Assembly: GCA_002261195.1 (NCBI GenBank) | Contig: MVBO01000023.1 | Span: 64,432-128,431, forward strand | DNA length: 64,000 nt | Source: Bifiguratus adelaidae | Taxonomy: Eukaryota; Mucoromycota; Endogonomycetes; Endogonales | Direction: 5' to 3' | In this document: piece after piece, positions 1-64,000 of the stretch | How positions within the stretch are numbered: the first letter of the stretch is position 1 | Layout: each line of letters begins with the position of its first letter | The notes under the pieces: model-generated | Seen by the model: only the letters and a program-made list of their open reading frames with translations | What the model was told of the DNA's origin: nothing | Databases searched by the model: none | Translations under genes and position numbers: made by a program

Positions 1-1
1 C

Positions 2-364
2 AATCAGCATCGTGTCCCCTATGCCAATTACGGCTACGAGCTACCGGCCGAATATCCTCCCGATGGTGTAACTCCCTCCATTGATGATTACATGTCCGCT
101 CACCGCCGCGCAGCCTCGGTTCCTGCTCATCTCCTCTCGTATCCGCAAGGCATGGGCTTAGTCGATCATGGCATCGGTCCGCACCAAGCCTTTTGGGGTT
201 CCGACCCTGATCAATACGAACCGGTGATGGGCACGAGTGACGGCACCTTGCTAGCTCCCGCGACCTTTGTGGATGGCTCTTTTGTTGACACTGGCGAAGG
301 CCTACCGCAGGTGACCGAAATGGAGAATGAATCCGATACGCAAGAATCTCAAGAATCCAGCTAG
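2..364 (+). CDS. Unknown protein, C-terminal part (gene starts before the window)
   Basis: An open frame runs in from the left edge and ends at TAG 362-364, giving about 120 C-terminal residues. They are rich in Pro, Tyr, Asp, Glu and Ser, end in an acidic, Glu/Ser/Gln-rich tail, and carry no motif that I recognise. The composition suggests a disordered tail of a larger regulatory or structural protein. The upstream part is outside the window, so neither the start nor the domain content can be judged. The next gene (bL28m, minus strand) converges on it, leaving about 235 bp that hold only T-rich 3' sequence. Confidence 0.6.
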   Translation, partial: NQHRVPYANYGYELPAEYPPDGVTPSIDDYMSAHRRAASVPAHLLSYPQGMGLVDHGIGPHQAFWGSDPDQYEPVMGTSDGTLLAPATFVDGSFVDTGEGLPQVTEMENESDTQESQESS

Positions 365-599
365 GCTTCTTCTATCGTCGCGTTTTCTTTCCCAGGTGGA
401 GAGCGTTCAGTGCTCACCTTTGTTTTCTTTTCTTTTGCATTCTTTAGCATTTCATTTGTTTCGTTTTATCTTGTCGTGCAGACAGGCGCTGTATGTGTAT
501 CCCTGGAAGGCCATCGTGTGTAAATTGTGAAAACGTAAAAAAGTGAAAACTGCTGCCAAAAAGCGATGCAATCTTTTGATCATTCATGTCTATAGTATA

Positions 600-991
600 C
601 TACACTCGCTGCTCCGCTAGCTTGGCCAGCAAGTCTCGCTTCATCTCCAACCCTTTTTGACTGAACAAATGCTTGTCTTTGGTTCCAAGCAAATACCCAT
701 CGAGACCTCCCTTCTTTTCGATCGTCCGTAGTACGGAAGTGGTCACTTTGAGTTTGTAGGTGGTGTCCAGCGTGTCAGAGTGGAGTGATTTTGTTTGTAC
801 GTTGGGTAACCATGTCCTTCTCGTCTTTTTCTTGGAGAATGGATTCTACACAATGCAGGTCAATCAAGGCTGTCACCAGCGATGCTTGTCTTAACACTTA
901 CGTTGTTACCAAACTGAATGTGTTTGCCTCCAAACAATCCCCGTTGTGCACGTTTAAACGTTGATCTCGCTAGCTGTGCTGTGGCGGACAT
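600..991 (-). CDS. Mitochondrial large-subunit ribosomal protein bL28m
   Basis: Two exons, 991-902 and 845-600, are joined across a 56-nt intron (902/845) with a GTAAGT donor and TAG acceptor. The phase fits and gives 111 residues. The exon 1 product has FGGKHIQFGNN, matching the L28 N-terminus. Exon 2 gives KKKTRRTWLPNVQTK and then VLRTIEKKGGLDGYLLGT, the core signature of the bacterial L28/yeast Mrpl24 family. L28 is a structural protein of the large ribosomal subunit. The short N-terminus (MSATAQLARSTFKRAQ) is basic and hydroxylated like a mitochondrial targeting signal. The start lies 176 bp from the divergently transcribed GT8 gene, so the two may share a promoter. The small exons hide the gene from simple ORF calling. 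Confidence 0.9.
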
Positions 992-1167
992 TGATGGATC
1001 GATCGAGACGAGTCAAAATTTGGCGATTGTAGTGTTCCACACTTCGGTTGATTATCATCCGCTTTGCTTCATATCTTCCTCAGTTGCTATTCCTTGGCTC
1101 TCTTTCTCTTACTCTTTCTCTCTCTCACTCCCGCTGCTTGTACGAGCCTTGAGCTCTCTTTGTCTAG

Positions 1168-2079
1168 ATGCTCGCGTGGTTGGTATTGCTTACCAAGGAC
1201 AACAACTATGTACAGGGTATAAAGGTCCTGTGGGCGTCCCTGCGTCGAGTGGGTACCGCTTATCCCATGGTGGTTATGTACACACCTCAAACGATATCAG
1301 CCAGGACGGTGGATGACTTGTCGACACTCGGGATACGCATGCGACCCATCGAATTCTTGCGACCTCGCCAGAAGATGGATTACATCTTTGAGCGGTTTCA
1401 GGACAATTGGACGAGCATGCGAGCTTGGGAATTGGTGGAATATGACAAGGTGGCCATGTTGGATGCTGATATGCTGGTGGTCAAGAATATCGATGAGCTC
1501 ATGGATGTGCAGGTGGAGGTGGGATCGGTGGCGGCTTGTCATGCTTGTACATGCAACCCCATGAAGATTCCAAGCTATCCCCCTGATTGGTAGGTGAACA
1601 ACACAGCGATTGGAGCTACACCATGCTAATGAATGGTCAGGGTACCCGAGTCGTGCGCTTATACCGGCGAGACAAAGGAGGCGGCCACCATAGCCACGCC
1701 CCTCACCAAATCAGACTATTTCAATGGTGGCCTCATCATTTTGCGGCCATCGCAAGAGACCATGGACCACATTGTCGATGCCTTCAACAATTACGCTGAC
1801 TTGGCATCCCTCAAATTCGTTGAGCAAGATTTCCTCAATATCGTCTTTAAGCACAAGTGGACGCCGCTCCCGTATACCTATAATGCGCTCAAGACATTGC
1901 GCACCTGTCATGCTCCCATGTGGGATGATGACGCTATTCATAATATTCACTACATCTCGGAGAAACCGTGGGATACTAATGAACAAGAATGCGTTGAAAA
2001 GGGTAATGAGTTTATTGACTTGTATAGATTATGGTGGAAGCAGAACGAGGCCCTGAAGATGGACTATCTAAATGAATGA
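1168..2079 (+). CDS. Glycosyltransferase family 8 protein (glycogenin/galactinol-synthase-like)
   Basis: Exons 1168-1589 and 1641-2079 are joined by a 51-nt intron with matching phase, giving 286 residues. The N-terminus LVLLTKDNNYVQG and the block MLDADMLVVKNIDEL, with the metal-binding DAD motif near residue 97, are typical of GT8 retaining transferases that use a UDP-sugar. The block FNGGLIILRPS near residue 180 and HYISEKPWD near the end are also family hallmarks. The protein is the size of fungal GT8 enzymes that resemble plant galactinol synthase. It lacks the long C-terminal glycogen-synthase-binding tail of classical glycogenin, so I would not name it glycogenin outright. The donor and acceptor sugars cannot be read from sequence. 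No signal peptide is seen, so it is probably cytosolic. Confidence 0.85.
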
Positions 2080-2287
2080 TTTAGAAGGCATTGTTCGCTG
2101 TAATAGAGGAAAATAGATACCTGCCGTCAAGTATGTGCATCTCTTGCCATGTCGAGAGCCACAAGAGCAATCAATGCCTTGGTTGTCACACATCCCAAGC
2201 TCACATAGCGACAATTAAGCATTGAAGCAAAAAAGTTGCCATTTCCGTCCAAGTGCCATTTTGTCACTCACCTCAACATTGCTGCCC

Positions 2288-4771
2288 ATGAGGAGCGTTT
2301 GGTTGAAGAGTGTGGCACGTCAGCCGTCCATACGACAGCGATTGACGGCTGGGCAGACGGTAGTCTTGCCACATCGCAACCTATTCATAACAACACCTCG
2401 ACATCACATTCTTCCATCGAAACCTCAAAGCAGACGTGCGGCTTCGGCTCCTAGTATAAGGGTACCAGAAGTCGAAGAGGAACCGGACGAGCATCTGCGC
2501 CATATATTTGACGACAACAATGTATGGGAGATGCACCAGACCCTTTCCGAGGGCCACCCTGCACGGTCCGGTCTATTACTGTTTCCGGACCTTGTGGGTG
2601 CTTCCGGGTTCGAGCGCGCCGCCACAAAAGCACTCAATCGAGCACACTTGATTGTAGAAAGGATCGCCAAGGCACCTTCCAATCCTTCTGAAATGCGCAA
2701 AGTCATCAAAAACCTCGACCGATTGTCGGATGTCCTGTGCAGTGTCATTGACACGGCAGAGTTTATTCGGAATGCGCATCCCGATGAGGAGATTGTGATG
2801 GCAGCGAATGAAGCTTATGAGCGACTCTGCTCCTATATGAATACGCTCAATACCGATGTACGCTTGCACCAGGTAAGCTTGCATGAACGCTTCGATGGGG
2901 TTACTGAGATTGCTTAGGTCCTCTCTTTGGCATTAGCTGATGAATCCATTGTTCGAGATCTATCGGTAGAGGAACGAGTGACGGCAGATGTATTCTTGAG
3001 GGATTTCGAACGATCAGGGATACATTTGCCTGATGGAAAACGTACCGAGTTCGTCAAGATTTCAAACGACATCCTGGTCCTAGGCAGGGAATTTGTGCAA
3101 CGAGATTCACGATCTGTTGGACATATTTCTGTGAATCCCAACAATTTGGACGGTCTTGGATCGCAATTTGTCAAGAGCATCACACAGGCCGATGGGCGAG
3201 CTTATATACCTACAGACCCCTATGTTTCTCAGCTCGTTCTCAAGTACGCAAGAAACGAAAAAGTCCGGAAAGAAATGTATATTGCGGCTAATTCCGCCAC
3301 TCAAGCAAGCATAGATACCCTGCAAGCATTGCTTCGCACACGAGGCGAATTGGCGGACCTTTTAGAGAAGCCCAGCTTCGCTCATCTTCAGTTAGCGGAT
3401 AAAATGGCGAGATCTCCCGAGAATGTCCAAGCTTTCCTACGTACCCTCTTAAACCATCATCGGCCGAATAGCAATATCGATCTTCAGCGCTTGCAGCAAA
3501 CCAAAAAAATTCACAAGCAATTGTCGACTTCGCCAAACATCAATGCATGGGACAAGGACTTTTATATGCATCTGTATCAACACAATTACAACACTAATCA
3601 TCGCTCGTCGTCCATATCTCCCTTCTTCTCCGTAGGCTCGGTGATGCAAGGTCTTTCGCAGCTGTTCCGCCATCTGTACGGTGTCACTTTCGAGCCTGCT
3701 GCGATGAAGCCTGGAGAGAGTTGGCATCCAGACGTTCGCAAAATTGACGTCATGTGTGAACGACAAGGTCGAATCGGTACCATTTATTGTGATTTATTTG
3801 CGCGTGACGGACGAATTGCTAGTGCAGCACATTATACCGTCAAGACGAGCCGGCGGATCGATGATGACGATGAGGGAGGAGACTTTGTTTACGGCCGTGA
3901 TGTAGACAGTTCTCATGCATCCGATATTCGCGGTGACCTAGCCAATGTTGGCAAGGGCGATGCTCTTCAAGGGCGCGAAGGCAGATTTCAACTCTCCATC
4001 ATTGTCCTGACCTGTGATTTCCAACCGCCAGTCCATACTGGTAACGGTGAAGATGGTCTGGCCGGCGCAACCCTCCTCTCCCTCCACGAGGTCGACACCT
4101 TATTTCACGAAATGGGTCACGCCATGCATTCCATGTTGGGTGCTACCGACTATCACAACGTTGCCGGCACCCGTTGCGTGACCGATTTTGTGGAACTACC
4201 CAGTATTCTCATGGAGCACTTTGTAACCCATCCACAAGTCCTCAATATCGTCGCCAAGCACTATCAGACTCGTCGCCCGCTGCCCATGGAGATTTTCAAT
4301 ACCCATTTGGAACAGAAGGCTCAGTTTGCTTCCCTTGAGCTTCACTCTCAAATCCTCATGGCCTCAATGGATCAAATCTATCATTCATCAGCCGTTCATG
4401 ATCCCCAATTTGATCCCCTCAAAATCTGGGATGATTTGCAGGACAAAGACGGACTGATACCTGCCGTACGGGGAACGGCCTGGCCCACTCAATTCGGACA
4501 CTTGTTTGGTTACGGTGCAGGCTATTACTCCTACTTATTTGACCGCACCTTGGCTAGTCGCATCTGGCGAGGTTTATTTGCCAATGATCCTCTCAATAGG
4601 GAAAGCGGGGAACTACTACGCAATCAGGTCCTCAAGTGGGGTGGAGGTAGAGACGGATGGGCATGTGTTGGAGGAGTGATTGGCGGGGAAGAAGGCGAAA
4701 AGGTCACCAAAGGTGATGTAGAATCGATGCGTATTGTGGGTGATTGGGGAGTGGAGAATCAATTGCTGTAG
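2288..4771 (+). CDS. OCT1: Mitochondrial intermediate peptidase (M3 metallopeptidase)
   Basis: Exon 1 is 2288-2872 and exon 2 is 2918-4771, joined by a 45-nt intron in phase 0. They give about 812 residues, the usual length for fungal Oct1/MIP. The zinc site is FHEMGHAMHSMLG, with the HExxH motif near residue 595. This peptidase removes an octapeptide from matrix proteins after the first cut by the matrix processing peptidase. The start at 2288 begins an Arg-rich, acid-poor presequence (MRSVWLKSVARQPSIRQRL). In-frame sequence upstream has only a TTG, so 2288 was chosen. The region QGLSQLFRHLYGV and the C-terminal YGAGYYSYLFDR are also conserved in the family. One acidic insertion (RRIDDDDEGGDF) lies in the middle. 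Confidence 0.93.
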
Positions 4772-5334
4772 ATAAGATGGGCTAATTTCCAGTAATTGTG
4801 TTAATCATCATTGTTTGTTTGGATGATGGAAGGCGTTCTTTTTCATTTGTATTCAGACCAACCCCCTCCCCCAAGGTCGTTTTGGCATTCGGGGATTTTA
4901 CTGTTTCCTGTTTGTTTGAGGACAACGCTCCGCATAACCTTGCCCCTTGCTTACCTTGGGCATCCGGGGCTACCAATGTAAAACATGTTTTGCGTGTGCG
5001 GAACCTTGGCTCGATCGGCCTCTCCATCAGCAAAGATTTAGGGCCCGCACAATGGGCATTTCCAAATATGGCCATCAGACTGACAGAGTAAGAAGGTACA
5101 TTTGTTTGAAGCTCATTGTTGATAGAAAGCATGTTTGATCCAGAGACTCGTCCATCCAATGGATATAGACATTTTCGTTGCCATAGGTGGCAAACATCAA
5201 ACTTAAAGTGATTGATTGACACTCATTATCAGCTTTCTCTCGACTCTTTGTCCTCGCGCAACATGGCCAGTTGTCTTTAAGTTTGTCTCCGCCAAAGGGT
5301 AACCATCCCGAGTACATAGACATCTTTCATAAAG
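4772..5334. other. Intergenic stretch, no gene seen
   Basis: This sequence separates the peptidase from the next plus-strand gene. Open frames occur on both strands, up to 146 codons on the minus strand, but their products have no recognisable motif and mutually overlap. They look like chance frames. The last 100 bp presumably hold the promoter of the 5335 gene. Confidence 0.5.
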
Positions 5335-7008
5335 ATGGCTCACTTCAATTCATTTCCGACGTATACGTTTACTCCTCAGGCGCCTCCCCAGTATTCCAAT
5401 CCACCGACACCTCACATCCTACATGCCTACAACCAACCTTCTCCCTACCTCGGCACACACACCCGTTGCACCTCTCCCTCCTTCTCCATTGCCTCTCACA
5501 ACGATGCCTTGTACAATGAGACCTTGTACCCTTCTGAACATGAATTCGAAGACATTGTGGCCGAGTACTTGTCCAATTTATCCCCGAAGAAACGAGATAA
5601 AGCTCTGGTGGATACAAGACGATATGAACTCATCCTCGCTGTTCTCGAAGACCCGAAGAACACCTCCATATCCACCGCTCAATTCCGCTTCTGGGTGAAG
5701 AAGATGTTTCATTTGGATGAGGACGTGGATGGACGAGGTAGCGTTTGGCATGATGGAAAGCCAGTCGCCAGACGAGAAGATATTCATCAAATTCTCATTC
5801 GAGCTCATCGGGAAGCGCAACATGGTGGCAGAGACAAGACATCAGCGCTCGTACGTAAACGGTACTCATGGATACCCAAGGAGTTGGTTGCACGCTTTGT
5901 TCGCCATTGCCCTTTTTGCATCTCTAGAAGAACAAGCTCTTCGCCTTGCCTTCCTGATGGTATACCGAGAACACCTAATCCAACGCAGTCTCTCATGGTC
6001 TCTAATGGCCAATTCCTGCAAGTCAACAAGGGTGGACCAATTAGATCACCTTTTGAGGAGGAAGACAATGACGATGAAGATTCCGATTATGTCGAGGAAG
6101 AAATGGCGGGTGCAGGATTACACATTGAGTGGCAAGATTGGAACAATGGCTTAGGTGGAGATGACAGAGGAGGTAAGGAAGAGAACAACATCGCTGCGCA
6201 AGACATATTCCCAAGCTACGAAACCACAACACCGGTTCCAATGCATATACCTGATTTCTCGGCCGAGAGCACTTTAACTATCTCCGACGCATCTAATGTC
6301 TACTCCTTTCCCCATCAGCGAACACCATCCCTCCACCAGCAACAGGTGCCAATGAACATTCCCAAATCGGCGACGTGCCCAGACTACAGCAACAATGGCA
6401 ACAAATTATGGAGTCCATCGCTTCTCGAACCCTTGAGTGACTCACCCAATCTGTCAGAGGCATTTCCCACCAATTCCTACATTCCAGATTGGCTTGTACT
6501 CCAAGGTATAGAACCCACAGGACATGTGCCTTCCGATTCCCTATTGCGCGCGGACAATGGCGATCCCTTGAGCACCTCTCCCAACATTTTCGGCATTACC
6601 GCACCTTTGGAATACGATGTGGAAGGCAACGCACCTCCCCTATCGACGCCCTACACGGAATACGCGCAACTAGCGCAAGGATATGATACCAATGCCTTCT
6701 ATCAGAGCAGTAATCTGGCGATGATGCAAGAACCACAAAAGCCCCTTCGACCTCTATCGTCTTCTCATTCGGAACCAATCGCTTTGATCGAACATTATAC
6801 ACTCTCACCCTCATGGCACAACAGCTTCCTGCCGCAGCCAACCAACGAGCATCCTTCTGCGCTTGTTCGCAACCCGAGTGGCATTGACTTTGTTACCGGC
6901 TGGCCAACCTTTGATATGTCATCGAGCTTCACGGATGGTCTCGAGGATGACAATAAGGCGGCATGGATGCGCGTTGTCCCCGATGTCGTGATCCGCGACG
7001 CCTTTTAG
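5335..7008 (+). CDS. Protein with an integrase-type zinc-binding (H2C2) domain, putative regulator
   Basis: A single exon of 557 residues. Residues about 65-130 form a conserved block with ISTAQFRFWVKKMF, followed by IHQILIRAHREAQHGGRDKT and YSWIPKELVARFVRHCPFC. This is the H-x(n)-H-x(n)-C-x2-C pattern of the zinc-binding domain that precedes retroviral/Ty3 integrase cores. No integrase catalytic core (D,D35E), reverse transcriptase or gag region follows. Instead the remaining 400 residues are low-complexity (Pro, Ser, Asn, acidic runs such as EEEDNDDEDSDYVEEE). That fits a domesticated domain in a host regulatory protein. I recall similar unnamed proteins in fungi but no assigned function. 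A nuclear DNA- or chromatin-binding role is inference. Confidence 0.75.
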   Translation: MAHFNSFPTYTFTPQAPPQYSNPPTPHILHAYNQPSPYLGTHTRCTSPSFSIASHNDALYNETLYPSEHEFEDIVAEYLSNLSPKKRDKALVDTRRYELILAVLEDPKNTSISTAQFRFWVKKMFHLDEDVDGRGSVWHDGKPVARREDIHQILIRAHREAQHGGRDKTSALVRKRYSWIPKELVARFVRHCPFCISRRTSSSPCLPDGIPRTPNPTQSLMVSNGQFLQVNKGGPIRSPFEEEDNDDEDSDYVEEEMAGAGLHIEWQDWNNGLGGDDRGGKEENNIAAQDIFPSYETTTPVPMHIPDFSAESTLTISDASNVYSFPHQRTPSLHQQQVPMNIPKSATCPDYSNNGNKLWSPSLLEPLSDSPNLSEAFPTNSYIPDWLVLQGIEPTGHVPSDSLLRADNGDPLSTSPNIFGITAPLEYDVEGNAPPLSTPYTEYAQLAQGYDTNAFYQSSNLAMMQEPQKPLRPLSSSHSEPIALIEHYTLSPSWHNSFLPQPTNEHPSALVRNPSGIDFVTGWPTFDMSSSFTDGLEDDNKAAWMRVVPDVVIRDAF

Positions 7009-7184
7009 AGAAACGCTATTGTGGTTTTACGTGTGTATAGAGAGAATTGTTGTATTAGCTATGTTACAAATATGGTTTCTGCGCATGCAAGTATGTACAA
7101 GAAGGGACAATGCCTATTCAAAACCACGGAATGAATGATGGACCGTGCGGGGGCTGACATGTTTTTTGCACAAGCTTTTGAGCC

Positions 7185-7466
7185 TCAAGTGGCGCTCATC
7201 CCCATGAGCTCCCGTTGGAAGAATTCGTCCGCTCCAGGATTCATGCTGGAACTCCTCCGACGATCCCATGTGGTCCTCATAGCTTCCTTGTCTTCGTCGG
7301 GTATCGTGCGAGCGGATGCCTGTGTCGCAGTGGACATGTTTGAGGCGTAAGAATATCTCGAGTCGATGCGTTTCATGTCCCCATTGTCAGGTTGCTGATT
7401 GCCTGTACCTTCATGGTCACCTCCCATGAACCTGCTGCGGATAGCATTCAGAATCTTGCCGAGCAT
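7185..7466 (-). CDS. Small conserved-looking hypothetical protein (93 aa)
   Basis: A single minus-strand exon running from ATG 7466 to the stop at 7185. The product is hydrophilic, with MLGKILNAIRSRF at the N-terminus (a possible short amphipathic helix), then RIDSRYSYASNMSTATQAS and MRTTWDRRRSSSMNPGADEF. The Ser/Arg-rich stretches offer possible phosphorylation sites. The composition is protein-like, with no runs of rare residues, and it sits tail-to-tail with the 5335-7008 gene. I do not recognise a named family. No function is proposed. Confidence 0.55.
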   Translation of the reverse strand: MLGKILNAIRSRFMGGDHEGTGNQQPDNGDMKRIDSRYSYASNMSTATQASARTIPDEDKEAMRTTWDRRRSSSMNPGADEFFQRELMGMSAT

Positions 7467-7586
7467 GAGCGAGTGAGAGAAAGCCCTCCTTGCTGCAGCC
7501 GAAACCGGATTTTTATCAGTGTTTTTTAACTGTTTTAAACCAGTGACCAGGGATTTCCTTTTTTGGATGACTTCGTTGACTTCCTC

Positions 7587-10181
7587 ATGACGGCAAAGGT
7601 TCTGGTACTGCTGGTCATTGGGGCACAGTTGGTGGCCCTACTGCACTATGGAGCCATACGAGGTAATCTAATGACGACTTGGGACCGAAAGACTTCTCAG
7701 GATGCACCCCTGTTGGTTGGCACTGGTATTGCCGACATTACAGGTCCGGCGGCTGAAATACCAATAATGGGCTATGCCACTCCAAAGCAAAAGACAGAGG
7801 GTATCCATCTTCGTCTACGATCCCGAGCCTTCATATTCGCTGACCAACAGAATGCTACGTATCGACTTGTCTTTGTGAACACCGATACACAGTCCTTTGG
7901 CCAGCTGGTGCGAAAACGAGTGCTCAAGATCCTGCAAGAGAGCTATCGTGGCCTATACCATGAGGACAATGTGATGCTCAGCAGTACTCATACACATGCA
8001 GGCCCAGGAGGTTACTTGCAGTATAGTATGTAGTCGCGATCCCTTTTGTCTTGCGACAAGTCGCTTACCAAGTTTCTTCAAGCCCTGTATGAGGCGACCG
8101 TCCTCGGTCTCTATGATGAAGCTATTGATCCTATAGTCAATGGCGTCGTTGCATCCATTCAACGAGCTCATGATGCCATGGCTCCAGCGGACGTCGGCAT
8201 CTCCTCGGGGATTCTCACAGATACCAATATCAACCGATCGCCGACGTCTTATCTTGCTAATCCCATCGAAGAGCGAGCACAGTACGAGCATGACGTAGAC
8301 AAAGTCATGACACTTGTCAGCATACGATCTCGCGCGACAAAGCGACCTATGGGCCTCCTGAATTGGTTTGCAGTCCATTGTGTGTCAATGAACAATTCCA
8401 ACCACCTCATCAGTTCCGATAACAAGGGTTACGCTGCCTATCTGGTCGAAAAGCTATTCAATGGTCCTGATAGTTTAGCCGGACAAGGTCCCTTTGTAGC
8501 TGGATTTGCACAGAGCAATGAAGGTGACTCCAGCCCGAATACGATTGGTGCATTTTGCCTAGACACTGACGAACCATGCGACATATCTACAAGCACTTGC
8601 GGTGGGAGAAATGAGCTTTGTACTGGCCGGTAGGTTGCATAGAGTGAATGTTGAGGGGTCAAGCTAAGTCAAGCTCTTTGCCAGCGGTCCCGGATTTGCA
8701 GTATCAAACCAAGAGTCAGCTCGCATCATTGGTACGAATCAAGCTCGCAAAGCAATTTCGTTGTTTGACTACCCAGAAAAGAAGGCATTGTCAGGTCCAT
8801 TACATGCGCGACACGTATACTTTGATATAACAAAGGAGAAGATTGTGGATCGAAACGGTTCGGTAGTTGGTTTGTGCTTGCCGGCAATGGGATATTCAAT
8901 GGCTGCTGGTACGACAGATGGACCAGGCGCCTTCGATTTCACACAGGGAACTAACAGTTCCAGTCCATTTTGGGACGCAGTTCGGAACCTTATCAAATCT
9001 CCATCAAAAGAACTCAAAGAGTGCCATGCACCAAAGCCCATCCTGTTAGCCACGGGTGAGATGAACAAGCCCAATCCATGGCAGCCCCATATTGTGGATG
9101 TACAGATGTTTCGCATTGGTCAGGTCTTCATCCTTGGTGTTCCCGGTGAATTCACTACCATGGCTGGACGAAGGCTGCGTGTTGCCATCAAGCAGAGGAT
9201 ACAAGAGCTTGGAATGAGCGATGATGCGATCGTGATCATCAGCGGGCCAGCAAATACGTATTCGGCAAGTAGTATTATACATATTTGGGGAGACGGCGAG
9301 TTAACATGTCCATCTAGAGCTATATCACGACCTTTGAAGAATATCAGGTGCAACGCTATGAAGGTGCCTCCACCGCTTACGGCCCGCACACATTGCAAGC
9401 TTACATCAATGTCTTTCTGCGACTGTTGGAGACATTTGTACCAGGCCACGAAGGAGCGCTGGATGGGATAGCCATCACGTTGAGTGAAGAAGAATTGACT
9501 TCACCTGACCTCAGCAAAAACGCACCTAATTTCATCAATCCGCATCGTGTGGATCGAGCACCAGCTTTCACAAGATTTGGCGATATTGTGAAAGACGTCA
9601 ATCCAGTGTACACCATTGAGCCTGTAGACTCTCTGGATGGGATCGATCACCCTGACGGCAAAGTCGTTGTCGTTGCCGAATTTATAGCGGGCAATCCTCG
9701 TTGCAATGTCAGTCTTGACGCGACATTTATGACCGTAGAACGATTTGATCATGCAACTTCCAACTGGAAGGTTGTTCTTACTGATGGTGATTGGAGCACA
9801 ACGTAAGTGACGAACGATGCCAATAATACTCTACAGCTCACGGAACCTATGTAGATTCACTTGGCGATATACAAACAAGGAGCTTGGACATTCGGTAGCA
9901 ACACTGTCATGGACCATTGAACCGGATACAGAACGTAAGTTCCCTGGATGTCAGCGCGGTTCCATGTCTAACGGATTCTATTCATAGATGGCGTGTATCG
10001 CCTGGGATACTTTGGATATAACCGAGATTTATTGACGGGGTAAGTGTTGCGTTTAGCTCTTTAGCCGCAAGATCTTCAACGTGTTCCTAGCCGTATACAT
10101 CCCCATCATGGATATTCGAGCCAATTCACTATCACTGACACTCCACTGTTCAAACTGCAACCAGAGAAGAATATTCGCTAA
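7587..10181 (+). CDS. Neutral ceramidase (N-acylsphingosine amidohydrolase)
   Basis: Seven exons: 7587-8025, 8083-8629, 8685-9264, 9318-9802, 9855-9934, 9988-10039 and 10091-10181, all phase-consistent. The enzyme hydrolyses ceramide to sphingosine and fatty acid. Family marks are GTGIADITGPAAEIPIMGY at the N-terminus, the zinc-histidine block SSTHTHAGPGGYLQY, the catalytic serine in EGDSSPNTIGAFC, and ITTFEEYQVQRYEGAST. The last exons supply the C-terminal immunoglobulin-like domain (FTWRYTNKELGH, GYFGYNRDLLTG). The start at 7587 gives MTAKVLVLLVIGAQLVALL, a signal peptide or signal anchor, so the enzyme is secretory. The intron after 9264 works only as a GC-AG intron (donor GCAAGT). The GT-AG alternatives tested there shift the frame or lose conserved residues. 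Confidence 0.93.
9265..9317 (+). other. GC-AG intron in the ceramidase gene
   Basis: A 53-nt intron with donor TCG|GCAAGT and acceptor CTAG|AGC, phase 0 on both sides. It restores NTYSSYITTFEEYQ, matching the spacing of this block in other neutral ceramidases. The nearby GT donors (GTAGTA and GTATTC) break the frame or delete two residues. The GCAAGT hexamer is the usual form of the rare GC donor class. Confidence 0.7.
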
Positions 10182-10205
10182 ATATGGCATTGAAAACTCG
10201 CCTTC

Positions 10206-10442
10206 ATGGCTTCGTCACAGACCGACATGTCGAATGAGAAGAGCACGCAGCAACAGACTATAGACACAAAGAAACACATGATAACACCGCATCCGGTGGG
10301 AAACGACCGTATAACCGCTCTGAAGAATCTAGGCGCGACATTCACCGAAGGTGACCACAAAGTGGCCAAGGTCGCAACACCCACACCTGAAGAACATGCG
10401 CCCACATTTATCGATCAACGCGATGGAAGGGAAGAGGACTAG
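10206..10442 (+). CDS. Possible small hydrophilic protein (78 aa)
   Basis: An ATG-initiated frame that starts 24 bp after the ceramidase stop and ends at TAG 10440-10442. The product is charged and polar (MASSQTDMSNEKSTQQQT... ending in IDQRDGREED), with the motif HPVGNDRITALKNLGATF. The composition looks coding, and it is more plausible than the Cys/Val-rich opposite-strand frame over the same bases. It could be a small conserved fungal protein or merely 3' UTR of ceramidase. I do not recognise a family. Confidence 0.4.
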   Translation: MASSQTDMSNEKSTQQQTIDTKKHMITPHPVGNDRITALKNLGATFTEGDHKVAKVATPTPEEHAPTFIDQRDGREED

Positions 10443-10545
10443 CATGTCAAGGGATAGTGTACAAAAGTATCGGTCGTTCTTTACAGTCATTCATGACAAG
10501 GTGCGAGCTTTGCCACAATAAAACGGGTTGAAAATAGAACACTTG

Positions 10546-11937
10546 TTATCGGCCTTGAAAGCGCTGCGCCAAATGTGGCTCAACGAAACCGTAGGGAGCA
10601 GGTGGCAGGGAAGGATTGGGTAGAGATGAAGGTGAGGGCTCATAGTAATGAGGCTGCATGGCAGGAGCTGGTTCCGGCATGGGCATTGGTATGGCATTGG
10701 AAGGTGATGCAGATTGAAAGGCGGGGTAAAAGGGTTGGGTCTGTGTTGGGAATTGAGGTGGTGATGGCAATCCCCAGGTCGGCGTTCGGTGAAGCGACCT
10801 GTCATTGTATCGACCCGTGGGAGATTCATGAGGATAAGTATAGGCGTTCGAGACGGCAGGTGGCATCGGCATACGGGGTGGATAGGCATTGTACATGTCG
10901 TGTGTAACCTGGTAATGTGTAGGCTCAGGCATTTCGAAGGTCGAAGAACCACGAGAAGGCGGATATATTGGCGATGGACCTCCTGCCGAGTACTGAAGGC
11001 TTTGGCGACTGTAATTCGATCGATCTCTTCCGTATGGTGTTGTCTTGTTCCTCCTCATGTCTGCATCATACCTGGATTCCATAGATGGTTCCGCAAAACT
11101 TTGTGATCGCGTTGACCTTTTCGCCTCTTGAGCCTACATTCAACTTTAGTATCGCGTGCCACTATCCATTGATTTGTCGTACCTGTGACCGCGACCGCAT
11201 TTGTGCATATTGCTTTCGCTGTTCAGCGAGTTGACGCCAGGCGTCCCAACCACCAATGAGGAGTAGCGGAGGCCGCTGTAAGCTGTTCGCCGAGAATTCA
11301 CTATCGTATATGGTAGCCTTAAGATTGGCTACAGGCTTGGCCGTCGGATCTCCAAACGATTGCGATCGATCATTGACAAACACAACCTGATCAAACTTGC
11401 TTCTTTGCTGAAACAATGACTGCTCATTGGCCGTTGTTCGTGCAAGATATTGTTGAATGTCATTCGCTGTCAATCTAGACGAAATGTTGAGTTTTTAGTG
11501 GTGCAAAAACGGGCGCTCAAGAGGCACTCACCCGTCAGAAAGCACCCTGTGATCAATGTTCATCACGTATGGATGTGCGACTGTTTCCTGCATATACTCG
11601 CCACGAGAGCGCACGTCGATAATCAAGATGGAAAGTTGTCGCTCTTTAAGAAGTGAATACAACTCTTCCACCGTCACTCCTGAACCAGCTTGATGTTCAT
11701 CTAGACGTCCATGTTAGCAGCGTCCTTGGTGACTCTGTCGACCTCACCTTGGGAATGAGCGTATTCTGAGGGCTTTGGAGGCGGTTCAGGTACCGACAGT
11801 TTCAGTTCCTCCGTCACCATAGGGCGAGGCTTTTCGGGAGCTTTCATGTGTATACGCTGTCCATTAGGTGATGCACTGGACTTTTCAGACTCATGAGCCT
11901 TGGAAGGTCGCTTTTGGAGTCTCTTGTCTCCCAACAT
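10546..11937 (-). CDS. Rhodanese-domain protein resembling the N-terminal half of Doa4/USP8, no USP domain
   Basis: Exons 11937-11748, 11700-11532, 11474-11183 and 11133-10546 join in phase to give 412 residues. Residues about 65-220 form a rhodanese-like fold: GVTVEELYSLLKERQLSIL, then IIDVRSRGEYMQETVAHPYV, and LLLIGGWDAWRQLAEQ at the end. This layout matches the non-catalytic rhodanese domain of the deubiquitinases Doa4/Ubp4 and USP8. The usual active-site loop cysteine of sulfurtransferases is not apparent. The C-terminal 190 residues are Pro/Ser/Tyr/Met-rich and disordered, ending at AQRFQGR. No ubiquitin-hydrolase Cys or His box follows. It may be a stand-alone adaptor or a truncated Doa4 paralogue. 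The neighbour on the left (ceramidase) converges on it. Confidence 0.7.
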
Positions 11938-12146
11938 GCAAAAAGTGTGAAAAAGGACACAAGTGAGGCTTTTAGTCTATATCTCTACACTCCCTCGTCT
12001 AACCATCCCCATCTTCAGCCGTCAACACCTCTCCCAGCCTCTCTATTCACTAGGAGTGATCGATGATGTGTTAAACATCTCTCACTTGTTCAACTGTTCA
12101 ACTGTTCACCTGTAAAGTGCATACAGTGTGATTCATTTGATTTCAC

Positions 12147-12191
12147 ATCTCTCTCTCTCTCTTCCTATCTTTGCTGTGAGCACTCTCAGTC
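12147..12191 (+). promoter_or_regulatory. Pyrimidine tract upstream of TRP1
   Basis: A CT repeat (CTCTCTCTCTCTC) lies about 20-40 bp before the TRP1 start codon. CT-rich blocks just upstream of the start are common in highly expressed fungal genes and often mark the transcription start. This role is inferred from position only. Confidence 0.35.
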
Positions 12192-14522
12192 ATGGCTACG
12201 GTGCTCATTGACAACTACGACAGCTTCACTTGGAACGTCTTTCAATACTTTTCTGCTCTCGGTGCTGAAGTCGCTGTATTTCGCAATGATCAGACAACGG
12301 TAGAACATGTCGCCTCATTACAGCCTCGCAACATCGTGATCTCACCCGGTCCGGGTCATCCAAGCTCTGATGCTGGCATCTCGAGAGATCTTATTGAACA
12401 CTTTGCTGGTAAGGTTCCAATTCTTGGAATCTGCCTCGGTGAACAGTGCATCTTTGAGGCGTTTGGTGGACAAGTGTCTTACGCGGGAGAAATCTTTCAC
12501 GGCAAGACATCGGTCATTCGTCACGACGGAAAGGGTGTTTTCCGTAATGTTCCGCAGGATTGCAATGTCACTCGCTATCATTCACTGGCTGGTGTACCAA
12601 AGACGCTACCCAAGGATCTCGAAGTGACCTGCAAGACCGAACATGGTATCATTATGGGTGTGCGCCACAAGGAATACACCATCGAGGGACTTCAATTCCA
12701 CCCCGAAAGTATCTTGTGTGAGCATGGCAAGGATATGATTGCAAACTTTTTGTCACTCAACGGAGGTACGTGGGCCGAGAATCCTCAATCCGGTATACGC
12801 GCTCCTTTGTCATACAACGGACAAACGACTGAGGAGGGTGCGAATGGCGTTCCTAGTGCGACCTCAAAGGCGGTGCCTTCGGTTCTCTCCAAAATTCACG
12901 AGCAACGGTTGATCGACATTCAAGCGGCAAAGGCGATCCCAGGCTCCTCACCTGAGGATCTGCGAAAATTACTTTCATTGCACATCGCACCGCCACTGAT
13001 CGATTTCCCTACACGGCTGCGTCAGACCAAACCCGCCGTATTGGCAGAGATTAAACGTGCGTCGCCTTCCAAGGGCAACATTGATCTGTCCATCAACGCT
13101 GCTGAGCAAGCGTTGCGGTATGCGTACGCTGGCGCCAGTGTGATATCCGTGTTAACCGAGCCCAAGTGGTTCAAAGGTTCTCTCAATGATATGCGCAACG
13201 TACGACAGGCCTTGTCCGCCCTACCAAATCGACCCGCCATTCTTCGAAAAGATTTCATCGTCGACACGTATCAAATCATGGAAGCAAGGCTTTACGGTGC
13301 TGACACTGTACTTCTAATCGTTGCCATGTTGGGAGAAGAGCAATTGGCTGAATTGTACGCCTTTGCCAAATCGCTAGGCATGGAACCCCTCGTCGAGGTC
13401 AACAATGCAATGGAAATGGAACGGGCAAACGAGCTTGGTGCAAAGATCATTGGGGTGAATAACCGCAACCTCCACAACTTTGATGTCGACATGGAGACAA
13501 CCAGTCGTCTGGTCAAAATGGTCCCGGAGGGCGTGATGCTCTGTGCATTGAGTGGCATCGCTTCGCGACAGGACGTTACTGGTTACATCGAGCAAGGTGT
13601 GGACGCATTCCTCATTGGCGAAGCGTTGATACGATGCGAGGATCCCAAGGTATTCATCCAGCAGTTGCTTGGTAAAGACGAGGAGGAATTTGTGGATAGC
13701 TCCGATGAGCTTGTCACGACGCCATCAACCTTGGTCAAAGTGTGTGGTATTTCTACACCAGAGGCTGCTGTCGAAGCAGCGAACGCCGGCGCAGATTTCA
13801 TTGGTCTTATTTTTGCCAAGAGCCGCCGGCAGGTCACTCTAGAGCAAGCACGGGAGATTATTGCCGCCGTCAGAGGTCTAGATGAAGGGCCGAAGGATTC
13901 AGTGGCAGTAGACGACATCACAGCCCGCGATTGGTTCACAATACAAGAGGCTCTGCTACGAAACGTCGGCAAAAAGCCACTTATCGTCGGTGTCTTCCAA
14001 AATCAGCCCTATTCCTACATCACCAAAGTGGCAACGGAGCTCAACCTCGACCTCGTACAACTCCATGGTTCTGAGTCTCCAGATCTCTGCCCTTTCCTCC
14101 CACGGCCTGTCATCAAAGCCTTCCACATAGACAGCAACAATTACTCGGCCTCTTTGATACCACAGATCACACAGCCAGGGTACAACAATTTTGTCCTATT
14201 GGATGCTAAAGTGCCACATTTAAAGGATGCTCAAGGTGGCGCTGGCGTTGCATTCGACTGGTCGATTGCGCGCGAAATTGTGCAATCCAATCTTAGAACA
14301 GAAAATGGGGTGAATGCTCGATTAGGCACTAGCTCGGTGAGCTCCGGTGGACGTTTCCCCATATTTCTCGCAGGTGGACTTAATCCCGACAATGTCGAGG
14401 ATGCTGTGCGTCAGGTTCAGCCCATGTGTGTCGACGTGTCAAGTGGTGTTGAGACGGATGGTCAGAAGGATCTCGGTAAAGTGCGGAGTTTTGTGCGGAA
14501 GGTCAAGGAGCTTGTGTTGTAG
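12192..14522 (+). CDS. TRP1: Trifunctional tryptophan biosynthesis protein (TrpG-TrpC-TrpF)
   Basis: A single uninterrupted exon of 776 residues with the standard fungal fusion order. Residues 1-200 are the glutamine amidotransferase of anthranilate synthase (VLIDNYDSFTWNVFQYF, oxyanion loop ISPGPGHPSSDAG, nucleophile loop GICLGEQC, histidine in FHPES). Residues about 235-495 are indole-3-glycerol-phosphate synthase (VLAEIKRASPSKGNIDLS, GVNNRNLHNFDVD). Residues about 515-776 are phosphoribosylanthranilate isomerase (LVKVCGISTPEAAVEAANAGAD, LDLVQLHG, FLAGGLNPDNV). The protein supplies the amidotransferase subunit for Trp2 and carries out the next steps to indole-glycerol phosphate in the cytosol. 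Length and motifs are complete and no defect is seen. Confidence 0.97.
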   Translation: MATVLIDNYDSFTWNVFQYFSALGAEVAVFRNDQTTVEHVASLQPRNIVISPGPGHPSSDAGISRDLIEHFAGKVPILGICLGEQCIFEAFGGQVSYAGEIFHGKTSVIRHDGKGVFRNVPQDCNVTRYHSLAGVPKTLPKDLEVTCKTEHGIIMGVRHKEYTIEGLQFHPESILCEHGKDMIANFLSLNGGTWAENPQSGIRAPLSYNGQTTEEGANGVPSATSKAVPSVLSKIHEQRLIDIQAAKAIPGSSPEDLRKLLSLHIAPPLIDFPTRLRQTKPAVLAEIKRASPSKGNIDLSINAAEQALRYAYAGASVISVLTEPKWFKGSLNDMRNVRQALSALPNRPAILRKDFIVDTYQIMEARLYGADTVLLIVAMLGEEQLAELYAFAKSLGMEPLVEVNNAMEMERANELGAKIIGVNNRNLHNFDVDMETTSRLVKMVPEGVMLCALSGIASRQDVTGYIEQGVDAFLIGEALIRCEDPKVFIQQLLGKDEEEFVDSSDELVTTPSTLVKVCGISTPEAAVEAANAGADFIGLIFAKSRRQVTLEQAREIIAAVRGLDEGPKDSVAVDDITARDWFTIQEALLRNVGKKPLIVGVFQNQPYSYITKVATELNLDLVQLHGSESPDLCPFLPRPVIKAFHIDSNNYSASLIPQITQPGYNNFVLLDAKVPHLKDAQGGAGVAFDWSIAREIVQSNLRTENGVNARLGTSSVSSGGRFPIFLAGGLNPDNVEDAVRQVQPMCVDVSSGVETDGQKDLGKVRSFVRKVKELVL

Positions 14523-15181
14523 GCTTGCATTGCGCTCGTAGCTTGCCCCAGTAGATCATCTCCAAAGTAGTAATGATACATTTAAGTAAGCGCAACATGA
14601 TCTATGTGCTACAGGTCACAACATTGACAGTACCTGAAACCGTTTCTGCACAGTGCAATCATGGTTAATCGCAGAACTGACGACATAGTGCCGCAAACGT
14701 CACAAGGGGAAAGACGGCGCTCAATAGCGAGGAATCCGCAAATCATGATTTATACCCATCAATGGGCAGTTTAGATACCAATTTTCAACCATGCATAATC
14801 TATTATCCCGAAGCATGGCCAGTCGACCCTTATCCCCGCCTAGGGCATCTGTTCTTTTCAGACCAAGGTGGCATTTTGACAGACTTGGCCAAAAGTAGTC
14901 TGGCTTTTACGGGGCCTCCGTGACCGTCCCTCTATCTCACTCTCTGAGCAAACACCCTATCTGGCCCATGCGGCGATCTCCTCTTTGGGACATTCTTTAA
15001 GCCAACGTGAAAAAGTAGTGGGAATACATTAAGGGAATAGAGAAGTCGTTGGCGTGGCCGAATTTTAAGGGGCGCGTGTGTCTCTGTCAAAATAACCTGC
15101 CAAATGGCTCACCTCAGGGCGCGTCAAAACAATGATTGTCGGCTGTCGCCTAACCTTGTGTACCCCGTAGCTCCTCCTTTT
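14523..15181. other. Intergenic stretch, no gene seen
   Basis: About 660 bp downstream of TRP1. It contains no coding-like frame, tRNA-like TTCRANNC box or clear repeat. It presumably holds the TRP1 3' UTR. Confidence 0.5.
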
Positions 15182-15472
15182 TCAAAAAAAAAGCGGGTTT
15201 GCTTCTTTCCCGAGTGGTTTGAGCGTACCTGCCTCCCGCCTTCTCGTGGAGGCTTCTTCTTTGGTTTGCGGAGCGTATCTCCAAAGACGATTGCTCAATA
15301 TGCCAAAGTCTTCCAATGGCAAGTAGATCGAGCTTGAGACAGACGGATGGGCATTGATGGTGTAAGCAGGGTTGTTAAAGAGTAGGTCTGCCAATGGTTC
15401 AGGAGGTGGAGCTTTGAAGAAGGTAGGCGAAACCCGGAAAAAAGTTGCATGTGCGGAACAGTAGACTGAGAA
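15182..15472 (-). CDS. Uncertain small protein frame
   Basis: A 96-codon minus-strand frame with protein-like composition. It contains FFRVSPTFFKAPPPEPLADL, then AYTINAHPSVSSSIYLPLED, and ends in GKEANPLFF. There is no ATG inside it. Extending upstream in frame meets TGA at 15475-15473, and the first ATG beyond that (15523) overlaps the E2F start codon on the other strand. A 5' intron of about 36 nt (donor GTTGCG) would also reach that ATG. The product slightly resembles a small mitochondrial protein, but no family is recognised. It may be a chance frame. Confidence 0.28.
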   Translation of the reverse strand, partial: FSVYCSAHATFFRVSPTFFKAPPPEPLADLLFNNPAYTINAHPSVSSSIYLPLEDFGILSNRLWRYAPQTKEEASTRRREAGTLKPLGKEANPLFF

Positions 15473-15521
15473 TCAATGGCAGCGTTCTTCGCGTCCGCAA
15501 CTGAGCTCTTCTCGATCGATC

Positions 15522-17059
15522 ATGCCATACCATAATAATGCGATAAAAGGCACCAACATAGCCCGGCGCGCTCAGTCGACCGGTGACATGAATACGGCCT
15601 ATCTTCAGGATATTGAACATACGGACACTCATGAAGACGAGCTTAGTTCTGATGACGACAATACTTATCCACCATTGAGGACCACCAAAAGGAGCAAGAG
15701 ACGTGGATCGACCACGGGTAGGCCCACGCGACTGAACTCCCAGAAATCACACTCATGAGCTCGAGCTAGATGTTATTGCTAATCGACTGAGGGAAAGTTG
15801 CCCATCCCCTCAAAATTCCCAACCATCCAGCAATACATCCTGCCGCTATGATTCCTCTCTCGGACTTTTGACCAAAAAGTTTATCTCGCTTCTACACAAT
15901 GCTGAATCAGGCGATTTGGATCTCAATCTTGCTGCCGAAGAGTTGAGCGTGCAAAAGAGGCGCATCTACGACATTACCAACGTCTTGGAAGGTATCGGTG
16001 TCATTGAAAAGAATTCAAAGAACCATGTGCGATGGAGGTGAGTTGGACGGCGCAGGTGGTACATAAGTCTAAGGTTCGATAGGGGTGTGGATATAAGTCA
16101 GTCGAGGAGTACACCGAATTCTTCTTCCTCAGTCACTCCATCTCCAATGTCTTCACCTCATCCAGATAGATCATCGGATGCCAAAGCATCTATTCAACAA
16201 CTCAAGCATCAAATTGAACAGCTGCAGATCGCCAATAACAACTTGACACAAAAGCATTCGTCTTTGTTACAAACCGGCAAAGAAGTTGACGACGAGATCC
16301 ACAGCGTTTTGCAGTTAGAAGAAGTAAAGCGATGGGCTTACTTCACAGAGAGCGATATTAAGCAAGTGACAAACAATACAAGACATCACTCGCCAAAAGA
16401 AGATGTGCATAATGGCAAGCTGTTTCTAGGCATCAAGACACCCTATGAGAGTGAAGTCCACGTGGGACAAGAGCGTAGGCAGCAAACGACGGTAAGCAAT
16501 GAGCACTTCTTGAGCGTGACGCAGCCCTTCTGACGGTCACTCTCTCTGCCAGGCTACTGAACAATCCGTCACAACAAGCACAATCACCGTAAAAGCTCCC
16601 AATAATATCCACATGCCTCATGTTCCTATCGAAATTACACCATTACCCATGACTCAAGCCATTGAACCGGAAAGCAAGCACAGAATGCCTCTGACTACAC
16701 CCAATCTACCACTACCCCTTCCTCCTCCAGGCTCTCCAGACATGCGCGAACCCATCCCCACCAGGGATCATGTCTGGGCTTACGCAAACGTCCAATTGCC
16801 ATTGACGCATGCACCTGCCGTCAAGGACGCAGAAGCGTACCAACCCACAATCCCACTACCAGGTCGCAATCAACAAAGATCATCCATGCAACCGAAGCGG
16901 TCGAGTTCACCTGCTCCCATATTACCACCAATATCGAATCAATTGCCGACAGCCCATGTGGAGAGTTCAAACGATGTCAATGCCAAACCTTCAGCTGGAA
17001 TGAAGAAGGTGACACTTCCGCCTTTAAAGTCCATTGTAGACCATGTAGTAATTAGTTAA
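15522..17059 (+). CDS. E2F-family transcription factor
   Basis: Exons 15522-15717, 15770-16037, 16083-16491 and 16553-17059 join in phase to give 459 residues. The winged-helix DNA-binding domain spans residues about 95-155, with [19 protein letters not shown], the E2F recognition helix [20 protein letters not shown] and NHVRWRG. The coiled-coil/marked-box region follows: heptads around [18 protein letters not shown], then [16 protein letters not shown] and [16 protein letters not shown], matching the E2F CC-MB domain that pairs with DP. The N-terminus is acidic and basic in patches, and the C-terminal 180 residues are Pro/Ser/Thr-rich. E2F controls G1/S genes in animals and plants. Most Dikarya lack it and use SBF/MBF instead. 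A DP partner is not in this window. Rae1 starts only 37 bp downstream. Confidence 0.92.
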
Positions 17060-17096
17060 ATAGAGGCCGTTGCCAGATACTTTGCAGTTTGATCCA

Positions 17097-18443
17097 ATGG
17101 CTTTCCAAGGCGGCCAAGACATCAACGTTGCTAGAGACTTTGAGGTTAGCATCATGAACGCACTTGTACGGAGATGCGGTACTGATTCATCGGGCTAGGT
17201 CTCTCAGCCGCCGACTGATGCGGTATCTGAACTCGCGTTTTCCCCAACCGCAGACTTTCTGGCCGCGTCGTCTTGGGATAATCAGGTGAGTCTGCTTCAC
17301 GAATGGAGACAAGCGACTGCTCTGATACGCCCATGCACAGGTCAGAGTATGGGAGGTGTTGTCCAATGGATCCACCGTAGGCAAAGCCGCCTATCAACAC
17401 GAGGGACCCGCCTTATCCTGCGACTGGAGCAAGGTAGGCTAAAGACGCGCACTTTCGACTTGTACATGATGCGATTACTAAACATTTGCATAGGATGGAC
17501 TACGCCTTGCATCAGGAGGTGCAGACAAGGTAGCTAGATTATTTGATGCTTCAACAGGTCAACCGGCGCAAATAGCGCAACACGATAGTCCGGTTCGATG
17601 CGTCCGCTGGGTCGAAGGCCAGACTTCAGTCTTGGCTACAGGCAGCTGGGATAAAACTATCAAGTACTGGGATCTCAGGACGCCAAATCCAATCGTTACA
17701 GTGACATTACCGGAGCGTTGCTATGCAATGGACGTGAAGTTTCCTCTAATGGCCGTCGCAACGGCCAACCGACACATTCTTGTATTTGACCTCAACAACC
17801 CTTCCACCGCCTTCAAGGTTTGTTCGCTGGCTGTTGCGTACCCTCATTGATTGCTGATCCTTACGACTTTGCATTGTTAGACTTTTTATTCGCCTTTAAA
17901 GTATCAAACTAGGGCGGTTTCATGCTTTCCCGATGGTACGGGCTTTGTCCTTGGCTCCATAGAAGGAAGAGCAGCCGTTCAATACGTAGACGAACAGAAG
18001 CAAAGGTGAGCTGTCGGACAGTCAAGCTGATTTATGCCTAAACCACCAGTCCAGCCAAAACTTTACCTTCAAAGCCTTTAAAGAGCCTTCAACGGCTGGA
18101 AATGCCATCAACGACGTTTGTTTCCACCCTTCCTCTGGATCTTTTGCGGCTGCTGGTGCAGATGGTACATTTGTTCTCTTTGACAAAGATTCTCGACAGA
18201 GGCTAAGTGCGTCACGAAACGTTGGCGGGCCCATAACTAGGATTCGGTTTAATCGCAATGGCACGATATTCGCCTATGCCACGGGTTACGATTGGAATCA
18301 GGTACATTGGCTACTCTTTCTTCAAAAATCATTGTTCATCAATTGCTATCAATTAGAGCTACGAAGGTGCTAATCAAGCGATGGCCACCAAAATCAGACT
18401 ACATGCTGTCAATGAGATGGAGTTGAAACCTCGGCCCAAGTAG
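17097..18443 (+). CDS. RAE1: mRNA export factor Rae1/Gle2 (WD40 protein)
   Basis: Seven exons with short introns. The first is 17097-17144 and the last ends at TAG 18443. The product begins MAFQGGQDINVARDFEVSQP, which matches the Gle2-type N-terminus. It has a seven-bladed WD40 propeller: LAASSWDNQVRVWEV, LRLASGGADKVARLFD, VLATGSWDKTIKYWDLRTP, then CYAMDVKFPLMAVATANRHI, SIEGRAAVQYV, FAAAGADGTFVLFDKDSRQRL and IFAYATGYDWNQ. Rae1 binds the GLEBS motif of a Nup98-type nucleoporin and acts in mRNA export and mitotic spindle assembly. Several exon joins fall after CAG or AAG codons. The very short distance to E2F means its promoter must lie inside the E2F 3' end or be shared. Confidence 0.93.
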
Positions 18444-18628
18444 CCATAGTCGTCCTCGGTTGGAGTTGTATATCAGAGATACCCAATCTCACTGTAAATT
18501 TAGAGAATGCCGTCGAGGAATCGACGAAAAGTGAACATAGACAGGCTGAACCGCACACCACAATCTCCAGTTAACACTTGTGAGAGGAGAGACCTTGACT
18601 ACGGCGAGCTCTTGTATAGTCTATGATT

Positions 18629-20417
18629 TTACAATGTACTGACGCAAAGAACAATGATACATGCGATGCTATATGCAAATGATGGCAAATAACGTACTGC
18701 CGCACTGGCTTGACCAACCTTAAAAATGATATTGGATCCTGGTCCAGGCTGGGAATATAGAACGTTAGGAGCCAATAGATTAGCGCTGGCGACAGAGTCG
18801 CCCTGTTTCCATGCTGGTGCAGTCTTGTTGAATTGTGTAGGTATGGAGGCGATTGATTTCAGCTTCTGATTCATTTCGATGGGTGTGTAATTGGCTGCCG
18901 CTGCGAATAATGCCATCACTCCCGCAACATGTGGAGAGGCCATGCTGGTGCCAGACATGAGACGAAGGGTAGCATCGGTTGTATTTGGACCGGCCCATGG
19001 TGCGACGATGCCTGAGCCGGGAGCAAATCTAAAGGAGACGCGTTCGTTGAATCTGATGATCCAAGGTTTCGATCAAGGCGACTACTTACATGTCCACGCA
19101 TTTCCCGGTGTTGGAGTAAGCTGCGATTGTGTCATCAATGTTGGTCGCTCCCACTGTCGTTGCATTGACAACGGATGCAGGAGAGTAACTACAAGCGTCT
19201 CCACCATCGTTACCGGCTGTAGAGTTCGTCAGCTTTGTTTAACATTTTCTTATTTCACATACCAGCAATAGCGAAATGAATTCCTGAAGCAATCATGGCT
19301 TCTATGGCATCATTGGTAGGTTGATTATAATCAGCACCTAGCGAGAGGCTTTCAATAAAGTATGATTAGTGGGTATCAGACCGCTAAACATTATCAATCA
19401 TACTTTACGATAGCTTTTCCACGAATGTTCTTGGTTGTCACATCTTGATTCACCCAATTCAGAGCTTGAAGAACGTTGGAGAGGCTACCACTGCCGTCAG
19501 CGTTCAATGACTTGACGGATATGATGCTTGCATTCTTCGCGACTCCATATTGAGTTCCTATGGAGGTTCGCCCTTAGTTCATGCGGACGAGCTTGATTAT
19601 TGTACATACCGCAACAGACGCCGCCAACAAATGTTCCATGACCGTTCCAGTCCTCACTGCTTCCGTTTCCAACAAAGGTCGGACCGATGGATACTCGGTT
19701 TACCAAATCCACATGATAAGGATTAACTCCGGTATCGACGATATAGACGGTTGATCCGGCACCGCTCAATGAATCGAAATGATATATCGCATCTTCTCCA
19801 GTGTTCTGATCTATACGATCAAGGCCCCATGACGGTGGATGTTGCTGTACAAAGACATTATCGCCAGCTAGCTTGATTGTTGTGGCTGACGTCAAGCGCG
19901 AATCGACGTTTATACTTGATGGTTCCACTGCCACATGCCCTCCCCAATTGTGCTCCACGTTCAAGTGAAACATAACATCGGGTTGAACGTAGGCTACCTC
20001 GGGAAGAGCTCTGATCTGCTGCTGATGCTCCTCAGATGTTGTCAGGGGCGTATGATACCAATGAAACGATCCAATCGAGTAGATAAACGGCATATTCCTT
20101 TTGCGGTGCCTTGGTGGGAGAATGGCATTCATCCTTGCAAAGTGACGATGAAGTTCCGCCGGCCGCATCTTCTCCTTGAGCACAACAATGAAGATCCTCT
20201 CCCCGGGCGTATCTGCATGAGAGATCCCATGGTCGAGAAGACATATACCGGAAATTGGCATGATATAAAGAAAGACAAGGACAACAAGCCCCAGCAGAGG
20301 TGTTGTGGGGTGTTGAAACATATCAAAAAGGGAGTAGGATGCAACCGAACCTAACAAAAACAGGAACAAGCCGTAGCAGTAAAGCAGAAAATGCGCGTTT
20401 AACCCGACGCCAAGCAT
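18629..20417 (-). CDS. Cerevisin-type subtilisin-like serine protease (S8) with propeptide
   Basis: A multi-exon gene. The catalytic aspartate is in VYIVDTGVNPYHVDLV, the histidine in DWNGHGTFVGGVC, the oxyanion asparagine in HFAIAAGNDGGDACSYSP and the serine in MSGTSMASPHVAG. An inhibitor-I9-type propeptide precedes it (RIFIVVLKEKMRPAELHRHF, LPEVAYVQPD). The first in-frame ATG is at 20417 and would give two hydrophobic segments. The ATG at 20321 (MFQHPTTPLLGLVVLVFLY) gives a cleaner signal peptide and may be the true start. The C-terminus ends in a hydrophobic stretch (YSIACIIVLCVSTL), suggesting a GPI-anchor signal or membrane anchor. The protein is likely vacuolar, extracellular or wall-bound. 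It converges on Rae1. Confidence 0.9.
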
Positions 20418-20882
20418 GCTCAATAGCCGGTGGCTAGGCGAAACATCTAAAGATCGGTCATAGCATAGGATTCAGAACTCTAATGTTTCACGCGTAGAGG
20501 TACCTTTAGCTTCCCATTATAAATCATCATCTACGATTAATGAAATCGGACATTGCCTTGACTTCCATTGGCTAGAAGGGCACATCAATTGTGGCGAATG
20601 CAACACGATTGGCTGGTGATGAGCACATTGGTTACATGTATCACAGATCTACATTTGGTTTTCTGTACGTCATCTTCATCCCTCTAGTGGCAAATCTTAC
20701 CAACATCCCTTGTTTCCACACCTCCATTGTTCTTTGGCTGTGAAACTCTTGCCTAAAATGGATACGTTGCGATGAAATCATTGTGTGACTGCTACGTCCA
20801 TTTCTCTCGTCGAGGAACGTCTCCTGCTCTTGCTCCCCTACCTCTGCGCACAACGTTATTGCTATTCAACTCTAGACAAATC
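20418..20882. other. Divergent intergenic region
   Basis: About 465 bp between the divergent subtilase and the membrane-protein gene at 20883. Short open frames occur on both strands without a recognisable product. The region likely carries both promoters. Confidence 0.45.
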
Positions 20883-21536
20883 ATGGTATATCCCAAAGAC
20901 ATATTTGCCATTGCTTCCGCAGTCTACCTTGGTGTTATGGCGATACCTGAACTCTCTATGCCTGAGGTGTCCTTGTCGGCGTTAGGACCCAAGGCTCGCG
21001 ACAGTGAGCAAGGTCAATTCGAGGAAGAGCTAGAGAGGTGCGTACTCGAGCTGTTTTTGTAGCCGAATCAGCCATTCATGGTGACTGACGACTTGTATAC
21101 ATTATAGAAGCATAGCTATTGCGCACTTGACGATTGCTTTCCTCATCATCATCAACGTGGGCACGCTACCTGTAAGTGACCAGAGATCAGAGCATGACTG
21201 CATACTTACCGCACTCAGATAACATCGGCCAAGGAAAGGCCCGCTACGCGAATTGCTACCATATTCATCGCTTCTTGTTACTTTGCGGCGAATGCGTTCC
21301 TTTCCTATCGCAATTCACAGGACCCACCGCTCGGAGGCGCTGGCAATCAGTTTGTCGTTGCCATGGGTATTCAAGGTGCTATAGCGGCTCTTGGAATATT
21401 CTGCGTCATGTTCAATTCAGATGAAGCGCACGTTGAGGAAGCCCACCCTAATGCCCATCTCAGCACCTTCCCGCTGAAGAATGCTGAGGCAAAGGGACTC
21501 AAGGAAGAGAGAAAAGCTCAAAAGAAGGAGGATTGA
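20883..21536 (+). CDS. Small multi-pass membrane protein, family unknown
   Basis: Three exons: 20883-21037, then a short exon that ends at LPFLIIINVGTLP-type sequence near 21171, then about 21220-21536. They give about 175 residues. Four hydrophobic segments are visible: DIFAIASAVYLGVMAIPEL, AHLTIAFLIIINVGTLP, IATIFIASCYFAANAFL and FVVAMGIQGAIAALGIFCVM. The C-terminus is hydrophilic and basic (GLKEERKAQKKED), ending in a KKED-type tail that could act in the ER. I do not recognise the family. It is plausibly an ER or organelle membrane protein. Confidence 0.75.
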
Positions 21537-21609
21537 AACATGTATATTACTATGTACAGGCTTTGCGAAGCGAATACAGACCAGTGATATTGTAAAGGGT
21601 TGATTTCAC

Positions 21610-23097
21610 TCATATCTTCAACGACCCAATGCTCTCATTGATATTTTTCAATTGAAGAAAAACATCGCAGCCGTATCCTTCCATGGATAATAGCGTCAGT
21701 TCTCCGCCAAAATACCTTGCATACATTCGCGCCAACGGCAATCTGTGCTCACGTCAAATTCCGAACTGATGTACAGCACAATTGGTCCGTCCACCTACCC
21801 GAATCCAAGACCAGCTATGGGTCCACCGAGACCAGTTTGCATGACCATTTTGCTCATGCCGGAAAAGATACTGCCACTAGCGCCGCCCATACCACTGCTC
21901 GCATGTTCGTCTTCATGTTCCACGGTCGTATAGGAATACTCAAATATCCGAGATAAATCCTTTTGAGACACACCGCCTCCTTGATCGCGTATACGGATAC
22001 CCGAGTCCTCTTCACCGTGCGAAATAGTAACTTCAATGGTCGGAATCTCATCGTCGCTTTTGCCGATCTTGCGTGCAAACTCTACCGACGCCCTGCAGCT
22101 GTTTTTGAGCAGCTCGCAAAGCATGTATTCCAAATGAACCGGGATGTACGTAAACCGCGCATCCACCTGTCCGTTGATGATGATGTCGGGTGCAACGCCG
22201 TAATTTACTTCGCATAACTCTTGCATCTGACGCCAACACATGCGAACCATGTCAGCAGGTCGTATGTGCGTGTTTATGATGCCAATATGGTCTGGGTTTT
22301 CGGTTGAGGGGCTGTGCAATGAGATGGCTTGTTCGGCAATGAGACGAATACCGATTCGAGCATGGATCATGTCGTCAAGAAAGTTGGTCATTTGTGCAGG
22401 GTTCATATACCTGGCACATTCCTGGAAGCCTGATATATAAGCATTAGCCTCATTACTGACTAGACACTTAGTGATCTCTTACCGCGTGCCAAGATGGGTA
22501 TGTTATCGGTATGACGGTCTACTAGCCCTCGCAACATTTCTGCGAATTCACCTACGCTTTTCTCGTGTTGGACCTCGGGATAATTGACAATAGATTCGAA
22601 TGAGTCATAGTATAGCTTGTAGATTGATTTGATATAGGGATTTGTGCCGACAATGAACGGGAGATTTTGGAATGCCTTGACACGTCTTGCTAGCCGAGCG
22701 GGAAGCTCTTGTTGAGCGAAGCGCGCGGAGTTGAGCAGTGAGGCAGGTGAAAGTGGAGGCCCACCAAACTTGATAAGGTCCATCAACGTGATAGGCGGAA
22801 TAGGCTTGTTTGCATACTGTAGGCGCTGTTAGCAAGCTTTCGTCGTCGGTTTCCGTGCCTTACCTCTGATACCTTTGAGTCATAAAAGGAAACAATATTC
22901 TCCTTTTGTACGGCATTGCTTTGTAAGCGACCTCTAGCTGCTCTGGGAGCCGATGGTAAGCTAAGCTTCTTTGCCGGAATCTTGGATACACTCAGCTGTC
23001 CAGGTATCAGTGAGCTTTGGCACCTTGTCTGGACCAAGGAGGGAGCTGTACGAAGGTGACTCGCGTTTACAACGCGTCTACTCGTTATCCTCAGCAT
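21610..23097 (-). CDS. Mitochondrial PDK/BCKDK-type protein kinase
   Basis: Several exons. The last is a short exon joined after GLGFG by a 56-nt intron (reading GLGFG then LPLARMYARYFGG) and ends at TGA 21612-21610. The N-terminus MLRITSRRVVNASHLRTAP is a mitochondrial presequence. The family-specific helical domain has KFGGPPLSPASLLNSARFAQ and RIGIRLIAEQ. The GHKL ATP-binding fold shows the N box ELLKNSCRASVE, the G1 box DQGGGVSQKDLSRIFEYSY and the G2 box GLGFGLP. These kinases phosphorylate the E1-alpha subunit of pyruvate or branched-chain ketoacid dehydrogenase in the matrix. Sequence alone does not separate a PDK from a BCKDK. The fungal counterparts are Pkp1/Pkp2. Confidence 0.92.
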
Positions 23098-23471
23098 AAG
23101 GAAGTCAAAATGCGAGCGCGAGCGATAGCCACAATGAGGGTCACGTGATGGGCTTTGACAGTGTTTCAGGTCAACCTTTTGCCCTTGTCCCTAATTGTTA
23201 GGCCTATACCAAAGCCTGGTTATAGCCCAACTACTACCACATTGACTTTTAAACTCAATGCCTAATCCACCACAAAACCTGGTCACCATAAAACATTCTA
23301 TGAGGTCATTAATACGCCATCCAGAAGCCTAGAAGCTTTCTAAATTTGAACAATGGCCTTCTCTCTGACGTATCTGATAGATGGCACGTCGTGGGAAGTC
23401 ATATCCAGAGTTTCATCTTCTTTCTTCTGCTTTCTCTGTGGTGAGTCCCAAGAGAATATACTGCGTTGACC

Positions 23472-26400
23472 ATGGTGATTGTTCAATCCGGCAATAGCCT
23501 CTCGACCTCGGAACCGACAGGCCAAGACACCTCGGGAGAGGTCCCGCATCATGGCGCTGGCCAAGAACCAATGAATAATTATCAGGATTCATCTGTAAGC
23601 GCGCGCATGACCAGTGTCTTGAACAGCGTAACTGAATCTATCAAGAATATGACCACATCCACAGCGAACAACAAGAATAGTGACCAACCTCCAGACTCAA
23701 ATTTTGTCTCTCCTGAAGGCCATAATCGCTATCGCGATGGATACATTGCAGAATCCGGTATGAATTCGACGCAAAGTTCTATAAAGCATGGGTCAAATGG
23801 CTACGAAACGGATGGAACGAATCAAAGCATCAAGAACGGTGTTATAGGTGATACCCATGCCAGCAATTCGACTGCTTTGCCGAACGTCGATGCGAATCCT
23901 GACGATAACACCGAAGTGAACGAAGTGTCACATGCTTTCATTCCAGATGCGAGCAAAGCTAGAGGTCCAACCTCTAAGGAGTCCGACATGGTCGACCTCC
24001 ACGTTCCCCAGAATAAGCGACAGGAGAGACTTGAGGACAAGCCTGGCATGAGCAATCACCGGGCAAACGAAGTAAAAGATCCATTGAAGCCAATCTCTGA
24101 TGAAAAGCATCGTCAAAGTCCGAACAGCAAGCATTCCCTGAACCCTGCGGCCGGAGAAGATCGCTTCAAACTGGACCATGCGGCGTCCACGCAACATACG
24201 ATACTCAACAAGGTCATACCTTACAACTTGACCAAGTCATCGGTCGACAAACCACCATTGCCCCTTCCACCAACAACGCCAGAGGTACTCACGCGCAATC
24301 TTCAGAACAAAGCCATGAAATACATTGCAGTATCTGGCTTGTCAGCCTACTTTCTCGGCAGATGGAATTTCAGTATCGTTCTCGTCATCATTGCGGTCTT
24401 CATCGTCGTGTGGGCTTACCGTAATCTCGCCAGCGAAGGTCAAGTCGGCTTGGAATGGCAAATCGAGAAGAATGCTGGAATGAAAAGTTTATACACGAGT
24501 GATGGTGAATCGGTGGAATGGTTCAATTATATGTTGGAAAAGATTTGGCGCGCAATTGATCCCAAAACTTTTGTAGCGATCGAAGATATGCTCGAAGATA
24601 CAATGGTTGATCTCGCTCCTTCTTTGATTAAAGAAGTCAAGGTCTCAGACTTCGACATTGGGGTTCAGGCACCTCGTATTACGTCCATACGCATGTTTCC
24701 ACCATTGAATTCAGACACAGAGGAGTCCATCTTTGGCGAAGCAACCTTTTCATTCCATGCATCTCCCGTAGCGTCCGCGACGTCAAAGAGAGGCAATTTG
24801 TCCGCACCTCCAGGCCTCAGCATTTCTCTCAAGACGGGACTCAAGGCTGTGCTCACAGTGAAGGGTGAACTTACCGCTCTTTCAGGCAAGGTCCGATTCA
24901 AGCTCATCACCGGTCCCGATGCTCCATTCTTGACGAAAGCTATCATCGCCTTCACCACCACACCAGTGATTGAGACCGGAGTCATGCCATTAACAAAGCA
25001 CGTTAACATCATGCACTTCCCAGTTATCAAGAAACTGGTGAACGATTCCGTAGCTGCTGCTATGCAGGAAATGGTCGAGCCCAAAAGCATGACATTGGAT
25101 CTCGAGACTTTACTAGCTGGAACATCTCATGATGTTACGGCCATTGGCGTCCTCAAGGTTGACATGTACGAAGCCACGCGCAGGTGCAAAGATGTCAAGG
25201 AAATGAAGGACGCGTATGCATCGGCCTGCCTCTCACATCGACCTGGGAAAACATTCACATCTACTCGCGTTTTGACCAACGACGAACATCCAATTTGGAA
25301 CGAGGTCCTCTATGTTCTTGTGACAGAGGATGACATTTTGATGGACAATAACCTGGATCTCACCGTATGGGATGCCGACAAAGTTGCGCCTGACGAGAAA
25401 TGGGGCCGTTTGCAAATACCCGTCAGAGAATTGACCAAGGCAGAGCTATATGAGAGCAACACAAAATGCAAATACACACAAGAGGAATGTGAATATTTCG
25501 ACGGGTCAGTATTGCCTTGATTTGGTGGTAACAGGTCAATTAAACCTTCAGCAGGTGGTCGTCTATTGACGGTAAGGATGAAGAAGAGTCAAAGATCAAG
25601 CTTCACTACAAAGTGACATTCCATCCCAAATATGCCACGGTACGAGGTCACAGCATCACGCGAGGCCGCACACTGGAAGACATGGACCGACAAATCCAGC
25701 ATGAGGCCAATCCGCGCAAGAGGGAGAAGCTTGAAAAAGAGCGTAAGGGCATTGAGGAGGAGCAAAAGAAGCATGCAGTCGATGATGAGCACCATTGTAA
25801 GTCTATCAATTGGTTCATCCCTGCGTCCATTCTGACAATCAATCAAACTAGCTGGCATTTTGAATATCCTGATCATTTCGGCCATTGATCTGGAAATTAA
25901 CGATCCTCAGCTTATAGACGACAAAGAGGCGAAACATCCGTACAGCCCTAGCTCCGTCGTCGATCCCTATGCATGCGTATATGTAAACGATACAAAGGTC
26001 TTTAGATCCAAAGCCAAGATGAAAACACCTTCGCCGGTAAGATGCAACTGTTTATCGAGGATGCACCTTACTCACCTCGCATAGCATTGGAACGCAGGCA
26101 CGGAGCAATTCATTCGAGAATTTAAATCTGCGTCAGTGCGGATTACCGTCAAGAATACTTTGGATGTGGAACGTGATCCCATCCTTGGTATGGTCTATAT
26201 GGATCTGCCCGAGCTCTTTGATGGCCAGACTGGCGAAGTTCGGGAAGTAACTAGGTGGTTGCCGCTGAGAGGTGGTATTGGATCCGGAAAAGTTCTTGTT
26301 CAATTCATGTACAAGCCAGTAAAGATGAACTTGCCCAGAAACCTGTGTGGTTATGGTAAGACGGAGAGAATGTCCGCATCGAACCCTCATTGACTTCGTC

Positions 26401-27253
26401 TGTCATAGAAATTGGCACTCTTGTCGTGGATGCCATTGCCCTCCAGAACCTGCAGGCACCCTTCAACGAGCACCTCCAAAAGTTGCAATGCAGTATGGAA
26501 GTCAACATTGCACCCCGATGTCGACAAAAATTCAAAAATCTCGATCCTCAGACGCTTGAGTGGAAAGATGAACACATTTTCATTCCTATACAGAAGCGGT
26601 ACAAGACTGCATTGTATTGCACGTTGCAAGTATCCTCAGGCATGAGCGTGAAGTCCACAAAGGCATTTGCCAAAATATGGCTTCGCGATCTAACTGACGG
26701 GGAATGGCACGACTGGATTGTTGGACTCGACGACTTTCCTGATTCAAAGAAAAACAAGGATGATAATCGAAACGAGATTGGCAGTGCAGAAACAGGAAAA
26801 TACGGCTCAGTTCGGCTAAAGATGAAGTTCATCCCTGGGTTTTCCGCCAGGCATGAAGCTCAGCAATGGTTCAGAGCTGACATGGTTGGCCTGCACGAAT
26901 TCGACCAGCATATGGATCCAACAACGCGTCAGTGGCTTGCAGGTAATGTTTCTGCAAGAGACAATAGCAGTCGCAAATCCATCGACAGCAGTTTCAAGAA
27001 CGGAGATGAGGATGATGACGAGGACGAACATTATGAAGAATTGCCAGATGGTCTTGATGATCCTGAGAATATCCTTAAAGATGGCGATGCCGACGAACTC
27101 GCAACTTCTGGCAGGACAAAATCGATACACAAGCGGAGGGTGGTGCGCAAGTTCCTCTTTACCGCTGACAAGCTTCGCGAACGAGTAGAGAAGGTTCGAG
27201 GCGACTTCAATGCCGATCAATCCAGATTAAACAAGGTGCAGAAGGAAGGATAA
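23472..27253 (+). CDS. SMP/C2-domain membrane-contact-site protein (tricalbin/Mug190-like)
   Basis: Five exons: a long first exon from 23472 to about 25503, then exons near 25554-25797, 25852-26037, 26092-26354 and 26408-27253, giving about 1,140 residues. The N-terminal 270 residues are Ser/Asn/Asp-rich and disordered. A membrane hairpin follows (YIAVSGLSAYFLGRWNFSIVL, VIIAVFIVVWAY), then an SMP lipid-transfer module (SVEWFNYMLEKIWRAIDPK to KVRFKLITGPDAPFL). C2 domains follow (GVLKVDMYEATRRCKD; GILNILIISAIDLE; IGTLVVDAIALQNLQ), and the C-terminus is acidic and basic. Such proteins tether the ER to the plasma membrane and move lipids in response to calcium. A charged helix (RKREKLEKERKGIEEEQKK) interrupts the first C2 domain. 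The layout recalls the S. pombe Mug190 group. Confidence 0.87.
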
Positions 27254-27330
27254 TGTAAAGTGTGAAATGCGAGGAATGAATTTTTCTCATTCTGAAATTC
27301 GTACCAATGCTTCAGCGAGAATAGAAGAAC

Positions 27331-28909
27331 ATGGCACAACGGCGAACCTTTACAACTGATTCTCACACATCAAGGCGTGTAAGGCATGCAAGTAGTGCCT
27401 CGGTACGCCTTGCTTCTCATAGCAAGCGAAAAGTTGCTTATTTTCACGACGAATCTGTCGGGAACTATCACTTTGGGGTAAGTTGCTTTAGGGATATGCA
27501 TCGCGCACGGAATCAGCGAGAAGCTGTATTGTATGTTTCTCTGGGCAGCTGATATTGATTTACCTTGAATTTTCAGGAAAGACATCCCATGAAACCGCAC
27601 CGATTAACCCTCACCAACCACCTCGTCATTAACTACGACTTACACCGAAAACTGAACATGTACCAGCCAAGAAGAGCAACCGAACAAGAGATCCTTGACT
27701 TTCACGCAGCTGACTATATAGATTTCCTGAAAAGGTACGGATTGAGCTCGTGACTTGGCGCGAGAACTCATCTGGTTTCGCGACTGCAGAGTCACCCCCG
27801 ACAACGCCCAATCCTTCACCAAATTGTTCCAACGATTCAATGTAGGCGACGATTGTCCTATATTCGACGGCATGTACGATTTCTGCGCCACATATGCCGG
27901 TGCAACTATAGAGGCGTCCAGGAAACTTATCAATGAGGATACCGACATTGCCGTGAATTGGAGCGGCGGTCTGCATCACGCCAAAAAATCAGAAGCCAGT
28001 GGATTTTGTTATGTTAACGACATTGTTCTCGGCATCCTAAACTTGCTTCGATACTTTCCCCGAATTCTTTACATTGACATTGACATACATCACGGAGATG
28101 GAGTACAGGAAGCTTTCTACACCACCGACCGCGTCATGACAGTGTCATTTCACAAATATAACGGTGAATTCTTCCCTGGTACTGGAGATATGAAAGAGAT
28201 AGGTTCAGGACTCGGGAAATACTTCTCCGTTAATGTTCCTTTGCGAGATGGAATCGATGATGATTCCTACATTTGGCTTTTCAAGCAAGTCATGCAACAA
28301 GTCATTGACACTTTCCAACCTTCTGCAATCGTATTACAATGTGGTGCAGATTCTTTGGGCTGTGACAGACTTGGAGTGTTCAATCTAAGTATCGAAGCGC
28401 ATGGAGAGTGCGTGCGCTTCATCAAGTCATTTCGAATCCCGCTATTGGTATTGGGAGGTGGTGGATACACGGTCAGAAATGTCGCACGATGTTGGACGTA
28501 TGAGACATCTATCCTCGTAGACACGGAGCTCTCCAACGATCTACCACCAAACGCTTACATTGAATTCTTTGCTCCCGATTACCAACTCCATCCTCACTTG
28601 TCTGGCAAACTCGAGAATCAAAATGATAAGCGTTACCTTCAGCAAGTCAAGCAAGCTGTCTTTGAACAACTTAGATACCTCCAAGGCGCACCGAGCATAC
28701 AGATGCAGGAGATACCGCCGGACATTCTTGGCTATCTTGAAGAAGGGGATGAAGAACGTCGACATGGACAAGAGGATTCTCAAGCAGGCCGGGATTCAAA
28801 AGATATGGGAGGAAGGGTAGAGAAGGAAGGCGAGTGGTATGATGCAGAGGATGATCAAGATAGAGAACGCGAACAAGACGGGTTTGGTGATGTGAATATT
28901 GCGGATTGA
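27331..28909 (+). CDS. HOS2: Class I histone deacetylase, Hos2/HDAC3 type
   Basis: Exons 27331-27477, 27577-27734 and 27790-28909 join in phase to give 474 residues. The catalytic domain starts at [18 protein letters not shown] and continues with HPMKPHRL and [20 protein letters not shown] (active-site His pair). It then has [17 protein letters not shown], with the zinc ligands Asp and His, and [18 protein letters not shown] with the catalytic Tyr region. The block [18 protein letters not shown] is typical of the Hos2/HDAC3 branch rather than Rpd3. The enzyme deacetylates histones as part of a Set3C/SMRT-like complex. It has a basic 30-residue N-terminal extension and a highly acidic C-terminus ([17 protein letters not shown]). 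Confidence 0.95.
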
Positions 28910-29060
28910 AACTGTGTGTATTATAGTGTAATGTGATGGGTAATATATCGGACTGAAGATTGTGGTGAATATGGTTTGAGCTCTGAGCATCAAGAATGCA
29001 GGTATCGGTCTCCATGGCACCTTGATTCCTCTATATATAACAACTATATGGACATGGAAT

Positions 29061-30246
29061 CTATTGATGCTGATCGCCCAATAACGGCTCACGCTCACCC
29101 AAGGATTGGCGTAATCGAGGCACGTCTCCAACCCGATCCCTTTCCTCACCAAAGCCACCTTCTTCAACCGCGAAATCGTTCTTGCCAGCTTTACGATTGC
29201 GCCAGGCGAACACGCAACACATGGTCAGCAAGATACCTTGCAGAGCACCCGTCGCGGCGTAGGTGATCCAGCTTGTCCAGTTCGTCCCCTCCCTGGTCAT
29301 GAGTGAATATACAAACAAGGCCGAGCCTGGCGTTTGAAGGAGCATCATGGGGATTGAAAGAGCACCAACAGACTTACGCCAAAAAGTTTTCCATATCTGT
29401 GGCAAGTACTGACAGGCGGCCAAGAGCATAGACGTCACTCCGAGGATACCTGCCCAGAGGTTGGATTCCCAGCTAACAGTAGGTGATCCCTTGACGGCGA
29501 GTAGTATAGCCGTGAGAATGACGGAAATGATGAAATGCGCTAGGCAAGTGGCGGCTATGAATAGGGAAATGGTCCATTCCTTTGATCTGGACGGGTCGTT
29601 GGGGATGATGGGTATGCGGAAAGGGTTTGGTCTGGGCAGGTCATTAAAGAGCTCATTGCTAGCAGTTTCGATGGGTACAGTCGCTGCGATAGGAGTTGGT
29701 GGCGTTGTCGTCACCACTGGGATTCTCTTGAGGTGAGATGGGAAATATAGCATGTAAAGAAAGAACCTAATTGATGCCTTAGCGCTCGTGTAAGCGAACA
29801 AATCAGCAACCCATACACTAGAGTAAACATCACCCATTGTAGCGCAATCTGCAATACACCCATCAAACTCTCAAAGCAATCAGCAACAGACTGTGTAATA
29901 GGGACAAGTCAGCCAAGGCATCGGTACATATATTCGACAAGACAAAACTTACCAGCCAGCGACAGCACGACAAGGCATCGTATTGCAGGATGACGATGTT
30001 GAGCAAGCTTGAGGAGGAGGATACGACACCCAAGAGAAGAAACCAAGCGCTGAAGCCCTCGCTACTCTTGTTTGCAATAATACGATAGTGCTGCGGTATT
30101 GTCGGTTACTGCAGCAAGCTTTCCGCTCCTTCAACGCTTACCTGAGGTAAGTAAGAGACAACGAGCCCTACGCAGAGGAAAGCACTTATAGCAAACGCTG
30201 TGCGGTCATGATGTGGCTCGCAGACGGGCCCTTTGCCGTCTTCCAT
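29061..30246 (-). CDS. PQ-loop repeat membrane protein
   Basis: Four exons, reading from ATG 30246 to the stop at 29061. The first PQ motif is VVSYLPQHYRIIANKSSEGFS (split by an intron after PQ). The second is AACQYLPQIWKTFWRKSVGA. Seven hydrophobic segments are spread over about 330 residues, as in the PQ-loop/cystinosin superfamily of lysosomal and vacuolar transporters. The intron near 29800 joins at FTLV|FFLYMLYFP. The middle loop is Pro/Thr-rich. The tail carries an acidic dileucine-type signal (REPLLGDQHQ), common for vacuolar sorting. The substrate cannot be assigned. It converges with Hos2, and the start lies close to the carnitine acetyltransferase stop. Confidence 0.88.
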
Positions 30247-30337
30247 TGCTCAGCGTTGTGAAAAGTGTTTGACAGAGAATACGAATATGGAATTGTCTTT
30301 GCATTCGTACATTTTAACTCTAATATCTAAACGTCAC

Positions 30338-32397
30338 TTACAACTTGGACTTGGGTGCTTCCTTGGCAAGGTCTGCCTCGAATACCTCTCTCATATCATC
30401 TGCCGCATCCTCTAGACATTGTATCATGACAGTGGTGGCTCCAGGATAGACCTTTCCGTGGACATTCATGTTTCGTACACTGGCAACATTGAATTGCAAG
30501 GTATTGTTTTTCACCATATAGGCGATGCCGAAACCATCAGGAACAACTTGACCCCAGCCATAACCCGTAAAGTATTCTGAGCTGAGTTGCGATGTGGAGA
30601 GATACCAATGCGACGAGTAAGAGTATGCGGGGTCTTGGAATAATGCAGGTACGGGCTCATTGGGCTTGAGGCTCTTTTTCAAACCTGATGCAATTGGTCA
30701 GTTACATCTTGCATTATGTGGCAAACGACTTACCAAACAGGTGACGATCAACACCTCGTCCATCGCAGGCATCGTTCATGTACCTGACATGGCTTGTCAT
30801 CGCCTTTCTACCCAACATGACCTTGGCTTCGACTGATACTGATGGATTCTCCATGGCTAACACCCAGTTCTTCATATCGGAACTGACAGTTCGACAAGTT
30901 TCGGTACGGCCGTGTTGGAACTTTCGCGTCTGTCCAGATTCGTATGTAGGGCGGAGAACGCCAAACATCTTGTAGTAAGCCAGTTGAATGACCATTTGAG
31001 CGTAGGCATCAGGCGAGATCTTGAACTTCTTGATCATGTTCTTTCCGTAGCCATTGTATGCCAGAACATGCATATCGTGAGCGTTGATGAGCTTATCAAA
31101 GTTCTGGCAAGCCGATTGTATAGAGTAGCTGACTTGTGGTGATATCGTAAACTTCAGTTCAGCCGGTTTCGTAAGGTTTGAGCGAACGCTCTCGGATCCG
31201 TGATCGACCTTGTTGCGTTCAAGGACTTCGCAGACAAAGTCGTTGAGGCGAAGGGTGGGAGTACCATCCATGCACGAGTGTTCGCCCATGAAGCCAGCCT
31301 TGGCGTTTTCGAAAACAATAAATTGCAAAGGCTTATCAAAGAAGCGATTTTGACCGTCGCCATGCCAACATGCGCGTACAAGCTCGTTTCGAGTTTGAGG
31401 AGAAGAATCATCGAGGCAGACAACGAACGCTGCAGATTCTATCTTTTGCAGCAATTCCTTGTTATCAGGGGTCTCCAATAGAAGGTTGCGATACTGGAAA
31501 TAACGCAGATCAGAATCCAGACACAAGCCTTGTAGCCAGCCATACTTACGTCGGTCCATACGCCTCTGTTCTCGGCTGTCAAGGCACCGAGCGCCTCACC
31601 CTTCTGATTGCCAGCTTGGTCAACGACAAGTTGAAATTGGCTGTCGGGAAAAGACATCAGAATCGCCCGTAATATCAAAGGGCGCGCAATTGAAGATGCA
31701 ACTAACCTCTCAAGTTCTTTGGTGCTCAATTGTTTTCCATCAACAAATGCCTCAATGATGAAGAATCGGTTCTTGCGAATGACAATGATGTGAGAGTTGG
31801 CATGAGGATCATAGGTGACAGCGTAGTCGGATGGTTTGTTGGGAATACGGCATGCACTGAACATGTACTTGTAAGATGCCATGCATAGGGGCTCCCCTTT
31901 AGCATATTCTGGCTCCAAGGATCCCCTATTACCTGATTAGCCATCAAAGTTCAGGCAGTGCTGTCACACACTTACTTGACAACTTGGTCTCGGAAAGCCA
32001 GGGCGGCAGTCGTAATGGCTGCGGCCCTCTTGACATTGCTACGGCGAAGCTTGTCATCCTTGTAGCTGTAAAAGTAGCTTACATAAATGACAACAGGATC
32101 CCGGTACCCCATATAGGCCGAGTCGTTCCACCATTCCTCCAGCCAGTTCACAGTGGACGGGTCTTCCCTCCTGGCAACAAGTCGCTTCTGAAGCTCTTCA
32201 CCGATACCACCAGGCCTCTTGAATTCGCTGATAGCATCCAGCGACTTGCGCAAGTCTTGCTCCGACAAGAGTGGTTTCAGGGTCTGTGCGTACTTCTCTA
32301 GGGTAGCCTCAAGCGCAGGTACGGGTAACTTTGGCAGATTTGCTTGGTATCGAAGCATCCTAGGAGCGTTCTTGTCTTCGGGAGTCTTTGGTGCCAT
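30338..32397 (-). CDS. Carnitine O-acetyltransferase with peroxisomal targeting signal
   Basis: A multi-exon gene. The first exon (from ATG 32397) gives MAPKTPEDKNAPRMLRYQAN and LPKLPVPALEATLEKYAQTL, the conserved start of the acyltransferase domain. The exon join K|GSLEPEYAKGEP is phase-correct. The catalytic histidine is in FMGEHSCMDGTPTLRLND, and the substrate-binding STS motif is in WYLSTSQLSSEYFTGYG. The protein ends in APKSKL, a canonical PTS1 peroxisomal import signal. The enzyme moves acetyl units between CoA and carnitine, allowing export from peroxisomes to mitochondria. No mitochondrial presequence precedes the chosen start, and the upstream frame has only a GTG codon after a stop. 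Confidence 0.94.
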
Positions 32398-32723
32398 GAT
32401 GCTATGGCGTGGAGAGAGAGTTGTGTGGAGAATCTCTCGTAAGCCGAAATCGTTCACTTAAAACTCACGTGAAAAATTCCGGCGCGGAAAGTCAAATCAC
32501 ATGACGTAAGCAAATTCACCTGAACAATGGATGGTTTGGATTGAAATGCCTACTGCAGGAGAGTAAAACACCGGGGATAGAGATGTCAAATGAAAGATTA
32601 GCGATGAGACGTCCATTCCTGCAGTAGTGGAGGATTAGATTGGTCACGAAATTCCATTTAAAGGCGATCTTATCGGCATGCATACTCAAGACCAAAAGAC
32701 TCTTGGTCAAGGTCGTACGTAGC

Positions 32724-33516
32724 ATGCATCTGATCAAGTCCATTATTATCCTTGTAATTCTTGTTGTAGTACAGGCTGCTATTTCCCCTTCAGATCCCGG
32801 CCCAGAAACCGTTTGGGTTGAAGGTCAACAGTATTCTATCCTGTGGGGTACGTCGTGATACGTGCCACGAGAGACAATGCTGAATCGACGTCTAGGTCAA
32901 GATAACACTGCTCCAGCAGTGGCTACAGGATGGACGAAATTCAAAATTGGTTAGTGTGATGAATTGAATGAGGACAATCAGTGATCGATCTTGCTGTAGA
33001 TTTCATGACTGGAGACAATTTCAATCAAAAGTTTCTGACAAATGTAGCCACCGTAAGTGCTTTGATACCTCCGTCACAATCGTGTAACCACGGCATCAGA
33101 ACATTGACGGGAGAACAACACAGTCAATTAATTGGACATGCCCACAAGTCAATCCGCCCGCGAAAATCTACTTTTTCATGTTCACGGCCGATGACGGGAA
33201 AGCGAAGGCCTGGACTACCCGCTTTCTCATTACACGCCCGGACGGCACGTATGACCAACCAGCACATGCAACACAATCGGACGGATCAAAGATTCCATGG
33301 GGTAATGGAGCTTTAGCAACGTCAGCCGTCCCCACAGGGGTAGCACAAGCCCAAAGTGTGGAACCCGCGTCAACCGACCTCGCTGTCTCTGCTACTCCTG
33401 TTCCAGTGGCCTCTGTATTGTCCGATTCTTCAGTTCATTCTTCGGCGAACAGACTAGTAACGCGTGCCTCTCTAGGCCTTCTAGGCATAGCTGCAGTCTT
33501 CTTCACGGCGACGTAG
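32724..33516 (+). CDS. Kre9/KNH-type GPI-anchored cell-wall protein
   Basis: Four exons, with introns beginning near 32849, 32952 and 33051. The start at 32724 gives a signal peptide (MHLIKSIIILVILVVVQAAIS). The KNH domain follows: PETVWVEGQQYSILWGQDN, FKIDFMTGDNFNQKFL, and INWTCPQVNPPAKIYFFMF. The C-terminal 80 residues are Ser/Thr/Ala/Val-rich and end in a hydrophobic segment (LGLLGIAAVFFTAT), a GPI attachment signal. These proteins are wall or extracellular proteins, some linked to beta-1,6-glucan. One N-glycosylation sequon (INWT) is visible. The upstream ATG at 32640 would bury the signal peptide and was not used. Confidence 0.85.
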
Positions 33517-34274
33517 AAGGTCAGTTAGGAAATGTCACTGCCGAAAAAGGAAATGAAAAGACAAATGATCCCAGGCTTTGCCATCGCCAGGTGCCTTCCG
33601 ACTTGACATTAGCCAAGTTGACACTGGTTTAGCGACGATAGATGGCATCCTTTCTTATTTTAAATATTTGGCTTGCTTTTCTGTTGAAAGACGACTGCAA
33701 AGTCCCCGTCAAGTGTTGAGAAAATGCAGTGTGAAATGGTCATCACCTGGGAAGAACTGAATCCATGGTGCACTAGATTGGTGACTGGCACTTGCCCTGC
33801 TTTATCAGCTTTCATTACATGTAAAGCAGTACAGGGGATGACTTGGGTCTGATAGCGTCCTGGAAGGTTTACAATTGGGACAAGGAATCTACCAACACCG
33901 CCATGTGAGAGCTCCATGTGACTTAATGTGGCTCTTAACTGACCAAACTCAGGGATAAGCATAATAGAGCGTAAGCGAAGTTTGCAGCTATTTCTATACA
34001 ACTCGGGACGTCGGTTATCAGACAGCAATAATGCATTTGGACAGCATCAGAAAGCAAGTGTATTGCAAGTGACAATCAGATACATTAGATACAGTCATAG
34101 ACATTCGGATCTACAGAAAACACCGCTACAAGATAAAACGCAGTATCTCCTGAATCAGATTCAGTTTTCCAGGTCCTCGCCGTGAGAATCGCGGAGGATA
34201 CATGATGCTAGGAGCCCGCCTTTCTCAAATGCCCAACCCACTCCGCCCCGCTCAGTTCTCAAACTCTTAAGCAC
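33517..34274. other. Gene-poor stretch
   Basis: Only short frames occur, including a 122-codon minus-strand frame at 33660-34028 with no recognisable product. No repeat or RNA gene is seen. This is the left margin of a gene-poor block that extends to 36.2 kb. Confidence 0.4.
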
Positions 34275-34957
34275 TCAAGTAGTAAGTCCGGAGCAAGATC
34301 TTCGAAAGTATCTCGAAACCCCCATTCCTCCAGCGCCGACCCTCCGTACCTTGAGCTATCGATCCAACCCAATTCAGCTTACCTGGGACCCTCAGACTGT
34401 TCACCGCCGGATGCAAACGCGCAACTGTCCCTGCCTGGAGGCATCTCAGAGACACCCCAGCCAACTGGCGCTGGCGCCCGGAAGGAGCCGCAAGGAGCCG
34501 CAAGAAGCTATACAAAGTCATCAGTATCCAGATGCGACAAGGAGATGAGCATACACCGGCCACTTGGAGGTAACCCCTCTCTGCTGGACCAAGGCATCGT
34601 CGCAAATTGGAACCATCTCCTTTCTCTCGACCAGAGCAACTCCATGATCACCGAGCCGAAAGGCCCGAGGTTAGTAGATCCTTCCCAGAAGAAGCTCGGA
34701 CCGAGAAAAAGAGACGGAGCACGACCACGACTAAGCCTTGGATGTCAACCGGGAGGGAACATCGACGTCCAGGTGGACCAGGAGACTGGGCAGGAACAGG
34801 CGGGAACAGGCGGGGACAGGCGGGAACAAGTGGTCCAGGCAGGGTCACGACAAGGCCAGGAAGAACTAGGCAAGACCGAGCAGGTTCAGGATATGCCAGA
34901 GAGGGTTCTAGGAGAGGACTGGCTCCTTGCAGCTCCCTCTTGGCCGACACTTTTGGC
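34275..34957 (+). repeat. Unclassified dispersed repeat, copy 1 (inverted partner at 42803-43411)
   Basis: About 680 bp are nearly identical, in inverted orientation, to 42803-43411. The best-conserved part lies at about 34530-34745, with only a handful of differences. Internally there is a short GC-rich minisatellite built on CAGGCGGGAA-like units (about 34785-34840). This copy keeps about 59 bp that copy 2 has lost. Open frames of up to 187 codons exist in two phases of this copy, but their products (for example GPRLVDPSQKKLGPRKRDG) have no recognised domain, and the frames differ between copies. I see no terminal inverted repeat, poly-A tail or target duplication. A non-autonomous transposon or retroelement remnant is likely. 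Confidence 0.75.
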
Positions 34958-36282
34958 AAAGAAGGCGGGAAAGCCGGTGATTTACATGCCATTTCAACGG
35001 TTCACGACTTCCAACGAAGATGAATGTTCGGATTCGCAACAAAGAGAACGAAGAACCCAGCTGTGTGAGAAGCTATATAATACAACACTGCATGTTGCAC
35101 GACGGTAAATTGACTGTCCCGGGTTCCGTCCCGACAACGAGATTCCACACACCTGAAATTCGGGAAACAGCCTGCAATCAGAGGTGCGTGAAGACGTGCA
35201 ATTAGACGCGAAGGACGAATTTAGGTTCGGAATGCGGAAGGAGGAAAGTGCGAGAAGTTTAGGTGGCGAGAACGGGTGACGGAAGCAAGCGAGGTCATTG
35301 GAGGGACGGTGCAAGGCAGAACCTTAGACGAAAGGCGACCTCAGGAGCTTTAGGTGGAAGGTACGACGGTGAGATATGCTGCAGTTTGCTCAGACCACTC
35401 CCACAAGGGGCGTTAAGTTCACAGTTGTCGAAAGGTACCGATACCCAGTACGCAAACAGCAGCCGTTGTGATGGTCTCGGTGAGCTAGGGGGTGCACATA
35501 CCTACATCCAAGCGGACGGACTCCGCCTTCGACTTTGGACTATGCCAAGCTGTTTTGCTCGTTTCTTGCACTGCTGCATCGACTTCTTCTGCCTGTCGTT
35601 GAGCTTGAAAGGCATACTGCAGATGTAGACCGCCGGCAGTCAGGCGACCTTGACAGACTTGCGCTTACCTGATTTGCCGGCTATTGCGTGCCTAAACCAG
35701 CAGGGCTGGGTGCCCTGTCATTCGGCCAGCACTTAATTTTCGACAACGCAAATCGAGAGCGGATGCGGTAGGGAACTATGGTACGACATTGCGGACGGCA
35801 CAAGTAAACAGATTTTCCTCGCGAAGATCCTCGTCGAAACGGCAGTAGCAATTCTTCCGAAAATTTGGGACATTGTTTGTTCGCTGGCTTCGATTGAGCG
35901 AATACGATGCGCAAGCGAGACAAGATACAATGCCTGGCATCACTCGACAAGCGGCACAGAGTTGAGGAGGTGCCACTGGTGTCAAGGAATTGCTTCATTG
36001 AAGTATGCTTACATGACTCTATGAGCGTTGGCTTAGAGTAGGTCTACACATAGATATGTTAATGTACAGATGTGACATTGGATGCAGGTTGGTAATTGAA
36101 CTAACTAGGCCAGACAGGAAGACACGTAGAAGACAATTATAGTCCTTGCTCCATTTCCCAAACAACGATTGCCATCACTATTCAAACTATGCTTTAATAC
36201 CAATACTTCAACAACCGACGCATTAGCTGGACTTGTAAGGGCCCATCTATGCGAGTACAGGAATGTGTGTCGCCTATACATT
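34958..36282. other. Gene-poor stretch, possible decayed sequence
   Basis: About 1.3 kb without a supported gene. Several frames of 60-120 codons occur on both strands, but their products are rich in Cys, Arg and Ser and show no motif. The stretch directly follows repeat copy 1 and may contain more decayed repeat sequence. The last few hundred bases are the 3' flank of the minus-strand C2 gene. Confidence 0.4.
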
Positions 36283-38316
36283 CTATACAATATCTCCTTC
36301 ATCAGGTTCTACAGCAGCGAGCGTTAGCTTGCGCAGGAAATCGAATGGTGTGGATTGAGAAGGTGTAGGTTCTCGCAAGACTTCAGCTTCAGTAAGCCAG
36401 CCATCGAACAAGCCAATTTTGACATCAATCCTTGCAATCTCCTTGCGTGGACTCACATTGAGAAGGCGATATTGCGAAGTGTAGATTGGAAAGGATCGTT
36501 GCTGAACTTCAATTGGACATGGTTTCTCGTCCCAGAGGTGGTTCCCATCTATACTCCTTGGACGGTGTCCGGATGCCGTTCGCCGTAAAGATGGCTTGAA
36601 ACCAGCTTCATGAACATCATTCGGACTATAAATACCCCGCAAAGGGACCTCTGCGATGCCAACGACTTCCCTTGTCTTTCCAGCGTTGCCGACCAGCTGT
36701 GTAACGAGCCAGCCGTTTTCTGCAAATTGTACCTCAATATCTTGGAGGCTTCCCTGTAGGAAGAAACAGGTCTTTGTGGCGGCTTCTTGCTTGTCTACCG
36801 TGAATTGACCCGAATTCAGTGATATCGGATGTGTACATATTTTGTCGCCAAAAACTGAATATTCGAACCGATAGGTCATGTCTTCATAATCAAACCCATT
36901 TCCAAGAAAGCCACGAGGAGCGATTGGCGAGTTTGTACGAGACGACAGTGGTGTACCCTCTCCGTCTCGAAGGTGATTTAGATGCCTGCCGTTACATATT
37001 GCAAAATAAAAGGTAAATTTTCGATCCGTGTCGTCTCCGACTTGAAAATCGAGCGTTGGATCAGCTGAATAGAGTGATTGAGGTGATGGAGGCAAAGGCG
37101 GTAGGCACATGCGTGACGAGCGCCGGGCGCCTTTTGGATTTTCGCCAGTAATCTTCTCGTGTTCGAGCTGACCAAACGTGGAAGCGTTGAAGCTAACATC
37201 TTCTTTGTCTTCGTCATGACGAAGTGCTCTTCGCTTGAAGGGATTAGAGTCCGGTCCACTATCCCTCTCAAAAGAATCTGATGAGCTTCTGTTTAGTCCC
37301 AGCTTTGAGGAAAGAGAACGTTTATGCGCAAACTTCTCGGTCATTCGATCATGAAATTGGCGCATTCGTTGCCTGTGTCGCTCTTCTTCTTCGTCTTGCG
37401 CGGCTCGTCTCTTCAACGCGCTCGTCAAAAATGTCTCCGCATCTTGGTTCGAGAGTTCAGATGATTGCCTCTTGAGGGATGCCGGCGGCTGACTAGAGAA
37501 CGACGGTTCGATTGGCAGAGAAAGTTCTCGGCTGAACAGAGGTATTCTGGATGTACGTGGCGTTGAGACACTTTTTTGAGGTGTTGGAGGCTGATCGGGA
37601 AGATAACGAGAGGTGAGATGGAACGGCGGTGGCCATGCCCTGACTGCAGGCGAAAAGGTGGTTGTTGTTGGCGAAGGTGTGAAGGCTGTACTGGAATCTA
37701 TCGGGTGAGGCATCTCGGTGATGAAAAGACCAGCTTTCACATAGGCAGTTGAGTTTTTGTTTCCCTTGGAGACAGTGACTACATTCCATCCACCTTTATC
37801 TCTGACAAAAGCCTTGATAGCTGAGACACCTGTTCCATTCGACGGCTGGTTTCCCGAACTTTCAACCCACCGCGCTTTTCGAACGGACAGCACCGTCGAC
37901 GCTATCACAGTATAGTCACTACCATTCTCCGCCAGTTCACATATATCAATAGTAACCTTGCCCTCGTTTGATACACTTTCGCTCAACGCGTTCACCAACT
38001 GTCCTGATAAGCAGTAGCCGACCGTAGAGTTGAACTTGGGACTGCCTTTCACATTGGACACTGGAATGGTGGATAGTAGCGTAGAGGGGGGAATAAGGTC
38101 GGAGAGGTTAGGCGGCAAAGGTATGTGAAGACGGGTTTGCACAAACAGTTCGCGATCTGGATGAGGCGGAAAGTCTTGCGCTAAAGAGTATCGTAACGCG
38201 GTGTTAGCAAGCTCTTACAAATATTTTCAGTGTACAGGACAGCTGTACTGGGCCATACCTCTTTCGATAGCTACCAGTATGGCATACTGACACTTCTTCG
38301 TGAGTAATAGTGTCAT
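36283..38316 (-). CDS. C2-domain protein resembling centriolar CEP120
   Basis: Exon 1 is 38316-38259 and exon 2 is 38180-36283, joined by a 78-nt intron in phase to give 651 residues. The N-terminus reads CQYAILVAIERAQDFPPHPD, the first strand of a C2 domain. Strands continue through GKVTIDICEL, TVLSVRKARWV and YVKAGLFIT. The middle is Ser/Pro-rich with a charged helix (RRAAQDEEEERHRQRMRQF). A second C2-like unit near residues 380-600 has KFTFYFAICNGRHL, MTYRFEYSVFGD and VVGIAEVPLRGIY. Two C2 domains with these strand patterns resemble CEP120 and its DUF3668 region. That assignment rests on weak similarity only. It is divergent from Mtf1, with about 100 bp or less between the starts. Confidence 0.6.
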
Positions 38317-38414
38317 TGCAGCCGTGACCAAGAAACAGCGATGCAGAATGTGAATTGCCTTTTATAGCAAGTGTCGCCATGTACGTTTTAGGAAGGTGTT
38401 CAATACTTTTTTCA
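38317..38414. promoter_or_regulatory. Short bidirectional promoter between the C2 gene and Mtf1
   Basis: Only about 98 bp (62 bp if Mtf1 starts at 38379) separate two divergent start codons. Both genes must draw transcription from this interval or from within each other's 5' ends. No recognised factor site is claimed. Confidence 0.5.
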
Positions 38415-39856
38415 ATGACGCTGGCCAAAGTCGTTCCGAAGCTGCCTTCGAGAGCGAATTGGGTCAAGACATTTGGGAGCAATGCCCATATATCTAGAGT
38501 TTCTTTATACGGAGCGGCTCTGGGAGGTAAGAGACTGTCGTTGTGAGATCTAAGCTTGTGTTTCGGCATTTGGCTTACCACTTCGGGGTCTTCTCGTCAT
38601 AGTCAAAGGACTAGCGGCTTTGAACCTGCAGAATGTCGACCGAATGACTGCTGTAGAATTATATCCAGGTACATAGCGCATGGTAGATACCTGCTCAAGA
38701 TCTCTTTGTTGACGGAGATCTCAACTAGGTGCCGGTGTGTGGACAGCAACTCTGGCGAACGCTGGCTTTGAAAAGGTTATCGCCCTGGAACCGTCAGCGA
38801 AATTCCGATCGGGAATCGAGGTATGCAATCTGAATGATACTGGTGCATAGTCTTATCAAAGGGTTTCCCTAGAAACTGGCTACGCAATCACAAGGCCGAA
38901 TCATACCCTTAGCCCTGGATGGATACAAATGGGAAACGTATACTACGCTTAGGGATAGCGAGTATATGAAGGAGCTAGTAAACATGGATTGGAGCGAAGG
39001 TACGCTATAGACGTGTGCGTAGCGGTGCGTGTTGACGATACCAATGTCCACCAGTGCATCCCCGAATATTGTACACTGGCACAATCCCAAAAACTTCCAA
39101 AGGCGAGCTTTTGCTAGCGCAATTGTACAGCTGTATTACAAATCGCATGGCTATGCATCAATTTGGTCGCATCCAGATGGCGTTGTGGGTGCCCACGACA
39201 TTATTCATGGTAAGTTTGCCTGCTGTCGATTCTGTCTGATTATGCTCACACAAGGTTCTTTTTGCAGAAACTCAATGCCAAACCCGGAGATTCTCAGCGA
39301 TGTAAGATGTCTGTGACATCAGAGATATGTGCCGACACGCAATTGGTCTTAAATGGATCCGATGTGGATTTCCAGCCAAAGGTACGGCATGCATCGAGAT
39401 CTGTGAAAACTGCTCATCTCAAATTCGGTTTCTTCCCAGTATGGATACTCCTTGATTCAAGTGACACCATTGGCAAAACCTGAATTACACGGTGAGTCGG
39501 TTGCTCTTTATCAAGGTTTAAAGCCTGACTCGGGACAGCTTCCTGGGACGTGTTTGAATACGTCTTGAGGCATCTCTTTGTCACCAAGCGACAAAAACTA
39601 CACAAGGCCATCAAGTAAGTTAAAGCAGCCGCAAATGCATTGTGCTCAACATATCACGCGGTTTAGAACACTTGGTCCAGGTGCAGAGATACTGTTAGGA
39701 AGACTGACCTTTGATCCAGACATTGACACTGGTGACATGACCACAAGCCAGATCGATGAGGTAGCTCAACGCTTTGAAGAATGGCCGCTGAGGCCAACTG
39801 TATTGTTTGAAGATACCGCTCTATTCGAAGACCGTGGGCGGCGCGAATTTTGGTGA
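38415..39856 (+). CDS. MTF1: Mitochondrial transcription factor Mtf1/TFB (rRNA adenine dimethylase-like)
   Basis: About nine short exons. The first ends at 38526 and the second begins at 38603. Exons 1-2 give ANWVKTFGSNAHISRVSLYG, then NLQNVDRMTAVELYPGAGVW, the SAM-binding motif I of the KsgA/Dim1 fold. Later blocks are KVIALEPSAKFRSGI, RILYTGTIPKTSKGELLLAQ (motif IV region), IQMALWVPTTLFMKL and SWDVFEYVLRHLFVTKRQKL. Motif IV has TGTIP rather than the catalytic NxPY/F of true dimethylases, so a transcription-initiation role with mitochondrial RNA polymerase fits better. An in-frame ATG at 38379 (MYVLGRCSILFS) would add a presequence-like start. The 5' exon is antisense to a longer chance frame on the minus strand. 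Confidence 0.83.
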
Positions 39857-39931
39857 AAGCCTTGTACCATATAACGGTTGCTACCATAGACGTTTAGACA
39901 CCAATTCAGACATTGTTGACGACTGTCAGAC

Positions 39932-41944
39932 ATGACAGAGGCTGCGCTGGACACATCGCGTCATGACTTGGTACTTTCGCTCTTACATTCCAAAGGGCAA
40001 GGAGTCAATGAACGGCATCACGAAGAGTCTACGCCAACATGGCTCGCCAACTATGTGGACCACCTGCTCTCCCTACCACTGGCGTCACTGCAACAAGAGC
40101 CACAAAGACTCATCAAGGCCACCAGTAACGTTGACCAAGACTTACAATCGCTAGTCCTGGATGAGTATCAATCGATTGTCAAAGCACGAGATGTTCAGAT
40201 TGACACTGAAGTACGGTTAGACGACCTCCGTGCACACCTTGACGGATTCGAATCGATGGTTACCGATGTCATGAACAGCTGCAAAGACTTTGATCAAGAA
40301 GTATCTGCCTTTCTGGATGTCCGTTCTGAACTGGAGAGCATTCTTGACAATCACGATTCGCTCTTAGACTTGCTGGAGATACCACAACTCATGGAGACTT
40401 GTGTGAGGAATGGATATTATCAGGAAGCGATGGATCTTTCTGCCCATGTGACTCGACTGGCGAATCGTCATTCAGAAGTGAAGTTGTTGCAATCTATACA
40501 GCATCAAACTCAACAAACACTCGCATTCATGCAATTGCAACTAATCAGGCTATTGCAGAAGCCGATCAGACTTCCGGTTGCGATGAATATTGTTGGAAAT
40601 CTACGACGAATGCGAACGTTTGGTCGGGGAGAGATGGAATTGCGTGTTGCGTTCTTAAAATGCCGCCGACTGTATTTTCAGGCTCTGATGCTTGAACTGG
40701 AACGTGAAGTAGAGAAAAGTTCCGAGTTTGTTAGCAAGAATCAGAGAGAGTTCAAGCAGCGTTTTGTTTACGACTTCATCAAGAAAGCTATCGATCTTTT
40801 GCGCGAACATTTGTTCGAGGTAGCCACCCAGTACACCTCTATCTTTCAATCATCAACACCTCGTTCACGCTCAATATCTGAGTCACATTCTGCACCTCCA
40901 CCTGCAAGCACTATAGTGACTACATCACTTCTTCCCACTTATACCACCGATCTCACCAAAACCCTCCTCGACATTCTTCGAAAATATTTGCCTCAGGTCA
41001 ATGATACCGCATCCTTGTCATCTATACTCACTCAGCTAATGTACTGCGGCATGTCGCTAGGAAGAGTTGGTTTGGACTTTCGCCACCTTGTTTGCGACGA
41101 GTTCGAGGCCATGATGTGGAGCATCGTGGACGGCATGCTCACTACGACAGGCGCAAATTTTGCCAGCAAAATCGAATTTGCTACAAAGAGTCGCATACCA
41201 CCGTCGCAATGGATGGTATCAAGAACGTTCAATTCTACGAATATCATGGACGACCTTGAACGAAGCAAATCACCCCCAAAGGCTTCACAAAGTTCCTTTT
41301 CTTCTCCTCCGCAAATCATTTTGTCGTGTCCCGCCTTGGCGCATTTTACAAATGGTGTATTGTCTGCATTCAATGCTCTCCGTCCATTAGCACCTATAAG
41401 CCTCTTTCCGAAACTCCGCGACAAGCTGGACACACTTTTACGTCAAGTTTCAGCGCAATTGCAGGCGTACTTGGATGCCTACGTGCCTTCTCACGACCAC
41501 AACGATATCTCGATCCCAGATGCGAATGCCATTGAAGCATTTGTGACAACATACGTACGATGTGTGGTATCATATTTGCATCGCTGCTTATGCCGAGGCG
41601 TTTATGGATCAGCAACAATGTACATTGCGGATTCGGATTTAGAACAAGTCAAGGTCTTCGAGAAGAACCTGGAAGAGGTTTTCAAAATTTGGCTACCTCA
41701 GACAGCAGAAATAGGCACGAAGGAAGACAAAGAGCCATCGACTGAGAAGGAGGCTGGCGCCGCGTCTAGCGCAGACGCGGATGGGGATGCGGATACAATT
41801 TCGGCACCGGTTGACCATCAAGAGGAAGATGTGACCACCAGAGCAGGCACGGAAGCCACAAGCAATAGTGAGAGAGATTCTGACATTGCTCCAGCCAAGG
41901 ATACCAACGGGATCAAGGATACGAATGACAGCATCGATGGATAG
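39932..41944 (+). CDS. COG8: Conserved oligomeric Golgi complex subunit 8
   Basis: A single exon of 670 residues. The N-terminal Dor1 domain has TPTWLANYVDHLLSLPLASL, then LRAHLDGFESMVTDVMNSCK, LLDLLEIPQLMETCVRNGYY and EALDLSAHV-type sequence (here EAMDLSAHVTRLANRHSEV). These are hallmarks of Cog8, a lobe-B subunit of the COG tether that retrieves Golgi glycosylation enzymes in COPI vesicles. Helical content is high up to about residue 570. The last 90 residues are acidic and disordered (DADGDADTISAPVDHQEED), which is unusual but common as a fungal extension. No intron is needed and the start codon is the first ATG. Confidence 0.93.
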   Translation: MTEAALDTSRHDLVLSLLHSKGQGVNERHHEESTPTWLANYVDHLLSLPLASLQQEPQRLIKATSNVDQDLQSLVLDEYQSIVKARDVQIDTEVRLDDLRAHLDGFESMVTDVMNSCKDFDQEVSAFLDVRSELESILDNHDSLLDLLEIPQLMETCVRNGYYQEAMDLSAHVTRLANRHSEVKLLQSIQHQTQQTLAFMQLQLIRLLQKPIRLPVAMNIVGNLRRMRTFGRGEMELRVAFLKCRRLYFQALMLELEREVEKSSEFVSKNQREFKQRFVYDFIKKAIDLLREHLFEVATQYTSIFQSSTPRSRSISESHSAPPPASTIVTTSLLPTYTTDLTKTLLDILRKYLPQVNDTASLSSILTQLMYCGMSLGRVGLDFRHLVCDEFEAMMWSIVDGMLTTTGANFASKIEFATKSRIPPSQWMVSRTFNSTNIMDDLERSKSPPKASQSSFSSPPQIILSCPALAHFTNGVLSAFNALRPLAPISLFPKLRDKLDTLLRQVSAQLQAYLDAYVPSHDHNDISIPDANAIEAFVTTYVRCVVSYLHRCLCRGVYGSATMYIADSDLEQVKVFEKNLEEVFKIWLPQTAEIGTKEDKEPSTEKEAGAASSADADGDADTISAPVDHQEEDVTTRAGTEATSNSERDSDIAPAKDTNGIKDTNDSIDG

Positions 41945-42802
41945 GAAGAGCATCACTAGTCATTAATCCATTGTCTATTGTAAAGTATCAAACAAGACTT
42001 CTCTCACGTGTTCAGTAGGACGTATGTCATGTCTAGTCTCTCCTCATGTCCGAATCTTGCAGCAGGCATGGTACTACTATTCGTGCCTGTCGGTGTTCGT
42101 GCAAAGCACATATTTATACTCTGATTTGAAGTGGTTGTTTGCATGATAATGATAGCAAACCTGCTTGAGAGATGAAATCAGCGCTGTATTGGTCTTTGTT
42201 TCTTCCTATCGGACTAAACTGCTTACAGAGTACACCCTTGAGTCCAATGCCTTGGCCATTCATCCAGGTCTAGAGCTTTTGCAACCAACAATTATAGAGT
42301 GATCCAAGCATACATATATAGAGGCGGTTCCTTATCATCCGGAACCGTAATCCCGTTGTGCCTCTTAGTTCGCACTACGCCTATGCATTATATTCAGCTT
42401 CCGCATACTACTCCCTCTGTCGAGCCAGCGAACAGACAATGTCGCAAACTTGCAAGAAGTACGTTCGCTGCCTCTGTCTTCCTGTATGGACGAGCCGATG
42501 AGAATGTTTGCGAGGAAGAGTTGAGTTGCCTGCTGCCTTTCGCTATGTCGCTCGATAGTCTACGTTGTCTGCTGTATGAGCTCTTTTGAGTTGCATTCCA
42601 CCAAAGAATAGGCTGCCTGGCAGACTGGGTTTCAGTCTCGCGGGATCAAGTTCACTGGCAATGGATTCCTCCCGCACGCGCAAGATTGTCAAGTTCGGCG
42701 ACCGTAGGTTGTCAGCGTTTGCTGTATACCGCTCTATAACCTACAGGACAAGCTGAACCAGCCGTGGAAGGATCGTGTAAACCAGTTTTGTATGGTTGGA
42801 CG
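41945..42802. other. Gene-poor stretch
   Basis: No supported gene. One 96-codon plus-strand frame (42299-42589) has no motif. The region leads into repeat copy 2. Confidence 0.45.
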
Positions 42803-43411
42803 GCCACAAGTGTCCCCAAGAAGGAGCATGCAAGAAGCAAGTCCCCTCCTGAAACTCCTCTCTGGCATATTTCCTGAACCTGCTCGGTCTTGCCTAGTTC
42901 TTCCTGGCCTTGTCGTGACCCTGCCTGGACCACTTGTTCCCGCCTGTCCCCGCCTGTTCCCATCCAAGGCTTAGTTGTGGTCGTGCTCCGTCTCTTTTTC
43001 TCGGTCCGAGCTTCTTCTGGGAAGGATCTACTAACCTCGGGCCTTTCGGCTCGGTGATCATGGAGTTGCTCTGGTCGAGAGAAAGGAGTTGGTTCCAATT
43101 TGCGACGATGCCTTGGTCCAGCAGAGAGGGGTTACCTCCAAGTGGCCGGTGTATGCTCATTTCATTGTCGCATCTGGATACTGATGACTTTGTATAGCTT
43201 CTTGCGGCTCCTTCCGGTCACCAGGGCCAGCGCCAGCTGGCTGGGGCGTCTCTGAGATAACTCCAAGCTAGGACAATTGTGCGTTTGCATCCGGCGGTGA
43301 ACAGGTTGAGGGTCTGAAGTGAGCTGACTGAGTTGGATTGATAGCTCAAGGTACGGAGGGTCGGCGCTGGCGGAATGGCGGGTTTCGAGATGCTGAGCCG
43401 ACTTGAGTTTC
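42803..43411 (-). repeat. Unclassified dispersed repeat, copy 2 (inverted relative to 34275-34957)
   Basis: Read on the minus strand, this matches copy 1 from the shared TCTCGAAACC near one end to CACTTGTGGCC at the other. About 59 bp inside the CAGGCGGGAA minisatellite part are missing here. The two copies face each other across about 7.8 kb that holds three genes. The high identity of the central 200 bp implies recent duplication or gene conversion. Coding frames are present but are not conserved between copies. Confidence 0.75.
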
Positions 43412-44048
43412 ATTACGATAAGCACTTGTAGCTTCTCGTGTCTGATTACTGTAGATTCGAATGCATATCATATGATTTTGTACTGGCGCATCTATTATCA
43501 CTTGCAATACACTTTTGCTGATGCTGACCAAATGCTTTACTGCTGTATAATAACCGACAATTCGAGTTGTAACGCAATTCTCTTCTGTTATGTCTGACTC
43601 GAGCCAATCAAGTCTTATTTGTAGCCAGCAAAAACCTCACCTAATGTTGTTGATTGATACATCATTCCAATTGCCAGCAAGAAGCTTCCCCACATGATTG
43701 ATCGCTTGGATCTTAGTCTCATGGAAGTCGCTAGCGAGGGAATGCACATATGCTCAAATTCCTGTCTGATGCACGGATGCTGCGATTTGTAGGTGATGCC
43801 ATCTTACACTGCCTTTACCAGCAATTGAGGCGCACATTGCCGGAATTTCTTCGCAGACATATTAGTCTGCTAGCGGTGGCAGCTTGAATGGCACCATTTA
43901 CCACTCCGAAGCCAAGGAAGCCCGACCCTATGTCCCGTCTGCAAGCATTAACTTGAAACAGCCTTGCAACGTGTTCCAATTTCCACATTTGGAGCTAAAA
44001 TAGTTGGATTCTTGCTTCATGTTGGCCGAATAGGCTCTTGCGTTCGAT
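43412..44048. other. Intergenic stretch, no gene seen
   Basis: AT-richer sequence between repeat copy 2 and the Smr-like gene. No coding-like frame, RNA gene or clear repeat was found. The last 100 bp probably contain the promoter of the next gene. Confidence 0.45.
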
Positions 44049-45052
44049 ATGGGCAACAATACGTCGCTAGAACTCAAGAACGAGAGTGACCAAACCCCTA
44101 GCGTGCATGCTGACAGGAACGAGTGGGAGAGACAGTATCACGAATCCGAACACTATCGTTTCTTGGCGCGAGATGAAGATAAGTTCCGCTTGGAAAGTGA
44201 ACGTGAGGCGGAAGCGGCTCGGAGTGAGGGCCTCGTCGGCGACGGTGAGTGATAATGCAAAACTTTTTCGGCATAGCGCACGTACTGATAGTGCTTAAAT
44301 CGCCAAACAGCCGTAGAGCTGGAGTCCCAAGCAGCTCTTCATGAAAGGAAGTGTCAGGCTTACAACTATAAGGCCGCTTGTCTCATTTATGAAGGTATAT
44401 ATAGTTGCAGTTCATCGTCCTTGCTAAGTTTAAAATCCAGCAAACAATCCTCGATCGGACCTGATGGCTCATTGCGTCAACCTGGAAGGCTTGACGGAAG
44501 ACGAATGTTTCCACTTTATGCACGAGTATCTGGAGGCGCACATTCGCCAAAGCGACCAAAACTTTCACCTTTTGGTCAATACACCAGTCAAGTCAACCAT
44601 CTCAGATCATGGGCACCCGGATATTGTGGATAGAATTAACGAGCACTTTACGCATTGGGAACAGGAGTTTTCATTGCACTTTCGATGCAGAGTACAATGC
44701 GCCACTGCAAGGTTCGCTCTTTATCCAAATCATTCACATGACACCGTCAGGAGTGGAGACCGCAATTCCTACCGTCGATGACAGTAGGCTGCTTTCTTTG
44801 CATCTGCGCGATAACATGTCACCGTCTGAATCAACAACAGATGCCAAGGTAGCTGAGGGCGTGGAGCTGGGATTTACATCCAAAGAGGTACAAGTAAACG
44901 ATAATGATCATCGAACGGAGTCTCTTCCCATCACATACTTGAGCTTAGCATGCTCGGCTGCTGTTGCTACACTTTCCTTTGAATGGAAATTTTATAGGCA
45001 TCATCGTGAGCAGCAAGAGAAGGCTAAAAACAGAGATTTCTTCGTCAAATGA
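44049..45052 (+). CDS. DUF1771/Smr-domain-like protein with an apparent +1 frame break
   Basis: Exons start at 44049, with introns near 44245-44310 and 44396-44444. The encoded DUF1771 part reads YRFLARDEDKFRLESEREAE, then ALHERKCQAYNYKAACLIYE. The Smr-like part reads HCVNLEGLTEDECFHFMHEY. The usual DLHG motif is NLEG here, so the nuclease-type His is absent. At 44680-44685 the frame breaks. The text before (EQEFSLHF) continues sensibly only one base further on (DAEYNAPLQGSLFIQI), as in the Smr C-terminus. The downstream frame then runs to the stop at 45052 and ends in a weak hydrophobic segment (YLSLACSAAVATLSF). A sequencing error, a decaying gene or +1 ribosomal frameshifting could explain this. 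Confidence 0.6.
44680..44685 (+). other. Frame break / candidate +1 shift site (TTT-C-GA)
   Basis: In the upstream frame the codons are TTT CGA. Skipping the C gives TTT then GAT GCA GAG TAC, the frame that completes the Smr-like fold. The Phe tRNA could slip from TTT to the overlapping TTC, and CGA is often decoded slowly in fungi. This matches the logic of known +1 shift sites but is not proof. Confidence 0.4.
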
Positions 45053-45804
45053 GTGGTTGACCTGGCGTTCTTGAGATTCTTGCGAAGTCAACTATCTGTA
45101 AATATTGTTCAGTTGTGTATTTATTGTATGAGTTACCTGTGACGTGCACAAGGCCTTGTGCCTGGCTAGTATCTTTAAGCAATAGGCTGATCATTGGTTC
45201 GTCGGAATCGTGGACAAAGGATCCCAAATAAGGGCAACTGCATACCCCTAACCCACACATTCCTAGTGTCTACTTGGAGCTTGCCTTCACATTTCCTGCG
45301 CTGCCTTGCTGCACGCCAGGCAACATGGCTGCAGGTAGCTAAGCCAATTATGGTGGAATATGGACAAATACACGTGTACACATCTTTGCGGATAACGTCA
45401 AATTCGCATCGCCTCTATCTCGCCATCTGGTCTGGCACCCAGACCACCGTCCAAAATGGTCACGTATCGTTTGGAGACAAAGAGCGGCTCACGATGTCAA
45501 TTTTGAAAATGCACATATCTTGGTTGAAATTAGATTTGGTAACGAGATGCATTGCTTATTGTACCGAATATTGAGAGTATTGACAAAACGTCCATGAACA
45601 CCAGTCCCTTGAGCAAACAATTGGCAAATCCTTTTACTCTTGTTGGATCATTAAGTAGTGCGCACTTTGAAGAGTTTGACCATCTGTGCCTATTCGCCTC
45701 TATGCTATTTTACATCACCGACCTCATTCATATTGTCTCAACATTCCTTCGAGCGGACATTGTGCTAATTTTGCCACTCATTCATTGAAAGCGTCAAGCT
45801 ATAA
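45053..45804. other. Intergenic stretch, no supported gene
   Basis: About 750 bp holding a 126-codon plus-strand frame (45194-45574) and a 78-codon frame (45552-45788). Neither shows a domain, and their products are rich in His, Ile, Ser and Leu in a random pattern. They probably reflect chance. The end of the region contains the promoter of the 45805 gene. Confidence 0.4.
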
Positions 45805-47246
45805 ATGGCTCCTACGAGTATGGATGATGACAAGTTTATCAAAGGGGCTTCCATTCCTTCATATGACCAACATAGACAAGTACGAAGAGACAAAAATGAC
45901 GCAGACGGATCGACGGCATTGACTTCGGACGATTCCGTGTCTACAACGTTGAATTCGTCTGCGACCGACGCAAATTCATCGAATCTGACGACACCCTCAC
46001 CAACTGCATCTTTGACAGGCCTGACGAGCAATACGACTAGCAGCCAAAGTGCCTTCGACAACAGTACAAACACTGCCCAATTTTTGGCTACATATCTAGT
46101 AACGCCGTCAGCCAACATGCCGCCTGCGAGCTCTTCAAACTACACTATTTTCAGTCAATTGTCGAGCTCGAATCCTGTGGCATCCTCCTCCTTCTCCTCC
46201 TCTTCGTCGCCCTTCATAGATTCCACATCGACCGCATCCGCCTACGCCAGCTCACAGGGATCAGATGGTTCGCTCACTTCAAATCATGCTTGGTGGATCG
46301 TTGTGCCAGTCATCCTGTCCATTCTGCTGACCTTTTTCATCACATGGGCATGCATGAGGCGGATACGACGACGCAAGCACGACAATCAGGTATACAAAGA
46401 CGACTTTTGGAGACCATCCTTTACAAATTTTGCAGAAGGAACTCCAAGCTTCTTTTCAAGGTTTTCCGTCTATTCGCGAAGAAAGTTGCATTATTCCGAC
46501 ACGTGGTCATCGCATGATCAACCGTCAACAGAAGACTTTCAACCAGGCTTCGATTCAACGACAAGACCTCATACGCAAGCTTCATCCATGTCACTCTCTG
46601 CTCTCTCGATACACAACACGCCGCTTCCTCCAGCGTACCGCTCGCTCCAATCCAATCCATCCATTCACTCCCTTGCCAACTCCACGTTCAGCGAGACCCC
46701 TACGTCCTTCATTCCCGCCAAAGGATCTCCACTTACTTTGGTACCTCGTGAAGAAATTATGCGTGACCCAGCACGGTGGAGTGGCGTCGACCCGTTAGGT
46801 GATTCCAAACCGAGATCAATGCGCCTGTCAAGTCTATCCAATAGTCCAATCCAAGATAAGGTGCAGGTCGATATTCCCTTCATGCCCTCGACTCCACCCG
46901 CTTTGGTAAGTGTTATTATTTGTTTAGGATATACCATGGCACGATGTTAAGGCTTCTGTAGTCCCGCGAGAAACGGTCTCCAAGGACGCCGGTACAAGGA
47001 TCGCCAACCACGCCCCTTCAAAAATGTTCTACACCCGTAATGCCCAAATTACAGACGGCACCCTTTAAGCTCGAGGACCAGGAGGTACTTATCGAGGAGC
47101 CACTGTCTTTATCGGCACGTCGGACGGAACGGTATCCCCTGGTGCATCGGGGTCTAGCTTCCTTGTTGCGATCGCAACATCCTAATAATACCCCACCGTT
47201 AAAAGCAGCCGCACCTCCAACTATTAACGAGCAAAGACATCTATAG
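45805..47246 (+). CDS. Ser/Thr-rich single-pass membrane protein (Mid2-like layout)
   Basis: Exon 1 runs from 45805 to about 46905 and exon 2 ends at TAG 47246. The join is after PPAL, phase 0. The first 155 residues are dominated by Ser, Thr, Asn and Ala, ready for O-mannosylation. One transmembrane helix follows (WWIVVPVILSILLTFFITWA), then a basic stop-transfer block (CMRRIRRRKHDNQ) and a long cytoplasmic Ser/Pro-rich tail. This layout matches fungal wall-stress sensors such as Mid2 and Mtl1. No signal peptide is found at the chosen start, so it would insert with an N-outside orientation, or a small upstream exon is missing. Sequence similarity to Mid2 itself is not claimed. Confidence 0.72.
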
Positions 47247-47326
47247 TATAATGAAAGTGAAAAGATATGCCAATGAGTTCTTCTTCACCCTAGTCTTACA
47301 GACAGCATTTGCATTGAATATACAGC

Positions 47327-49211
47327 CTAGTATGACGTGTAGTTGTATTGTCGGTCGCCTTGAGGCACATGCGCAGGTTGTGGCGTGTATCCTCGATGGG
47401 TATGCATTGAATTGGACTGAGAAGGATAGGATTGGCCATACTGATGTTCATAGTAGGGCGACTGAGGCTCAGCATACGCCTGTTGTGAGTAATAGGAGGT
47501 GGCGAGCGGAGTTGTGGATGAAGTGTATTCATATTGGTTGGACGAAGGCGTGATTCCTGGCGAACCGTAGTTTTGATAAGGTGTGCGAGCTGCAAAATGT
47601 TCGGAGTCGTTTGCGAAGAGAATGTCACCGTGGTCGTTCTCAGTCGGCGACGCATCTCGATACGGGCCACTGCCGCCGTTGACATTGTCAACCGAGTATG
47701 CATCGTTCTTCAGAGCATACGTCGTGTCGTCGGTAAGAGGGGCACTTTGCATAGCATCTTCCCTGCGCTTCTGCAGCTGGCGCCGCTTTTTGACAAGTTT
47801 GACACTATCAATGCTGCAGAAGAATAGCTTGTAGAAGAATTCTGGAAGGAATGACAGATATCCATCCATAAAAGCTTCCCATACAGTTGTCCGAGTGGGC
47901 ACTTCTTGGGGATATGGCCCGGCTGCTTGGACGTAGTCTTCGTGTCCTAATCCATAATACTATGGCCAACTTCAATAACACCTTCCCTCGTGGTTGCCCA
48001 ACATACCTTGTGCATAAACACGCTATCGACTGCCATGACCGCGCATATGACCAGCACATACAAGCCGTTTTCAACAGCGGCTGCGGTCCAGACAACTCCC
48101 GTGTCACCGACAGCACCTTTGATCACATTGAAGGTCTTGAGCAATCCCAATGTGACATCGCCTAGGTAAAAGATGGCCATAATCGGACCCTTGACACACC
48201 AAAAGAGGCCGTGAGCAGGTACTTGTGCCCTTTTCCACTCGTTGCGAAAGACAGCCAAGTATGTAAAGAGCGCAGCAAGGATGATTGACAGGGAAACAAA
48301 GTTAATAATGGTCATGTAGACATGAGCGCCCTTGAAAGAGTAACTTTCTTTGCAGTAGACGCCTTTCTGCTCGGTGATAATGGACACGACGGCTTGTATG
48401 ATATTCCTAGTCGATTGTTGAATAACAAAACTCGGCTACTCAGCTAGTGTTTGCAAAAACTTACCACACCGGATATTGGAATACCATAACGTCTGTCAAC
48501 ACGCGGTAATGCAGACCCCATTTGGACGCGCTAAGAAATACGTGAGGAATTTATGCAGAGACTTGTGCGAAAGCTTCCACAACTTACATCTTGACGCGTT
48601 TGATCCCGAACACTTTAGTGTCCACCATTTCCTTCTTCCCGTTGGCTTCGTTTCGGTAAGGCTGCAGATAGGCTTGCAAACAGGTGTAAAGATTGTAGAC
48701 GGCAAATGATTCAAAAAACACCGCAAAGAACATGATGACAGTGCTAGAAACAATAAGAAACCGGCCAAAGGCATGGCTATGAATGCCTACCTGTATCCAT
48801 ATTTCAAGAAAGCGACCCAAGCCAGCGCCGAGAAAACGGGAGGATAGGCTAATACCCGTAACTTGTGTCGTTGTATCAGCGGATTTGTATAGTGTCGCAA
48901 ATGCTTGATGATAGCGTGACCCAAGACGATCCAAATGAAGATGACCATCACTGCCGATGCGAGCCATCCCCAGATATGCCAGTTGCGACTAGTGCTCGGT
49001 CAATACATGGCAGCACGGACAGGTTCGTGACCACTTACTCTGGATATTTGATAAGATACTGTAGGTTAAAACCGGGATCCCTAAAGGCGCGCCGTCAGCC
49101 AAACATGTCCTTGATCAAAGATATGTCTCCTTACCATCCCAGGTTCTGAGGAGGTCCAACTCTCGGACAGGATGTGTCATCTATCAGAGTCTGGTTGGTA
49201 GGCGTAGACAT
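47327..49211 (-). CDS. TMEM184/Ost-alpha family seven-helix membrane protein
   Basis: A multi-exon gene starting at ATG 49211 (MSTPTNQTLIDDTSCPRVG). Exon 1 is joined in phase to DPGFNLQYLIKYPE. Hydrophobic helices include STVIMFFAVFFESFAVYNLY, TIINFVSLSIILAALFTYLA and VKGPIMAIFYLGDVTLGLL. The pattern (ESFAVYNLYTCLQAYL; YLAVFRNEWK; FWCVKGPIMAIFYLGD) fits the organic-solute-transporter-alpha/TMEM184 family. The C-terminus is Gln/Tyr/Pro/Ser-rich and hydrophilic, ending in QYNYTSY. In fungi the cellular role is poorly known; endomembrane or plasma-membrane transport is inferred. It converges with the preceding Ser/Thr-rich protein, 80 bp apart. Confidence 0.8.
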
Positions 49212-49650
49212 GCCTCAGAGATGCACTTTAGGAAAAAGGGCGAGGGAACAAAAGAATATGAATATAGGGGTTTTGTGCTGGGGGTAGACTACACCCACGA
49301 AAAGAAGAGTAGAAGCGCAACCACTTCTACGTCTGAAGCTAGAGTAAGAAGCGGCTAAGCGTGGCACTGCCAATAAGCTTTTTCCAAATAGGGAAAAGAG
49401 TGTGTAAGATCACAAGCATTGTTTCAACCATTAGGCCACCGTTGGTGCGACAAGCTCAGCCACTTGGGGTCTTGGTGTGTGCCCCCTTTCTCGGCGAGCC
49501 GCTCTATATCATACTCTGTCGATGGCGTCATCAAGTGATCCACTCTACCGCAGCACCAAAAATAGCCTGTTTCACATTTGACATGAGACCAACAATGGAG
49601 AAATGTGAAAATTGAGTTTGAGGAATGATTAGAATATGAACATTTATGGG
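49212..49650. other. Intergenic stretch between two minus-strand genes
   Basis: About 440 bp containing the promoter of the TMEM184-like gene and the 3' end of the GT2 gene. No coding-like frame is seen. Confidence 0.45.
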
Positions 49651-51354
49651 CTATACACGTCTGTCCATGGGTAATGGGAGTCCATCTGCACCTAGCTCTC
49701 CGCCATGAGGACTCATGTGGTCGCTCAAATCTATATCGTGGTCATGGCCAGGGAGGCGGGGATTGTACACTTCACGTGTGGGCGAGTAGACATTATGAGG
49801 GGTATCATTGAGTGGTAGGCTATATTCTCTTGTGGGAGACAGTGGGTTGGTGGGGTATTGGCCGAGGGTGGGCAACGAGATGGGACGAGCCAAATGTGGT
49901 TGGTGATCGTATTGATTGTTGAGGTGCATGTCGGGTGATGATAGGCGTGGTTTAGCTTCGAATTCGTCCATTTCGATCTTGACGTCCGTGTAGCCGTTTC
50001 GGGCATACTTTCTGTTCTCAGCCTCGTCTTCTTCTGTATAGCCGGCCTTGGCGATGTCTGCAGCAAGCTCGACACCAACACCAGTTCTTGTACCCTAAAC
50101 AAGAAATGAGCTGCCGGAAAGAAAAGAGGATCCCTGTCAACTTACCCATGCAGTTTCATGCAGCGTGAACAACGCGTAAAGTTTCATGATTGCAAAGTAG
50201 TAGTTGAAAATAAGCCAAGCCGGAACCCAGATAACGTCTTGTGGGCGTCTCCAAAAGTGAGGCAAAAGCTTCAGAGCACGCGTGAGCAAAAGCCAGCAAA
50301 TGTAAGATGTCACAATGTTCCAAGCAGGTAATTGCCCAGGCTGGGTCAGGATGACGCACACGAGAGCAGGTCCAGCTAGCAGCGTCAGAGGGTTGAAGAA
50401 CTTGTCCAACATGGTGAAGGCCACATAAGGATGACGGAACCAGATGTAACGCTCCGTGAAAAGGGAACGGAAATCCGATCTCCAGGTGTTACGAGTCCAC
50501 CGCAACACCTGCTTGAGGAAACGCCAGTTGTTCTTGAAGGTCGAGAATAGCTCAGCTTCAGGGGCAACCTGAATATACGTATTCCATCCATGCGATACCA
50601 TCCAGCGAGTCAAAAACTTGTCGTCCCCAGAGTTTAGAGGATACTTGTTGAGCCACAGATCGTTGGTGAAGCCATATTGGAACGCAGGGTCTTTGAGAAT
50701 GAGCGTGCGATAGGCGGCAGTACGGCCTGAGATACAGCATACCCCTCCATCAATGTGTGTAGACGCAGCCACCTCAATATTTCGAATGGTGAGACGAAAG
50801 CCGGCAAGCACTTCCCATAGGGTCTGGTGTCCATTGGGATCTACGGCGTGCACGGTTTGGCAAGTACCCACTCCACCCATCTTCAAATCTTCAAAGCAGG
50901 CCAAGATGTAGGAGAGTGTCGTTGGCTTCCAGATCGCATCATCGTCAGCAAACACAATGATCTCTGTAGTTGTATTGTTGATACCCTCCACCATTTGGAG
51001 ACGCTTATTCGCCTTTGGTACAGTGAGGACTCTGATCTTTTCAGGATTTACTTCTTGCGCTAGCGCTTCCAGGGGTCCCAGCATTTTGGATTCGGTAATG
51101 ATGATGATCTCTTTGGGGTCGTTCGCCAGCCAGCTTCGCGCAGCAATCTTGAATTCTTCACCAGCATCAATGGTTGGAACAATGATCGTCACGTCGTTAC
51201 TGGCAATGTATGTCGGATTCTCCTTGGGTAGTACTGGTCTGTAGACAGCCCACGCTATCAGCTTGATCGCATACCACAAATAACGATAGAATCCAATAAT
51301 GCCAAAGGGCAAGAAGAAGGGAAGGATTCCAGCATCGTTGGTAAGATACAACAT
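49651..51354 (-). CDS. Membrane glycosyltransferase family 2 (CPS1/hyaluronan-synthase-type polysaccharide synthase)
   Basis: Exon 1 runs 51354-50144, joined after TAW in phase 0 to a second exon ending at 49651, for about 550 residues. The GT2 core has VTIIVPTIDAGEEFKIA, the metal-binding aspartates in IVFADDDAIWKP, GVGTCQTVHAVDPNG, the SGDDKFLTRW motif and the QVLRWTRNTWR (QxxRW) motif. That is the signature of processive beta-glycan synthases. The N-terminus has one hydrophobic helix (ILPFFLPFGIIGFYRYLWY). The C-terminal domain has several (LLAGPALVCVIL; NIVTSYICWLLL), followed by a disordered cytoplasmic tail. The fungal relatives are CPS1 of Cryptococcus and the GT2 of plant-pathogenic ascomycetes needed for hyphal growth. 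The polysaccharide made is unknown. Confidence 0.88.
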
Positions 51355-51891
51355 GTTGCCAGAGAATGTTTGTTAAGTTGTACGTCCCTAGTTGTTGTAA
51401 TGTTTCAGGATAACAATCGGCTTTTAAGTCCAAAACCTGTAGGCACGCGTCAGCTGCTTGAACAGTGCTACACCTCAGACGGCTCAACATGTCTGAAGAG
51501 CCTCTGACGTGAACACCTACCTACCTCACTCAGACACCGATAGGTTATCGCCCAACAAAACAGCAAACAGTAGGAAACACAGCCAACATTTTTATAACAC
51601 GGAGTTGATCACCTTGTACTACTATAAGCCATACATGGAATCTATTCTTGGGACAGTAGGGGCTTGTTGCGATTGGGCGATCCCCCTTGGCTGCGTGTGG
51701 CTTTGATACCTATCAGCCTGTATATGTTCACAGTCATATAGGGGGCTTGTTTTGCCAGCCAGCTTGTGTTCATCTGGTTTGAAATTTCCTCTTCCATCAA
51801 TTCAGGCACCAGAGTTTTGCCTACGTCACTCTGTGACTGACAACAAAATGTGGAGCTGATCGAGCTTTTAGTGTATCCCTTTCTGTCATAT
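51355..51891. other. Divergent intergenic region
   Basis: About 540 bp between the divergent GT2 and glutaredoxin genes. It likely carries both promoters. A 118-codon minus-strand frame overlapping the glutaredoxin start is antisense to real coding sequence and is rejected. Confidence 0.45.
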
Positions 51892-52438
51892 ATGGGCAAC
51901 TTGTTTTCCTCCACTCCACTGACACCGGAAAGAATGGCCGAAGTGAAAAGCATCGTTGAGCAAGCTATTGATAATAATAAGATTGCTGTCTTCTCCAAGT
52001 CTTACTGCCCGTGAGTATCCGACACGCTCCGACCTTTTTTTCGGGATTATGTAACTTGCTCAACGGCGGCGTTTGTCGCTTCTAGGTATTGCAGAAGGGC
52101 CAAGGAGACCTTGACTCAACTTGGCGAGAAGTTCTTTGCCTTGGAGCTCGATGTTGATGGTAAGTGGTCGCTGGGCGTGGGTCAGAAACTCAAAGGTCGC
52201 ACACACTCGTGCGGTAACTTGCAGAGAACGGCAATGATATTCAAGCTTATCTTCTCCAAAAGACGGGTCAACGAACTGTTCCCAACATCTTCATCAATGT
52301 AAGTACTCGCACTGACCATCCGAGTAAACTTGTGCCAACTGCCAAATGTTACAGAAACAACATATTGGTGGATGTGATGACTTGTTGGCGGCCAAAGCCA
52401 ACGGAAGCCTTCAAAAGCTGTTGACTGCTGCGGCTTAA
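51892..52438 (+). CDS. Dithiol glutaredoxin (CPYC), possible N-myristoylation
   Basis: Four exons, beginning at 51892 and ending at TAA 52436-52438, with intron joins inside CP|YC, DVD|ENG and IN|KQH. The product is about 117 residues, the normal size. The active site is SKSYCPYCRRAK, an ordinary dithiol CPYC with no selenocysteine. The glutathione-binding TVP loop is QRTVPNIFI, and HIGGCDDLL carries the GG motif. Glutaredoxins reduce disulfides and glutathionylated proteins using glutathione. The chosen start gives MGNLFSS, with Gly2 and Ser6 fitting an N-myristoylation signal, so membrane association is possible. It converges with PSTK, 53 bp away. Confidence 0.93.
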
Positions 52439-52491
52439 AGTTATTGTGCGTTGACGGCAAGAATGAGGTTTATACACTACACGCAATAGAC

Positions 52492-53505
52492 TCATGGTGG
52501 TTGTTCACATGTACAAATGTCCCATTCTTGTCGAAACATCTCAGATATGGCTTGTATCGCTATTTCGGAATCGGCTTCCCGTCTCTTTCTCTTTACTTCT
52601 GCGAGGAATGTTCGTTTGAACTTTGCCAGTTCTTGACCAAGGCTTGATCTGCGGTCAGCAGCCGCAGATTGCATGATTTGAGAGACGGCTTTATTCACTT
52701 GCAGATTGGCCTGGGCGAGATAAGACTGCTCTGTTTGCGCACGAGCAGCGAGCTGCGTCGTAGAGTGTTAGCTCTGTAAGAAAGATCCATGCATTCACAG
52801 ACCTGTTCTTGTCGTCGCAACGCCTCTCCGCGCCTAAACTCAATCTCGACCGCAGAGGCTTTGGCCCATGACTCGAGTAATTGCTGCCATAATAATTCCG
52901 CACTGCACTCCATGCATCAGCTGACACAGTTATAAGCACTGGCGTTCATTGACCTACGAGACATGAACATTGCCATCTATCCTGAGGGAACAATGACCTT
53001 CCCACGTCCTCTTGCCTTCGTCATACTCTAGGGGAGGTTCAAATCTGGCGCACATTTGTTTCAGCACATTTTCGGACACACGAGTAGCATCAGGTCTTGC
53101 TGCGTTCCTCTGCAGTGCCGTAGTCAAGCCCACATCCACGTACACTTGTATATATGTGACGCCAGTTTCCTGACATACTTGGTATATCTGGTGTCGCATG
53201 CTGCGATAATACATGTTGTCGTCCACCAAAAGACATGCCCTCGCAGTCTTTGCTTCCTTGAGAGTTAAAGTTTGCTTGCGCAGGTCGTTCAAAAGGTCAC
53301 TCCTTGCCTTCTTGAAAGTCGGCATGTCCGATGCGCCCGATGCCTCAACTTGCCATTTCGGCAATAGTGCGTCATATTCGAACACTCGGACAGTCGTGCC
53401 ATCATCGCTAGCGTCCTTGAGTTGGTGAGCTAGTGTGGTCTTGCCTGCTCCAGGTAGTCCACATAACACCACACAACCATACATGCATCGGCCCGACTGT
53501 TTCAC
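52492..53505 (-). CDS. PSTK: O-phosphoseryl-tRNA(Sec) kinase (PSTK)
   Basis: Exons 53505-52958, 52902-52803 and 52752-52492 join in phase (introns of 55 and 50 nt), giving 302 residues. PSTK phosphorylates Ser-tRNA(Sec), the second step of eukaryotic selenocysteinyl-tRNA synthesis. The P-loop is VVLCGLPGAGKTTLAHQL. The family signature LLVDDNMYYRSMRHQIYQVC matches human PSTK almost residue by residue. It is followed by VDVGLTTALQRNAARP and EPPLEYDEGKRTWEGHCSL, again PSTK-specific rather than Kti12-like. The C-terminal helical domain continues through AELLWQQLLESWAKASAVE and NKAVSQIMQSAAADRRSSL. All key parts are present, so the enzyme looks functional. PSTK is otherwise known only from organisms that use selenocysteine. 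Confidence 0.9.
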
Positions 53506-53748
53506 CGATGACGTAACAGGCGATGATTATTGTGCGATCGCTTGGAGCAATCACACCATCGGACAGAACAATGGACAAGATGTCTCAATTTGGTGATTTT
53601 GAAACAATGAGGCCAATAACCTGCATGCAATGGCCAAGCGCCGTTGCATAAGAGCTTGCGCAAAGAACTCTGCCATTAGCTATTTGAGTAGATTCTTTCC
53701 TGCGTTATCTCTATTTGTTTCGCCGCAGTTTCAATGTAATTGCGCACC

Positions 53749-54738
53749 ATGAGTGGCACTTCTCATGTTGTTTTGCCGCCAATAACTTCGTCGTCCACCC
53801 ATACGACACCCCAGATCCATGCTTCAGACACCGTTTCGGAGGACCAACGTGGTGCACGCTTTGAGAAGCACACCTTGCCTCTCTTACTTCCCAAAATTGA
53901 CACGAGTATGCCTCACTCAGATAACAAGGGCAGCCGATATCCTCCCATATTGCCCATTTCCACACCCCCACTACCATCGCTGCAATCCAAACTACCATCC
54001 CCAGAAAACAAGTTATCTCCTATCCCAACCACAGATTCCCAAACAGCGGAACTCGTCGACTTTATCCAAGAGAAACGGAAGCGAAATGCAGGAGCGTCTG
54101 CAAGATTCCGAGATCGACGAAAGCAACGTGAAAAAGAAATGACAGAACGCTGTACTCGGCTGACTTCAGAAAATGCAGCCTTGACGAATGAAGTGAAACG
54201 GCTTCGAGCAGAATTGGCACAACAGGACGAGGTGCTACACAAGCATCGCGTCGATTTCCTCAAATTCCATCACCAGTATCATAATGATGGCTCAAGCAGC
54301 TCCGTGTTGGAAGATTTACTCAGTCTGTCCTTGCCACGAAAGCGTGCCAGACACGGTGAAGCTGTGCGACCCGATCCATTGCCAAGTCCCACGGCGTCAC
54401 CACCGGTAGGTTCAGAACCAACGTCGAATTTGAGCACCGCCCAACACATCAAGGAGTCACAAGTACGCGCTTCGGATGACACCCGCCCTTGGCATTCTGA
54501 TGACGACACCAGGCAAGATAGGGAGCACGAAAAATCCGTCACGGAGCGCTTACGCGATCTGGAAAATCGCATTGCGCAGCTTAGTGCGGACAGGACAACA
54601 GCAGGCGAAAAGATGCATATGCTTGAAATCGAGGTACGTGATGCATTCTTTGCGTCGGGATGCTTGGCTGACCAACCCCTTAAGAATCGTTATCTAAGGG
54701 CTCTCCTGGCGACCAGTCCGGCAGTTGAGGATGGGTAA
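53749..54738 (+). CDS. bZIP transcription factor
   Basis: A single exon of 329 residues; the upstream in-frame TTG was not used. The basic region reads KRKRNAGASARFRDRRKQRE, with the bZIP DNA-contact pattern NxGxSARxR. It is followed by a leucine zipper (LTSENAALTNEVKRLRAEL). The N-terminus is Ser/Thr/Pro-rich (PPITSSSTHTTPQIH). The C-terminal 80 residues contain a second short coiled coil (VTERLRDLENRIAQLS). The NAGASARFR form recalls the Gcn4/Cys3-like group (sulfur and amino-acid control), where the fourth position is Gly or Ala. That link is suggestive only. It is divergent from PSTK with about 240 bp between the starts. Confidence 0.88.
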   Translation: MSGTSHVVLPPITSSSTHTTPQIHASDTVSEDQRGARFEKHTLPLLLPKIDTSMPHSDNKGSRYPPILPISTPPLPSLQSKLPSPENKLSPIPTTDSQTAELVDFIQEKRKRNAGASARFRDRRKQREKEMTERCTRLTSENAALTNEVKRLRAELAQQDEVLHKHRVDFLKFHHQYHNDGSSSSVLEDLLSLSLPRKRARHGEAVRPDPLPSPTASPPVGSEPTSNLSTAQHIKESQVRASDDTRPWHSDDDTRQDREHEKSVTERLRDLENRIAQLSADRTTAGEKMHMLEIEVRDAFFASGCLADQPLKNRYLRALLATSPAVEDG

Positions 54739-55208
54739 AGACTATGGGGAATGTGTTGTGGTCACTCACACTGTACCATATATATGTAAGGAGATCATAG
54801 GCTTTTGATCCGGAGAGCCGCGATCATTGTGGAGTCATATCATCCTCCCACTTGCCTTAAAAACCTTTTAGCAATCACATGGGGTTCAATGTAATTTAGA
54901 CACGGGATTTCCTTCATTCATCGGACATCAGTACTTGATGCTACACTGAAGTCTCCACGGATAAACAGCAAAACCTGAATTGTCCTGTTAACACCGCGCT
55001 GAACACGACGATACTACGTCATGACAAAATACTTCCAAATTAGGAAATGGTTGAGGTGGTGTAAAGCCATGGTGAATAACCAATTCTATTAGGTTTCTCT
55101 CTTTCCTGCTTCGCTGCCCCGTCTGGTGAGGTTTACTCGCTCAAATTCCATACCCTAAGGCACCGCGCCATATTTATCTCTGCCCTCGGAGATTGATATT
55201 TCATCAGG
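54739..55208. other. Intergenic stretch, no gene seen
   Basis: About 470 bp between the bZIP and Frag1 genes, both on the plus strand. No coding-like frame is present. It holds the bZIP 3' end and the Frag1-gene promoter. Confidence 0.45.
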
Positions 55209-56450
55209 ATGATACAACTCGCGGGATGGGCATTGTTGCCGTTTATTGCGACTGTCGCGTGGTTTGGCGGTATTACCGCCATGTTAATCTGGTGGGGAGT
55301 GACTGGTACGCCTCAGTATCAACCAAAAGAAGCCACGATTGTGTATATATCTGACGTTGGAGCAGCGCATAAAGGTATGTCGTGTATGACATGGACTGGT
55401 CGTTTCGTCCTTTGACCATGTTGTAGTCCTCTTTGTCCCTGTGGCTTGCGTCACTGGTGCATTCTTTATCCTTACATTGCTCGCTGAAAGATATCTACGG
55501 CATATCCGGCGGCTTCCGGGCAATATGCGACCTCGGCAAAGACATTCAGCCATCGTGGCTACCGTGTTCGGCATCATTGCTGGTATTGCATTGATACTGC
55601 TTAGCATCTTTGATGCTTTCAACTATTCTACTGTGCATTGGTATGTATCGGCATGTCATATGCTTGTATCGGCATACTAACAAATGAATCAGGATTATGA
55701 CACTTTTGTTTGTCGTTTGCCTTACTATTTCCGCCATCTCTCAGGCGGTTGAAGTTTACACCCTATCTGAAGATTATCCCAGAGTCAAACACTTGAAGCG
55801 AAATTCGATGCTCAAAATTACTTTTGTCTGCATTGCATTACCACTAGCAATCGCTTTCCTTGGACTTTTCCTTGCCGGTGGCATCCTAGGCCGGGTAAGT
55901 CTCTTCGTTGCAATGTAAACACCCATATGTCTGACCAATGCTTCAGGGAGGAATAGAGAGCAAGAGCAACCCTACTTACAATCGCCTAGAATCAGCCGCG
56001 GCCGTTTGCGAATGGGTGATTGCATACTTGTTTGCCTTTCCCTATCTCTTTTCAATGATATCAGATTTGCAACCAGCCGTCAAGACATCCGTCTTTTGGA
56101 TTCGAAGGAAGATCAACGCCGAAAGAGCTAAGGGAAACCTACCCATAAGCGATGCAAGCCAAATGGAAAACGGTTACGGCAATACCGGACTTGGCGCAAA
56201 CGGACCCAATGCTTATGGCATGTCTCAAATCCTACCACGGCATGAAGTAGAGCACGGAATGAACAATGAATATGCCGAAACCTCTCATGCGCCGACAAAT
56301 TACCCACAAGCCAACAATAATGTTAACGGACAACACCCGTCATCGCAACCTTTACGCCATGTCGATACGTTGACTCGCGACGAGATGCTTCCAGAGAACG
56401 TGAGATACATGGAGGGTCGCGGATTGGTATACGAAGTGCCAAACCAATAG
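55209..56450 (+). CDS. Frag1/DRAM/Sfk1-family membrane protein
   Basis: Four exons, with introns near 55375-55425, 55640-55692 and 55893-55946. About six hydrophobic helices occur: LPFIATVAWFGGITAMLIWW, VACVTGAFFILTLLAERYL, IVATVFGIIAGIALILLSIF, WIMTLLFVVCLTISAISQAV, ITFVCIALPLAIAFLGLFLA and VCEWVIAYLFAFPYLFSMIS. The extracellular loop GTPQYQPKEATIVYISDVGA and the spacing of the helices fit the Frag1/DRAM/Sfk1 family, which includes yeast Sfk1 (phosphoinositide and sterol organisation at the plasma membrane). The C-terminal 110 residues are Asn/Gly/Gln-rich and cytoplasmic. The gene looks intact. Confidence 0.87.
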
Positions 56451-56583
56451 AGACAATGCACATTTGTAAAACTACAGTTTACTAGATACCATCCATCCAT
56501 CGTCTTCCCAACCACATCGCCTATCACTGCCATGTACATCATAAATAATCCCCTCTGCGGCATCGAGTAGTAAAGACATAGTT

Positions 56584-57853
56584 TCAGCGTAAAACTTGAC
56601 GTCTGACCCGGTACCTGGTTCCCGGCATACGCAAGTGAAAGCTATCCACCCCAAAATAAATGCGTGCTTCATATGGTAAATGGATATCCCGAAGAGTAAT
56701 GAAGCGATGTTTTCGGTTACCCCTCATACTAGCAAACCGTTGGTATGAGGCTTCAATCAATAGTTGATTGTGGTCTTCAAAGGGTGTAATCATGCATCGT
56801 TCGGCGTAAAATACCCAGGTCACTCCGGTGGGCCTGGCTTGGATGGGTAGGTGAACGTTGGCTGGATGTTGGTCAGAGGTTGTGTTGGTCCATGTCATGT
56901 ATCGGCCGTTCACGTCCATGTCCAGGCTCGATGAAGTGCCTTGGGATAATGGTGGGGATGGCAGATACGTGGATTGGCCAGTAGGGTAGGTACCGGCCAT
57001 GGAAGGGGATGCAGGAGAGGATGAAAACGATGGAATTGGAGTCAATGAGGATGCTGAGGCATTATACATGTTCGGGGCTGCTGGATAGACCGTGGGAGGC
57101 GTGGGAGCTTGAGACGTGTGCGGGAGTTCGGAAGAGAACATTCCTCTTGGTGGTGGAAAAGGTTGCGTGGAAGCAATGGCTGTGAAAGGTCCCTGTATCG
57201 AGTTTAAGACTGAGCCGGGGAGAGTCATGATGACGTGAAAGTAGCCTGAGGATGGAGACACAACCGGTCGTGTCGAGGTTTGCAAGAGAGTGGCGGTAGT
57301 AACGACTTGCGATTTTAGGGTGGCAGGCTTGCTTGAATCCTTTCTCATGAAGACGTTGTCGTTGTAATCGGTTGGCCTGAAAATACAGACAGCAAGAGAT
57401 GTCAAGCTCCGCTACATGCTAAACAGAGACGGTGGGAGACGATGACGTACCTGTAATGAGTTTGAGTTCTCAAACCTTGGCACATGGATATAACGTTGGT
57501 CCTAGTTGGAGCGTCCACACACAAAGACAGGCTTGTTTGAAAAGAAGACGCTCTAGCAGCACTGGCTTTGGCAAAAGGTATCTTCAGCAATAGTGTTGGG
57601 GGTGTCACGTATATTCGATGGATTTTATGTCCCTTTCTCTGGCCCGTGCCTTTCCGGTTTCCGTTTTTACCTGTGCGCAACGTGCTAAAACCTGGAGCAT
57701 GTGATCAGCTATGGTAACTTGCTCCCCTGAAGGAACATGGATTCCGGGATAAAGTCTGCCGTTTCTTTCCATTTTGATACCATAGACAAGTCTGCTTCCA
57801 TATCGCAATGGGACCGGTCCAACTGGATCGTGCAAGGGGCAAACACCCAGCAT
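56584..57853 (-). CDS. WWE-like domain protein, exon structure uncertain
   Basis: The last exon is clear: from RPTDYNDNVFMRKD, joined after HY by an intron near 57376-57449, to the stop at 56584. Its final 75 residues resemble a WWE domain (VTWVFYAERCMITPFEDHN; LLIEASYQRFA; YFGVDSFHLRMPGTRYRVRR). WWE domains bind poly-ADP-ribose or phospholipids in ubiquitin ligases, PARPs and DDHD phospholipases. Upstream exons give LVYGIKMERNGRLYPGIHVP and KIHRIYVTPPTLLLKIPF, with a join near 57670 that needs a 32-nt intron, so the model is shaky there. The middle is Pro/Ser/Thr-rich. The true start may lie above 57853. No catalytic domain is seen in this frame. Confidence 0.5.
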
Positions 57854-58799
57854 CAAGGTTGACCTCGATAAAGATCTCACGAATGAACCCCAGCCAACGT
57901 GTACAAGATGACAAATCGGTCAAAATCACTTGCCATCATCACCGCATAGGGCAACCGGATAGACGCAGGCCCCTTTACCAAGCCGCGCTTCGTAAACTAA
58001 CGACGTCCATCGCCCCAATTTCGTGGCTATAGTACAGCGCACGTTTGTCGGACGTTCGGGATTTTCTCTGCCCGTCCCATCCGTGAAACCCAAGTCCGTG
58101 CCCGCATGGATCTCAGATATGGGACCAAACAGCTGCCACCTCCTGCCATCAGACTATCTATCCGTGTGTTATCGACGCGTTCTTCCATCTGAGTCGAATG
58201 TCGTTCACATAGGCAATTTTCAACCGCTTATCCTGTTAGCCTAAGCCGAAGATTGGGATGATTTGGGGGGTGTAACGCTGGCGCAAGGGCTGTCATCCCA
58301 TTTTCAGCAAGCCAACGCGACCATGGTCAGCTGCTTGTATACCTTCCAGCCAATGGATTTAAACAATTAGCTCCATAAAAGGAATTGTCGTTTATGGGCA
58401 GTTGCACAGGACGTGGATGGGCACTTGACCCTATCCCGAGTAGATGTAAGCTTCTTTTGTTTCGCATCTTTCTATCCTGTCTGATGGCCCTCAAGTAGTA
58501 CAGACTGCGTGGCAATAAGGTTTTGTCATCTTGGTAGGATAGAATTTGGTGTTGGCGTCCCGATGTTCAAGATAACTTTTGACAGAGGTTTTCAGTTTTG
58601 GGACGGCAAGTGTTGGACAACAACTCCAATACCTTGAAGAGTATACTTACGAAAGCAACGATGTCTGACATGTGCCGGATAAAACGATCGAGTGCAAGAC
58701 AAACCCCGTGGTCGCAATACTTTCCTTTTTGTCACACTATTACCCAATTTGCGACATCGTGGTCTAGCTTTTGGTCCACGAGACTACAGACACTATGTC
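57854..58799. other. Divergent intergenic region, no clear gene
   Basis: About 950 bp between the minus-strand WWE-like gene and the plus-strand Mtq1 gene. Some plus-strand frames exist (for example 58023-58244) without recognisable products. First exons of either gene may be hidden here: a minus-strand exon candidate near 57880-57930 and a plus-strand Mtq1 presequence near 58690-58800. Confidence 0.4.
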
Positions 58800-59865
58800 A
58801 TGCGCAGAGGAAGGCTTAGCCCCATAGCTAATGAGGCCGAACTGGTGAAGCGACTGCTACGAGTATGTGGAGGTAGTGCTCGGGCGGCGAGAAGGGAACT
58901 TGGTTGGTTGAAGGATCACATTCAAGGGCAATCGTCAACGTGGACCGAGAAAGAGGAATGCGCCTTGGAGGTGGCTGTTCAGCGACGCGCAGACCAACAT
59001 GAGCCTCTCCAATACGTATTAGGTGCGGAAAGCGCCGCAAGGCTCTTGTCGATCTACCGCTCTGGAATCTCACTGTCGATCTTTAGGTAGTCAACCTTTC
59101 GGCGACTTGCATATCTTGACCCGACCCCCGACACTTATTCCACGGTGAGTATCTGATTGACGTCCGGTAGCGTCCCGTTTATTATGTCAACATGGTCTAA
59201 CGACTTCTTCATTGGACAGCTGGGAAACCGAGGAATGGACCAATAAACTTGTCGACATTCTGAGGCCGTTCGCTGAGCGCCGTGAACGTCCTTTCAAGGT
59301 TCTTGATGTCTGCACGGGCAGCGGTTGCATTGCTCTTGCAGTAGCTCATGCTTTGGACCAAGCGCACGTGAATGCTGTAGACATCTCATGGGACGCCATC
59401 AAGCTCGCGGAAACCAATTACAAGCGTATTGTTGCCGACAATGAGCATATGCAAGGCCGCTGCAAGTTCGTTTTATGCGACATAATGGATAACGAGTCCA
59501 TCAAGACAATGTTGGGAATTGATATTCATGATTCAAACGGCAAAAGTTGTGGTTATGATGTGATTGTGTCCAATCCACCGTATATCACACCTCGAGATTA
59601 TGCTCAGCTAGACAAGAGTGTTGTTGCATGGGAGGACGTTCGAGCGCTGAGAACGTCTGATGAAGCCGGTATCGAATTCCATGTCCGCCTGCTGCAATTG
59701 TGTCGGTCCGGTTTATTGTCGCGACAACTTCATGGCTTTCCAAAGCTAGTCATGGAGATTGGAGGGCACCACCAAGTCGAATCTCTGAAACCCTACTTGA
59801 CGTCAAGTACCTATCATGTCTGGAAAGATGCCCGAGAGATAGAGCGCTGTATTGTTGTAGAATAA
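58800..59865 (+). CDS. MTQ1: Mitochondrial release-factor glutamine methyltransferase (HemK/PrmC-type)
   Basis: Three exons, from 58800 to the stop at 59865. The first ends inside HEPLQYVLG, the second gives SQPFGDLHILTRPPTLIPR, and the third starts WETEEWTNKLVDILRPF. The SAM-binding motif VLDVCTGSGCIALAVAHAL and the catalytic VIVSNPPYITPRDYAQLD (NPPY) are intact. HemK enzymes methylate the GGQ glutamine of peptide-chain release factors, and the fungal Mtq1 acts on mitochondrial Mrf1. The GDLHILTRPPTLIPRWETEE sequence is typical of the fungal Mtq1 branch. The true start may lie upstream (frame open back to about 58692) and would then give a mitochondrial presequence. Neighbouring TIM54 is also mitochondrial. 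Confidence 0.9.
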
Positions 59866-60052
59866 ATAGAGGCTCTACATGCCATGGGAGCGTGGGTGAT
59901 GGTTGCAAGCATGTCATGGAATAGCTGCATCAACCAGTGTCAAAGCCAGTTCTTGTTTTGATCAGCTCATGTCAATGGCAAGCAAAAAAGATTCAAGTGT
60001 GAAAAGCAAGCGCAAGCCATTTCAGCTCAAGGTGTGATATTTTTTTCCTCCC

Positions 60053-61203
60053 ATGGCACAGCAGCAGCGCTTGATCTTTGGGATCAAGCCTCCAAGCAGA
60101 GGCATGACCATCTTTCTAGGCACATTGGGTGCCATTGGTGGACTCGTATACCGGGATAAGGTGTATTGCAGCGAAGCACGCCAGCGATTGGCCGACAAAG
60201 TGCGACATATTGCTGCAGAACCTTTGGCTGTGTCAGACATGCCTCGGAAGGTAACGGTGTATATCACAGCGCCTCCAGGAGATACGATAGAGAAGAGTAG
60301 GATATGGTTTAGGGATTACGTCAAGGTAGGTTTAGTTATCGCCGACTTGTCCGCAATCTGATCCGTCGAAACACTTTACTTGGACAGCCCGTATTTGTTG
60401 CTGCTGCGCTGGACTATGAAGTCAAGGAAGCCAGAGAACCCGAGCAGTTACGATCCATGGTGTGCGAAGAGATCCGTCAGCGACGAAAGAAGGCCGAGAG
60501 CACCTTGAACGAGGAAGGAGGAAAGCCACAACATTCGACGGATCCACTGGCTAAGTTCTTGACCCCGCAACAGGATGCAAAGGCTCTCAATGGCATTGTG
60601 ACCATTGGGCGCGTTGCTTGGCGTGAAATGCTCAATGGCTTAAACGAGGGTTGCCATGTTACTCTCGCTGATCCGGTGAAACCAGACACGAGCGACGCAA
60701 CAGAAGGCGAAGAGGGCGATGCAGCTCCTGGAAACCATAGCGAGATTACCGGAGAGCCGGCTACAGCTGGAGACGCTGCCAAGATACCTCAGCAATCATT
60801 AGCTTCAAAGGATCAAACCCTACTTCAAAATAATTCTGTCTCAGCCTCGGCCGACGGTACGAATCCCTCATCGCAAGACGAGGTACCCTACTTTTCGCTA
60901 CCGCCTGCGTTTGCGCCCGTCTCCTACGTACCGCAATATAATCTCATCGGTTGGGCCAATATTCCCAAACGGATATGGCTCTGGATTAATGATTATGAGC
61001 GCGTCGCAGAGATTGGTGAGTATGCGGTCACCATTGCCTTGGAGCACACACGGCCATTCCGTGAGGATGATTTACATACAGGCGAAGATGAGCGGTATTG
61101 TTGGAACATGGAGGAAGGGAAAAAGGAGTTGCCCAAGGATGAGATCAAGTTGGATGCACTCGTGATGGAGCAACTCACGGTATACACGCCAGCCACTTCA
61201 TAG
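60053..61203 (+). CDS. TIM54: Mitochondrial inner-membrane translocase subunit Tim54
   Basis: Exon 1 runs from 60053 to about 60325, joined after YVK in phase to PVFVAAALDYEVKEAREPEQ, then to TAG 61203. This gives about 360 residues. The N-terminus contains the membrane anchor MTIFLGTLGAIGGLVYRDKV, and KVTVYITAPPGDTIEKSRIW follows, as in fungal Tim54. The end of the protein has VSYVPQYNLIGWANIPKRIW, another family mark. Tim54 is part of the TIM22 carrier translocase and scaffolds Yme1. A Glu/Ala/Ser-rich low-complexity insertion (about residues 205-255) separates the two conserved halves. Confidence 0.9.
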
Positions 61204-61288
61204 AACAAACATCTTGTATATTATGCGATTGACACAACAGGAATCACTTTAGAATTATGAAAAGTTTTACACGATCACGTTGGTTTTT

Positions 61289-62578
61289 CTACAATGCAGA
61301 GACAAAGACAAGCTCGTGAAAGCATTTGCCTTCCACACGCTCTTGCTCCCCTCCAACTGAAATCTCTGCTACCGCGCTATCAAGCCATTGGTAAATGAAA
61401 GGCTTGGCAACCAAGACATTGACGACCTTCTTGATGAACCAAGGAATTTCATTCAAGACGTCAATCTTGTCGAGCAGATTGGACACATTGACTTCAAGCG
61501 TCACCTTGACCTCGTCTTCGGCTTCGTCAAGAGTCTTTCCATTCCAAGTGTACGTGATCTTTTGCGGGACTTGATAGCCCGTGTCGGGATCTTCCTTGAG
61601 ATCAGCCAACTCTACGCCATTCTTGACAGAGACAGAAATGAGACGATTCTTGTACACGAGTGCACCTTGGTTCACCTCTACACCACCATATTGCTTTGTC
61701 GTTAAGAAGTTCATCATGGTCAGAGAGGTCTCGGCGGCTTGAAAGTCCACAAAATTCCATCGAGAGGCAATAAGGTGGGGTTGCATGCCTTGAACTGCAT
61801 GAATGAACATGCCATCACCGTCGATATCATGCAATTTGCCATCCATGATAAAGGTACCGGTGACCTTGGCCTTTGGCCAGAAGCGATGCGATACAAATCC
61901 AGAATTCGATTTGGCATTACCGCCAAGATAGGTCTTGCCCTCCCCAATCTTGAAACCCTTGTCGATACGCTCAAAAGTGATATCCACAATCAATTCGGGT
62001 TGAGTTATGCTGATCTTGTAGGTGGTCATGTCCGGATCAAGCTTGATGGACATGTTATCACAGATAGCCGAACGACGATCCTCTGACAGCTCAAACTTTG
62101 ACAGATTGATCGTCTTGAAGGTGTTTGTGTCGGTGGTGGGATCATACATGCGGCTTGTCAATTGAATCGTGGGATTCCAGAGACTCCTATACCATCCCTC
62201 GTCAGATGGCCTCTCGGAACCATGCAATGCCAAAAGTGTTACCTACCCGACCGTCGAATGAATCATCTGTACAAAAGCAAACCCCCCGTTCTTCATGGTC
62301 ACATAGAACACTTGGTTTTCGGTCGCCGCACCAGACGCCAAGGTCCATTCCAGATCCTGTGGAGTTAGCTCACTGTATAGCTTGTCTCCAGCAGTCTCTG
62401 CAATAGTCTGAACACTGTTGCTGGCACCTAGATCGTAACCAGTAGTGGCCTGTAAGGTGTTTTGTATTCCAGAAACTAGACAAGTGTCAACAAGAGTAGG
62501 TGCATGCTTCACAAGACTTACACCACGACATCTTCAAGAGAGAGTGTTAATTGCCTGTTTCCATTTTGAGGTGTCATT
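61289..62578 (-). CDS. SVF1: Survival factor Svf1 (ceramide-transfer lipocalin-like protein)
   Basis: Three exons, from ATG 62578 to the stop at 61289. The N-terminus MTPQNGNRQLTLSLEDVVV joins SGIQNTLQATTGYDLGASNS. The next join is VG|SLWNPTIQLTSRMYDPTT. The Svf1 blocks ELTPQDLEWTLASGAATENQ, FVSHRFWPKAKVTGTFIMDG and GDGMFIHAVQGMQPHLIASR, plus RWNFVDFQA, are all present. Length is about 385 residues, as in fungi. Yeast Svf1 carries ceramide from ER to Golgi and protects against oxidative stress. In this window it is a second sphingolipid-related gene beside neutral ceramidase. It converges with TIM54. Confidence 0.93.
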
Positions 62579-62847
62579 GTTCTCTTGCCTCCAACGTTTG
62601 GACAAGGGATTGTAGATGAACAGGGGCTCACTCGTGATGCTATCTCATGACCACACAACGTCATGAATGAATCTTTACATCCAAGCGAGTCATGAATGCA
62701 ACTCGAGGTCGATTGTTTGTTTAAAATTGACCAGTCCGGTACAGAATACGCAAATCCATGATGGAATCATCTCGAGCTCTGTCCAACTGGCCAAAATCTG
62801 ATCAGTCTTCTCTTTAGCTGTTAGAGTACAATAACCCCTTCTGGACC

Positions 62848-63476
62848 ATGTTAGACTATGTTAGCGGTGAGATGGGATATGGTGAGTGTTTCCTCGGTAT
62901 GATCTCAATTTGACCTGTGTAGCATCTCGATCGCTTCCACCGATTCCCGCTCACCAAGTCACATCACTTGCCTCGCCACCCAATACCTATACTTCCTTCT
63001 ACCGCAATGATAGTCTAACATCGTTCACCCATCCTCATATGCCCTACTTTTTTCGTCAATCCAGCTTATCCCTCACAGCCGTACCGCACTACATGACACG
63101 GACGGACTTCTCCCCGCCGCCCAGCTTACCTCAAGTCATGTCCCATCAATTACATCGACCAGCCGTTCACCGTGCTCATCCAGCGCAAGAGCCAGTCAAG
63201 GATGTGCCGGTAGCAGCGACCGGCACAGGATACTCTCCCAGCGGTTCTCAAGAATCGGTTCCAGAATCGCAGAAAGTGCAACCATCTCTGCATCATTTAC
63301 CACCCATCTATCACGGCCCGCCTGGAGGTTATCCGCTCAAAAAGGTGTCGGGACACGTTTCGGTCGGCGCCTTCATTATGGACCTGTTTAGAAGGGATAA
63401 AGAATTCGTGATAGTTGGATGGACGCATTATCGTAAGCGACGACAGGTCAATCACGCTTGCCATTGTGAGAATTAG
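62848..63476 (+). CDS. Pro/His/Ser-rich protein of unknown function
   Basis: Exon 1 (62848-62881) gives MLDYVSGEMGY and joins in phase across a short intron to ASRSLPPIPAHQVTSLASPP. The frame then runs to TAG 63474-63476, giving about 195 residues. It is rich in Pro, His, Ser and Tyr, with HGPPGGYPLKKVSGHVSVG near the end and a basic tail (HYRKRRQVNH). The last 20 residues may not be real, since a splice could occur near 63410. I do not recognise a family. It converges with the C2H2 gene 27 bp away. Confidence 0.5.
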
Positions 63477-63503
63477 AGTCAATTTTGCGAAAGCTGTATC
63501 TGT

Positions 63504-64000
63504 TTATTCAGGTAAAAAGCTGCCCTCTACATCGACATCATCCTCTTCCTCTTCTTCTTCTTCATCATCGGGCAGCGCAGTATCGTCACCGGCGCTCGTA
63601 GCCTCCACTTCTGATTTTGGCACAGGCTCCTCGCTAGCCGTACTTCCGGGCCCACCTACCGGTCCACCAATACCGATGCGCTCGCCTTTACGTACCCGTC
63701 CTTTCACGCCACGCCAATGCACCATTTTTTGATGTTTGATCATTTGCCCGTTCGTTGCGAACCGCTTATCACATCCGTTGATCCCACATACCAGGTTCTT
63801 ATCCCCATGCATGTTACGTTCGTGTAGACGCAGGGCGTCTAAGGTGTGAAATGATTTGGAGCAGGAAGCCTGTGTACAAACGTATGGTCTAGGCACCGGT
63901 GTGGAAGCGTGGGATGGATGAATCGGGGTTCCTGAGGACGGACTGGCGCGTACGGGTGGTGTATGGGTTCGGCGGTAATCCAGCATATCGTCGGCTGCAT
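63504..64000 (-). CDS. C2H2 zinc-finger protein, C-terminal part (gene continues past the window)
   Basis: The frame is open to the right edge, so the N-terminus is missing. Two C2H2 fingers are seen: YVCTQASCSKSFHTLDALRL followed by HERNMH, then LVCGINGCDKRFATNGQMIK followed by HQKMVH, separated by a short GDKN linker. C-terminal to them is a basic patch (RGVKGRVRKGERIG) and a long acidic tail (DDEEEEEEEDDVDVEG) coded by repetitive TCT/TCC-type bases at about 63535-63575. The protein is likely a nuclear DNA-binding factor. The target is unknown. Confidence 0.85.
   Translation of the reverse strand, partial: AADDMLDYRRTHTPPVRASPSSGTPIHPSHASTPVPRPYVCTQASCSKSFHTLDALRLHERNMHGDKNLVCGINGCDKRFATNGQMIKHQKMVHWRGVKGRVRKGERIGIGGPVGGPGSTASEEPVPKSEVEATSAGDDTALPDDEEEEEEEDDVDVEGSFLPE

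Follow-up and report, generated by a model that had tools for sequence, protein, structure and literature searches.

The use of selenocysteine (Sec) in fungi has been described for non-Dikarya species, one member of the Mucoromycota included, which carry both Sec machinery and selenoproteins (PMC11378755, PMC7988114). The reported set comprises nine species in three groups, with seven of the nine belonging to the Harpellales (PMC11378755, PMC10386755). Harpellales possess SelenoH, and the expression of Sec machinery has been noted in another fungus, Zancudomyces (both PMC12611240). Bifiguratus adelaidae, assigned to the Endogonales in the NCBI taxonomy, is named among the fungi reported with Sec by Mariotti et al. 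2019, according to PMC7988114. Two papers of 2021 denied the presence of Sec in fungi on the basis that annotated fungal proteomes are without the letter U (PMC7988114, PMC8559351). Such a test is blind to selenoproteins if their annotation ends at the UGA codon. The stretch of B. adelaidae DNA analyzed here (the window, 64,000 nt) contains a gene that very probably encodes the kinase PSTK of a Sec pathway operating in this fungus.

The kinase gene and its sequence relatives

The gene in the window (52492..53505) is real and lies on the minus strand, running from an ATG at 53484 to a TGA at 52492, and its spliced model has three exons and encodes 295 aa. Exon 1 (52958..53484) carries the start codon, the kinase domain and a KTI12-family match, exon 2 occupies 52803..52902, and exon 3 (52492..52752) holds the TGA stop codon and, together with exon 2, supplies the C-terminal part of the protein. 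Intron 1 (52903..52957, 55 nt, GTAGGT..CAG) is predicted from the open frame and the continuity of the profile match, and intron 2 (52753..52802, 50 nt, GTCTGT..CAG) is also a prediction. Position 53505, where the original prediction began the gene, is a GTG, and the first in-frame ATG is 21 bases further in. A four-exon gene for a CPYC glutaredoxin (window 51892-52438, plus strand) converges on the PSTK gene, with 53 bases between the two 3′ ends.

The motifs on which the protein was originally named PSTK could all be read in the translation of the minus strand as quoted: the P-loop, GLPGAGKT (residues 9–16, 53437..53460, positioned by hand count), DDNMYYRSMR (residues 88–97, 53194..53223), which aligns with DDTNYYNSMR of the M. 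jannaschii PSTK, and LQRNAARP (residues 124–131, 53092..53115). Inside the last is an RxxxR motif. The match to the family is beyond chance, as judged by profile scores and 36 database relatives. The best profile is that of eukaryotic PSTK (TIGR03575, NCBIfam; 103 bits, E 1.8e-29), followed by archaeal PSTK (NCBIfam; 84 bits) and Pfam KTI12 (78 bits in full, 69 bits from exon 1 alone). Both PSTK scores are under the curated cut-offs (382 for the eukaryotic and 290 for the archaeal profile), and the cut-off of 382 is also missed by three of four comparison proteins, with frog PSTK alone passing. Positions 2-244 of the 249 in the archaeal profile align with residues 5-282 of the window protein, and a C-terminal tRNA-binding domain is predicted. 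Among proteins of solved structure, the nearest in sequence are two M. jannaschii PSTK entries (E about 3e-9). Identity to the 36 relatives is 24–40%, for example 39% over 55% of the length for P0003 and 33% over 88% for P0001; several are named L-seryl-tRNA(Sec) kinase, and no named fungal PSTK occurs among them.

Selenocysteine machinery elsewhere in the assembly

It had been predicted that SepSecS, SelD/SPS2, EFSec, SBP2 and tRNA(Sec) would lie elsewhere in the genome, and a search of the whole B. adelaidae assembly (18,628,366 bases, 18.6 Mb) recovered all five. The tRNA-Sec is at C23:39599-39685 (67.1 bits) and has the anticodon TCA (ARAGORN) and one non-standard acceptor-stem pair; of nine matches it alone passed the cut-off of 47, the runner-up reaching 34.6 bits. 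SepSecS is represented by four exon matches on contig C31, in which the QSTDKNF block, presumably the PLP-lysine site, is present, and eEFSec by three pieces of the fourth domain on contig C249 with an EF-type GTPase start upstream, both genes being spliced in part. SPS gave five exon matches on contig C2, each below the SelD cut-off, and the SBP2 candidate (C233:43107-43214) is one of eleven L7Ae matches. The absence of every other Sec gene, which would have spoken against the original prediction, was looked for, and what was found is a PSTK alongside tRNA-Sec, SepSecS and further Sec genes. Among 14 named control genomes, eEFSec was matched in none and SepSecS in three, and matches above the cut-off were obtained for tRNA-Sec in five, SelD in two and L7Ae in seven.

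Within a single exon, the SBP2-like L7Ae domain is followed by ankyrin repeats (C233:42896-44628, or 4896-6628 of locus L044). A stop-free stretch of 451 codons spans the latter half of L7Ae and the repeats, for which the chance is about 1e-9 given the base composition, and the single possible intron at the junction between them (87 nt) would preserve the frame. A 541-aa piece matched the Pfam families Ank_2 (94 bits) and L7Ae (29 bits). The L7Ae part with its preceding stretch shares 39% identity with both of two database proteins, P0157 and P0158, in a search restricted to proteins between 0.55 and 1.75 times as long as the query; these two have no ankyrin repeats and show zinc-finger matches. 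P0157 and P0158 are themselves unnamed, and the name SBP2 comes from the likeness of the spliced domain to that of human SBP2; the candidate is predicted to bind SECIS RNA. No report of an SBP2 with ankyrin repeats was found in the literature searched, most subscription journals lying outside its range, and the sole match for SECIS binding protein together with ankyrin was a human fibroblast proteomics study.

In-frame UGA codons and SECIS-like elements

The expectation that UGA-containing selenoprotein genes would be present was borne out by four genes, SPS2, GPx, PRXL2/SelenoU and SelenoH, each with an in-frame UGA at a known Sec site and homology on both sides. In SPS2 (C2, UGA 23726-23728) the sequence reads FRLTALSGLKG-U-GCKVPQAELLKMLEGL, with the UGA at the catalytic site. 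The GPx gene (C33, minus strand, UGA 33110-33108) reads NVASK-U-GLTPLNYKQL, and PRXL2/SelenoU (C226, minus strand, UGA 5053-5051) reads TRRPG-U-QFCREEA, with a UxxC motif. SelenoH (C274, UGA 38111-38113) reads IEQANT-U-GTYRSNA, an AxxU motif in which Ala replaces the first Cys; the human counterpart has IEHCTSURVYGRNA (CxxU). The spliced stretches of the four genes contain one UGA each and are otherwise stop-free up to the end reached, SPS2 having been spliced up to its fifth exon. An 8-nt micro-exon (C2:23815-23822) is found immediately past the UGA exon of SPS2. In the GPx gene on C33, exon 1 ends with NVASK and the intron ends in TAG directly before the TGA, a junction at which annotation easily errs.

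Cys is found at the corresponding site in a second GPx (C228, where the junction chosen by eye gives TGC), in Rdx (C273) and in MsrA (C112), which disfavors a reading of UGA as Cys throughout the genome. UGA is also an ordinary stop in B. adelaidae, since the PSTK gene ends with it. The Rdx family search at E up to 10 had a sole match, the C273 gene, which has the Cys form YCTGCRW and an intronic TGA; this search missed SelenoH, which was recovered with a human query. Of ten human families used as queries, SelK, Sep15, SelM, DIO and SelT had none at E ≤ 1; the same search gave four reductase-like matches (L047, L049, L055 and L057). MsrA on C112 was rejected as a selenoprotein on account of its Cys, as were a seemingly degenerate MsrA-like stretch (C214:14503-14688) with TAG stops and a Cys in the relevant position, and SelO on C216, the end of which reads ICSCSS by eye, with Cys and without Sec, and where a preceding TAG may be intronic. 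Four selenoprotein genes are thus a lower bound, set by the families covered in these searches.

SECIS-like elements were scored by a home-made scheme (AUGA, a helix, AA after 9–14 bases, and GA) in the 500 bases past each stop, with 200 mononucleotide shuffles per 3′UTR as the null; the four elements were chosen by eye before the scheme was written, so that the score is not independent. The SPS2 element (C2:25187-25248, 25 bases past the stop) scored 24.0 and the SelenoH element (C274 from 38442) 19.5, values reached by none of the 200 shuffles in either case. SelenoU (C226 from 4402, minus strand) scored 21.5, reached by two of 200, and the weak hairpin of the Sec-containing GPx (C33 from 32523, minus strand) scored 16.5, reached by 12 of 200. 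As for the Cys controls, GPx scored 14 (29 of 200 shuffles), MsrA also 14 (4 of 200) and Rdx had no site; relative to its shuffles, the MsrA score stands out nearly as much as that of SelenoU, although it is the lower of the two. AUGA, AAA and GA are carried by three of the four elements, and the folding of the SPS2 hairpin exceeds that of its dinucleotide shuffles by 2.6 standard deviations, with four of 200 shuffles matching it. An earlier, stricter scan recovered the SPS2 element and a different fold in GPx, and nothing in the 3′UTR of SelenoH or SelenoU. Rfam SECIS_1 matched the SelenoH element at 18.4 bits (E 1.1 in that search, gathering score 35), covering its AUGA, AAA and CCUGA core; there was no Rfam SECIS match in the 3′UTRs of SPS2, GPx and SelenoU, and across the whole genome SECIS_1 gave nothing above the cut-off. 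The single sub-threshold match of that scan, on C34 (20.7 bits), was rejected, as no selenoprotein frame adjoins it by eye. In a MAFFT alignment the four elements did not line up according to their structure. As for the SECIS elements of the original prediction, the candidate hairpins are good in SPS2, SelenoH and SelenoU and weak in GPx, and none has an Rfam match above the cut-off.

Alternative explanations and related systems

The window protein could be a paralogue of Kti12, or some different P-loop kinase outside Sec synthesis, since Pfam puts PSTK and Kti12 under one KTI12 family (78 bits here) and the fold class is common to both. However, the genome has a separate, full-length Kti12 on contig C233 with the reverse profile preference, scoring 289 bits on KTI12, 24 on eukaryotic PSTK (against 103 for the window protein) and 51 on archaeal PSTK. 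Kti12 identity was rejected for the window protein on this comparison (78 against 289 bits), and the two PSTK profiles rank above KTI12, as anticipated. A tree had been proposed for the same question, and was built from 38 rows (the 36 database matches, the window PSTK and the Kti12 of this genome). On one side the window protein is found with 27 other matches, on an end branch of 1.37, and none of the starred sets that comprise half the rows or fewer includes it; the Kti12 is on the opposite side, beside animal PSTKs, with support open and a branch of 3.54. The two are not joined. As Kti12 is represented by a single row, whose branch is very long, the test is weak and a Kti12 clade is beyond its reach. 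With the rest of the Sec pathway also present in the assembly, a role outside Sec synthesis is highly unlikely.

Protist or animal contamination would fit the low identity (24–40%) of the window PSTK to its database matches. Against it, the gene is on the same contig as a single-exon, trifunctional TrpG-TrpC-TrpF-type enzyme (window 12192-14522, plus strand), the TrpC of which has Jimgerdemannia (65%) and Endogone (61%) as its best named matches among the first 120 of 5309, pointing to a Mucoromycota near the Endogonales. The GC content of the eight other Sec loci is 0.458–0.499, compared to 0.483 in the window, the introns read are short (42–77 nt), and nine different contigs carry Sec genes, the Kti12 gene lying on one of these as well; contamination seems very improbable. 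The pathway might instead be a relic, its genes recognizable but Sec insertion having ceased, and the weak GPx hairpin, the lack of SECIS elements above the Rfam cut-off and the loss of the resolving Cys from SelenoH lean in that direction. Yet the frames read remain open and conserved past the UGA, and no broken frame occurs in the machinery exons read (SepSecS and eEFSec in part), so that we give the relic explanation a small probability.

The reading preferred here is a PSTK in an operating Sec pathway, in a fungus reported in 2019 to use Sec. The route begins with the loading of serine onto tRNA(Sec) by seryl-tRNA synthetase. The window kinase would phosphorylate this serine on Ser-tRNA(Sec), SepSecS, with selenophosphate from SPS2, would convert the product to Sec-tRNA(Sec), and eEFSec, SBP2 and a 3′UTR SECIS hairpin would then put in Sec at the in-frame UGA of SPS2, GPx, PRXL2/SelenoU and SelenoH. 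That the enzymes are functional and Sec is inserted we infer from the genes, the UGA positions, the hairpins (good in three of four) and sequence kinship, all of which are observed. A variant form of Sec insertion is quite possible, although tentative: an SBP2 with ankyrin repeats in one protein may link the recoding of UGA codons to some interacting protein, and it occurs beside a SelenoH in which AxxU would be unable to form the usual Se–S bridge within the motif. What may be new is the fusion of SBP2 to ankyrin repeats, the AxxU motif of SelenoH and the set of SECIS-like elements.

Sec use in B. adelaidae has most likely been published already, and the main claim is probably not new. As the original prediction allowed, the organism probably belongs to the small published set of Sec-using fungi, with which the genome shares Sec machinery and selenoproteins. 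At the level of sequence, the genome speaks against the denial of fungal Sec and, with its Sec machinery, its UGA codons at four known Sec positions and its SECIS-like hairpins, lends support to what was claimed in 2019 for a Mucoromycota, and there are now concrete genes for asking why Sec was lost in most fungi and kept in few. The abstract of the 2019 study is said to report that consensus SECIS elements are absent from most fungal selenoproteins, whereas SECIS-like elements are predicted in three of the four genes here. The window protein shares the P-loop, DDNxYYxSMR, the RNxxRP block and the C-terminal part with eukaryotic PSTK (TIGR03575) of oomycetes and animals, its best profile, yet has only up to 40% identity over partial length. 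In the SBP2 candidate, the L7Ae domain and its flank are shared with P0157 and P0158, and the ankyrin continuation is absent from these two.
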